NCBI GenBank assembly: GCA_000467715.1
Contig: AJFK01000086.1
Location: 1-53,685, forward strand
Reading direction: 5' to 3'
Length of the DNA: 53,685 bases
DNA from: Hysterium pulicare CBS 123377
Taxonomy: Eukaryota; Ascomycota; Dothideomycetes; Hysteriales; Hysteriaceae
The position numbers were made by a program, and so were the translations under genes. Of this stretch, positions 1 through 53,685 are shown piece after piece. Below the pieces are notes generated by a model that did not search any database, was not told the origin of the DNA, and saw only the letters and a program-made list of their open reading frames with translations. Every line of letters begins with the position of its first letter. Within the stretch, counting starts at the first letter, position 1.

Positions 1-2
1 CG

Positions 3-689
3 AGGCTAGCTGCTAATTCTCGAAGATGGCTTTTCGTCCCCAGAGGTTGCGCAATTTTTTATGTTCCACTTCGTAATCAGCCATTGTTGCGCTCTACTCT
101 TCCAACCTCTCACGGGTTCACTCCATTGCCTAAGCCAGGACAGAAAATCCATAATCCTTTCCCATCGAGCAGTAAATCCCCATACATCTTAAACTTCGAG
201 TTCGTTGGCACGATTGACAATGCACCATACCTCTGCATTCCCGCTGCGATAGAGTACCGCGAGAAGATCGGAGGCGAGAAGGCCATCATATCTTATTGCC
301 ATGATCTGGCTAGAAAAGCAGCAAAACTTGTCGCTGGGAAGCTAGGCACGGTTGTTCTAGAGAACGAGGAGAACACGCTTGGAAACTGCTGTCTTTCGAA
401 CGTAAAGCTTCCTCTATCCTTCTCCAACATAGTTTCGGTTGCTTCCAAGACCGGGTTGGAGAAGGATTCTGTGGGTGGTGGGGTGAGGGATTGGATGTCT
501 AAGACCATGGTCGACGACTACAACACCTTTATGGCGATATTTTTCTATGACGATTGTTGGTGGGTGAGACTCAGCGCGCAAGTGTATTTGGAGTTGAGTG
601 ATTTTGAATGGGCAGCGGGTATCTTGAAGAAGCTCTGCGATCGAGCTTTGGCAGGAGAGTTTGTTGGAGTTGCTAAGAGCAAGCTTTAA
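3..689 (+). CDS. Class V aminotransferase (isopenicillin N epimerase-like), 3' part only
   Basis: The reading frame is open from base 3 to a TAA at 687-689, so the window edge cuts off the N-terminal half. No in-frame ATG is needed. The first visible residues contain WLFVPRGCAIFYVP and then LPTSHGF, which match the region after the PLP-binding lysine in fungal CefD-like or hercynylcysteine-lyase-like class V aminotransferases. The rest (FEFVGTIDNAPYLCIPAAIEY, then WWVRLSAQVYLE) matches the small C-terminal domain. These enzymes use PLP for C-S lyase, epimerase or transaminase chemistry, and the exact substrate cannot be told here. Oddity: the family's N-x-H-K-W at the PLP lysine reads N-S-R-R-W here, so the Schiff-base lysine seems replaced by arginine (see findings). 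Confidence 0.75.
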   Translation, partial: RLAANSRRWLFVPRGCAIFYVPLRNQPLLRSTLPTSHGFTPLPKPGQKIHNPFPSSSKSPYILNFEFVGTIDNAPYLCIPAAIEYREKIGGEKAIISYCHDLARKAAKLVAGKLGTVVLENEENTLGNCCLSNVKLPLSFSNIVSVASKTGLEKDSVGGGVRDWMSKTMVDDYNTFMAIFFYDDCWWVRLSAQVYLELSDFEWAAGILKKLCDRALAGEFVGVAKSKL

Positions 690-1206
690 GATAGTTCCAC
701 TTCATACTGATAGCCAGCCCTTGTACAGGCATGATTTTTGCCGCAGAAATGGTTCCACATTCTGTTGGAGAGTAGAGTGGTAGCCTTGTCTTTGAGTTTG
801 TTGATGAACTCTGACTAATCGGATCATTATTAGTAAAGCTTTAGGATTTATCATCCGGATCGCGGATATCCGCGATCCGGTGACACTACCACCGCAATTA
901 ACCTAGTCCAATTCAATAGTTACACTCATGCACTGCATATGTGTGCTCCAGCAACTCTTGTCATACAACCGAGTGGAGTCGCTGTGCGGCGGAATTTCTC
1001 CGCTTCAAGTACATTTAGCACACAAGGGTAAGTTCCAGTTGAACGTGCACGCTGATGGGCGTCTACTGAGAAGGTATAAAGACTGCTCTAGTTCTCCTCA
1101 ACTTCACTTGCTTCAATCAATCAGTCTCAGTCTCAAAGCTTTATTCTACCTCAAGACATCAGAACTGCTACTACTCTCTCCTGTCATTCTTCCTCAGCCT
1201 GTCATC
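690..1206. other. Intergenic: aminotransferase 3' end and GST promoter
   Basis: No gene seen. It holds a 26-bp perfect palindrome (855-880, listed separately) and a TATAAA at 1075-1080, about 130 bp before the GST start codon. A pyrimidine-rich stretch before ATG 1207 is typical of a fungal 5' leader. Confidence 0.6.
855..880. repeat. 26-bp perfect palindrome
   Basis: The left arm is CCGGATCGCGGAT and the right arm is its exact reverse complement, with no spacer. The symmetry stops at 854/881. It lies between two genes and is GC-rich inside AT-rich flanks. It could be a dimeric regulator site, a cruciform or a terminator hairpin; the sequence alone does not decide. Confidence 0.9.
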
Positions 1207-1966
1207 ATGTCCAAGCCAATTATCCTCTACAGCCATGCTAGCGGCCCCAACCCGTGGAAAGTTGTTATAATCCTTGAAGAACTCAATATTCCTTACGAGA
1301 CCAAGTACTTGGAGTTCCCGGACTTGAAGAAGGAGCCCTATGAGAGTGTCAACCCCAACGGTCGTGTCCCAGCTATTGAGGACCCAAACACTGGACTGAC
1401 CGTCTTTGAGGTGAGACAGTCTCCACATCGTGCTGCACGATGCCAACCCGCAGACCCACAGACCCACTACCCCGCTCTCTTACCCAACAAGCAGTATCGC
1501 TGACCACCAACAGTCTGGCGCCGTAATCGAATACCTCATCGACACCTACGACAAATCTCACATCCTCTCCTACACAACTCCCAAAGAAAAGTACTTAACC
1601 CTCTCCTGGCTGTACTTCCAAGTCTCCGGCCAAGGGCCCTACTTTGGGCAAGCAGCCTGGTTCCAATTCTTTCATTCAGAAAAGGGCATTACGTCAGCGA
1701 TCGAGCGGTACCAGAATGAGGTCAAGCGCGTCTGCGGCGTCATTGATCGTCATCTCAAGAAGACCGGACAGCAATATCTGGTCGGAGATAAGTGTACCTA
1801 CGCAGATTTGGCCTTTATCATGTGGCAGAACAATGTAGGGATGTTGAGCGGAGGGTGGGATGTTAAGAGTGAGGCGCCGGCCTTTTACGAGTGGAATGAG
1901 AGGTTGGTCAACAGGGAGAAGGTTAAGAAGGCTTTGGAGGAGAAGAAGAAGCTGGGTGGGCATTAG
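1207..1966 (+). CDS. Glutathione S-transferase (Ure2p/GstA-like)
   Basis: Two exons, 1207-1410 and 1514-1966, joined in phase 0 across a 103-nt intron (GTGAGA...CAACAG), give 218 aa, the normal cytosolic GST length. The join restores FESGAVIEYLIDTYDK, the family's glutathione-binding E-S motif and following helix. The N-terminal thioredoxin-fold part is MSKPIILYSHASGPNPWKV with NPNGRVPAIED (the conserved cis-Pro loop). The helical C-terminal domain contains YLVGDKCTYADLAFIMWQ, the typical N-capping region. It conjugates glutathione to electrophiles or acts as a peroxidase in the cytosol. The ATG sits about 130 bp after a TATA box. Substrate unknown. Confidence 0.9.
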
Positions 1967-2637
1967 AGGGATTCTGTGTTGTGACACTCGGAAGGAGCAC
2001 ACGCGCCCAGGTGAATGAAGGAAGAAATTCACGAATGAATTGTCCGAGGGAATTGTCGGTTTCTAGGAAAAGCAATATGATCCAAATAAAATACTGTTCA
2101 AGTGCTCTGCATGAGGTTGTTGATAGATGGAGGTGGTACGAAAGGTGGGAAGACCACACCGCTGCATTGAAAATATAGAGATGCTCTATACCCGTGATAG
2201 GGCTTTGACGTCGGTCTGCAGAGTCGGATTGAGCTTTGGGAAAAGGGATAAAGCCCGTTCGCGTCCGTGAGAGCTATCGGAGGGATATTCACGTTCGTTG
2301 GCCTAACTCGGTTTAGTGTCAACATGCGGGGCGTAGTATGCCTGGGTAGGTAGGAACTTGATGAATATTAGGTTTGATTCAGATTATCAGCTCTAGGCAA
2401 GAGGTTCTATCGGTGGGTACTATTTAGCCTTAAATATACTATTCAAACTTATACATATCTAATAACTCGGCAACTTCTACTAAGAGCATTCGAACTTCTA
2501 AGACTAGAAAATGCAGATGGTCTAATTATACAGTCCGATATACTACCTAGTAGATCAATGACAGATATGTACTAAAGCACAATAGCGTAGGAAACTTATC
2601 GGACTGATGTGTCTTCCGACATCTCAAACAAAATCGT
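1967..2637. other. Intergenic, AT-rich, no gene seen
   Basis: Convergent 3' ends of the GST and the sulfotransferase-like gene. From about 2400 to 2640 it is AT-rich and stop-dense in all frames. A 10-bp inverted repeat (2531-2540 against 2597-2606) bounds a short segment. It could be a decayed element; nothing identifies a family. Confidence 0.5.
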
Positions 2638-3619
2638 TTAATTAATGTCCCTTTCAAGAAGCTTGCCCGGGTTTTGAACATACAGATCGAAGAACTCGTA
2701 CAACTGGGCAAGGAACGCCTGTCCACCTGTCGTTTGGGACCAGATAAATGCCGAAAGTATTCCCTAAACGTTATGTATTAGTGTCTTTCTTTTCTTACAG
2801 CGTCTCAGCTACGTTAAAACTACTGGAACTCACCAGGATAAGAAAAACCGGCACGCTGAATTTCCAAATTAGGTACTCGATAGCCCTCTTCCTGAACATC
2901 TGCAACCGTATCTGCGCACTCGCACTATCATGCAAATGTGGAAACTTGGTCTTCGGCACTTCTTTCCCAAGGAACTCACACAATGGTTCCCATCCAAACG
3001 GCGGTTCCATCTCAAGGAGGTTCCCTTCCGGAACACTTCTCCTAACCAATGCAGAATGCTCCTCAAAGGCCTTCTTAGCTTCAAGTCCGCCATAATGACT
3101 CTCGTTATGAGCTTCAATGATCAGATGGGCCAAACGCAGCCAACCTGCTAGAGGCGACGAGCTTACAGCGCGGAGAAGACAGAGCGAGGGCCAGGTCAAC
3201 AAGCACCAGAAGGACTTCTCCATGCTTTTTTCCCAACTCTCGTAGGTGCGGTTGGTTAGGATGCATTTGGCGTCTGGGTAAGCAGTGACCAATTGCTCAA
3301 CGAATAGGGCAGCGGGGACATCCGTCACCGCGTCGTATGCGCCCAGCAATTTATCGAATTCTTCCTTGCCGTACGGTCTCCTTTTTCGGTTTCCTTTGGA
3401 TCCACTGGGGGGCAGCAATGTGGAGCGGATCGCCTCGTCCCAAAGAGGTATTTGCCATCCATTCTGTAAGACGTCTCTCATGTGGTGGGGCGTGTATCCT
3501 AACCGTTGAAGGGCCACTTGCATGGATGTACTTCCTGTGCGGCACATACCCAGCACCAGGACCAGCATGGGCTTCTCTCGTGTCCGGGATTCTTGGTCGA
3601 TGAGCCTGGTCGACGCCAT
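2638..3619 (-). CDS. Sulfotransferase-like P-loop protein with C-terminal membrane anchor
   Basis: Exon 1 spans 3619-2834 and exon 2 spans 2763-2638, separated by a 70-nt intron (GTGAGT...TTTAG), phase 0, giving 303 aa. The N-terminal P-loop-like motif LGMCRTGSTSMQVAL, then DAVTDVPAALFVEQL and PDAKCILTNRTYESWEKS, are the signature of the fungal Sulfotransfer_4 family, often mislabelled NAD-dependent epimerase. Splicing replaces a read-through tail with GILSAFIWSQ, completing a hydrophobic segment at about residues 250-272 followed by a short amphipathic end, as in tail-anchored members. The family is presumed to transfer sulfate or a related group from PAPS, but most fungal members are uncharacterised. 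If the intron is not used, the protein ends at base 2795 with 274 aa. Confidence 0.8.
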
Positions 3620-4178
3620 CGTGAGAGGACGGGATGACCTTAAACCGGGGTGGCATGCAGCGAATGCCAGTAACGTGATAACTCAGATACGGGGATGGGG
3701 ATGTAACTGTGAAAGTGGAATCTTTGGAAATGTGGTTGTGAAGTAATGAGATTGATTGGGGTATCTCCTCCCCATTAGGCTGAAGACCCCGCAGCCGGTC
3801 TGAGACAATAAGCGCGAACGGTAAAACCTCCACACACGTTGAATCCCTTGTGTGCCGTTCCATTATTCTAGCGATTGATGTTAAGGTGATGTTCCCGTTA
3901 CATAGGTGCGCAATGGACCCTTGGCGAGCCATGAGCCACATATCCATCACAGTGGAGCCGAACGTGCATGGATAGATTTGGTGACGAAACCTTAGGCGCT
4001 ACTGCATGTCGACATATGTGAAGGATGGAGCTTTTGATAAATCGTATAGCTGACGGTGGAGGGGTTCCGGATGCTCGGTACGTATAGTCGTAGGCAGGGA
4101 TACATTGAGAGGGGAAGAGCTCATTCTTCGTAAGGCGCAAGCCGTGATTTCTTCGAACCTCCCCATTGTCTACTGATA
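3620..4178. other. Intergenic, no gene seen
   Basis: This is the upstream region of the minus-strand sulfotransferase gene and the downstream region of the minus-strand SET gene. Open frames here have no family features or plausible start contexts. Confidence 0.5.
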
Positions 4179-5240
4179 TCAGGGTTTCATGTAATCCTTC
4201 GTTATTGGGAAGAATCTGCTTGCCATTTCCCTCATCTCCACGGCTTCAAGCATCTCTTCGTCCGCCATTTCATAATACTCCAAGCTCTTCAACGCCCAAT
4301 GCGCAGCCAGTTCCCATTCCTCGATTTTACCATGTGACAAAGCTGCCAAGCGATAAGAAGAGGCATAGTAGTCGACCAGACCTTCATCCTTGACTAGTTC
4401 TATGAGCTTCAAACTTTCGTTGACTAGTCGTTGCGCCCTCCTTTTGGCAGCCACTCCGGAGCCCTGCTCGGTGCCCAAATCGTTTTCGAGCGACTCCTTG
4501 ATTTGTTTGATCTCAGATCGCCTCCAATCACTGATTTTCAATTCATTGGCGTGGGCTGCACAAGATTCACAAAAGCACTGAAACCCGTATTGGTTTAACC
4601 TCATGGCCCTCTCTGCTTTTGTTCTCAGTAGGGGAATGTATGATACAGTGATCTCCTCGCCCTCTTTGATTTGGCCAACGGCGTAAACAATCCGTTTTCG
4701 TACCCGTGGATTCCAGAAGTATGCGGCGTTCGGCCGGCAGGAGTGGTTGATTCGGGACACTTTCGGGAACAATCCGAAGGACTCACCTGTATGGTAAGCA
4801 TTGCTTCGGAAAATAGGCATTAAATGATCGTCGTCTGTTTCTAAAGGTTCGCCCGGAAATACGTGAGCGTGGAGCGACAGGAAGGCGGATCGGTCCTCGG
4901 CAGAAAGCGAGGCGAAGGCATGGCGTAAGCTGATTGTTATCTGATCAAGAGGATAGCCAACTCCATCAATTATCTGCGGCGGTATTATGGTTACAAGAGG
5001 AGTCTCGTGCATTATGGGCGTTCCAGGAGCGAGGTCTCGAATAGCGAAGACTCCAAGGCCTTTGTGAGGGCTGGCTTTGACGGTGTACACCCTCGGCGGG
5101 CCAGCACAAGTGGAGTTCTGAGTTCTCCATGATGGTTGGGAGAAAAACTGTGATGAGATTGGAAGGTCACATGCTATTGTGGTAGCTACTGCAGTTGATA
5201 GAGAGGCGGCCAGAAGGATGGTGAGAAATGTGGACAACAT
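4179..5240 (-). CDS. SET-domain protein with N-terminal signal peptide
   Basis: I chose the ATG at 5240 (353 aa) because it begins a clear signal peptide, MLSTFLTILLAASLSTAVA; the frame is open 19 codons further upstream. The SET core starts at KGLGVFAIRDLAPGTPIM, carries the S-adenosylmethionine/substrate motif RINHSCRPNAAYFWNP and ends with EGEEITVSYIPL and a post-SET cysteine cluster, FQCFCESC. The C-terminus is helical, TPR-like (LAALSHGKIEEWELAAHWALKSLEYYEMA). SET proteins methylate lysines on histones or other proteins. This split-SET type with a secretory leader recurs in filamentous fungi, usually without known substrate. No intron is needed. Confidence 0.85.
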   Translation of the reverse strand: MLSTFLTILLAASLSTAVATTIACDLPISSQFFSQPSWRTQNSTCAGPPRVYTVKASPHKGLGVFAIRDLAPGTPIMHETPLVTIIPPQIIDGVGYPLDQITISLRHAFASLSAEDRSAFLSLHAHVFPGEPLETDDDHLMPIFRSNAYHTGESFGLFPKVSRINHSCRPNAAYFWNPRVRKRIVYAVGQIKEGEEITVSYIPLLRTKAERAMRLNQYGFQCFCESCAAHANELKISDWRRSEIKQIKESLENDLGTEQGSGVAAKRRAQRLVNESLKLIELVKDEGLVDYYASSYRLAALSHGKIEEWELAAHWALKSLEYYEMADEEMLEAVEMREMASRFFPITKDYMKP

Positions 5241-5828
5241 CGTGATGAAATGAAGATTATAGACTGAAAGAATGAACGATTCGAAAAGACTGGACATGTC
5301 GGCCTTAAGAACATGGTAAATTTAAGCGCGGATGGTAAGGCTGATTGAAACGTCGGGGAACGGTTTCAAGGAGACACCCTGAGTGGCACCTGTGCAGCGA
5401 GCATGGCGAGCAGGAGGACACTGCCAGATTTATAGGTGGATGATACATTGCGTTCGCCAATATGAGGATGAATCAAGATGAAGCTGTGTTCAACCGTGGC
5501 AGAATAATGGATATAGCCGTTTGATGGTGTCGTGGATGTTCATCTAAAACCTTGGAAGCTGCCCGGCGCCCTGTGCCGATGATGCCCGTTGACATGGCAT
5601 GGCCTGTGCGCAACTGCCGCCCACACTGCTGCTTGCCGAACTCCACCTTTCTCGCGGGGGCATGGCCGATGATGCGGCTTTGACATATTCACGACAGATC
5701 ATTATGTCGTGCCAACACCTCAATCCCATGCTACGGTCTCTCTCGTTTCGTCCTCCTTGATTCACCACTGCGTCCTTTATATGCCTATGTTTCTTTAGTA
5801 CCAGACACTAGACAACCGAGAAGACATC
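5241..5828. other. Divergent promoter between SET gene and TPP enzyme
   Basis: The SET gene reads left and the TPP enzyme reads right, so this 588-bp stretch is a shared upstream region. I see no gene in it. Confidence 0.5.
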
Positions 5829-7997
5829 ATGTAAGATGATCGCTCAAGCTTCAAGCCTCCTTCCTGACTGCAAGCAGGGTATATACAGCATCTTTTGCCT
5901 TTTTCGAGGCCATTTGGGAGGCGGGAGTCACACACTGCTTCGTCAATCTGGGCTCTGATCATCCAAGCATCATTGAAGCCATCGTGAAAGGCCAGAATGA
6001 GAAGAAAGGGCAATTCCCTAGAATCATCACTTGTCCAAACGAGGTATGCCGGCCATTTTCTCTATGAATACAATGTACGTTGGCTGAGAGGTGCATGGAA
6101 GCTAACTGTGGACTCTTCAAGATGGTTGCCTTGTCCATGGCCGATGGCTATGCGCGCCTGACAAACAAGCCTCAATGTGTCATCGTTCACGTCGACGTCG
6201 GAACCCAAGGTCTTGGGGCTGCCGTTCATAACGCTTCGACAGGCCGCGCCCCCGTCCTCATCTTTGCCGGGTTATCTCCATTCACAATGGAAGGCGAGAT
6301 GCGTGGAAGCAGGACAGAATACATACACTGGATACAGGATGTGCCCGACCAGAAGCAGATCGTTGCTCAATATTGTCGATATACTGGGGAGATCAAGACA
6401 GGCAAGAACGTCAAAGTGAGCGATCGTTCGGCAATCTCTTGAGACTAAGGTGCTGACACCAGTACCACAGCAAATGGTGAACCGTGCCCTCTCGTTTGCC
6501 ATGAGCGACCCGAAAGGTCCAGTGTACTTGTGTGGCGCTCGGGAACCCATGGAAGAAGACTTGGAACCATATCAGCTAGACCAAATATACTGGCACCCTG
6601 TTGAGCCAGCCGCATTGGCCCCAGCTTCCGTAAAACTCATTGCGGAAGCACTAGTCAATGCCCAAGAGCCGCTGCTAGTCACCGGGTACAGCGGCCGTAA
6701 TCACGCGGCCGTGGAAGAACTCGTTCAATTGGCCAATTTGGTGAAAGGACTACGAGTGTTGGACACAGGAGGAAGTGACATGTGCTTTCCAGGTGAGCTC
6801 AACCACCGTCACGCCCAATAGTCTAAAATCCATGCGATTGAACGCCGATAGGGCCAGGATTATGCTAAAATGGTACGCAGCAAACCATCCGGCCTGGCTA
6901 GGACTACGCTATGGCGTTGAGCCCTCGATTAAAACGGCTGATGTCATTGTCGTTCTTGACTGCGATGTTCCATGGATACCTACCCAATGTCATCCTAAAG
7001 AAGGCGCAAAGATCTTCCACATCGATGCTGATCCGTTAAAACAGCAGATGCCTGTTTTCTACCTTAAAGCTCTTCATCGATGCCGGGCGGACAGCTACAC
7101 TGCAATTAACCAAATCAATTCTTACCTAAATTCCTCTGATCTCAAAGAAAAACTAAATAGTGCTTTATTTACCGATCGATGGGGAAAGTTGCAAGACTCG
7201 CACGGGAGAAAGCTTGAGATAATAAGTAGCGAGGCAAAGATTGACGAACAAGGCCATTTCGCAACCCCATACTTAGCTAATCAGCTGAAAAAAGCGTGTC
7301 CTAACGATACGATCTGGGTTATCGAAGCTGTGACTCAGACAGCGTTCGTCGCCGACCAACTACAAGCCACATTGCCTGGTTCCTGGATCAATTGTGGAGG
7401 TGGTGGGCTAGGCTGGAGCGGTGGTGCTGTAAGATGATCGGAGCTGCCTAAGTTCGAAGGTGTCTTGTTCTGACGTAAGTTCGCAGGCTCTTGGCATCAA
7501 ACTGGCGGCCGACACCGAAGGCAAAAAACAATTTGTCTGCCAAATTGTCGGCGACGGAACTTACCTCTTCTCGGTTCCTGGAAGCGTCTACTGGATATCA
7601 GAGCGATACAAAGTCCCAGTCTTGACTATTGTGCTAAACAACAAGGGTACATTTCTCGTTCAGATTCCTTTGACCGGAAATGGCCTGGCTAACTTGAACA
7701 GGATGGAACGCACCTCGCAAGTCCCTGCTTCTTGTACATCCAGATGGAGAAGGGTCAAAAGTCAGTAATGAAGAGCTCAACATTTCGTTTGCCCCAACCC
7801 CAGATTACTCGGGAATCGCGAAAGCGGCTGCCGGCGGTAAAATTTGGGCAGGGCATGCGAGTACGGCAAAAGAGCTTGAGAAGGTATTGCCTGAAGCAAT
7901 ACAAGCCGTTCAGAGTGGCCAAAGTGCCGTTCTCGACGCACACTTGGAAGGTCCGGAAGGTAAGTACGGCGGCGGTAAGGCTGTTTTGGTGGGATAG
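5829..7997 (+). CDS. Thiamine pyrophosphate-dependent enzyme (acetolactate synthase / benzoylformate decarboxylase type)
   Basis: Seven exons by my reading: 5829-5830, 5878-6043, 6122-6415, 6471-6792, 6881-7428, 7487-7646 and 7702-7997, giving 595 aa, normal for the family. All introns have GT/AG ends and most have a CTAAC or CTGAC branch site. The Pyr domain starts VYTASFAFFEAIWEAGVTHCF and carries the catalytic glutamate in TCPNE (residue 56). The middle domain follows (VLDTGGSDMCFPANHPAWLG). The PP domain has the Mg-TPP signature GDGTYLFS...LNNKG, then WNAPRK restored by splicing. The enzyme makes or breaks C-C bonds next to a carbonyl; substrate unknown, probably cytosolic. Oddity: the start codon is split AT|G by the first intron (see findings). 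Confidence 0.85.
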
Positions 7998-8931
7998 ATG
8001 ATAGGTTGCGGTATCACAGCCTTTCAAAATCTCCACTACGCATATTGCAATAAAGCAAAGAGCTTGTTTTTCACCGCATCCGAGTATCATATACATTTAT
8101 CTCCATCGCGGCCCTATGCGCTAGCCTCGACGTTTTCAAAGCGATACACAACCTTTCATCGCAGCATTGATGCAGTCCCTGGCGTTTGCGCGTGGAGTTT
8201 GGTCCAATAGGTACTCGCAAGCGTCCTTGAATACCCAACTGCGACATTGAGGTATGATTGCGATTGGGAATCTACAGTTGATTGATTCCTTTGACGGCGC
8301 AGCCGCAGCGTTAACATTTCAAATGCTTGGGAAGACAGTCCAAGTGAGGAAACGATGTTTGCGGCACTCACAGACGCGTTCATTGGTTGCTCCGGTAAAG
8401 GGCCGTTTCTTGCAGTACCAACGTCGTGGACCCTTTGAAAATCTTGGAAAGTCGTCGGCAGTCTTTTCCAGCCAAGTAAACTCACTCGCTCGCAGAATTT
8501 GGTAGAAGAAATGCATCTCGCCTCGAATGCGGAATCCAAGGACAGGTGGGACATTTCAGGCTGGGAAATCCTATATCACGCAACACCTGATTATGATGGT
8601 TAAGGTTTGGTAAGGAATGAGCTCCAGCCTATCAGCAGCACCCAAGGAAATGTCCGTGATATGCTACCGGTGTTACTCGCCTATCCAGGGATTGTGAGAG
8701 GGAATAGGTATTATTATAGGGACCGGCATGTTTCGCCGCAGTGCAATCCAGCCTCATGGGAATCGCTGATATAACACCTAACAATAGAAGAGATCTAGCA
8801 TAAAAGAGCACAAAGAGTGTTCAATTACAAGTGGAATCAACCCTCAGAGCTTTATCATATCCATCATATGCCAAGCCCACATTTTCGTTGACCCTCGTTT
8901 GTCACCCATTGCCTCCGCAATTATTCTCAAC
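7998..8931. other. Intergenic, no gene seen
   Basis: This is the 3' side of the TPP enzyme and the promoter of the bZIP gene. Open frames on both strands, such as the minus frame around 8156-8554, show no family features. Confidence 0.45.
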
Positions 8932-9972
8932 ATGTCAATATCGGAATTATTCGATTTTCGTGCTGAGTTCAGCATGGATCTCGACATGACTTTGGATGTT
9001 TCCAACCTCTTCGGCACCGTAGGAGACGCCGACGTACAATGGCAATCGACTACCTCAGCCAACAACAGTTTTGATGATTTCATGGCATATTTGCCAGAGC
9101 CTTCACTTTCGAGATGTCGAATAACGCTCGATGCTCTTACAGAAGCCTCAAAGCCAGGAGGTCAATACCTGAAACAGAGTATAAGAAACACAGCCGGGAA
9201 TGACTCGATCATACCCAGTATGCCTGCTCCGACAACGGACTGGAGAACAAGACGAGAGCGGGACAGCAATAGCAGTGTGACAGGAAGCAGTCAATCTTCG
9301 TCGAGTCGTCGTCCCTCATCTCCAACTCCGACCAGGTTCAAACCAAGTCACTCTCCCACCACGGCATTCTGGGACCTGGACATGCAGTCTCCAACGACCT
9401 GCGTAGATCCCGAACAAATTGCTTTCGGATCTCTGCCCAACAGTAGTACCAATAGAAGCCCCGACCTTGACATCCCTCGCAATAGACAACTGGCACCAAA
9501 TAAGCGGAGTTGCGAAGATATGCTGCTCGAAATGTCACCAGAGCCACCTCCGAAAAGAAGTAGAAGGTCTGCGATAGTTGATGCCGAATCAGCACGAGCA
9601 AAGTACCTCGAAAAGAATCGGTTGGCGGCCGTTAGATGCAGGAGCAAGCAGAAGAGGAAAACTGAGGAGCTGATGGAAACGGTCAGAGATGCAGAAAAGA
9701 AGAATAAAGTGTTGAGGGCAGAGATTGCATCTTTGAAAAGCGACATGGTCTCACTGATGGAGGATATAGCAAGGCATAGCCATTGCCCGGATGGTAGACT
9801 GCGGGAGTACGTGCAGCGTGAAGCTGATCGTCTAGCTGGTCGCAGTCCTAGCAGCGATAATGATACGAACGGCGCGAGTAGGTGGAAGAGGAGAGACTCC
9901 GCACTTAGCAGCAATGGTCGCAGATCTCCATCAGGTGACTGGGATATGAGCAAGGAAGAGGATGACATCTAA
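8932..9972 (+). CDS. bZIP transcription factor
   Basis: A single exon of 346 aa from the ATG at 8932, which sits in a good CAAC-ATG context; the frame is open upstream but has no earlier ATG. The basic region begins near residue 224 with EKNRLAAVRCRSKQKRK, which fits the N-x2-A-A-x2-C-R DNA-contact pattern of ATF/CREB-type factors. It is followed by a leucine zipper with leucines at L-x13-L-x6-L-x6-L. The N-terminal two thirds are Ser/Thr/Pro-rich and acidic, a likely activation domain, with a basic KRSRR patch just before the DNA-binding region. It should act as a nuclear dimer on CRE/AP-1-like sites. Its targets are not visible here; a stress or development role would be inference from the family. 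Confidence 0.88.
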   Translation: MSISELFDFRAEFSMDLDMTLDVSNLFGTVGDADVQWQSTTSANNSFDDFMAYLPEPSLSRCRITLDALTEASKPGGQYLKQSIRNTAGNDSIIPSMPAPTTDWRTRRERDSNSSVTGSSQSSSSRRPSSPTPTRFKPSHSPTTAFWDLDMQSPTTCVDPEQIAFGSLPNSSTNRSPDLDIPRNRQLAPNKRSCEDMLLEMSPEPPPKRSRRSAIVDAESARAKYLEKNRLAAVRCRSKQKRKTEELMETVRDAEKKNKVLRAEIASLKSDMVSLMEDIARHSHCPDGRLREYVQREADRLAGRSPSSDNDTNGASRWKRRDSALSSNGRRSPSGDWDMSKEEDDI

Positions 9973-10607
9973 GGACTTGGATGTAGCGGTACCACATATT
10001 GTTTCCACATGGTAGGACACAAGTCAATGGCGTTGACGCTAAGCAATTCGGGATCTCAACTGATGCCACTCTAAAGAGAGGAGAGGAAGAGGCGTGTTTG
10101 CTCAACATCCGAGTTTTCTCAACATTTGGAGTTTAGGAGGTGCAGTCCGATTGTTAGCTATGAGGTATTGGGAAGTCTACCTAATATGCTATTTTATATA
10201 CATTCTACTTGTTGCTCTTACAAGGTGCCCGTAGCCGCTCTGAGGCCGTGACGCCATTAACTTGACTTTAGCGGGGTGACGGTCACAGCTGGGGCAGTCC
10301 TATCAGTTCCTTAAAGGTCCAATCCGCGCCTGTTTCTGCCACTCCCATCTCCGACCCTTTTGAGGCTGCCAAAGTGGTAGCCTTGTAGCCGAATCAAGAA
10401 CAGGTGGGGAACGTGGGGGCGGGTACGATGCCGCCCGTTGGCATCCGAATGATGGCATGCGACGGGGGAACTTGGCTGTCAGTGGAGGATGATTCTCACG
10501 GATATATTGTTGCATCAACCAGAACCATCTCCTTACATGTCTGCAGTCGTGCAACGTCCCTTCCAAGGTTACCCCAGCTGGTTCGCTAAGCCTCTGGAGA
10601 TTTGAAG
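9973..10607. other. Intergenic, no gene seen
   Basis: Downstream of the bZIP gene and upstream of the methyltransferase. AT-rich near 10130-10220, then GC-rich. No coding or RNA feature recognised. Confidence 0.45.
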
Positions 10608-11666
10608 ATGACAGCCCCCACCAGCTTCCATCCGTCTCTTTCCACTTCGACCTCGACCTTGCAAGGCCCAGAGATCGACACAGACGAGTATTACCAAGAA
10701 GACCGCGACAGTGCAACAGGCTCTTACACTACCTCCAGTACCTCCATCACCAACTCCCTATACGAATTCCAGTATGAAAACGGGCGCCGATACCATGCCC
10801 AGCGTACTGGTGCACAGTATAACCTACCGAACGATGAAAACGAGCTTGATAGGCTCGACCTCCAACATCATCTGTTCTTGCTGACACTGGGGGGACAACT
10901 CTACAGAGCGCCTCTTGGGCAGAATATACAAAATGCGCTTGATATTGGGACGGGCACAGGAATATGGGCCATGGACTTCGCGGATCAATTTCCGCAAGCG
11001 AGGGTAACCGGTAACGATCTAAGTCCTGTCCAGCCCACCTACGTCCCGCCGAATTGTACCTTCTTCATCGAGAATGTCGAAGAGCCGTGGACGTGCGATC
11101 CCGGGACATACGACTACATCCACGGCCGCATGATCGTTGTCGGAATAAAGAGCTGGGAGAACCTCGCACGGCAAGCCTTTCAAGCACTCAAGCCTGGTGG
11201 CTGGCTTGAGTTTCAGGACTTGTGCTTCCCAGCTCGCAGCGACGATGACTCTGCCACGTCTGACTCGCCGATCATGGTTTGGAGCCAGTGCATGATCGGG
11301 GGCGCGTCCAATCTCGGGCTTGATCTTACCGTCGCGAATAAACTTCCTCAAATCCTACACGACGTAGGCTTTATAGACGTGAGGATGGAATGGTTCACTT
11401 GGCCGCTCGGAAGATGGGCCAAGCATGAGCAGGATAAGGAAAGAGGCATGTGGAGTTTTCAGAATTTCGATAATGGCCTTCAGGGATTCAGTATGGGCTT
11501 CTTCAGTAGAGGGTTGGGGTGGCGAAAGGAGGAGGTTGACGGGCTTGTGGGAAAGGTTAAGCAGCAGCTAAGGAATAAGGCGACTCATTGTTATCTACCT
11601 ATTGGGGTTTTCTATGCAAGAAAACCTGACGAGGCGGTTCAGAGTCACAGTCCAGGGCCTTTTTAG
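10608..11666 (+). CDS. LaeA-like SAM-dependent methyltransferase
   Basis: A single exon of 352 aa from the ATG at 10608. The S-adenosylmethionine-binding motif I is ALDIGTGTGIWAMDFAD, followed by the acidic position in VTGNDLSPVQP, the post-motif ENVEEPWTC and YDYIHGRMIVVGIKSW, and motif III LKPGGWLEFQD. These are hallmarks of the fungal TAM/LaeA-like methyltransferase family. A Ser/Thr-rich disordered segment (about 1-55) precedes YEFQYENGRRYHAQRTGAQYNLPND, the typical lead-in. LaeA itself works with velvet proteins in the nucleus to control secondary metabolism. Most paralogues, and probably this one, are uncharacterised, and no biosynthetic core gene lies beside it. Confidence 0.88.
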   Translation: MTAPTSFHPSLSTSTSTLQGPEIDTDEYYQEDRDSATGSYTTSSTSITNSLYEFQYENGRRYHAQRTGAQYNLPNDENELDRLDLQHHLFLLTLGGQLYRAPLGQNIQNALDIGTGTGIWAMDFADQFPQARVTGNDLSPVQPTYVPPNCTFFIENVEEPWTCDPGTYDYIHGRMIVVGIKSWENLARQAFQALKPGGWLEFQDLCFPARSDDDSATSDSPIMVWSQCMIGGASNLGLDLTVANKLPQILHDVGFIDVRMEWFTWPLGRWAKHEQDKERGMWSFQNFDNGLQGFSMGFFSRGLGWRKEEVDGLVGKVKQQLRNKATHCYLPIGVFYARKPDEAVQSHSPGPF

Positions 11667-12256
11667 AATATCATCTCGCTCTCTGAAGCGCGACGTAGTA
11701 CTAACCCAGTTTTTGACAATGATATCCTTGGCTGAATAGACATTGAGAACATTCACGAATGATACGAAGTCTTTTTATCCTACTTCTCATAGGCCAAGAG
11801 ATGGTGCCAATTGATCTGGATTGGGTGCTGTTGCTCCGTATCAATTTACTTCCGGACTTTACTCCCGAGATCCATAATCTGAGACGACTGTCATACCTAG
11901 GTACTCGACTTCGGATAGCCATCATGGACTCTACCCTTCTCCGAACTCACAATGACTTCAGTGCACATACCTCGTCGTTGACGATGCTCTCATTCTAATC
12001 TACAATTGGGGAGGGTAGTCTTACGCTGCCGCTTCACTGCGGCTGACTTTGCTGCCTGGATAGGTCCCTGGTTGCCAACCCGACGTTATAGAGTCTTTCA
12101 CTCACGTACCAGGGCAACTTCACTGTCAGGCAATCTACGCCTTACTCACCAGGTTAGCACTAGTCGTTTCAGCTATTACCCATTATTCTCTCAGCTTAGC
12201 AACGGAGGAACGCTCGAATTCCAATTCACGTCCAGAGCTTCATACACAAATTCCTC
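11667..12256. other. Intergenic, no gene seen
   Basis: This lies between the methyltransferase and the phosphatase-fold gene. Short open frames on both strands lack features and are taken as noise. Confidence 0.45.
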
Positions 12257-13228
12257 ATGATGACTTCCCACGAACGATCAGCTCTTTCCGATATGTCCCA
12301 TTCGCATACGCGGCATCACGAATACTCATACCGCCTTCCAAGTCCTCCTCGTATCGTTATCCCCCCACCCACGCTTGCGACCGAGATGCCGGATATTGAC
12401 ATTGGACGCGATGCTGAGCCTGAGAATGGAGAAGTGGATACGAGTTTCCTCGGTCAGATCAACCTGGAGAATGTCATACAGAGGAATTCGCTGCTTGAGT
12501 GGTCATACGAGCGCCGCCGACAGGCACAGATGATCCTACCTTTCCTCTACCTAGGACCGATGATTGCTGCGAAAGACGGAGCATTTCTGCATAATGAGGG
12601 CATTACCATGGTCCTGAGTATCAGACCAAATGCAAAAGCAATGAGTGGGGCGCTTCGGAATGCTCAAGCTGCGGGCCTGGATGTTGACACCCTCGAAATA
12701 CCGATCTACCAAGCGCTCGTTAGCAATTTCCCCCGCGCGACGCAATTGATCAATCGTCATCTTGCGAAAGTCGATCACATGGCCAAATCGAATCCTAACA
12801 TACCACGAATGGGGAAAGTTCTGGTGTTCTGCGAGTCTGGCAATGAGAAGTCGGCAGCAGTGGTCGCGGCATATCTTATGGAGGTCTTGGATGATTTTGA
12901 CTACATGAAAGCCATGCAGGTCTGTCAAGCACAACGTTTCTGTGTTAATTTCGACGATACCCTCAAGCACCTCCTGCAGTCCTACTGGGACATTCTGCAG
13001 GCGAAGCGGCTCGTTGCCAAAGCTAAACCTGCCATTACCGCTTCGAACAGCAACCTGCATCCGAATCAGAGCAATCAGTTCAATGCAACTCTCAATACTA
13101 ACGGGAAACACAAGCGGACAATTGACGACACCTTTGACGATGACATGGACATGGATGATGGTGTGAACTTCTCCGATGGTCAGAGGTTTTCGGGGAGGGA
13201 TGTCACTCCTTTTCAAGATTCACGATGA
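12257..13228 (+). CDS. Dual-specificity phosphatase-fold protein, probably a pseudophosphatase (STYX-like)
   Basis: A single exon of 323 aa. Residues about 90-250 follow the dual-specificity phosphatase fold: QAQMILPFLYLGPMIAAKD, ITMVLSIRPNAK, then the active-site loop VFCESGNEKSAAVVAAYLM and a helical end (FDDTLKHLLQSYWDIL). The canonical H-C-x5-R loop is altered: His is Phe and the phosphate-binding Arg is Lys, while the Cys is kept. That predicts weak or no catalysis and possible phosphoprotein binding, as in STYX proteins. The C-terminus is low-complexity with KHKRTIDDTFDDDMDMDDG, a basic then acidic tail. Localisation is unknown; the basic patch could be a nuclear signal. Confidence 0.8.
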   Translation: MMTSHERSALSDMSHSHTRHHEYSYRLPSPPRIVIPPPTLATEMPDIDIGRDAEPENGEVDTSFLGQINLENVIQRNSLLEWSYERRRQAQMILPFLYLGPMIAAKDGAFLHNEGITMVLSIRPNAKAMSGALRNAQAAGLDVDTLEIPIYQALVSNFPRATQLINRHLAKVDHMAKSNPNIPRMGKVLVFCESGNEKSAAVVAAYLMEVLDDFDYMKAMQVCQAQRFCVNFDDTLKHLLQSYWDILQAKRLVAKAKPAITASNSNLHPNQSNQFNATLNTNGKHKRTIDDTFDDDMDMDDGVNFSDGQRFSGRDVTPFQDSR

Positions 13229-13811
13229 TGGATGGGAACGGGGTTCGATGGCATAAATATGGACATTATGATACCCTGCATGGCTTTCTGATTTCTCATG
13301 GCGGACTGGCGTTCACGGAATATGATGGTTCATCATAGATTTTTTCAGTAGGTCTTGTTGCATGGACGGAGTTTAGTAGGTGCGTCTATCGCCAATACTG
13401 TTCAGGCAGGGTGGTGGTTAAGCATGGAGAAGCTAGCTGCCAGATCGGTTTTCATACTCTAGGAAAAGGACCCCATAACCAAGGCTTCCACTTCCAGCTT
13501 TTCTTGTCCGCCCTTCTTGATTCCATGTGAAGACATCATCTCTTACATTCCCTCTTGTCTACGACCTCCTCTTGCTGTGCTTTATTCTTTCTCTGGTAGA
13601 AATGCTCCGGGTGCCGTTGCGGCATTGGCGAATGCTTCACCAAATTTGGCAGCAACTACTAATGTCTTGTTCTGGACGCTGATACATAACCTTCTTTCGA
13701 GCGCGACCAGAGCTTCACGGTTCTGGCATGACTAAACACTTTGGACATCACTTAGGCCCCTCATTCAGTTATTCACTGTAATCTTATTCAACCGATTCAC
13801 CATTCACCCCG
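13229..13811. other. Intergenic / probable 5' leader
   Basis: An open frame at 13517-13735 has no recognisable features. The stretch before ATG 13812 is pyrimidine-rich, like a leader. No gene called. Confidence 0.4.
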
Positions 13812-16800
13812 ATGCGCCTTCGCGCAGACAGGCGACGGCCGCTCCGTTACGAAGGCAACGGAACCTACACCTTCGCGTCACCAACAGGCACAAACCAAAA
13901 CCACGCCATCGACAACCACTCTTCAACCGCAGGTACAGATTCACAAGCAGACCCGAGAAGAGCGCGTTCACGCTCATTGAAGTCACAATCACCAACACGT
14001 GTTCCAACGCCGCCTCAACGAAGGGAACAGTCAATCTTGGTTCACCGTCACCAGCGCGAAGTTGAAAATCAAAACATGGCCAACGTCAAGTTTTACAACG
14101 CAGCCGGACAGGAGACTAAGTCTACTGGAAATACCAATAAGCGCAAAACGCCTCAGCCGCAGTCACGGTCGCAGGTACAACCAGAAGATATGTCGAAAGG
14201 TCGGAAGACTCTACGTCACCCCCTGCAGGAGCAGCAAAATACTGAAGATCTACCTGCCATTCCTTCCGGTCGCCCCGCGGCTTTTCCATCTCTATCGGAG
14301 CCTTTGAGTGAAGAACAAGAGGAGCAGATATATGTGGGCCGTCATGGCATCCATCAACTTATGAAAGAGAGGTTCAGTGGTGAGACGCTTAAGTGGAAGG
14401 AGAGTGTCGAGCGAGTTGAGCAGCGACAGGCCAACAGGCCAATCCCCGAAGGAATGGATATCCAGCTGGCAAGTGATTATCAAGACAACATGGACGACAT
14501 GGCGAGCAGCGTTGATGGAGTTAAGCCTTCAAAGGTAAGAGTGTCTCCTCGCATCTGATCATTTTCTCCATAGTCTACTTCAACCTGCAACATGAACACC
14601 GCTAAGAGGTCTGCAGATTGCTTTCCGCAACTTGTATCCTTCCCTACGTCAAGTCATCATCCTGGAGATAATGGACGAAGCCAAACATATCTATGAGAGT
14701 CAGCATTACGCTGTCCGATCCCTCCTCGATCTGTCTCAAGAAGAACTTGATGAGATTATAAGAGAAAATGCCACCGTATGGGATGATATACCTCCTCATC
14801 TCGTACGCCTGAAGCGGGCAAATCCAGGAGTGCCCATCAACCCAGAAAGTCCGCCCGATGGTGCCACGGCCCTTGCCGCCAAGTTCTTGCGACAGGAAAA
14901 ACTTCCCGCCAGCTTGTTAGGCGAATGGGAATGGCAAGTCAATGGCAGTGCCCGCCCTGGACTTACCCCAGCTACCATTCCTCCGGCCACTCTTCTTCCG
15001 ATTGTCCTCTCTCCAATCCTAGAAGAAGCCCTAAACACAGCAGCAGACGTAAATGAGAAGACGAACGCGAGTGAGATATCAACCATTCTGGAAAACACGA
15101 CGGACCTCCGTGTGGACAGCCATATCCCGGAAAGCCCAGCTTCTCACCCAAAGGAATCGATTGAGGCGCAAGACCCAGATGAGCTCACTCCGGCGGAGTC
15201 TGCAAAGTCTGCAATCCCTCGAGGCGGCAATGGTCCGACTGATGCGGGACTGATGCGCAAGCTTCACATGCCATCGCAGCGCGGAAGTTATCCTGATGCA
15301 GCGCTTTTCCCAACTACGCCTAACAATATTCAACGTTTGAACCAAGACCGTAACCGTAGCAATGCAGAGAAGAAGGCTCTTGCACAGTATGCGCAACAGC
15401 AACATGAGATTGCACGGGAGCAAGAGGCTCAGAGGAAGCGCAAGGCTCAGCAGCAAGGTCAAGCTGGACAAATTCCAGTAGCAAAGATGATGGGAAGCGA
15501 CGGCTGTGGTTCGACCTCTGGTTTGGACCCAAACACTACTCAAGGTCCTTCACATGTTGGCTTGACACGTGGTATAACTGGGATGGAACCTGCCATGGAG
15601 CCAAATGCAGATTATCACAGTTTCGCAGCGCATCAAGAGCGTATGAGGGCAATCCTCGCGAATGAAGATCGATTGATGGAAGCTCTCTCAGACCCAACCT
15701 TGGGTAATGGTCTAGCGAGTCACGGTTCTTTGACTCAGAAGTCTCCCGTGCCTAGCAAGCGCGTTCGCTCAGAGTTTATGGATATATCTCAAGCAAGGCA
15801 GCAAAATGGTACACCCCAGGATATCGGCCTGAACGAACAGCAGCAGAAAAAGCCCAAAACTGGAGAGGACTCTAGCGACCGAGACGGTCAAGTTCAGCAG
15901 TCGTCAAGTGGATTCATGGTCCCACCAATTGATAGATCTCGTAGCAACACTGCAAATGGTCAACAGTCACAAAGTGCACAACCTACTATGCTTCCCCCAG
16001 AACAGCCAAATGACCGGGCTGTACACATCCCCAAGACGCCCATCGGAAGCAAAACAGCCGGGTTGAAGGGAGGAGGGATTGCAGGGTCCCCTCCTTTTCA
16101 CCAGCTCAATGAGGCCGAGAGCTTAAACGTCCTCGGGCAGGCTCCGTCTCCGAGATTCAACGATAAATCCATCAACTCTCTGAAATACTCACCTCGTCAG
16201 TACTGTTCTCCGGCTGCCGGTGACTCAATACCTGCCACTTACTCACCATTCTCAAATGGACATATCTCGCAACAACCGTACTCTTCATATTCAAGCGCAT
16301 TGAATCCATACGGCAGTATTTACGGAGTTCCTACAAGTTATTCATTGGGTATGTCTGCTCCATTCGAGCGCACGTCGTCAACGGTATCCCCAGCGTCATT
16401 TGATCGGCTATCCAATATGACGGGACATGTACCCCACAGCCCTTCACAGTATGAAGGCGGTAGTGCTAGACGGGGTTCCTTCTCGCGATACCTGTCGCAT
16501 TCTGGAGGATATCCTACGCCACCTAGAATAGGTGTCGAGGACTCTGTGAACCAGGGACCGTACTTCCAAGCGCCAGATAATGGATTGTCAGACGGGCACC
16601 CCACTCGGCGTACGCCTACTCTGGCGGACATGTCACCGGCTATGATGCGAACACCTGTTCCATTACCGCCGAATATGGCCGACTATCCTCTTACCGGAAA
16701 CCGGAGTTCTTTCTCCAACGCAATGCCTACTGCCTTTGCTTCAGGAAATCACATGTTGGCTCCGCCGGGTTCCATGTCTGCTAGCATGGGCTTGTCTGCT

Positions 16801-17589
16801 TCAATGTCACCAGGCATGATGAACAATATTCTGCCAAATAATGGGGCTTTCAACCAGATGCCATTCATGGCGCAAGGTCTTCATACTGGCCGCGACCCAC
16901 GCATCATATTCTCCAACAATCCAAACATGACAAACTCCCATCTCAGAGAGTATTACCGTCGAGCACAGGAACTGGAGCAGCAGAAGCAGGCAGTAGCAAA
17001 GCATAATGCCGCCCTTGCGAATACTTCACATGCTCCGAACCTTCAAAATATGCTGTCTCAAGATCCCCAGATGGTTATGGCGAAAACCAAACAGAACATG
17101 AAACCCCATGGCTTAGAGACGCCAACACCAGCAGCGCCTCCATCGCACAGTGCAACACCTACCAAGTCCCAGCCTTGGGATACCCCTCAAGCCCCCGCCT
17201 GGAGTCCTATCACACCGGTGACCGCACCAGCACCAAAGCGCAAAGCGATTGAAGAAGCGGAAGAAGATACAAATACTGCCGAGCCCAAAGCCACGAAGAA
17301 GCGCAAAACGGCTACCGCGGCTAAGGGACCGGATGGCGAGACGGCGAAGAAACCTAGAGCTCCTCGAAAGACTCCGGCGAAGAAGAGGGCTGCTTCGAAA
17401 GAGCCTTCAGTGGATCCTGCCGGTGGAATTGAGGGTGAGCCGGTAAAAAAAGCGAGAGCTCCGCGAAAGACCCCAGCGAAACCGCGTAAGACGAAGAAAC
17501 AGAAAGAGGCTGAAGAGAGGGCCGCGAAGGAGTTAAGTGAGGCGGGTAAGGATGGGCAGGACGACCATATGTGGAACGGAGGTGACTAA
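13812..17589 (+). CDS. Large low-complexity protein with basic, AT-hook-like C-terminus (unknown function)
   Basis: Two exons, 13812-14534 and 14617-17589, joined in phase 0 over an 82-nt intron (GTAAGA...CTGCAG), give about 1231 aa. The join yields KPSKIAFRNLYPSLRQ. I do not recognise a catalytic domain. The best ordered parts are IYVGRHGIHQLMKERFSGETLKW at the end of exon 1 and LEIMDEAKHIYESQHYAVRSLLDLSQEELDEII early in exon 2, helical and likely a small conserved module. The middle is Gln/Ser/Pro/Met-rich and disordered. The C-terminus repeats basic RAPRKTPAK blocks next to KKRK signals, resembling AT-hooks and a nuclear signal. A nuclear chromatin or transcription role is inference. Codon use and frame continuity make the gene itself convincing. 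Confidence 0.8.
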
Positions 17590-19257
17590 GTAAGGTGAAT
17601 AACTAGATAGAGGGTTATGGGAACGCTCGAGGTTTGGATTAAGTACAGTCCGATGTTGGATAAGTTCTATACAAACCTAGGTGTCCATGACGGCTCGGGT
17701 GTTGGTTTTCATGAATGTTTCTTCTTGTTTTCTTGTTATGCGGTGGATAGAGCATGGTCTTGGATAAGGCCTACGATGCATCGACGAGGTCTTTCTTTCT
17801 GGATCCTGCAAATTCTGGATAGTCTCTCTGGCTGCTATTGGCTTTGGCGTGTTGGACTATGTTCTACCTCTTCAATGACTGTTACTGTTTTTTAGTGTAT
17901 TTGTATTTTGCTAGCCAGGCAGTCGATCAATCTTCTGGATTCTATTCGACGTGTTTCCAGTGTCTGATGAGAAGGAATCGCATAAAAGGAGATATCGATC
18001 CTTATCAGGGCCTGCTTCTTGGCAGCCGACAAGGATCTCAAGACGAGTACTTAAGGCCTGCGCCTCCCAAAACTTATCACACACTTCAAAGCTCCTTGGC
18101 CCTGCCGTCAGATTCAAGCGCCACATCAACACTAAAACCCAGCTTTCTTCCAGGATGCCACTCGAATCATGAAATTAAAAAGCTCCAACAGGTCCTCGGA
18201 CCACCGATGAGGTCATGGCTTCCTCCTGATCTCGTACACACAATCTATCCCAATAATGCACGGGCCGGCAAATGCAACGCTCTGACCTGTGCCGCCAATC
18301 AGAAGGTCTCGAATGACCTTCGCTGGCACAGCGTTTGGGCTTTCGCACCACGGTAGCGGCAGTAGCTGCGGCAACCGACTTGCGTTTGTCCAACGTTTCA
18401 GCCTCTTTTGCTTTAACACTTTAACATGCTTTCATCACGAGAAAGGATGCGCTGAGCCGGCCCGAGTGTTTGACTCTGCGTAGGATATGCCATGACGATG
18501 ACGTTGAGTTGAAACGGCATGACAGGAAGAGAAGGCTATGGCAGAGGTGGAACAACAGAGTATGTAAACGGGTAAAACAGCCGTGGTTGCATGCACAGAA
18601 GGAACAGCAGGCTCAGCCACACGACCGAAAACAGTCGAGGAGATGCAGGCCTGCGACGAAACAGGTAATGCAACGGGGATAAAAGTGTGGCGGTGAATGA
18701 CGAAAGAGCTGAAGGCCATGGGCTCATCGAGTCGGACCGAGCAAGAGCATCCGCCGATCCCCCGGATTCAGCCATTCACTTGTCTCATCGGGATCTCCAC
18801 TGTCGCCTTTCTGGACAGCGCGTTGCTGGCCACCCGAGCCAATTGCGGAAGGGCCAGCGTGGGTGGGCATTGCCAGCTGTGGCTCAGCAGCGTCATGCAC
18901 CAGTCAGCTGGGTTAGTGGTACGTAAACGCTGGCAGGGCAGCTTTGTTTTGTGGAAGTCGAGTCGAGGTGGTCAGGGCTGTGCGTGCTTTCATTATTGGG
19001 AGGCTAGATTGCGTCGTGCCTCCTATAAGACCACTCCGCCTGTCCTCCACCCTCTCCTCCATCCTCACTCTTGCCTCAGACAACAACCAACTCTCACTTT
19101 TTTCCATCGACTTCGTCTACGAGTTCGACCACTTCCTGTAAGTCAACGCTACCTAGGCGTTACGCCTGTCATCCAGACTGTCATCTAACCTCGTGTCTCT
19201 TCGCAGCTCACTTCAACTAATACCTCAACCACATAAAAACCAAACACAACCATCAAC
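17590..19257. other. Long intergenic region with a 5' leader intron
   Basis: No gene seen over most of its length; several overlapping frames around 17838-18930 have no features. Near the right end a TATAAG lies at 19024-19029. A plausible 5' untranslated intron lies at 19138-19206 (GTAAGT...CTAAC...TCGCAG), just before the ATG of the surface-protein gene. Confidence 0.5.
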
Positions 19258-19713
19258 ATGCGTTTCTCCACCGTCATCGTTGCTGCCCTCGGCGCTACTG
19301 CCAACGCCCAGCTTCTCAGCTCCGTCGCTTCCGAAGCAACTTCACTCCTCGCCTCCGTTGCCACGAACAGCCAAGCCCAATCCGTGGCTTCGTCCCTCGC
19401 CTCATCTCTCAACTCGGAGGCCTCCAGCGTCGCCTCCTCGCTTGCCAGCGTCGAGGCTTCCATCACCCAGTCCCTCGCTACCATCACGACCGGCTCCCTC
19501 GCCTCATCCGCCGCCTCAAAGGAGTCCGGCGTCTTGAGCTCTCTCAGCTCCGTCGCTGCGTCCAAGGCCTCCAGCATCGCTAGCAAGGCCTCGTCGGGTG
19601 CCTCCAGCGCCGCCGCGACCGGCTCAGCCAGCTCTGGCTTCGCTGCCCCAACTCAAGTCCCCATGATGGGTGCTTTCGCTGGTGGTCTCCTCGTCGCTGC
19701 TGGCATGTTGTAA
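19258..19713 (+). CDS. Small Ser/Ala-rich secreted protein, probably GPI-anchored
   Basis: A single exon of 151 aa. It begins with a signal peptide, MRFSTVIVAALGATANA, with cleavage likely before QLLSS. The body is almost only Ser, Ala, Val, Leu, Thr and Lys in repeats of the type SVASSLAS, predicted helical and heavily O-glycosylatable. The C-terminus has small residues (GSASSGFAAPTQ) and then a hydrophobic tail, MMGAFAGGLLVAAGML, without charged ends, which fits a GPI-attachment signal. Such proteins coat the fungal wall. The gene has strongly C-ending codons (GCC, TCC, CTC), suggesting high expression, and a predicted leader intron at 19138-19206. Confidence 0.85.
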   Translation: MRFSTVIVAALGATANAQLLSSVASEATSLLASVATNSQAQSVASSLASSLNSEASSVASSLASVEASITQSLATITTGSLASSAASKESGVLSSLSSVAASKASSIASKASSGASSAAATGSASSGFAAPTQVPMMGAFAGGLLVAAGML

Positions 19714-20549
19714 GCGGGTTCAACAAGTCAGCCAATCAACTAAATCATCTCTTCATAACCTCATCCCACGGGATGATGTCGACATGCTGCACAAAATGGA
19801 AGTTAATCGGGGCATATTGACGGTGTCTTTTGGTGGGCGTCGGAAATCACACTTTGCCTTTTGCAAAAGCACCTCAGGTATAATAATTCCCATTCATCTT
19901 GAATGAATCATTGCCCTCTATCTGAATCAAAAGTCAACTCGATTCTCAACAATGATTCTTACCGCACGCGGTTACTGTGATGTCATCATTCTAGGTCGTC
20001 TTCAATGAAACCAATGCTCTCGTCTGAATCAAAAGTCACTCGACACAATGCAATCATCTCACGCATGCATAACTGTGATGTCATCATCTCATCAACTGTC
20101 GACTATCGAAACATGTTCCCTTCGAACATGTCCCTAAATGACAATCACATGTTTTAATGCTGGACGAATTTGATGAAAACATGTCTTCTCTGTCTATGCC
20201 TCCAAGATGATGCGAGGTCGACATGCCAAGAACCAAGGCGTTCCAGCTTGAAACGCCAAGGGCGATCCCCCAGGATCGGCAACAAGGTTAGCATGCCCGC
20301 CTCACCCATCCCCAAATTTGGAGCTGCACATGTGTTAGTAGAGTAGAATAAAGGTGTGTATACATCCTCCAAGGGATAGCTAACTAAATATACTTTATCA
20401 AAACGCCGCAATCCTATGCACGACGCCATAGCAAGAGCAGAAAAAAATTGATCCCCTTCCGCATCGGCCCGCTTTTTTGCTTAGCATACATACATCGAAC
20501 TCCTCCCAGCACAGCAAACAGGCTTCCCCCAACAGCAATTTCGCCAAGC
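19714..20549. other. Intergenic between convergent genes, with an imperfect direct duplication
   Basis: Convergent 3' ends of the surface-protein gene and eIF5B. It contains an imperfect direct duplication (19921-19990 and 20023-20089). No gene seen. Confidence 0.5.
19921..20089. repeat. Imperfect direct duplication (two copies of about 68 bp)
   Basis: The copies at 19921-19990 and 20023-20089 both start TCTGAATCAAAAGTCA and both end with ACTGTGATGTCATCAT, with diverged middles and a 32-bp gap. The shared ATGTCATCA ends could be binding sites, or this is simply an old local duplication. Confidence 0.7.
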
Positions 20550-23500
20550 TCACATGATATCGAACTCCTTCTTCAGTTTGATGATAAGCTGCCACTCGTC
20601 ATTACTGACATCCGTTCTATAGAACTCCTTCAGCGTATCGATACTCTTTCTAGAGAGATGCGAATACAGGATATCCTTTTCCTCGAGTTGGCGGCCGTAG
20701 AGTGGTTGGTTTGGCCCTTCGATCTTGACTGCGACGGAGGGTTGCCCTTTTTTGCAGATTGGGATCTGTTTGTGGTCGCGTTCAATTGATGTGCTTTTGT
20801 TTGTGTTAGCTTTATGTGATCGAGGAAAATTGGAGCGAGAATGAATGAATACTTACACTCTCCCTAGTACAACAATATCCTTGACTCCAGTGACGGGATT
20901 CTTCTTGATAGCTGCGATGGGTGTTAAGAGTCTGAGGTTTCCTTCTATGACATCCACGCCGACAACGATGGGGTCCTTTTTGTTGAAGACGGCGACTGGG
21001 TTGAGTACGCATGGGAATACGGCCAACATCTTGCTCTCCTCCTTCCGCTGCTCTTCAAGCTGTTTCATGTGTGCAGTAAACTTATCGAAGAGATGGTAAA
21101 TAATATCAGCCTCGAAGATTTTGACGCCAATCTCATCTGCATATGCTTTGGCGTCTCTATCGACCTTGACATCGAAACATAGCATGACCGCGTATTCCTT
21201 GGCTTTTTCGAGCATTATGCCTGCGCGGAGTACATCTTTCTTGTAGACGGGCCCGATGGAGATAGTAGCGACGGGGATTTTGGAGACGCGAAGGAATTCG
21301 AGGAGGGCTTCGAGAGAACCGAGGGTTGAAGCTTGAACGCTGACTCCGCGACCTGTCTTTGAAACTTTGCTGAGCAGATGCGCCAAGTCACCCATGACTT
21401 CATCCATGAGATCTTCTTCATCGTCGTCTTTACCGCAGACCAGAAGACGAGAACCGGCAATGGCGGTGTCCAGTCCATCCGCAGCGATCTTGATACCCAT
21501 CGCTGCCTTGACTTCTTTGTTGTGCACATATTGGGATTTGACTCGGAGTTCCTTCATCTCGGCTGGCGTTAAGAGCGCTCGAATGTTGGTTGCGATTGGT
21601 TCTGGGTTTCCGCATAATACTATCCGATCACCTTCATGAAGAACACCGTTGGAAAGGACAACATCGATGGTAGTACCAAGACCCTCAATCACCTTGACTT
21701 CGAGCACGGTACACTCAACTTCGGAAAGGTACATCAGGTTGTTGGTCATGCGTTCCTGCGTCAATTTGATGAGCAACTTAATCATGTCTGGTATACCCTC
21801 TCCCGTGTGCGCAGATGTAGGTACAACGGAGACATTGCGTGCCATGTTCTTGTTCTCATAGAAGAGCTCCGAGTTGAAACCCTGCTCCATGAGCTGGGTC
21901 CGGACAAATTGCCATCGATCCTTGAACTCCTGTTGTACCGACTTCTTTTGGAAGGCCAGAGATTCTTCAAATCCGTTGTTATCAATCCGTGACCATCCAA
22001 AAAGTCGATCGATTTTGTTGAGTGCTACAATGAAAGGAGTCTTGCGGTCTCGCAACAGCCTCATGGATTCTAATGTTTGTGGTTCCAAGCCGTGCATAAT
22101 ATCGACAACCAGGATGGCAATGTTACATAGTGAAGAACCACGGGATCGCAGGTTCGTGAAAGATTCGTGACCGGGAGTGTCAATGACCAGTAAACCAGGA
22201 ACATTGAACGTGAAGCTGTTGTCCTTGTTGACTACCGCTGTTTTCTTCTGAAGAGCCTCGACAGGGAAGTAGGTAGCACCAATCTGCTGAGTGATACCAC
22301 CCGCTTCGCCTTCTTGGACGTTGGTCTGTCGGATCTTGTCGAGGAGCTTCGTTTTGCCGGTATCGACGTGACCAAGAATACAGCAGATGGGTGACCTAAG
22401 GTTATCTTTAGACCGTGCTGCCAAAGCTTCCTCGTGGGCCTTCTTCCGTCGTTCGGCCGCCTCTGCTTTACGTGCCGCTGCCACCTTCTGAGCAGCCGAT
22501 GTCTCCTCATCCGCGGACGATTCCTCCTCGGATTCGGACTCTGACTCTGACTCTGATTCTGAGTCGTCTTGAGAGCCTTTAGCAATAGCAGCTTGTGTGG
22601 CTTTCGCATCTTGCTTCTGCGTAGGCTTCCCATTTGCAACTGCCTTCCCAGCTGGCTTCTCCTCCTCTTCTTCTGAGGGAGCATCCCAGCTATCTTTCAC
22701 ACCCTCCATTTGGTCTGCTTGAGCCTCCCAATCTTCTCCCAAATCGCTCTCGTCCACCTTTTCTTCGGCATTCTCTTTGGCTGTCTTCGCGGCAGCTTCA
22801 GCAGCGGCGGCCTGCTCCTCGGCCAGCCTTAACTCCTCCATTTTCTTCCGCGCCTCTTCAGCCTCTTTGTCCTCTTTGGGCTCTCCGACCTTCTTTGCCC
22901 CCTTTTTCTTCCGATTCTCATATACGGGCTTCTTCTTCTGCTCAGGGTCCTCGAGACCAGCGACTTTGGTTCCACCGCTCTCAAGCATTTGTTTCATCCG
23001 AAGCTCATTTCGTGCCCTCTCTTCTTTCTGCTTCTTTGTCAAGAATTTTCCTTCCTTCTTGAGCTGCTCAACCTTTTCCTTTTCTTTGGCTTTCTTAGCG
23101 GCCTTTGCTTCTTCTTTTCGTTTCTCTTCCTCGGCAGCTAGTCGTTCTTCCTCCTCAATTCGAGCCTTTTCCTCCGCAGCTAGACGAGTTTGTTCTTCCT
23201 CACGTTTTCGCAACTCCTCTTGTCGCTTCTGGATGGCTGCTAGAGCGGGATTGAGTTTCTTCTTCTTTCCACCAGCGGCAGGTTCTGGCGTAGGCGTACT
23301 GGTTGCTGCAGCGGGCTTAGGTTCGTCGGCTTTCACAGGCTCGGCCTTCGCGGTAGCTGGCGTGGCGGTTCCTTTCTTCTTCGCAGCCTAACAGTCGAAA
23401 TAAAACATTAGGATATTGCTGATGAGATTGAAAAATTGTCGTTCGCTTTGACCCACATCTAGATCATGGGAGTGCGTCAGAGGCATGATTTAGGAAATAT

Positions 23501-23986
23501 ACATACCAGCTCCTTCTTTCTCTGCTTCTCCTTCTCCTTCTTTTCCTTCTCCTTCTCGGCCTTGGTCTTCACTCTCGGCGCACCACCCTCTTGGTCCCCA
23601 TCTTCCTCCTTCGCCTCTTCGTTCTTCTCCTCCTGCTGCTTAGATCCACCCTTACCACCCTTTCCTTTCTTAATCGGCGCCCCAAAAACATCCTCATCGT
23701 CCATGGCCGCTTCCTGAGGCGCTTTGTTCTCTAACCCGGCATCCCCATCAGCGCCAGTTGGATCCTCACCCTGAACAAAATCTTCCTCAGGCTGATTTTT
23801 CTTCTTCTTTTTTCCTCGTCTTTGTAGTGCGGCCATTAGCCCGCCACTCATGGCATCATCCTCTTCGGCGGGTGCAGCAGGCTCATCATCCGCTTTGGAA
23901 GTTTCGGCGGCTGGTGCGACGGATTCGCCCAGATCAGCTTCCCAGTCGTCGTTCGCTTTCTTATTGCCCTTCTTCTTTGGCGGCAT
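20550..23986 (-). CDS. FUN12: Translation initiation factor eIF5B (GTPase, IF2 homologue)
   Basis: Three exons, 23986-23507, 23387-20857 and 20793-20550, give 1084 aa. Intron 1 is GTATGT...TTAG (phase 0) and intron 2 is GTAAGT...AAAAG (phase 2), restoring [11 protein letters not shown]. The first ~480 residues are a charged Lys/Glu-rich disordered region with a Ser-Glu repeat, normal for eukaryotic eIF5B. The G domain starts near residue 498 with G1 GHVDTGKT, then GGITQQIGA (switch 1), DTPGHESF (G3) and NKIDR (G4). Domains II-IV follow, ending [15 protein letters not shown], the eIF1A-contacting helix. It drives 60S subunit joining on the ribosome in the cytosol and is essential or near-essential. 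FUN12 is the yeast symbol. Confidence 0.96.
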
Positions 23987-24910
23987 TATGGCGTTGCTGG
24001 ATTATGGTATTGATCCGAGTATGGTGGCGCTGAGTGCTGTATGTGCGCGCAAGGCAGGATTATGTGGTGGCGCGGGGCGGGTGGATGCGTTTGTCGACCG
24101 GAGACGGGTTTGTGCTGGGGATAATGTTTGTGGCAGAGAGACAATGAAGCTCCGAGCTGAAGCAGCATGTAGCAGAGATTATAAAAGCAGTAGTAGAGAG
24201 CGACAGAAGCTAGGTGTGTGTTGTTTTCAAATTTCGATCGATGTCGTCGTGTTGGTGGGGTAGAAACTCCCGAGCTCGGAATTAAGGCGTCGAGTTCGCC
24301 TGCAGATGCCAAGATTTCGACGGTGATCGTATGCTGAGGCACTTCAGATAAGCTACTATGAAGCTGGAGAAATGCTAGGGCTTTGAGAGGTAAACTTCTT
24401 TAATTCATGGCAAGACTATTCACTGAAGGATACGTAGCACTATGACTCTTTGTTCGATCTCAAAGACTGCCGACCTCATTCATAAAGGGTGAAATTCTTC
24501 AAAAATATTAGAACAGAATCTTATAAATGAAGTTTTGATATAACTTCATACTTAGGCAGGTAGAGAAGTCTTATTTGAATTGTCACTGTCCGTTCTAATC
24601 TCCTATTACAACCTAGATATATTCGCCTCCCATAAGATTTAGATAAACTGTCCAAAGATCCCCACCATGGGTCCCATTTTTTTGATACATGACCGAAAGA
24701 TGCAAACAGTATTTAAGTAGGTTAGACTTCCCACACATGCAAGCTTTGAAAAAGATTCCCCATATAGCAAAAAAGATACGCTGAACACCACCCTGCGCCG
24801 CTGAAATGATGTACAAGAAGCTCCTAGATCGAAGGAGTGAATTGTTTTTGGAAAATCAAATAAACCGATGATGCCGTTGGGTAACTCCAGTAAAAAGCAA
24901 TGCAAGTGCC
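23987..24910. other. Intergenic between eIF5B promoter and class V chitin synthase 3' end
   Basis: The left part is the eIF5B upstream region; the right part, AT-rich at about 24400-24650, is the likely 3' UTR of the chitin synthase. No gene seen. Confidence 0.5.
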
Positions 24911-27900
24911 TCACATGTTTCCAGCCAGAATCGACTCGACGGCGTAATTGATGAAGGTTTTCTTGGCCGTAAGGTCTACGTTGAATCTGCACCATCGTTA
25001 GCAACTATTTGTTTCTAGTGTACGTCCAAGAAGGACTCACCTATTCTCTAACTCTTGCTTCACGCCTTTCTTCGTTACTTGCATAAGATCAACTCTCGCT
25101 AGAATATCTCGAATTTCCGCCAGAAGGGAATCTTCACTTGGCAGGTTCAAATCCGCCATCTCCATGTCACTATATCCAAGCCCACTAGGAGCAAGGCTTA
25201 TACGCGATTGGCTCCCAAACCGAGGAAGGTCGAGTTGAGACATTGGCCGTGAAGATGCGTAATAGCCACCGTAGTCAGAGCCAACGACGGAGCCAGGTCC
25301 ACGAGGATACGGCTTGGTGCCGTAAGAAATGCCGGAAATTTCGGAGCGGTCGTCGTGCATAGTATGCGCCTCCCACATTTCGGCCTGGTATTCGTCCCAC
25401 TTCTTCCTGGGAATGCTGGCGGGGTCGAAAGGTTTAACGTCGCTAATGACGACCTTCTGGCCCTTTTCGCCAGTAACAACACGGGTATTGCCCCAAGAGA
25501 AGTCATCCATGTACCAGAAAGCGTATAAAGGCAGACCAAACGCGAAGACGGGAGTTGCAAGGATATAGATAATCATCCATCCTATCATCTCCCATTTGCG
25601 TCGTAGAATGAAGATGATGGCCTGCAGACCGTATATCGCTCCAAGAAGAACGAAGGCCATGACCGGAACAACATCTTTGCTGTAGATGAGGAGATAGATA
25701 AGGTAGGCAATGTATCCTACGATCACAGGTTGGACAACCGTCGAGAGTAAGTCCAAGAAGACAATGAAACGCATGCTGAAGCAGCAGAAACCACAGAGCT
25801 GTTGGACCGGAATGAGTTCGATAAGATTGTGCACCGTCGAGTTGATCCAGCGACGACGTTGGGACATGAAAACCTTCCAGCTATCGGGAGCTACTGTCCA
25901 TGCATGAGCACGATAAAGGTACTTGGTCTTGTACTTGGGGTGGTGCTTAAGTAGTAATGTCGTCAAGTATCTGTCTTCGCCAAGGTGGAGCAGATTCTTC
26001 ATATGAAGGGTGTCCACACGAACTATTGAATAGGATTCGACGATCTCCTTGCTGACGAACAATGGCTTATGCGTTTCGGCCGCACGGATTCGATACATAC
26101 TGAAGCAACCGGGAAGACAGGTGACTGAGCCGAACAAGCTTTCGAATGCCTTTGTAAGGTTATGGGAGATGTAGTATTCGTATACCTGCATCATCGTAAT
26201 GAAAGACGATTTGGCATTCGTTAGTGAGGTTTCACCACAAATTCCAAGAAGTCTTGTGTCATGCAAGAAAGCAGCAACGAAGCGAGTAGCGGAGTCTGGC
26301 GCAACGACAGTATCGGCATCGATTTGCAGTAGAAATTCGTAGAAGGTAGGGTTGACTCCGATAATGTTACGAATCTGGTGATGCATCTCAAGTTCGAGGG
26401 GCGTCATAGGAAGGTTGTAGTGGACGCGATTCAAGAAACGCATAAGAATGACTTGAGAATCACGTTTACCACGATTGCCAGGCCTGTATATGTCAGTAAC
26501 CGTTGATATAGCTGAAAGGTTGAATACGTACTTGGAGACTTCGGATGGCTTGCCAACCTTAACCACGACGAGAAAGGGTACGATGTGACCTTGAACCTCA
26601 TACAAGCCAGAATATACTTTTCCCATGTTATGCTGTCTGTCACCTTCTCCCAAACTTTCGAAGCTTAGGGGTTCTGGATCCATGCTTTCTGATACACCGA
26701 GAATGTCGAGAACAATCCTAGGGGTAGGCTTGTCGTTGCCTTGACCGAGGATCATACCATCGCAAATAATTACCAGTAACTTGCGCTTGTCGTCGTATTT
26801 CATTCTTGCGGCTGAATCGATAGCACGACGTAAGGAGTCCTCGTCTTCGGTATAGGCGGGAACGGTGCAGATAATAAATTTTTCGAGGTTCTCGGGAACG
26901 GTCTTCCTTCCGAATTGCAACGCAGCTAGAAACTTAAAACCGATAACACTGACAAGCAAAAGCGAGATGGCGAGCAGAAGATACTTAGCGAATTGGCATT
27001 TTGCAGAGTTTCTCGTATCCAACTCTCCAACGTAGAAAAGATTGTCAAGACAGACCTGCATACGTTGTTTGCGGGCGGGATCAATGTTCAGAGTCTCCCA
27101 GTACTTTGTAACATCCTTTCCGGACTGGACTCGGAATATATCGACGACAGAAGCATCCATAAAATTTACGTCGACTGACTGATCCTTGCTGCTGTCGTAG
27201 CCGATCGGATACTCAGTCTGACGACCACCCGGAATGTACGTAGTAAGATCGTAAATACGATCGTTGATGTAGGCGATATAGTTGTTCTTGTTGGCTAAGG
27301 TCTTGAGGTATTGAGGACTATAGCCCACTCGTCCTTTCATGTAGTTTGCTTTGAGAAACACTTGCTGCTCAAACCACCAGTCTGGACGGGAGTCGTTCGT
27401 AAACCATCGAAAGTCGTGGTAACGAGCATTGAGATCAGTCGTACTAACTAGGTTGTTCTGACTCGTGTAGTTATTGTTCTTGTAATTGAGTTGAACCGCT
27501 GGGGAGACAGAGCCATCGACACCGTCGCAAAGAGCTGACACTTGAACTGGAAACAAGTTGGTTGCGTCCAAACCAGCGTATTTCTTGAGGCTTGACTGTG
27601 GGATGATTGAGGGGTAGTGAGCAGGCATAAACGCGCCGAGGTCGTAAACAATCCCTCGAATTGCGACGTAAGAACCATGACCATTTTTGCCATCGTACGA
27701 AGTTAGCTCAGAGCTGGAGTAGACATGCTGTGTAGGGCAGATCAATTGGGGAAAGCCAACTACAGATTATTAGTACATGGACGATTTGCAGTCAAGGGAA
27801 CATACCCATTAAGAATACTACCAGGGAGCAACTGAACCATATTATAAAGTTGATCGCAAGCTTTTCACGCCATGCAGTGCGAACGTCCTTCCTCTTCATC

Positions 27901-30702
27901 CTACCAATCCATTTGATGAGCAGATCAGGAATGAACCAAGTAAGCAGCCAGACTATGGTTAGCCACCTCTTGCGACTTCCAGAGGTCTTGACAACATCCA
28001 CTTCCTGCAGCTTCGGCTCTGCTCCCTTCTCATCGATCGCCTTTGGCCTATCCAGATCATGGAACATATCTCCACTAGTTATTCCGGACAGTGCCTCGGA
28101 CCTAGCGTCGACATCCCGGCTGCCAAAGTAGTTGCCGCCCTTGTCATCGTGGTAGAATGAGCCTGGAGAAGCGGCTTGCGACGAAAGCAAACGCGCCCTT
28201 GTTGAGTCCCCCACTCTGGACGCATCCCCAGGTGTGAGTAGCCCGTCGCCGTCTTCATCAGCAATAGGATAATCACGCGCAGGGAGAATTATATCTGCAA
28301 TTTTTGCAATCTCGAGCCAACGACGTTCACTGAGGAATACGCCCGTAGCTCCAATGCGAGCTTCATTCTCCCGCCAGGTTTGAGAATCGAGTATCATTTC
28401 GGCTCTTTCCTTCTCGCTCCCCACGACAACATTGTCAGACTCGGTGAGACTAAGGAATTCTGCGAATGGTAGAAACACGCTGAAATCCGCATTTCGGAGT
28501 CGTTGGCTTATCTCTGCGATCCCGAATGTCTGGACTTGCATACGCACACATTTGCTATCAAATTGATTTGCGATCCTTCGGTCGTTTGGTTTTAAGCAGA
28601 ACACAAAGAAAGGGTTGACTCCGTGGCCTGATATGGATTTCGTGATGTTGTTGAGAGAGCTGAGAAATTGCGCGGCAGCACCCTGCTGCTTACTTGATGG
28701 CTCCCCTTTCTTGCCGGAAATACTCTTGCTGTCGTACTCGCTGTTTGCATCGTCATCCAAGGCACTCACTTTACGATTGAGTCTTCCTGTGCCTTTGCGC
28801 TTCGCCATGCTGGGCATCCTCATGGGTTTGGAGCTAACAGATGCTTGAACAATTGCGCTCCTCTCCTGAGGATGGATAACAGTGTTCAAGGCATCCTGTC
28901 CAAAGAGCTCTCGAATGAAGCTGCTCTGTGTTGAATTGATGAGGTTCATCAAGTCTCCAGAGATGACCTCACCATTTTCTTCAAGCAAGCCATCCACCGA
29001 GTATTCGATATCGCCAGCATAGTGCCTTACTGTGAATGTTGCAGCAGTGTTGGGTGTTGCAAAGTTACTACCCGGTTGCATAACGGTTGCACTGGAAGGC
29101 ACAATAGCATTATTTCTCCCATCGAACCTTTTCCGGACGGCCTCCAAAAATTGCATGTCGGTTTTACCACGACGCATTTGGTCGTCGAGAATGCTGAGTA
29201 GACCGTTTCCAGGCTTCAAAAGGCCCTTCACGACCTCCGAGTTATCGAAGTACTCAGTCATGGGAACGTCGATGTCCTCAGCCTCCATATCCTCAACTTT
29301 GCGGCCGAAGAAGCTCTGAAGACAGAAGTTGAAATGGGATTCGGTGGCGGCATTATTTAAAAGCTGGTCCAGAACCGAGCCAGTTTGAGAAGAATTTGAA
29401 AACCCCGGGAAGTCAACAATGGAAATGGTGTTGGCGACCGATTCCTCAACGGCACATGTCTTTTGGTTGATTTGTTCGATGACATAAGCTACCAAGAGAG
29501 AGTACAAGGTGCGAGCCAGCTCGTCCGCGTTCGCGCGGGCTCCGCGAGGATCCAGCATGACAGTAACTCGTTCACGATAGAGTGTCTTGGTCTTGTACCT
29601 GAGACTCTGCTCAAGCTCCTGGGCACTGACACCTAGGAATGCTGCGACATAATTAAGGGTATCTTTGTTTTTAACAATTGTGGTATCCTCTCCTCCTTCA
29701 TGGGAGTAACCACCACTTTCGTTAGCGGCAGGAGTTGTGGACTGAGTAGTCATAAACTCTAGCTGACCAATATGTAGTATACTGGCCAAGATTTGGCAGA
29801 TCTCCGCTATCTCAGTACGTGAGAACTCGAGTCGCCTCAAAGCGGTTTTAAAATGTTGGAATCCGCCATTGTCATCAACGCCGACCTTCAATTGGGTTTG
29901 GTGACCGAGATATCGCCAGCGTTTCTGTCCGCCAGTCAAGGAGGCTCGTGTTCCGGCTTCATTGGCAACGGTGCCAGAGGATTCAAGACCAAGATGCCGT
30001 TTCTCCGCAGCACTGGTACCAGCTAGGAGATAGTAGAGAACATGAAAGTTCCGTTCGCCAGTCGGTACTGCCGCAACCCTACTCCTCTCTAACCTGTGGT
30101 CGAGTATCTTGCCACCAAGCAGTGTTGGTCGCATCGATGCTGAGGTGTCATATTGAAGTTCGAATAGTAGACCAGCCTTAGAGGCTGTGGGAGTAGTGAG
30201 GGACTTTGTCGTTGTGAGGGTGTCAAAAACAAAGGCAGCGTAGGAGAGCTTCCGCGAGAGTGGCGTAGAAGAGTAGTTTAAGAATGCGGTAAGAAGATGG
30301 GATCTGATAGTAGTTTTACCAGACCCAGATTCACCCCTGATCGCAATTGTTAGTCTGATAATCTGGGTAAATAGCACAGAATTGTCTGTCCGCTTACAAG
30401 AAAACAACTGCCTGATTCTCTGACCGATGTCCCAATCTCGTCCAAGCTCTCATGGCGAGGTCTTCGGCTGCTGCCATGGCACTCCCATCTTTCCCACCAT
30501 CCGGACCACGAGTGGAATCGCTGTATGTGTTGAGAGCTATTATAGCATGGGAGGAAAGCGTTGCCACAGGTAGATGGGCGTGGAATCGACTCGCAAGGTG
30601 CGCGGTCAGATGTGTGTCGGACTGCAGATGTGCGGGTAACGAGGGTAGGGAAGGCTGAGCGTATTGCGGAACATTGCCATTCAAGGAGTGCGGATTCGCC
30701 AT
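24911..30702 (-). CDS. csmA: Class V chitin synthase with N-terminal myosin motor-like domain
   Basis: Five exons: 30702-30398, 30336-27806, 27759-26532, 26483-25041 and 24986-24911, giving 1860 aa, the usual length. The myosin motor-like domain has an intact P-loop, GESGSGKT, at about 103-110, restored across intron 1, and [13 protein letters not shown]. Next come membrane segments, a cytochrome-b5-like domain ([19 protein letters not shown]), and the GT2 catalytic core with EDRYLTT (about 1524) and [13 protein letters not shown] (about 1562). The last part is a DEK_C domain ending [11 protein letters not shown]. It polymerises UDP-GlcNAc into chitin at hyphal tips and septa; the motor tethers vesicles to actin. 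The third intron (26484-26531) is 48 nt and stop-free, so its use is less certain than the others. Name after A. nidulans. Confidence 0.95.
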
Positions 30703-32516
30703 TGTTGAAGGAGGCGTCCCCGAGGGACCGCTGAATGAGCGTAGACTGCCAGCAAAAAAAGACGACTTGTGGGTGTTGTATTAGTTGGTGAGGAGAGTTG
30801 ATCAAGGGCGGTCGTGGAATGCTCAGGCTCGGGGCGAAAACAAGTTATGTAGAGGTTGATGGCAGGCGTGGGAAAAATAACAATATTACAATCAGCGAGT
30901 GTGAATAACAGCGAAAAACGAAGGGAACTTTGTGACAATTCACAGAACAAGCGTGACGGAGGAAGGCAGCGACGGGAGGAGGTAAGTTTGTGAACGTAAG
31001 AAGGACTGGTTGTTGGTGAAGATGCGTGTGTAGGCCAAGATCCTTGCAATGCGTCCTCGCCGCCGTGGCTTGTGCGCAGATGGGGGACAGCTGGAAAGGG
31101 GGCCGTCTCAACAAGTGTGAAGGGCAAAAATAGAATAAAATACAACAACACAACCCGTGGATACGAGCGTCACGTTAGGCCACGCCGGACGCCGGCCTTG
31201 TAGGCCTATATGAGTGAGAACTACTTTGTTTCTGGCTGCTACCTGGAGATGTTGTTCTTTGTGTTGGCATTCCTGCTATTGGGGACATGCCATTATTGTC
31301 CCGTCAACGACGCGGCAGCTTTAAAGTTACAAGTCACAAGCGATGGACAGCCCTAATCAAAGTCTGGGGAACGATCGCTGAAACTAGCGCAATCGTCCAT
31401 GCATGCATCCGTAATTGATTCTCTGTGGCCGAGTGGAAAGAGGTGTGCCCGAGGGCATGTTCCGTTTCGACCAGCAAACATCGGTTTGTGTGACATTTTA
31501 ACAGGAGCACGGCAGCTACTTCACACGGAAGGCATAATGCAACTTCGGAGGAGGAGCCGGATGTGTTTGTATCAAGTAACAATATTTGAAAGGGACGGGA
31601 GCTTCCACTCGGAAGGCTGGCTAATAACGTATGTGCCCCTGTCCATTTCTTTTACCACGATTCACCACTCAGCTTCCAGCCGGTTGGCGGCGATTGACTT
31701 GAGCAGATCCACAGCGCTGTTATTTACAACTAGTACTCCTCGTACTGACTACAGAATGCGCACCTCCTGCTTGATAAACAGCTCAGAAGGCCATCGCAAT
31801 CATTGAAATGCAACTGTGAAACCGCTTCGCATGTCTCTGTAAACAAACGAAATCGACTATTAATAGCTGGCTGGATGCAATGCAACCCCTGTTTTCCGAG
31901 AGCAGTCGTTCAATCAGCAGCCTTCACGCACTCGAGTGGCGTTGACTAGAGCGAAGAAAGCAAGCTGTCCACCCCTGTTGGGCGACGGATTTGCGTCGCC
32001 ACTTCGTATAGTGGGCGTCTCTCCTTTCCACGCCTGTTTCTCCTGACTACGCCGACTCGATACCCTTCTGGGATCAAAATTACAAAATTTACACATACAC
32101 CCGCAGCTGTGACCGAGTGCCACCCATGCAGCACTGGAATGGACTTTCACCAAACAACACCATCACCGTCCCATTCCGTCTCCCACTCCCCAATCTCTTC
32201 GTTTTGCACTTTCGTCTTTTCGTCTGCATTCTAACGGTCGTTTTAATCCTTTCCTTCTTCGCCTCTTCTTCGCCGAACTCGACGTAATTGTGTAGGGAGC
32301 TCCGTCACCATACCAACCTCGTCAAACTCGCTCCCCCGAAGACAACACTCGCTTTAATACCGGTGAACTCTACCGCTACCATCGCACCGTCTTCGATCGC
32401 ACCTCTTTTCGAAATTCCTCTCGCACATACCATTCGTGGTGTTCTGCTCGCATCGACCCAAAACAAGGGGAACAAGTTAACGTTGACGAGGCTGTGAGCC
32501 TCTACTCTCGCCCATC
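30703..32516. promoter_or_regulatory. Shared divergent promoter of the class V / class VII chitin synthases
   Basis: The two chitin synthases start at 30702 (minus) and 32517 (plus), leaving 1814 bp between start codons. No open frame here shows family features. It contains long C/T-rich stretches before the right start and an inverted CCAAT (ATTGG) at 31278-31282. The head-to-head arrangement is conserved in many filamentous ascomycetes, so co-regulation is likely, though no specific operator is proven here. Confidence 0.7.
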
Positions 32517-35500
32517 ATGAGTTTCTTAAGCAACCCCAACCGCATGTCGGTTTATTCCAACATCTCTGCGTCTGGTCCCCGCCCAAATAATACTTCCACC
32601 CAAGTTTCTACGTCGACATTGCTCAATGCACTCCATACAGCATATACTTCTGGCCAGCCGTATCTGTTGGAAGCCAGTACTACGTTGGTTGTAAACACAT
32701 GGTTGAATGCGAAAACTGTTGGCATAGATGGCCGCATTGGGGGTACTGTGGATATGGAGTTGGGTCGGAAAGCATGGGAACACGCACGACGCAGGGCTGA
32801 GGACGGATGCATTGTACTTGGGTAAGTAGGACAGTTGGGGAGCCCTTTATCCTCAAGGAGAGGCGTATTAACTCCTATCAGATCTCTCCACGAGTCTACC
32901 CCTTCACTATTTGCCCCGTTCATTTCGGGACTCCCGCTCCACATACCCGCAAGTTTCTACACTGCCCTCGACGTAATCAAAGCGTTTACGCATTGCGTAA
33001 CACCTCAAAACCCATCCTACCCTCGACACTCTTCATTAGCCGCCGTTTTCACCATTGCCCTCACTGGGAACCTGGTCGGAGCCTCGATCCAGCTATCAAG
33101 TTCCGGAATTGACACGAAACAAGGCCTACTCGACATTCCTGCCCAACCAGGCTTCAGAGCCTTTGACGTCTTCTATTATCTGAAGTCTAGCTCTGCATCT
33201 AGAGATGAACGAGAGTGGCTTGATCTGAAACCCCCATCTCAGTACAGGCTACTGAACAAGTCTGGAACATATCATCCTCCGTCATACCTTCCTGACGTAG
33301 ACGATGCCGCAGGTGCTGAGGACTTCAGAGATAATCTGAAAGCCATTGGCATTAAAGATGCCAAACTGTCCGATCTGATTTCCGTTCTCACCGGACTGCT
33401 TAAATTAGGCGACACTCTCGATCTATATGTCGATGGAGGAGTTTTACAGTCCATCTGCAACGACGCGGGAGCTCTTCTGGACATCAATCCTGAAGTTCTA
33501 ATGACCAAAGTATCTACCGCCGAACGTGAAATTGCCATCGGTGGCATATATGAGGCTGTGGTCGACTATGTCATTGCTCATGCCAACAACAAGATAAGGG
33601 AGGATATTCGAAGTGCCAGAGCTGCCTTCTCCTCCAGTGATTCTGATGACCAGGGAATCATGACGCCCCCTTCTGACGAAGATGGAGATATTGTCAATCT
33701 CACCGTGGTTGAGATCCCCAGTAAGGTCCTAGGCAAGGCCGTCGCTTTACGAACTGTTTTCGATGACTCCGAGGGTATCAACTCAGAAATGAAGGAAGAT
33801 GGCGTTACGGTTGTTCCCGCTGGATCGTCTGTTCTTGAGACCATGCGAGATGCAGTACAGGCAAGTGAAGCAGATCTTGGGATCATGAATGGCCCTACTG
33901 GACGTCAAAGGGAACAGGAGCGGGAAAAGCGCGAAGTAATCCTCGAGCGGATGGCGTTGGAAATACCAGAAGAAGACAATTTCCTGAAAGACATACTCAT
34001 GCCCATCGAAGGAGAAGGCATTATGCTAGGTAAACACGGTCGTCTGGATCTTCCGGCTGTTGTTGCGAGCAGCAGAGTCTGGTATCAGTTGGCAATTCAC
34101 CCTACCGACCAATCCCCTGCTTCACTTTCTCAGAACGCCTCTCCGTCATGGTCCGCTGGTACTGTATCGCAACAGCTCCGAGACTGGAGATTACCGGAGT
34201 GGGCGAACCGGCGTAACAAACATCTCGATTTCACCGCTGATTTTGATTTTGATGAGTTTCACCAGCGGTATGCATCGTTGGGATGCATGGAAGGCAAGGA
34301 CGGCATTCAAAACTGGACTCTTGAACGAGGTTGGAGCAACGGCGAGGTCGTCGTAGGCAACACCAGAATCTGGATCAGAGAAGCCGCCTGGTGGGAAGCT
34401 GAAACTCAATGCGACCTCAAGGTTCGGGAATTGTCATCGGGCAACATGTTAGGGAACATGGTGGGAGCTGGTGGCTTGGAGAGTGGTTATTCTACTCAAA
34501 GCCCCGGCATGGGCAGTGGCTTTTTCCCACCTCCCCAAGAGAACACTCCGCAGGGTAGCCGAGATAATCTACTTCAACGTCAGCAAAGCACGGCCACTTT
34601 GGGTGTTCCCAAAAGTGTTATGGGGGCGCGATCACTTGCTCCAACTGCGGCACCGACCACACGCACGAGCCGACCAGGAGATTATGGTTTGGGCGTCAAA
34701 GGCGACGAGATGAAAGGCATAGCCTATGATGGTGATGAAGAGCTTGGTGGCAATCGGATCATCATCGAGCAGCCACGATCGAAAACTCGCAAACTATGGG
34801 TAGCGTTTGTTTGGGCCATAACGTGGTGGATCCCATCGCCTCTCCTGCACTACATTGGCCGTATGAAGAGGAAAGATGTTCGCCAAGCGTGGAGAGAAAA
34901 AATCGTGCTGGTTCTGCTCATCTTCTTTATCAACGCCGTCATCGTGTTCTACATCGTTGAATTCGGAAAGCTTCTCTGCCCGAATTGGGATAAAGCATGG
35001 AATGCGAAGGAAGTATCGTACCATCAGGGCGACAATGATTTTTGGGTCAGTCATCACGGCGTTGTCTACGACATCTCGAAATTCTGGAAACGGCAGCACA
35101 GCGACACTGCGATCGAAACCACGAACGATCTCATGCAACCTTTTGCTGGCACGAACCTAGATGAATATATCGTTCCTCCACTGTGGGTAGCATGCCCGAA
35201 CCTCGTCCAGGACCCACTTCTCACCCTTCAACAAAATACCACTGTCACGAATCCGAATGGTCAACACATATCTGGCAATCTCACCGAATTTCCAACAAGT
35301 AAGCTCGCCAACCCGGATTGGTATCCTAATACGTTCTTGCCGAAGATGAAGGAATTCAAGAAAGGCGATCTTGTTTGGGATATCAATACTGTCAAGTCGC
35401 AAGGGCAAAATCAGAATCACATGTGGTTCATCATCAACGACAGAATATACGATCTGACGGACTACATGTATACCATTAACCGTATGAAAGGTGATGACCA

Positions 35501-37945
35501 TTATCAATTTCTGGATAGCAAACTGAGCGATTTGGTTACGAACTATGCTGGAACGGACATTACGTCCAGATTTCAAGACCAGCTCAACGACACTGCTCAG
35601 GCCGAAAATATGAACTGCTTAAACAATATGTTCTATGTTGGAAAGACGGATTTCCGGAAGACGCCCAGGTGCCAAGTCAACAATTACATCCTCCTTGCTT
35701 TCACCATCATTCTATGTTCCGTCATCCTTGTCAAGTTCTTAGCAGCCCTCCAACTTGGTTCGAAACGACGCCCAGCAAACCAGGACAAGTTCGTAATTTG
35801 TCAAGTCCCCGCGTATACAGAAGGCGAAGACCAGCTCAGAAAAGGCCTGGATTCCTTGACGGCTCTAGCTTACGACAACAAGAGAAAGCTCATCTGTGTC
35901 ATTTGTGATGGTATGATTGTCGGTGGTGGAAACGATCGTCCGACCCCCAAGATCGTACTTGACATCCTTGGTGTTGATCCCAAAGTTGACCCCCCTGCAT
36001 TGCCCTTCAGATCAGTAGGCGAAGGGAGTGATCAGTTGAACTATGGCAAGGTTTACTCTGGCCTCTACGAGTTTGAGGGTAATGTCGTGCCGTACATCGT
36101 TGTCGTCAAAATGGGTAAGGAATCTGAGCAGCAAAAGTCAAGACCTGGGAATCGCGGCAAGCGTGATTCGCAAATTCTGCTGATGAGCTTCCTCAACCGT
36201 GTTCACCACCGGGGGCCTATGAACCCTCTTGAGCTGGAAATGTTCCATCAAATCAATAACATTATCGGCGTAGACCCCGAACTTTATGAGTATCTACTCA
36301 TGGTTGACGCCGACACCATGGTCAAGGAAGATTCACTCAACCGACTAGTCGCAAGTTGCGCCAACGACTCAAAGATTGCTGGAATATGCGGCGAGACTAG
36401 CTTGGAGAACGAAGAACGAAGCTGGTGGACCATGATCCAAGTCTACGAATATTACATCTCACATCATTTAGCCAAGGCCTTCGAAAGTTTGTTTGGCAGT
36501 GTCACTTGTTTACCTGGCTGGTAGGTTCTGTTACTCTTGAAAATGTGAATATTGGCTAATCAACACTCAGTTTCTGTATGTATCGTCTTCGAACAGCAGA
36601 CAAGGGCAAGCCTCTCATTATTTCCGACAAAGTCATCGAAGAGTACAGCGACTGCAAAGTGGATACCTTGCACAAGAAGAATCTTTTGTCTCTTGGTGAA
36701 GATCGCTATCTGACTACCTTGATGACCAAGCATTTCCCGAACATGTCCTACAAATTTATACCGGATGCATATGCTCTCACCGCTGCCCCCGAGACATGGA
36801 GCATTCTCCTCTCACAAAGACGACGATGGATCAATTCAACCATTCACAACTTAGGCGAACTTGTTTTCCTCAAAGACATGTGCGGATTCTGCTGTTTCAG
36901 TATGCGATTCGTCGTTTTCATTGATCTTTTTGGAACCATTATTCTTCCAGCTACTTGCGGGTATTTGGGATACCTCATCTACGAAGTGGCATCTGGCAAG
37001 GGACAATTCCCATTGATCTCAATAATCATGCTTGCCGCCGTTTATGGATTCCAAGCTATCATCTTCATCATCAAACGACAATGGCAACACATCGGTTGGA
37101 TGATCATCTACATCCTCGCGTTCCCGATCTATTCATTCGTCCTGCCAATCTACTCTTTCTGGAAACAGGATGATTTCTCATGGGGGAACACCCGTATTGT
37201 CATTGGGGAGAAAGGAAACAAACAATTGGTCTCTGTTGAAGAGGAAGGGTTTGATCCTCGAAGCATTCCTCTACAACGATGGGACGACTACGCCTCTGCT
37301 AATGGTCTCCCTGGTCGTCGAGGTCTGGTTGCCCCCCACTCCGAGAAAGGTGGTATGCACAGCGTTTACGAAGATGACGGGTACGAGATGAACGACATGC
37401 AATCCGTTTACTCGTCTGTGAAGCCAGCCTCAACCATCATGTCTAACATGCATCATTTCTCCCACATGGCGCCACCACAGTCCCCTGGTCCGTACCAAGG
37501 CCTGCAGCAACGACAATCCAACTATTCTGCTTTCACTCGCTACACGGATAACCCACAAGGTGACAACGGCCGTCTGATGTCGATGGGTAACCTAAGCGAT
37601 CACTACAACAATTCCCCTTATAGTCATCGCCCTAGCATGGGCGGCTTCCAAAGCTCAGACAACCTAATGGCTATGCAATCCCCACCTATCAACCGTGGCC
37701 GAAGCCCCCTCGGTTTTGCAGCCTCCCGTCCAGGAAGCACTGTCAACTTCCAGAATATGATGAATGGTCCCAGCGACTCTGTGATCATCGAAGTAGTTCA
37801 AGCGTGTCTAAGGGAGGCCGATCTAGACAGGGTGACGAAAAAGCAGCTCGTCGCACTTGCTGAACAGAGATTGCAGACGCAATTGACGGCCGAGAGAAGG
37901 CTCTTTTTGAACCAACAGATCGATCAGGAGTTGGCGAATCTGTAA
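32517..37945 (+). CDS. csmB: Class VII chitin synthase with degenerate myosin-like domain
   Basis: Three exons, 32517-32821, 32882-36520 and 36571-37945, give 1772 aa. Introns are GTAAGT...TATCAG and GTAGGT...ACTCAG. The N-terminal region aligns with the class V motor, but the Walker A loop is absent: GSLHESTPS stands where class V has GESGSGKT, so ATP-driven motor activity is not expected. Then come membrane helices ([19 protein letters not shown]), a cytochrome-b5-like part, the GT2 catalytic core with EDRYLTT and [13 protein letters not shown] (about 1396), and a DEK_C domain near 1710-1772 ([19 protein letters not shown]). It works beside the class V enzyme in tip-wall synthesis and stress integrity. 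In A. nidulans the pair is csmA/csmB; csmB was first called class VI. Confidence 0.95.
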
Positions 37946-38432
37946 ACATTTTATTGAAGCATGGAATTGGGTATCTGCATTAGCGGTGTTTTTGTTCACT
38001 CATACGGTCTTCTTTCCTTCACGGTGAATCTACGAATACTATATTCACGGTATACAGATACCGATGTCCTCTCATTTTGGAGGCGTTGGAGTTCCAAAAT
38101 GGGTTTCTTGGTTATGCAGGATATTGTCCTGCAGTTTTTGTTCGAGTAATGATAGTAGGGTAATAGGTCCCACATAGCTTTTTAAAATAAAATGCAAATA
38201 CTACTAATTCAGACTAAAACGTTCACTCTGATGTCCAGTCAATCTAAAGTTGTGATCCCAAGCAGCGCAGGAGAGGACCTGAGCGGAAGGATGATTCTGG
38301 CAAAAATCTCACCGCCCCAAGCTCCAAGTTACGCAACACCACCTCCGAACATCACCGCAAGCTCACCAGCACCCAAACACGCCCCATTTCTCCTGGCAAC
38401 TGCTCCCCGAATCTATTAATCCTTTCCCCACA
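37946..38432. other. Intergenic, no gene seen
   Basis: This is the 3' UTR of the class VII chitin synthase and the promoter of END3. It has an AT-rich patch at about 38140-38220 and then a CA-rich leader before ATG 38433. Confidence 0.5.
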
Positions 38433-39754
38433 ATGACCGGCCGCCGCATCGAGCAATGGGAAGTCGAAAAATACTGGGAGATCTTCACGTCGCTGTCCAA
38501 CGGGTCCACGCACCTGGACGGTGCTCAAGCCGCCCCGGTCCTCAAGAACAGTCAGCTGCGCGACGATCAGCTGGAGAGAGTGTGGGATCTTGCGGACGTG
38601 GATAACGATGGCAAGCTGGACTTTGAGGAGTTTTGTGTGGCTATGCGATTGATTTTTGATTTGGTCAATGGGGTGAGTTACAAGGCAGGAGAGGGGAGCT
38701 TCACGGACGCCAATTAGCTTTCGAAAGAGATAGAAAAGGAAGAAAGCTAACTGTTCTTTTTACGGACATGTAGGAATCGGTAGATGTGCCCAGCTCATTA
38801 CCAGACTGGCTGGTCCCCGAATCGAAAGCCCACCTCGTCCAAGCCACACGTGCCCTCAGCTCCGGCCACGGCTTCGAATCCCTTCCGCCCGACGACGAAG
38901 ACGATACCCCTGGTCTCCGCGACGGCTTCGACTGGTACATGTCTCCCAACGATAAGAACAAATACGAGGAAATCTACACCGCGAACCGAGACCACCACGG
39001 TAACATCTCTTTTGATGCCCTCGAAGGGCTCTTCGCATCCCTAGATAATGTCCCAGACTCCGATATCAGATTCGCATGGAATCTAGTTAATCCCAAGGCG
39101 AGGGAGAGCGTAGGCAAGGATGCATGTCTCGCTTTCCTACATATCTTAAATCAAAGGAGTGAAGGGTTTAGAGTCCCGCGCTCCGTCCCGCCCAGCCTAA
39201 GAAGCAGTTTCGAAAAAGGCAATATCGAGTACGATGTCGAGCGTGTGCAGAGCCCCGCAAACCGCTGGGCAGCGAGAGGCGAAGAAAACACAGCTACAGG
39301 CCGCAAAGCGAAATTCGGAGACGCGTATTTAACACGCCTAGGCGTCGGCGATCGTGCGGGCGCGACGTCTAGAATCAAAGGTACGGATTTCGGCGGGCGC
39401 ACGACGGAAGACTGGGAGGAAGTACGGCTGAAAAAGCAGCTTAAGGAGCTGGAAGAGAAGATTGAGCGTGTGGAGAAGGAGGCCGAAAGTCGACGGCATG
39501 GAAGGAATAAGGATAGTAAGCCAGCGCTCGTGAAAAGGGAACTGGAGATGTTGCTGGATTATAAGAGGGGTATGCTTAGGGAGTTGGAGACTGGAGAGGG
39601 CAAAGGTGGACCGGTTAAGGGGTTGAGTGGGATTAGGGATGAGATTGACACGGTCAAAGAGCAGGTCGAGGGGTTGCAGAGTCATCTGAATAATAGACAG
39701 GAGGTGCTGAGTGATTTGAGGAGACAGATTGATGAGGAGAAGGCGGGGAGGTAA
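38433..39754 (+). CDS. END3: Actin cytoskeleton-regulatory complex protein END3 (endocytosis)
   Basis: Two exons, 38433-38672 and 38774-39754, joined in phase 0 across a 101-nt intron (GTGAGT...ATGTAG), give 406 aa. The first EH domain reads [16 protein letters not shown] with an EF-hand loop, [13 protein letters not shown]. The linker [20 protein letters not shown] is strongly conserved in END3. A second EH domain follows ([34 protein letters not shown]). The last 120 residues are coiled coil ([19 protein letters not shown]). END3 links Pan1 and Sla1 in the endocytic coat at cortical actin patches; the A. nidulans homologue is SagA. It fits beside chitin synthases, which are recycled by endocytosis near the tip, but adjacency may be chance. 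Confidence 0.95.
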
Positions 39755-40253
39755 TGCTAGGAATGGACGTTCTCTCGGATTCTAGGCTGGCGGTATCTTG
39801 GGACGACATGATTATAGAGACTTGAGGAAATGGATACTAGACTACAGCTTCGAAATATTTACTGCCTTGGTCCCATATGTCTCTAAGATATTGACGAATT
39901 CACACTATAAATAAGACGAGGAATGAGTACCTCGCACCCTATCTTCACCATGCATTGAAGCTATTATTTCACCTAGTGCAAGGAGAAGGAAGCAGAAGAT
40001 CAGCACCTTAATTGTGATATCTATTCAACCAATGTATGTACTGAAGAAGAGGTAGAAGAAGTAGAAGGGGTCTCCTCCACCGACAAAACCGCACGCCCTG
40101 CGTCCTACGATCAAAATGGTATTTCCGTCCTCTTCACTCCTTCTAACTCATTTTCCTAGTCGATGCCGTATCACTCGCTTTTCCAACTCTGCCATCTCAG
40201 CCATCTTTTCTAGTCCTTTCTAAACGAGCGTGGGTGATGCCAAGTGGAGATAT
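39755..40253. other. Intergenic between convergent genes
   Basis: Convergent 3' ends of END3 and the small secreted protein. A purine-rich GAAGAAGAGGTAGAAGAAG stretch lies near 40043-40070. No gene seen. Confidence 0.5.
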
Positions 40254-40943
40254 TTAGCACTGGGAACGAGTAGAGCGTTAGTATGTTCTTCTACGACAAA
40301 TACCAAGAGAATAGCAATTGAATCTTTGACACGAGAGAAGTAAACGCAAGAGGAATGTGTTTCATCAATAGAATATGTTTAGAAAGACTCACCGTAGCAG
40401 TTGGCATTGGGCATCCACCGCTGGCACGATAGTAGCATCCCATAGCGGCCGCATACTCAAATTGGCATTTCTGCAAATGGCACGTTAGCTTTCCATACCA
40501 GACTCATTCAACTTCATCGCTCAGATTCCCAGGATCCTGTCCACCTGCTTCTTTACACCGCTCCCCTCTTCTCTCCTCTCCTCACTAACCCCGAGCCACC
40601 TCTCTAATACCCAACATCTTGCTCCACCATATTGCCACACAGCACCTTCCACCTCTCCCCCTCACTCCCTCACACTCTTTTTTAAGGATAATTGACTCAC
40701 CTCGTCCGGTGTCAACAGGTCCTCGGGCACGATAGGCTTCGGGCAGTCACAAGGCTGCTTGAAGATAGGCGTCGGCTCCTTATGCGGGTTATGGTGGGCA
40801 CCAGTCGAGTTAGGCTTATGATGGGTTCCATTCGTTCCGTTCTTAGCCGCCAACTCGAGAAGTTGTCCATCGGGATAGGCCCACGGCGAGGCGGTGGTAA
40901 GAGCAGCAGCCATTGCGGCTACGAGGGCGAGGGAGAGACGCAT
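40254..40943 (-). CDS. Small secreted cysteine-rich protein (effector-like)
   Basis: Predicted exons are 40943-40701, 40470-40393 and 40259-40254, giving 108 aa. The start at ATG 40943 opens a signal peptide, MRLSLALVAAMAAALTTA. The mature part has an N-glycosylatable, His-rich linker (NGTNGTHHKPNSTGAHHNPH), then CDCPKP, KCQFEYAAAMGCYYR, GGCPMPTAT and a final Cys: six cysteines in all. Intron 1 (230 nt) ends CATTTGCAG. Intron 2 (133 nt) has a perfect TACTAAC branch site followed by CGTTCCCAG, and the last exon is only TGC-TAA. Even cysteine number, size and leader fit fungal small secreted proteins, which include plant-interaction effectors; no family is recognised. Alternative: intron 2 unused, with a read-through tail. 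Confidence 0.7.
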
Positions 40944-41281
40944 CTTAGACGGATGTGGAAGAGAACGGTAGGCTGGAAGATGATGGCGACGAAGAGGCTG
41001 AACGAAAGGATTCTTGGAAAGGCGACAAGAAACGAGAAAGACCCGCACCGGGGAATAGATGTATGATAAACGCCCCCCAAGACTTAATGAAATGCAGCCG
41101 AACCCAATGCAAGTCTGGATGGTCGCCAGGCTCGCTGTCTGATTGCTAATTGCGCAGTAAAAATTTCGGGTACGCATACGCCTGTATTCGCGGCCACTTC
41201 ATAAACAAAAGTCCTATATCCATATTCCCAAGTCGGGGCAGGGGTGCCGTATTAGCCGGTATACAAACTCCTATAAGTATG
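40944..41281. other. Promoter side of the small secreted protein
   Basis: The frame upstream of ATG 40943 is open but begins outside a signal peptide and is treated as leader. No gene seen. Confidence 0.45.
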
Positions 41282-41707
41282 CTACGCCATTGGTGGAAAG
41301 CCATCGCGTAGATGCGGACTAGCCGAGACAGGGAATTTTATATAGGATTTGACGTCAAATGAGCTTTCAGCCAGAAGATTACGTTCAGAACGATCCTGGA
41401 GTCTGGCCACTCGTGCGAGTAAATTCGAAACGTTGCGCTTTACTCCCATGGTCGATGGAATATGGAGAGCGTGTTGCTGCTGGTGGGCCTGGTTGGGGTT
41501 AATAGCCACGCATTCGCGTCCACGCAATGTTGAGTGCTCTGCAGTGGCAAGCGCCTGGGTCAGGATATGTTGCACGACGCCTTTTGGACGACCGCCGAGA
41601 ATTCCGCTTCCGTAGGCCCGCTGCGGTTTTTCCTTTTGGGCAAGAGCTATTATGAGGTGGGAGGGAATGGTGGCTTCATATTTCTTCACATTGGTGAGTC
41701 GAGACAT
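41282..41707 (-). CDS. Hypothetical protein, uncertain
   Basis: An uninterrupted 141-aa frame from ATG 41707, open further upstream to 41815. The composition is plausible for a protein (IPSHLIIALAQKEKPQRAYG, VKRNVSNLLARVARLQDRSE, the latter helical and basic), but there is no signal peptide, membrane helix or recognised domain. The surroundings are otherwise gene-poor. It could be a real orphan gene, an exon of one, or chance. Confidence 0.3.
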   Translation of the reverse strand: MSRLTNVKKYEATIPSHLIIALAQKEKPQRAYGSGILGGRPKGVVQHILTQALATAEHSTLRGRECVAINPNQAHQQQHALHIPSTMGVKRNVSNLLARVARLQDRSERNLLAESSFDVKSYIKFPVSASPHLRDGFPPMA

Positions 41708-44133
41708 TGTTAACATTGGTCTGCAGACCGTTCTCCCCACCCAATATTGAAAGATGTAAGAAAGTGGGGTGTTGGATGTTGAGATGGTTTGGAAGTGGTT
41801 CGAGGCATCGGGCATGGTCTGGATTGATCAAGGCTGTGAAGCTCCGATTGATCAAGGCTTTGAGGCTCTCCCCACACTTTTTTCGGAGATCAGCGAAAGC
41901 CGATCGATCAATCGATACAACGGAACATTCACATTGAGATATGCCGGTCGTGGATGAATTATACCCTTGTGCGAATGCGACGTTAGCTTGTAAATTCGAT
42001 GTTCCCTTGATTCGGTATTTCTCCGATGATGCCTGTGCATCTCCCTATGTAACTCCCCATTCCGCTTGGTTCCGAGATGTCCAAGGAGAATAATCTACTA
42101 TTTATAACCTCAATCACGTAGATAGGAATTATAATAAAGGTAGAGATGGTTTGGTGGCCTAATCGGAAGGGGACAGGTATTAAGAAGAGCCTACGCGCAC
42201 TTTAGACATAAACAATTTAAGGAAGCAGGCAAACACACCTTTAAGTTCTTTCTATTCCCTCTTAACCATCCTAGCGATGTAGCGAAGGAACGTTGCTAGG
42301 AACATCAAGCAGTTAGACACTTTGAGGCTCATCAACGAGTATTGTGGAGGAACACCTGCACTACTTAGCTCCGGGAGAGCTTTAGGGAATGCATAAGCAG
42401 ATACTAGCTTTCCCCACACTCACGCTTCCATTCGCAAATTATATAGGATTGGATGCAGGTTGATGTAGTAGCGATAACTCACTGTCGAAAGCAACTATCT
42501 TTCAACGACAATCTCCGGACTGCAGCATACTCACAGCGTTGACCGACTTCGTAACTACTCAGTAATCTGCGCAGCTGGAGGAACAGTCAATGAATGTTAG
42601 TCTTTACGTAAAGGATAGTTTCATCTTGTGGTTCAGAGCCCTGAAAGTCTACCGGGCTTTTCTTCGACGTCTCCGGCTCTGAAACCAATATTGAGCACAT
42701 TATGACCGGGAAGAAATGACGTGATGATGTTGACGAGAGTAGGCTCGAAGGACTAGCTTCCAGCAACAAAGTGGACGGGAGATGTGAGGATCGGCCTGTA
42801 AATAGGCTTGATGCCTGGTCGGCGGGGTGAATTGGTTGATGTCTCGCAACCGTTATTCTAGAATTCGAGAGTTTATCTAGGTTGGAAAGGTAAAGGGTAC
42901 GAATGTAATCAAGTCCCCACAGAAGAAGGTTGCGATAGCTGTAGAAAATGTCAATATGAAAGGAAGCACTACTCCCTTCGTGTTGAAAATGCCCCTTCTG
43001 CTCAGTCAGTGTCATCAGAGGACAACGGTTTGGCTTTCCAAAACCCCTACTCTTACACGTATTGAGCCATTTTGCATCACGTATAGAAGATTGAATACTT
43101 GGCTGCCTCAGCATTGTGGCGATGTCTCAGGTGGTGAGGAGAATGCTCGGTCAAGGGCGACCACGTGGGCGACCGGTCGCGACATTAAGGAGATATTTGC
43201 TCACGACAGCATGCCTTGAGGTTGCCAGGTACAGCCTCAAACTGCCACGAACGAGGAAGGGTTAGCCGCGAGCGAGGCGGTTGCAACGTCCCCAATGCGC
43301 GGTGACTGGTCGCCGGGCTGGTGGTGAGTTTGGACGAGGAGTCTTGGCGGTTCGAAGTTGTTTGATGCCCCGATCTAGCTGCAGGGGTCTGCCCGCCTCC
43401 GATGCGGCGACATTTCGCGTGCACCTTCTCCCGCGTCAGGAACTTCCACTTCGATTCGACTTCCCCAGCTTTGCTCGCGGAGGCATTTTTCATCGCAGCA
43501 CGGGCCTTTCAAACAGACATATGAGACGTTGAAGCCTGGTTTCACCAAAGTTTGGCTCAACTTGGCTCAAGCGTCCAACGAGCGCCAGCCTATCGATGCG
43601 ATTAGCGAGGCTGAAAGGAACAAAGAAAATGCATGTACAAGAAGTCAGCCTCAGCTCTCAGGCTTCTCAGGCACCGGGCTTCTGCTTTAACCGCGGTATT
43701 ATGCTGGCCTGGATGGACTCATTGCCCCCTTCGCATTCGCTTCGACTTGCAAGACGGAGATACAGCACTGTGTGTGAAGCATCGAATGTCTCCAGAGGCA
43801 TCCTCGACACTCCAATGCGCTGGGAATCGATGACATAGGAATGCCTGGTTGGTTGGCTGTGTATTAACCCATATTATGCGATGGGAGATTGACGTCTAAC
43901 TGAACCCCTTCGTGAAGGCGAGAGAGACTTTCTTCCAAGAGCATATAAAACCTTGGCCTTGCGCTGTTGTTACCTTTCTCTACGCGAGTCGTTCATTGAG
44001 CAGATTTCAGAAGAGTCTATTCCATTCCGCAGGTGGCCGGCCCATCCCTTTTTCATTCGTTCATACTTGTTGTTTTTTCAGACACTAGAGTTTTCCACTA
44101 GACCTTGTATATATTGTCTTTCTATTCGTCGCC
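41708..44133. other. Gene-poor region upstream of the repeat-peptide gene
   Basis: No supported gene in about 2.4 kb. A short imperfect tandem pair built on ATTGATCAAGGCT lies at about 41823-41870. The stretch 42060-42580 is AT-rich with scattered stops and may hold relic sequence. At the right end a TATAAA at 43944-43949 lies 185 bp before the start codon of the repeat-peptide gene, with a T-rich leader between. Confidence 0.45.
43944..43949 (+). promoter_or_regulatory. TATA box of the repeat-peptide gene
   Basis: TATAAA lies 185 bp upstream of ATG 44134, in a stretch otherwise rich in C and T. Position and context are suitable for a core promoter; there is no experimental support. Confidence 0.5.
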
Positions 44134-45260
44134 ATGAAGCTCACCAATCTTCTCCCTCTTTTCGCACTGGGCGCGTCCGTCGTTGCTGCGATAGAAGACA
44201 CGTCGGTGGACTCTGTCGAACGTCGTCAACCAGTAAGTTTGGTCGATCTCACGACATCGCCGTTCGTTAAGCTGATCAGTATCCGCAGAACGGCGGCGCT
44301 GTCCTCGCGTCTTCTGTGGTCAACGCTCTGCGTCTCCGTGAAGCAGAACCCGAGCCGCATCATAAGGGCAAGAAGAACAACAAGCGCGACCCTGAACCAG
44401 TTGCTGAGCCCGAGCCGCATCACAAGGGCAAGAAGAACAATAAGAGGGAACCCGAACCTCACCACAAGGGCAAGAAGAACAACAAGAGAGAAGCCGAGCC
44501 AGAACCGCATCATAAGGGGAAGAAGAACAACAAGCGCGACCCTGAACCTATCGCGGAACCAGAGCCCCACCACAAAGGCAAGAAAAACAACAAACGTGAG
44601 GCCGAGCCCGTTGCTGAGCCTGAACCCCATCACAAGGGCAAGAAAAACAACAAGCGTGAGGCCGAGCCAGTTGCCGAACCCGAACCTCACCATAAGGGCA
44701 AGAAGAACAACAAGCGTGACCCTGAACCAGTCGCTGAGCCCGAACCCCATCACAAGGGGAAGAAGAATAACAAGCGTGAGCCGGAACCAGTTGCTGAGCC
44801 GGAGCCGCATCATAAGGGCAAGAAGAACAACAAGCGTGAGCCAGAACCTGAAGCCGAGCCAGAGCCTCATCACAAGGGAAAGAAGAACAACAAGCGCGAA
44901 GCTGAGGCTGAGCCTGAACCCCATCATAAGGGAAAGAAGAACAACAAGCGCGAAGCTGAGGCTGAGCCTGAACCCCATCATAAGGGAAAGAAGAACAACA
45001 AGCGTGAGGCTGAAGCTGAACCCGAACCTCACCACAAGGGCAAGAAGAACAACAAACGTGAGGCCGAAGCTGAGCCAGAACCCCACCACAAGGGCAAGAA
45101 GAACAACAAACGCGAGGCCTCCCCAGAGCCTGAACCTCACCACAAGGGGAAGAAGAACAACAAGCGTGAGGCTTCTCCTGAACCCGAGCCACACCACAAG
45201 GGCAAGAAAAACAACAAGCGCGAGCCAGAGCCTCACCACAAAGGCAAGAAGAACAACTAA
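44134..45260 (+). CDS. Kex2-processed secreted repeat-peptide precursor, 17 copies of HHKGKKNN
   Basis: Exon 1 44134-44232 and exon 2 44289-45260, with a 56-nt intron (GTAAGT...CCGCAG), phase 0, give 356 aa. The signal peptide is MKLTNLLPLFALGASVVAA. A short pro-segment with a dibasic site (VERR) leads to 17 tandem units at residues 51-356. Each unit is an acidic Pro/Ala spacer of 4, 6, 8 or 10 residues, then HHKGKKNN; KR follows the first 16 and the 17th ends at the stop. Kex2 cuts after KR in the Golgi, Kex1-type carboxypeptidase removes KR, and Ste13-type dipeptidyl aminopeptidase removes X-A/X-P pairs. All spacers are exact multiples of such pairs, so the predicted product is HHKGKKNN. 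The design matches yeast alpha-factor and fungal KEP/RiPP precursors; the function of this peptide is unknown. Confidence 0.9.
44340..45257 (+). repeat. Coding tandem repeat, 17 units of 36-60 nt
   Basis: Units encode 14, 16, 18 or 20 residues (12 in the last). Order of spacer lengths: 6,10,4,6,10,10,10,10,10,10,8,8,8,8,8,8,4. Cores are identical in protein but differ at synonymous third positions. Two neighbouring 54-nt units (44895-44948 and 44949-45002) are identical in DNA, a sign of recent unit duplication. Confidence 0.95.
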
Positions 45261-46527
45261 ACGGACGCTTGAAACGACTGGCGAATGGTTTGAGAGGAAC
45301 AAAATAACGCTTATCTGTTTGTGCTTTATGTCTTCGATGTACCTATAAGTTCAGCGCGGTAGCAATGAAAATGGGAGTCAAGTGGTCGATTGATGATGCT
45401 TTTCAAGTCCATTACCGTGTCACTCTTGATTTGTGATGAAGGCCTTACTCAATACGCAGATTCGTTAACTAGTATTTGTCCCCCTTTTGCGTGCGAATGA
45501 TGCCCGATTGAGGTATCGTTATGCCAGGCAGTTCATGACCTACTAGCCCAAGACTGACAATGGATCTTCGGCAGGGTTGTGGAATGTTCATATCTGGAAG
45601 TCGAGGGAGCTTGCGAACTGCATGTTTTAGCTTCCCTGATCTAAACGTCTGCTATTTTGTTGAGGAACTGGTGTAGCAAGTTGTGGTGAGTGGGAGATGT
45701 GTGTGTGAAGGCACGACGCAAAGTTGGTGACAGGACAGCTGGAGATGAGACGTTGAACGGCCCGAGTGTTGACGCTAAATCGAATTAGGCTACCTCCTCT
45801 TATCAAACATTCTCATGCAGACTACGTGAACAACATTGCATATAGATCATGTTTTTCTTCTACAAACAAATGATCCCTTTGGATGCTTTATTCGGGGATG
45901 TATCTGTTTACATATACGGGCGCTTTTGCTCCTTCCGACCGTCACAACGCAGAATCTATTACGCGCACGCTTGTTGTTGGAAGTGGCTGGCCCATATGTC
46001 TTTCTGGATCTCCTCTAAATTCTGCGTCCGATTTTCGAAAGGCTTCCAGCAGAGAAGAACCGGAGACTTTCATGCCGAGAAGAGGCGATAGCACTAGGCC
46101 TTTACAAAAGAAGAGATACGAGCAGCTACATGCGCCTACTCAGCAGAGCACGCCCGTGACTAAGGAGATGTTGGGAAAGCTCAACCACGCGTAAGCGGTG
46201 ATCATACTTAAAGCTCTCACTAATGTGAGTTCGTAGTATAATATAACGCTGTTTCTTTCATTTCTTGTTCTGCTTCCTTTCGGTTGTAACTCTCTTTGGT
46301 TATGATTCTGGTTCTTTGGTTTTGGTACGCTATCTCACTTTGAATCACATTTCTCAGAGTCGCTCCGTTGATTCAACGCACACCTGGCGCAAGTTAAAAA
46401 GCGCTCCTTGGTCGGTCTTCCCTTCCAACTCTCGAACATTCAACACACTCCAACACTCTTGAGCAACACCACCACGCTTCAACATCAAACGCAACTCATT
46501 CCCAGCCCACCAATTTGCATTACAGCC
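45261..46527. other. Intergenic, no gene seen
   Basis: This is the 3' side of the repeat-peptide gene and the upstream of the decayed F-box gene. Frames at 45836-46194 lack features. Confidence 0.45.
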
Positions 46528-47907
46528 ATGGTCGTCTTCCAGGACCTGCCGGAAGATATTCTTCATAAAATCTTCTGAAACTTTGAATACGATAGAATCA
46601 AGCTTTCTAGCCTTTGCCAAGTCTGCCGACGCTTCGCTACACTCATCCCGAGGCACTTGTTTCGACATGTTGACAACATCTCGCCAGAAAGCCAAGAGCT
46701 TCTGGAGCTTGTTTTGACGAGGAAGCCAGATTTGTTGAGCTTTATTCGATCATATGCCATCAGGATACGACCTGACGGTACACCAATGGAGACCTCCATC
46801 TCTCACGCTCTCCAATTCCCCAACCTTCGCGTCCTGAACTGCAAATTCCCTCCGTAGGCAATATGACGCAATGGGAGCGACTCATTCCCATTCAAAGAAG
46901 AGATGAGGAAGATCTTCAGTGTCATTTTCTAGACTCGCTAGGACCGCAGCTTCACAATCTCCAAGTAGTGCATCTATCGTCATTCTCAAAATCGGATTTT
47001 ACGACCACGGAAAGTGTTCGATGTATATTGATGCCAAATGTTCGGGTTGTGAAAGCCGACCGCCTCGTGAGACTTTCTACACCTAGGCTATCAGGGACGT
47101 TCAACGAATTAAATCAAACATAACTTGACATGAGCTGAACGGGTGCGCCCATTGGAGCATGGAGTCAGCCGTCTTGCGTGCGATGCTGTCTTACTGCTGT
47201 TCCCTGAAGCGTCTCAAATGTCACATTCCGATGGTCACAACGCAAGCAACTCCAAATCTCTCGTGGTTATCGAAGCCTGTCTCTCCTCGGGCTATACGGT
47301 GGGCGCTGGAACCAGCATCATATACTCTTGAGGATCTGACCATCCATGGCGACGACTATGGTACCACTTACGATGGGTCCGTGCTCGATTTATCCGCCTT
47401 TACTTTCTTATCAAATGTTTGCATAAGTGCTTCCTGTTTCTTAGCGCTAGGGGCATCATGCCCCAGGAGGTACGAGACTTACGAACTGTTACCACCCTCA
47501 TTGGAAAGACTGCAGGTATGTGGAGCCCAAGCATGAAGTGAATATGCGAAAGAATTAATTATTGTCTAGCTTGAGTTTACTTTTCCTTCCGGTGTGTTCA
47601 ACTATGATCAATAGGACAGTAACCATGACGAAAGCCAGGATCCAGGTGAAATAGATCTACTGCGGGTCGGTATCTATGGATTCTCGAGTTTCTGAACTAC
47701 AAAGCTTCCTACTTTCCGCACCTACGAAGTCTAAGAATGGTCGACTCCATGGGAATTACAGGGCAAAGGAAAAAGTGGATGGCTCCACATCATGTTGCAG
47801 AATTATTTGAAGCTGCTAAGATTGATATAGACGTGCAAATAACTGCCCAGCAAAGTATCATGGATATTTGGTACCCTAGATATAGGAATACCCAGATTTA
47901 TATTTAG
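46528..47907 (+). pseudogene. Decayed F-box protein gene
   Basis: The ATG at 46528 begins a typical F-box (FQDLPEDILHKIF, then LSSLCQVCRRFATLIPRHLFRHV) but an in-frame TGA lies at 46576-46578. A second break is the TAG at 46855. Recognisable sequence continues in another frame (46863-47123, LHNLQVVHLSSFSK), then at 47159-47536 (SLKRLKCHIPM, PPSLERLQ), and finally in a further frame near the end (WILEFLNYKASYFPHLRSL to the TAG at 47905-47907). A possible old intron is GTATGT...GTCTAG after SLERLQ. Intact relatives act as substrate adaptors of SCF ubiquitin ligases. CGA-to-TGA and CAG-to-TAG changes would explain the first stops, as in RIP-like C-to-T decay, but that is inference. Confidence 0.75.
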
Positions 47908-47927
47908 CAGCAGTGGCACGTAAGTTT

Positions 47928-48953
47928 TCACATAGCCAGCAATTCCTTAATCGCCTCTGTGGTCTCTTTCGGACTCTCCAACGACCAGAAATGGCCTCCA
48001 GCCACAAATCGCACCTTCACATCCTTCGCATTAGGAATATACCCCTTCTCTTTCGCCCCCTCATAAAATTCTCTCGGCTGGCTCTTACTTCCGAACCCCT
48101 CCATAACCATAACTGGACACGTCCACTTCGCCAACAGCCGCTCTCTCCTGCAAATCCACTCTTGGCGAAAGGTACTGGAATTGAAATACCGCGGCACGGC
48201 TCTACCAACACCCTCATACGAGTACTCTTGTATCACCCGCTCCATGACATCGTCGGGTGGGAAAGAGCCCGCAACGAACGAATACACCCAAACGACAAAA
48301 CGCTTAGGATCTTCCATCAACCCAGTCCATGGCGCATCTCGAAAGATAGGTCCTTGCGGCGCGATAGCCGGATTGAAGTGATAAAGATGCTGTTCCCCAC
48401 GACCATATCTCAGCACTGCTTCGGGATGCTTCGCAACTATGAAGTCGGCTTGAACAGTTCCCCGATCATGCGTCACGAGATTGAATTTCTTCAAACCGAT
48501 TTGGAGCAGCATAGTGAAGAGTTGTTCGGATACTCCTTCATGCGTGTAGTCACCAGCCTCTTTCTCCGATTGCCCGTATCCCTTGAGATCCACAGCTGCA
48601 CAGTAATATCCCTCCTCGGATGATAACTTGGCCATCTGATGGTGCCATTGGAACCAAGAATCCGGTATCCCATGAAGAAAAACTATCGCTTCTTGTTCAG
48701 CCGTCGACCCGGCAGTAACATAGTGCCAGCGCACAAGCTCGTAGTCTCCTGGAGCAGAGACGAAATGATGTGTGAATGTCACGCCGAGCAAGACCTCTGT
48801 ATCGCCATCTTGATCAGGTGTGCGGGATTTCACGTTCGCGAAACGTGCGACGTTTTTGTTAATGAATTCGTCAGATGGGACGGCTCCCTCGAGGGCTTTC
48901 TGAGCTCGCGGTGGGAGAGGTGTGTATTCGAGTTTTGAGGGTTCCGCCATCAT
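47928..48953 (-). CDS. Alpha/beta hydrolase, epoxide hydrolase / haloacetate dehalogenase type
   Basis: A single exon of 341 aa from the first of two adjacent ATGs (48953, 48950); the frame upstream has no ATG. The oxyanion-hole motif is FLHGIPDSWFQW (His 94), the nucleophile elbow is THDRGT with Asp 163, and the catalytic His is in AGGHFWSLE (His 321). An Asp nucleophile is typical of epoxide hydrolases and fluoroacetate or haloalkane dehalogenases, which form an ester intermediate opened by water. The usual elbow is GHDWGG, so R in place of W is unusual and may change substrate. No signal peptide, so probably cytosolic. The FAD monooxygenase upstream on the same strand could supply an oxidised substrate; that link is inference. 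Confidence 0.85.
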   Translation of the reverse strand: MMAEPSKLEYTPLPPRAQKALEGAVPSDEFINKNVARFANVKSRTPDQDGDTEVLLGVTFTHHFVSAPGDYELVRWHYVTAGSTAEQEAIVFLHGIPDSWFQWHHQMAKLSSEEGYYCAAVDLKGYGQSEKEAGDYTHEGVSEQLFTMLLQIGLKKFNLVTHDRGTVQADFIVAKHPEAVLRYGRGEQHLYHFNPAIAPQGPIFRDAPWTGLMEDPKRFVVWVYSFVAGSFPPDDVMERVIQEYSYEGVGRAVPRYFNSSTFRQEWICRRERLLAKWTCPVMVMEGFGSKSQPREFYEGAKEKGYIPNAKDVKVRFVAGGHFWSLESPKETTEAIKELLAM

Positions 48954-49611
48954 GAGAAAATTTCCTTTTGTCCGATTTTGAAGAAGATCGCGATTCAACA
49001 CGAAGAGACAATTTTGTGAGGAGCTTAATTTTGTTAATTTTTCATTCAGCGGATCCTCGTTCGAATATTTAAGGTCAATAATGATGAGTCACGGAGTTTC
49101 CGCTACGCAGTTTCGACATTGGTTATGCGGAAGTTAGCGGAAAGAGGACAGGGAATACAGCACGAGAAGTAATGCAGCTATGTGAAATCTGTATATCGCT
49201 CCGCGATAACATTCCCGATCTGGAAACTCTGCATGTAAGGCAGAAAGGGGAGGAGAGGGGTAGTGGTTGGCCTTAAGATGGTATGCAAAGCTGAGTAAGA
49301 CGGCTGGTCTTGCGGCAAGGGCATGATTGGATGGTTGGAAAGAGAGCTTGAGAGGAATTACATGTAAATCCATGCATAACTATGGAGATATGCCGTTTAA
49401 GAAGAGTTGGTAAGTGAAGTTTACGGCACTAGATAGTAGTATGCAAGACTGAGAAGTGACTACCATTTCAAAAAAATATTGGATCTACTCCTGACCTTCA
49501 CTCAAAACTCCTCCCGTACGCTGTCTAACAAATGTTTGATCATTTTCCTAAAGTACCACCTGAATCTCATATTCGATAAGATCACACTGCAACCGCTTTC
49601 CCCCCTTCATT
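48954..49611. other. Promoter of the alpha/beta hydrolase
   Basis: This is the region upstream of the hydrolase and downstream of the monooxygenase; both read leftwards. No gene seen. Confidence 0.5.
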
Positions 49612-50994
49612 TCAATTAATCCAACCCCAAGTATCTGGATGCCTAATCCTAGGTACATGCACATACCCCTCCGGCCACACACCCTCAAACGCCAAAAACC
49701 CCAACGCATCACTCCTGATCTTGACCTCCTCTGCTAACCATGTAACATTCTCCTCCCACTTCCCCAACCCAATCTCCCCTTTCAAAACCCTCTCCATCTC
49801 CAAGGCTTGGAAAGCAGCCATCAATACCCCGCCTCCGAAATGCGGCTTTACGAGCGCCAAGGCATCGCCAACTATGATGAGTTTATGGTCCCAGAGGGCT
49901 GCGTGGGGGAGGTGGTTATGTGAGCGGATCAATGAGACGAAGGGGCGGGTGGTCTTTTGGAGGAGATGGAGAAAGAGACGGGAGAGGGTGGATTGGGCTT
50001 TTGCGAGTTGTGATTCCCATATTTTGGGATGCATTTGACCGCGTGGAAGTGTCGTGGGATGAGTATATCCGGTTGTATCTGTCAAGATATTTGAGATTGT
50101 ACCAGGTGATGAGCAAGTCTCATACCAAACCCAGTTGAAGACTCTGCGATTGGTAATTGAGTCGGTTGGATGAGATGATGATGTATCATCGGATGGGACG
50201 TGGTAGCTTCATTTCAGTCCCAAATCAGTGACAATTGCAGATGCTGAGGCCTTACTTACGCAAGTATCTGTCCGTCTTCCGTCCGAAACATGGCACACTT
50301 CTCCTCAAACACCTTCCTAACCTCTTTGTCAACCTCTTCTTCACAAACAGTGCCCCGCCAGGACATATATCCCGCATACTCCGGCTTGACACCTGGTACC
50401 ACCTTTTCCCTCGTCTTAGAATGCGCTCCATCAGCCGCAATAACCATATCAGCGCGGATCTTCTCAACAATCCCATCTTTCAAATCCTTGCACGTAACCA
50501 CTACCCCATCCTCACACCTTTTCACATCCAAAACAACTTTTCCAGTCTCATATACCCCTTTTCCTTCCCCCAAACACCCACCCACCCTCTCAACTCCCTC
50601 ACTCTTCTCACCCAGCCCCTCAAACCTTTCCCTCAGCATCCTCCATAGCCCACCCCAACTCGCAAATCTCAGCTCGCTCGACTGCGGTACTCTACCCACA
50701 ACATCCCCTCCAACCCCCAAATTTACAACCTCTTTACCAGGAAGCGTCCATCCATCACACCCAATCCCCACAAATCTCTCCACAAATTCTGCCACTACAG
50801 GCGCGACACGTATACCAGCCGCTTGGCCGAAAAGCGTGTCCGATGCCGACTTTTCCAGAATACGTACGTTGTGATTGTGGGATTGGAAGACGAGTCCTTG
50901 CATTAGACCTGAGAGGGATCCGCCTATCTACGCTTCTTGTTACTTGGAGAAGATGTGTTTTGAGGGCATTGACTCTCACGATGACGATGTCCAT
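49612..50994 (-). CDS. FAD-dependent monooxygenase (aromatic hydroxylase-like)
   Basis: Exons are 50994-50980, 50927-50260 and 50143-49612, giving 404 aa; an in-frame ATG at 51012 would add six residues. The 15-nt first exon plus splicing restores the dinucleotide-binding motif MDIVIIGGSLSGLMQGL. The second exon carries RILEKSASD (ribose-binding acid) and the DG motif ADGAHSKTREKV. The third carries the GD motif GDALALVKPHFGGGV. Intron 2 (116 nt, GTAAGT...CGCAG) restores GQILAVFNWVWYETC. This is the class A flavoprotein hydroxylase fold, closest by eye to 2,6-dihydroxypyridine 3-monooxygenase-like fungal proteins. It inserts one oxygen using NAD(P)H and O2; substrate unknown, probably cytosolic. 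Confidence 0.88.
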
Positions 50995-51604
50995 TGGGGA
51001 TTTTGTATCCATGGTTCGTGTGGTTGCTTGACTAAGCCTTTGAAAAAGCAGGGGAGCTTCGTACGTGTTTTGGTGGGGAAAGTTGAAAACTGGGGAAAGT
51101 GATGGACTTCGGTTTAGAGAATGGATGGTTTGGTACGCGGATGATGTTTCTGCGGCGTAGCTATTATATCCAGAGACTTTGCCACACGGAACTGACAGTA
51201 AGACTAAGAGAGTTATTTTCTAAGGAACCCATCAAGAAAGAGAAGAAAGGTTAAAAAGTTAGTATGCGAGGAGAGTTTACTGTATCTGCCGTGATGTTGA
51301 ATGTTTCATCGCTTTCCTCACCGCAGCGGGAATAGTTACTCTCTTGCGAACGTCACCAGATTTAATTTCGTGACTCGAGTTGTTGTTGGCAGAGTAATAG
51401 CACAAGTAGAGCAATATTTGAATGAATCGTTGGAGTATCGAATCGAATAAGCGACGAAAAGCAAGGTGGTATACTCAATCAAACTCCTGCCGTTTCCTTG
51501 ACCCCGGAAAGTTGGTCCCATTTGGGAGTCTGAATAAACCTCCATGCAAAATACCACGCAAGCTCCACCATCACCAGCCATTTATTTCCCACTAGTCTCG
51601 CCCA
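50995..51604. other. Promoter of the monooxygenase / 3' side of GH5
   Basis: Both flanking genes read leftwards. No gene seen. Confidence 0.5.
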
Positions 51605-52896
51605 TCAAAGGCCCAGCTTCAACCCTAAACACCCTTCTAACTCGCCAACAAGATCCCCGGCCACATTGCTTGAAACCCCACATCTCTGAATGGGTTGATA
51701 CTTTTTAACATGCGGTAACAACGTATTCATCCATGTGGTTTTGAACTCAGGCCCAACATCCGGCTCGACACTTAGGAAATAGCTAGAGCCCCAAAGCGGA
51801 CCCGCAGCCCAGTATGTCCATCCAATGAACTGCGGGCTTTGTTCGAGGAAGTTCAAGGTGTTGTTGACGGTTGCGAAACAAGTTGGGTTGGAACCGCCGC
51901 CGAATTCTGACAGGAAGGCCGAGAAGTTGTTTTGTTGAAGCCATTGATTTGCGGCCACGAGGTTTTGGGCGCCGAAGTCTGCGGAGACGCATTCGTTGTG
52001 TGTGCCGCTGAAGTCGCTGTCGAAGTAGAGGTGCATGTCGAATGCGAAATTCTTCATTGGGTCGCTGATGTTACCCATGATTTGACTGTTGGGTGTGTTC
52101 TTTGCTTTACCGGTGGTATTCAGCCATGTTTCTGCGCCCGTAAATCCGTTCCCAGGAACCAGGATCAATTGCTGTGCGCCAGCGGTCCGTATGGCGTCGA
52201 TAGCAGCTTGGTCGTTTTTGAGGATGAGTTCAGTAGGCATGTCGTGCGGTTCGTTCATTACGCCAAAGATGACATTGGGATTGGCTTTAAAGCGATTGGC
52301 AAATTCACCCCAGAATGATTTGAATTGCGCCGTTGTAGCTGCTTTAGGGTCGGTGGTGTTGCCAATTATGCTGCCTGAGTTGGGTTGGCTGCTTGGGTCA
52401 TTATACCCTGCGTGCCATCAATATTAGATTTCGTCATTCCTGTTAGGTAGAAAAAGAGAAAAGTATGGAAAAGGGTCTACGTACGCATGTAGTTATGCGC
52501 ATCAAGTATTGCGTAGCCTCCGCGCATCGTAATGTAATTGACTGCAGTTTGATATTCCGTGAAGTAGCTTTCGTTGAATTTATTCCCGAGACCGAACTCC
52601 AGAGGACACATTCGCTCCAGCAAAAAAGTGACACGAATTGTGTTCACGCCGCTTTGCATGAAATAGTCGATGTGTGATTGATTGATGAACTGATAATCGA
52701 CACCAAAAGCGCCGGGTAGGTTTCCGGCTGCGAATTCTCCTCCCGCTGATCATTTTCTTTAGAATACATTCCAAAAGTTCCTGAGTGCCGAATGTCTAGA
52801 CTTACCTGAATTTACGCCAGCATAAATTATTTTCGCAGCACTCTGTGCCACTAAACCCATGAGCCCAAAGCTCAGGGCTCTGGAAAAGAACGTCAT
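51605..52896 (-). CDS. Secreted GH5 endo-beta-1,4-glucanase (cellulase)
   Basis: Exons are 52896-52806, 52745-52485 and 52407-51605, with introns GTAAGT...GATCAG and GTACGT...ACGCAG, giving 384 aa. A signal peptide (MTFFSRALSFGLMGLVAQSAA) leads into YAGVNSAGGEF, the usual start of fungal GH5 endoglucanases. Conserved GH5 features are GVNTIRVTFLLERM, ILDAHNYMRYND restored by splicing, the acid/base in VMNEPHD (Glu 170) and the nucleophile in LSEFGGG (Glu 285). It has no cellulose-binding module. It cuts internal beta-1,4 bonds of cellulose or mixed glucans outside the cell. Repression by glucose is typical for the family but no CreA site is argued here. Confidence 0.93.
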
Positions 52897-53685
52897 CAAG
52901 ACAATTTATATCAAAAAGAATGGATCGAATGAGTGAACGAATGTATTAATATAAACGCGAAAGGAAGTGAAAGTCAAAGGCACGCAAAGAACGACATCTG
53001 GGCATCAAGCCTAGGGTCAATGTCAACAGAGACGAAGGGACGGGAGATGTACGGGACAAGAGGAAGTCTTCATTTTGACAATAGGGCTGGGTATTTGAGA
53101 GCTATGAAGCAAACCATACAAGAGGTCACTACCTCAGACAGTATGTCATTATGCGGGCAGAAGTTCTGGGGATGTGACTGTGCCCGCCAATGACCATTGG
53201 AGAAGACCATAAATCTTGGGCCTTATCCGTCGATCTGGTGAATGGCATGATGCTGCTTGCCGAACAGGAGCCGAACTGAAGCGTTTGACCCTGTTCTAGA
53301 TATCTGCATAGTTAGTTCAGGCTATATGATCACTGCCCTGCGTGTGCGCGTCCCAGGTGCAGGCGGGAGTGGCGCATGAGCTTAATGTCTGCGCATGAAG
53401 AATTGTGAAACATGAGACTGCGAGGAAAGAGATTAGGGGTGCGATGTTGCGCAACCTTAGCAAATAGAATAACCTCGCGTCACTACCAACATAAAACGAA
53501 GAATCGTGGTATACATGTTGGTTTGGAGATGAGGAGAACTGAGAGGGATGTATTCGGAAGTTGAGAGAAAGGCGAATTGCCAAGCCTCACGTGATTTTGT
53601 CTCCACCCAATCATAAGCAATCACAAGAGGTCACACCTTCATGAAAAGGTACCGTAATTCCAAGGCGGCAGGCCGCAGTGCAGTA
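52897..53685. other. Upstream of GH5 to the window end
   Basis: This is the promoter of the GH5 gene followed by sequence in which I see no gene. A minus-strand open frame at 53317-53583 has a hydrophobic stretch but no supported start or family. Confidence 0.45.

Follow-up and report, generated by a model that had tools for sequence, protein, structure and literature searches.

Fungal precursors with tandem cores cut out by Kex2 (KEPs) were counted by Umemura (2020, PMC7329392) at 7878 in 1345 of 1461 strains; most KEP types were reported to be confined to a single genus, and 2560 of these KEPs had no homologues, so that a lone core is common. KEPs in which the Kex2 site is directly followed by X-Ala or X-Pro dipeptides, the Ste13 signature of alpha-factors and of some other KEPs (PMC6339444; PMC9769878), were described as a class by Le Marquer et al. 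(2019, PMC6339444), by whom they were argued to be good candidates for peptide hormones. Three other systems share parts of this layout. Ascomycete alpha-pheromone precursors (yeast MF-alpha, PpgA, Ccg-4) follow the same Kex2/Kex1/Ste13 processing logic, and dikaritin precursors (ustiloxin, phomopsin, asperipin) carry Kex2-cut tandem cores. The insect apidaecin and hymenoptaecin precursors have EAEP spacers, RR/KR sites and several mature peptides per precursor, and their maturation was assumed to take the same three steps (PMC3415428).

The window analysed here, 53,685 nucleotides from Hysterium pulicare CBS 123377, is a complete contig (C72) of an assembly of 37.2 Mb in 596 contigs. It holds a gene that the first-pass annotation had described as encoding a signal peptide, interrupted by an intron, and carrying 17 perfect copies of HHKGKKNN, sixteen of them followed by KR. 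Translation, hydropathy and the splice model bore out this description (Table 1), and the alpha-factor-style architecture that it had proposed (signal peptide, 17 cores, 16 KR sites) is supported. Residues 1-19 form a hydrophobic segment with small residues ahead of the predicted cut; signal-peptide cut sites are placed by the -3,-1 rule. GTAAGT was the only consensus-type donor found within 44134-44330, and the branch-like CTGAT at 44272 is followed by the acceptor CCGCAG. An alternative acceptor at 44279, used with the same donor, would also leave the frame open (47-nt intron, 359 aa), at a position only a few bases past the branch-like CTGAT; the 56-nt intron is the best splice model predicted from these signals. 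Rfam gave no match above the gathering score in region 43000-46500. A Pfam hit to Trypan_PARP (E 0.00075) scored 19.9 bits, below the 100-bit cut-off, and was discarded as a low-complexity match.

Table 1. Features of the HHKGKKNN precursor gene, in window coordinates
Feature	Position	Strand	Description	Basis
Precursor gene	44134..45260	+	ATG at 44134, TAA finishing at 45260; two exons, 356-residue secreted-type product	translation
Possible promoter element TATAAA	43944..43949	+	190 bases upstream of ATG	motif match only
Exon 1	44134..44232	+	signal peptide and start of pro-region	translation, hydropathy
Signal peptide MKLTNLLPLFALGASVVAA	in exon 1; predicted cut after residue 19, about 44190	+		sequence, hydropathy
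Arg-Arg in VERR/QP	44221..44226	+	possible Kex2 cut in pro-region	sequence
Predicted intron, 56 nt, GTAAGT...CTGAT...CAG	44233..44288	+		consensus-type donor, branch-like site before acceptor
Exon 2	44289..45260	+	remaining pro-region, 17 cores, 16 KR sites, 16 X-Pro/X-Ala spacers, stop	sequence
First HHKGKKNN core	44358..44381	+	LR-EAEPEP ahead, not KR	sequence
Last HHKGKKNN core	45234..45260	+	TAA immediately after core	sequence

A survey of gene content covered 20 of the 53 frames listed for the window. The recognisable genes were unrelated to the precursor: two chitin synthases with myosin-like regions, END3, an initiation-factor-type GTPase and a sulfotransferase, together with frames for a SET protein, a bZIP protein, a dual-specificity phosphatase, an alpha/beta hydrolase, a FAD-binding protein and a GH5 protein. 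The two chitin synthases stand head to head at 25040-37942 (minus-strand frames 25040-30449, plus-strand frames 32826-37942) and have myosin-like and cytochrome-b5 domains. Head-to-head arrangement is typical of class V/VII chitin synthase pairs. Downstream of the precursor gene, at 46528-46575, lies a frame start, MVVFQDLPEDILHKIF, which appeared F-box-like by eye.

The cores are alike as peptides and diverse as DNA. Thirteen DNA versions encode the 17 copies, variation is limited to seven of the 24 columns, and every change is synonymous and at a third position. Pairs of core DNAs showed on average 2.33 differences against 3.33 synonymous sites, with zero amino-acid changes; without selection (neutral fraction 0.236), a set of at least eight changes would be wholly synonymous with a probability of about 1e-5. 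Such identity at the protein level over 13 DNA versions points to selection, rather than recent copying or homogenisation, as the force keeping the cores alike, and low-complexity sequence evened out by homogenisation does not account for the array. Across the 37.2 Mb assembly, degenerate DNA encoding HHKGKK was matched 17 times, each time within the precursor gene, as against none in the reversed control.

The spacers are less uniform. Each of the 16 stands right after a KR, with a length of 4 (two spacers), 6 (one), 8 (six) or 10 residues (seven), and nine distinct sequences occur among them. Read in phase from the KR, all 66 pairs across the 16 spacers are X-Pro or X-Ala (EP 41, EA 14, VA 5, DP 3, SP 2, IA 1), V, I, S and D occurring in the first position of a pair only. 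When residues were shuffled within each of the nine distinct spacers the phase was kept in 0.3 to 16% of cases, giving a joint chance of about 1e-18; the origin of the spacers by duplication makes this figure an overstatement of the evidence.

Profile searches of the contigs identified candidates for the enzymes able to read this code. The single P-domain locus is Kex2-type, with an 862-aa frame in which an S8 domain, the P domain and a membrane span follow one another, and kexin 2id4 is its best solved-structure match (E 4e-181). A single Ste13-type locus was likewise found, in which a membrane span precedes the DPPIV_N domain; the first half of its S9 domain was read (profile 3-106 of 213), the remainder presumably lying in a further exon, and the predicted domain order is the layout of Ste13. 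S10 carboxypeptidases gave 35 matches in the genome, among which a Kex1 orthologue was not singled out.

Together, the anatomy of the precursor and the enzymes present make a Kex2/Kex1/Ste13 processing route highly probable. The precursor would enter the ER, Kex2 would cleave behind each KR in the late Golgi, a Kex1-type carboxypeptidase would then take off the KR, and removal of the X-Pro/X-Ala pairs by a Ste13-type dipeptidyl aminopeptidase would halt at His-His, each precursor yielding up to 17 HHKGKKNN peptides (calculated monoisotopic MH+ 962.528, net charge about +3 at pH 7). His-His would thus form the N-terminus, while the C-terminus follows from loss of the KR and, in the last core, from the stop codon that abuts it; the mature peptide is accordingly predicted to be exactly HHKGKKNN. 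The N-terminally extended forms anticipated by the first-pass annotation, which had overlooked the Ste13 code in the spacers, are thus replaced by a predicted eight-residue product. The first core may nevertheless be released in a longer form owing to its LR-EAEPEP context, and the internal KK could be a weak Kex2 site. We infer that the precursor is secreted and actually cleaved.

By these features the predicted precursor joins the known class of KEPs with a Ste13 signature. Such proteins carry an N-terminal signal peptide and at least three near-identical motifs parted by Kex2 sites, here 17 cores and 16 KR, and the genome encodes both Kex2- and Ste13-type enzymes, as judged from domain order and membrane spans; the 17 copies compare with 3 to 129 repeats reported for KEPs (PMC6339444). 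A family outside known classes had initially been proposed for this peptide, a view that is not supported, since KEPs with Ste13 spacers had already been described (PMC6339444). What sets the precursor apart from other members is the core, for which the searches made returned no counterpart, and the strict phase of its spacers.

With the full-length protein as query, scoring was confined to the 8000 candidates with the most shared words, which may have cost some remote homologues. Two KEP-like proteins with other cores, P0002 and P0003, were recovered; HHKGKKNN occurred in no protein of this search. P0002 has KR-EAEPA spacers and polar Gly/Arg/His/Asn-rich cores, but differs in carrying several core types within one precursor (NRGGSGRS, HGHGGSGRG and NVRNNVNHGG). 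Polar cores with Ste13-like spacers are therefore not unique to the HHKGKKNN gene. P0003 has repeated CLFHGQGC cores and resembles an alpha-pheromone precursor. Residues 1-66 used as query retrieved 678 candidates, none at E <= 10. For comparison, Ste2 had 322 relatives in the same database, with a best identity of 69% among the 120 listed, and the best named relative among the matches listed was from the Dothideomycete Glonium stellatum (68%). The class is thus represented in the database, yet no close relative was seen. Likewise, HHKGKKNN, HHKGKK and KGKKNN were not found in the literature searched (main texts, exclusive of supplementary tables), and HHKGK appeared there in an unrelated context only.

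Within the genome, the pattern KR[E/D][A/P][E/D][A/P] gave 51 matches as compared with 30 in the reversed control, 14 of them in the HHKGKKNN gene and three in a KEP on contig C424; the remaining 34 are at about chance level. Inspection covered 13 of the 37 matches outside the HHKGKKNN gene (the three on C424 and ten single ones, two of which had no open motif frame). The C424 KEP (33743-34651) comprises a signal exon, one intron and long repeats near QGPTLGNPSSTTTWG; seven KR sites part these repeats, and Ste13-like pairs follow most of the sites.

We favour, with a probability of about 0.5, the reading in which the gene would be an alpha-factor-style precursor of one unmodified linear octapeptide acting as a hormone-like secreted signal distinct from the mating pheromone. 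Sequence-specific recognition would be most likely because all core residues are constant while spacers and codons drift. The spacer code alone is no proof of a signal, as EAEP spacers together with RR/KR sites also occur in insect antimicrobial precursors (PMC3415428). The total absence of hydrophobic residues in HHKGKKNN is unexpected for a putative receptor ligand and counts against a signal. A visible role is also disfavoured by kep deletions in Coprinopsis, reported to have no detectable phenotype (PMC9769878).

A full alpha-factor architecture would also be expected of a mating pheromone, and the octapeptide could be the sexual alpha-pheromone of the lineage, or a second one. Sexual alpha-pheromones were recognised by two Cys residues, by PYGxPxG in Pleosporales, or by a mating-factor family match. 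HHKGKKNN, devoid of Cys, Pro, Tyr, Trp and any hydrophobic residue, carries neither motif, and Pfam gave no mating-factor match for its precursor. The unlikeness of the core to known alpha-pheromones, already pointed out in the first-pass annotation, is made more telling by a separate alpha-pheromone-type precursor on contig C149 of the same genome. This minus-strand frame of 228 aa (ATG at 30438) contains five YIHGCHLVGQSCG copies: KEKR or KAKR comes after four of them, and the final copy runs directly into the stop, as does the last core of the HHKGKKNN precursor. Dipeptide-like runs precede some copies (e.g. GAEAEAEAEA), one copy is preceded by TELDAR, and an additional degenerate copy reads SCGMPGQPC. 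A two-cysteine alpha-pheromone group was reported for Dothideomycetes outside Pleosporales (PMC6339444), and the predicted C149 precursor fits this group. Its segment CHLVGQSC was not found in the literature searched, where the shorter HGCHL appeared in unrelated contexts only. Pfam had no match for the C149 frame either; the missing family match of the HHKGKKNN precursor consequently weighs little, and it is the core motif that discriminates.

Pheromone motifs were also scanned over the whole genome. CxxxGQ[A/G/P/R]C gave 35 matches (control 26), and of the 11 frames read, including those on C68, C78, C407 and C161, C149 alone was of pheromone type. The one CxxPGQGC match (C161; control 0) lies in a frame of 26 aa and is no precursor, the four WCxxxGQxC matches (control 1) were all in short frames without repeats, and PYG[x]P[x]G was matched nowhere (control 1). 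One Ste2 locus was found (two exon matches), which presumably serves the canonical pheromone, with YIHGCHLVGQSC(G) as a candidate ligand. HHKGKKNN is hence not the sole candidate for Ste2, and the existence of a separate pheromone-type precursor beside one receptor locus makes it very improbable that the octapeptide is the sexual alpha-pheromone.

Another possible explanation is based on metal chemistry. Ste13 trimming would free a GHK-like His-His-Lys start, and the secreted octapeptide would be a small ligand for copper (or for nickel or zinc), which might serve in uptake, in buffering or in poisoning competitors. GHK is a familiar Xxx-His peptide whose amino group, first amide and His-2 imidazole coordinate Cu(II). 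The predicted mature N-terminus, HHK, would likewise place His at position 2, a likeness that hinges on the predicted Ste13 trimming. NH2-Xxx-His peptides (Xxx not Pro) were reported to have high, tridentate affinity for Cu(II), and blocking of the amino group to weaken binding (PMC11591581); for such a ligand the exact dipeptide phase exposing HH would be chemically required, and a 17-fold copy number suits a bulk ligand. This reading leaves the equal invariance of KGKKNN unexplained. No copper-related gene was recognised among the 20 window frames scanned, nor was a precedent for a Kex2-processed His-copper peptide found among the titles and abstract openings of the literature matches listed. 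We regard a metal ligand as less likely than a signal but as a serious rival, and the proposal that pheromone machinery makes a copper ligand of ribosomal origin, or a signal dependent on copper, activated only by dipeptidyl aminopeptidase processing, as rather unlikely.

The insect precursors raise the question of a cationic antimicrobial or competitor-directed peptide released from an acidic-spacer multipeptide precursor, as are apidaecin and hymenoptaecin. The shared EAEP spacers and RR/KR layout (PMC3415428), the positive charge of HHKGKKNN and acidic spacers that partly offset the cationic cores (about +1 per unit) all agree with such a role. However, the cores and the organisms are unrelated, and a peptide of eight residues with a GRAVY of -3.2, without proline and without any hydrophobic or aromatic residue except His, is poorly suited to it. 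The Pfam Apidaecin hit was rejected as a low-complexity match below the cut-off (E 0.34, 11.5 bits against 23.1), its best stretch, 135-147, spanning KR, spacer and one His. An antimicrobial function is accordingly considered improbable, and a membrane-lytic one, given the lack of hydrophobic residues, would be the least likely among antimicrobial, signalling and metal-binding roles. A target outside the fungus could also be a plant or animal partner, the peptide then being an effector. Differential expression was reported for 25 of 56 KEPs, several of them during plant infection (PMC6339444); nothing recognised in the window suggests host interaction, and a low probability is given to this possibility as well.

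The least probable of the alternatives, and one we find scarcely credible, is that the gene encodes a cyclised dikaritin-type RiPP precursor of the ustiloxin/phomopsin type. The Kex2 repeat layout is the same and 43 UstYa-type exon matches occur in the genome, but dikaritins are expected to have a Tyr-bearing core and a UstYa partner, and neither was seen: HHKGKKNN has no Tyr, and none of the 43 matches is on contig C72. As this contig ends 8.4 kb past the gene, the absence of UstYa is strong on the left flank and weaker on the right. For 22% of KEPs a UstYa (DUF3328) gene was reported, at a mean distance of 3.09 genes, and pheromone genes hardly ever had one beside them; a di-histidine motif was described in two widespread KEP types, G-3 and G-8, most of which have a UstYa gene nearby (PMC7329392). 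The Ste13 signature is, moreover, absent from toxic cyclic tetrapeptide precursors according to PMC6339444. The UstYa matches are spread over many contigs (e.g. three each on C552 and C299), and their number suggests that the genome encodes a large set of dikaritin-type RiPPs.

Few fungal KEP peptides have an assigned function, and the HHKGKKNN case is unusually clean. One Kex2-type gene and one Ste13-type gene were found, and the separate pheromone-type precursor argues against mating, the default explanation. The spacer code and the stop codon define the predicted mature peptide to the residue, which makes it directly testable as a synthetic peptide. Should HHKGKKNN prove to be a signal, as we favour, alpha-factor processing would extend to a non-mating hormone in an ascomycete; copper binding would make it a fungal copper peptide of ribosomal origin.
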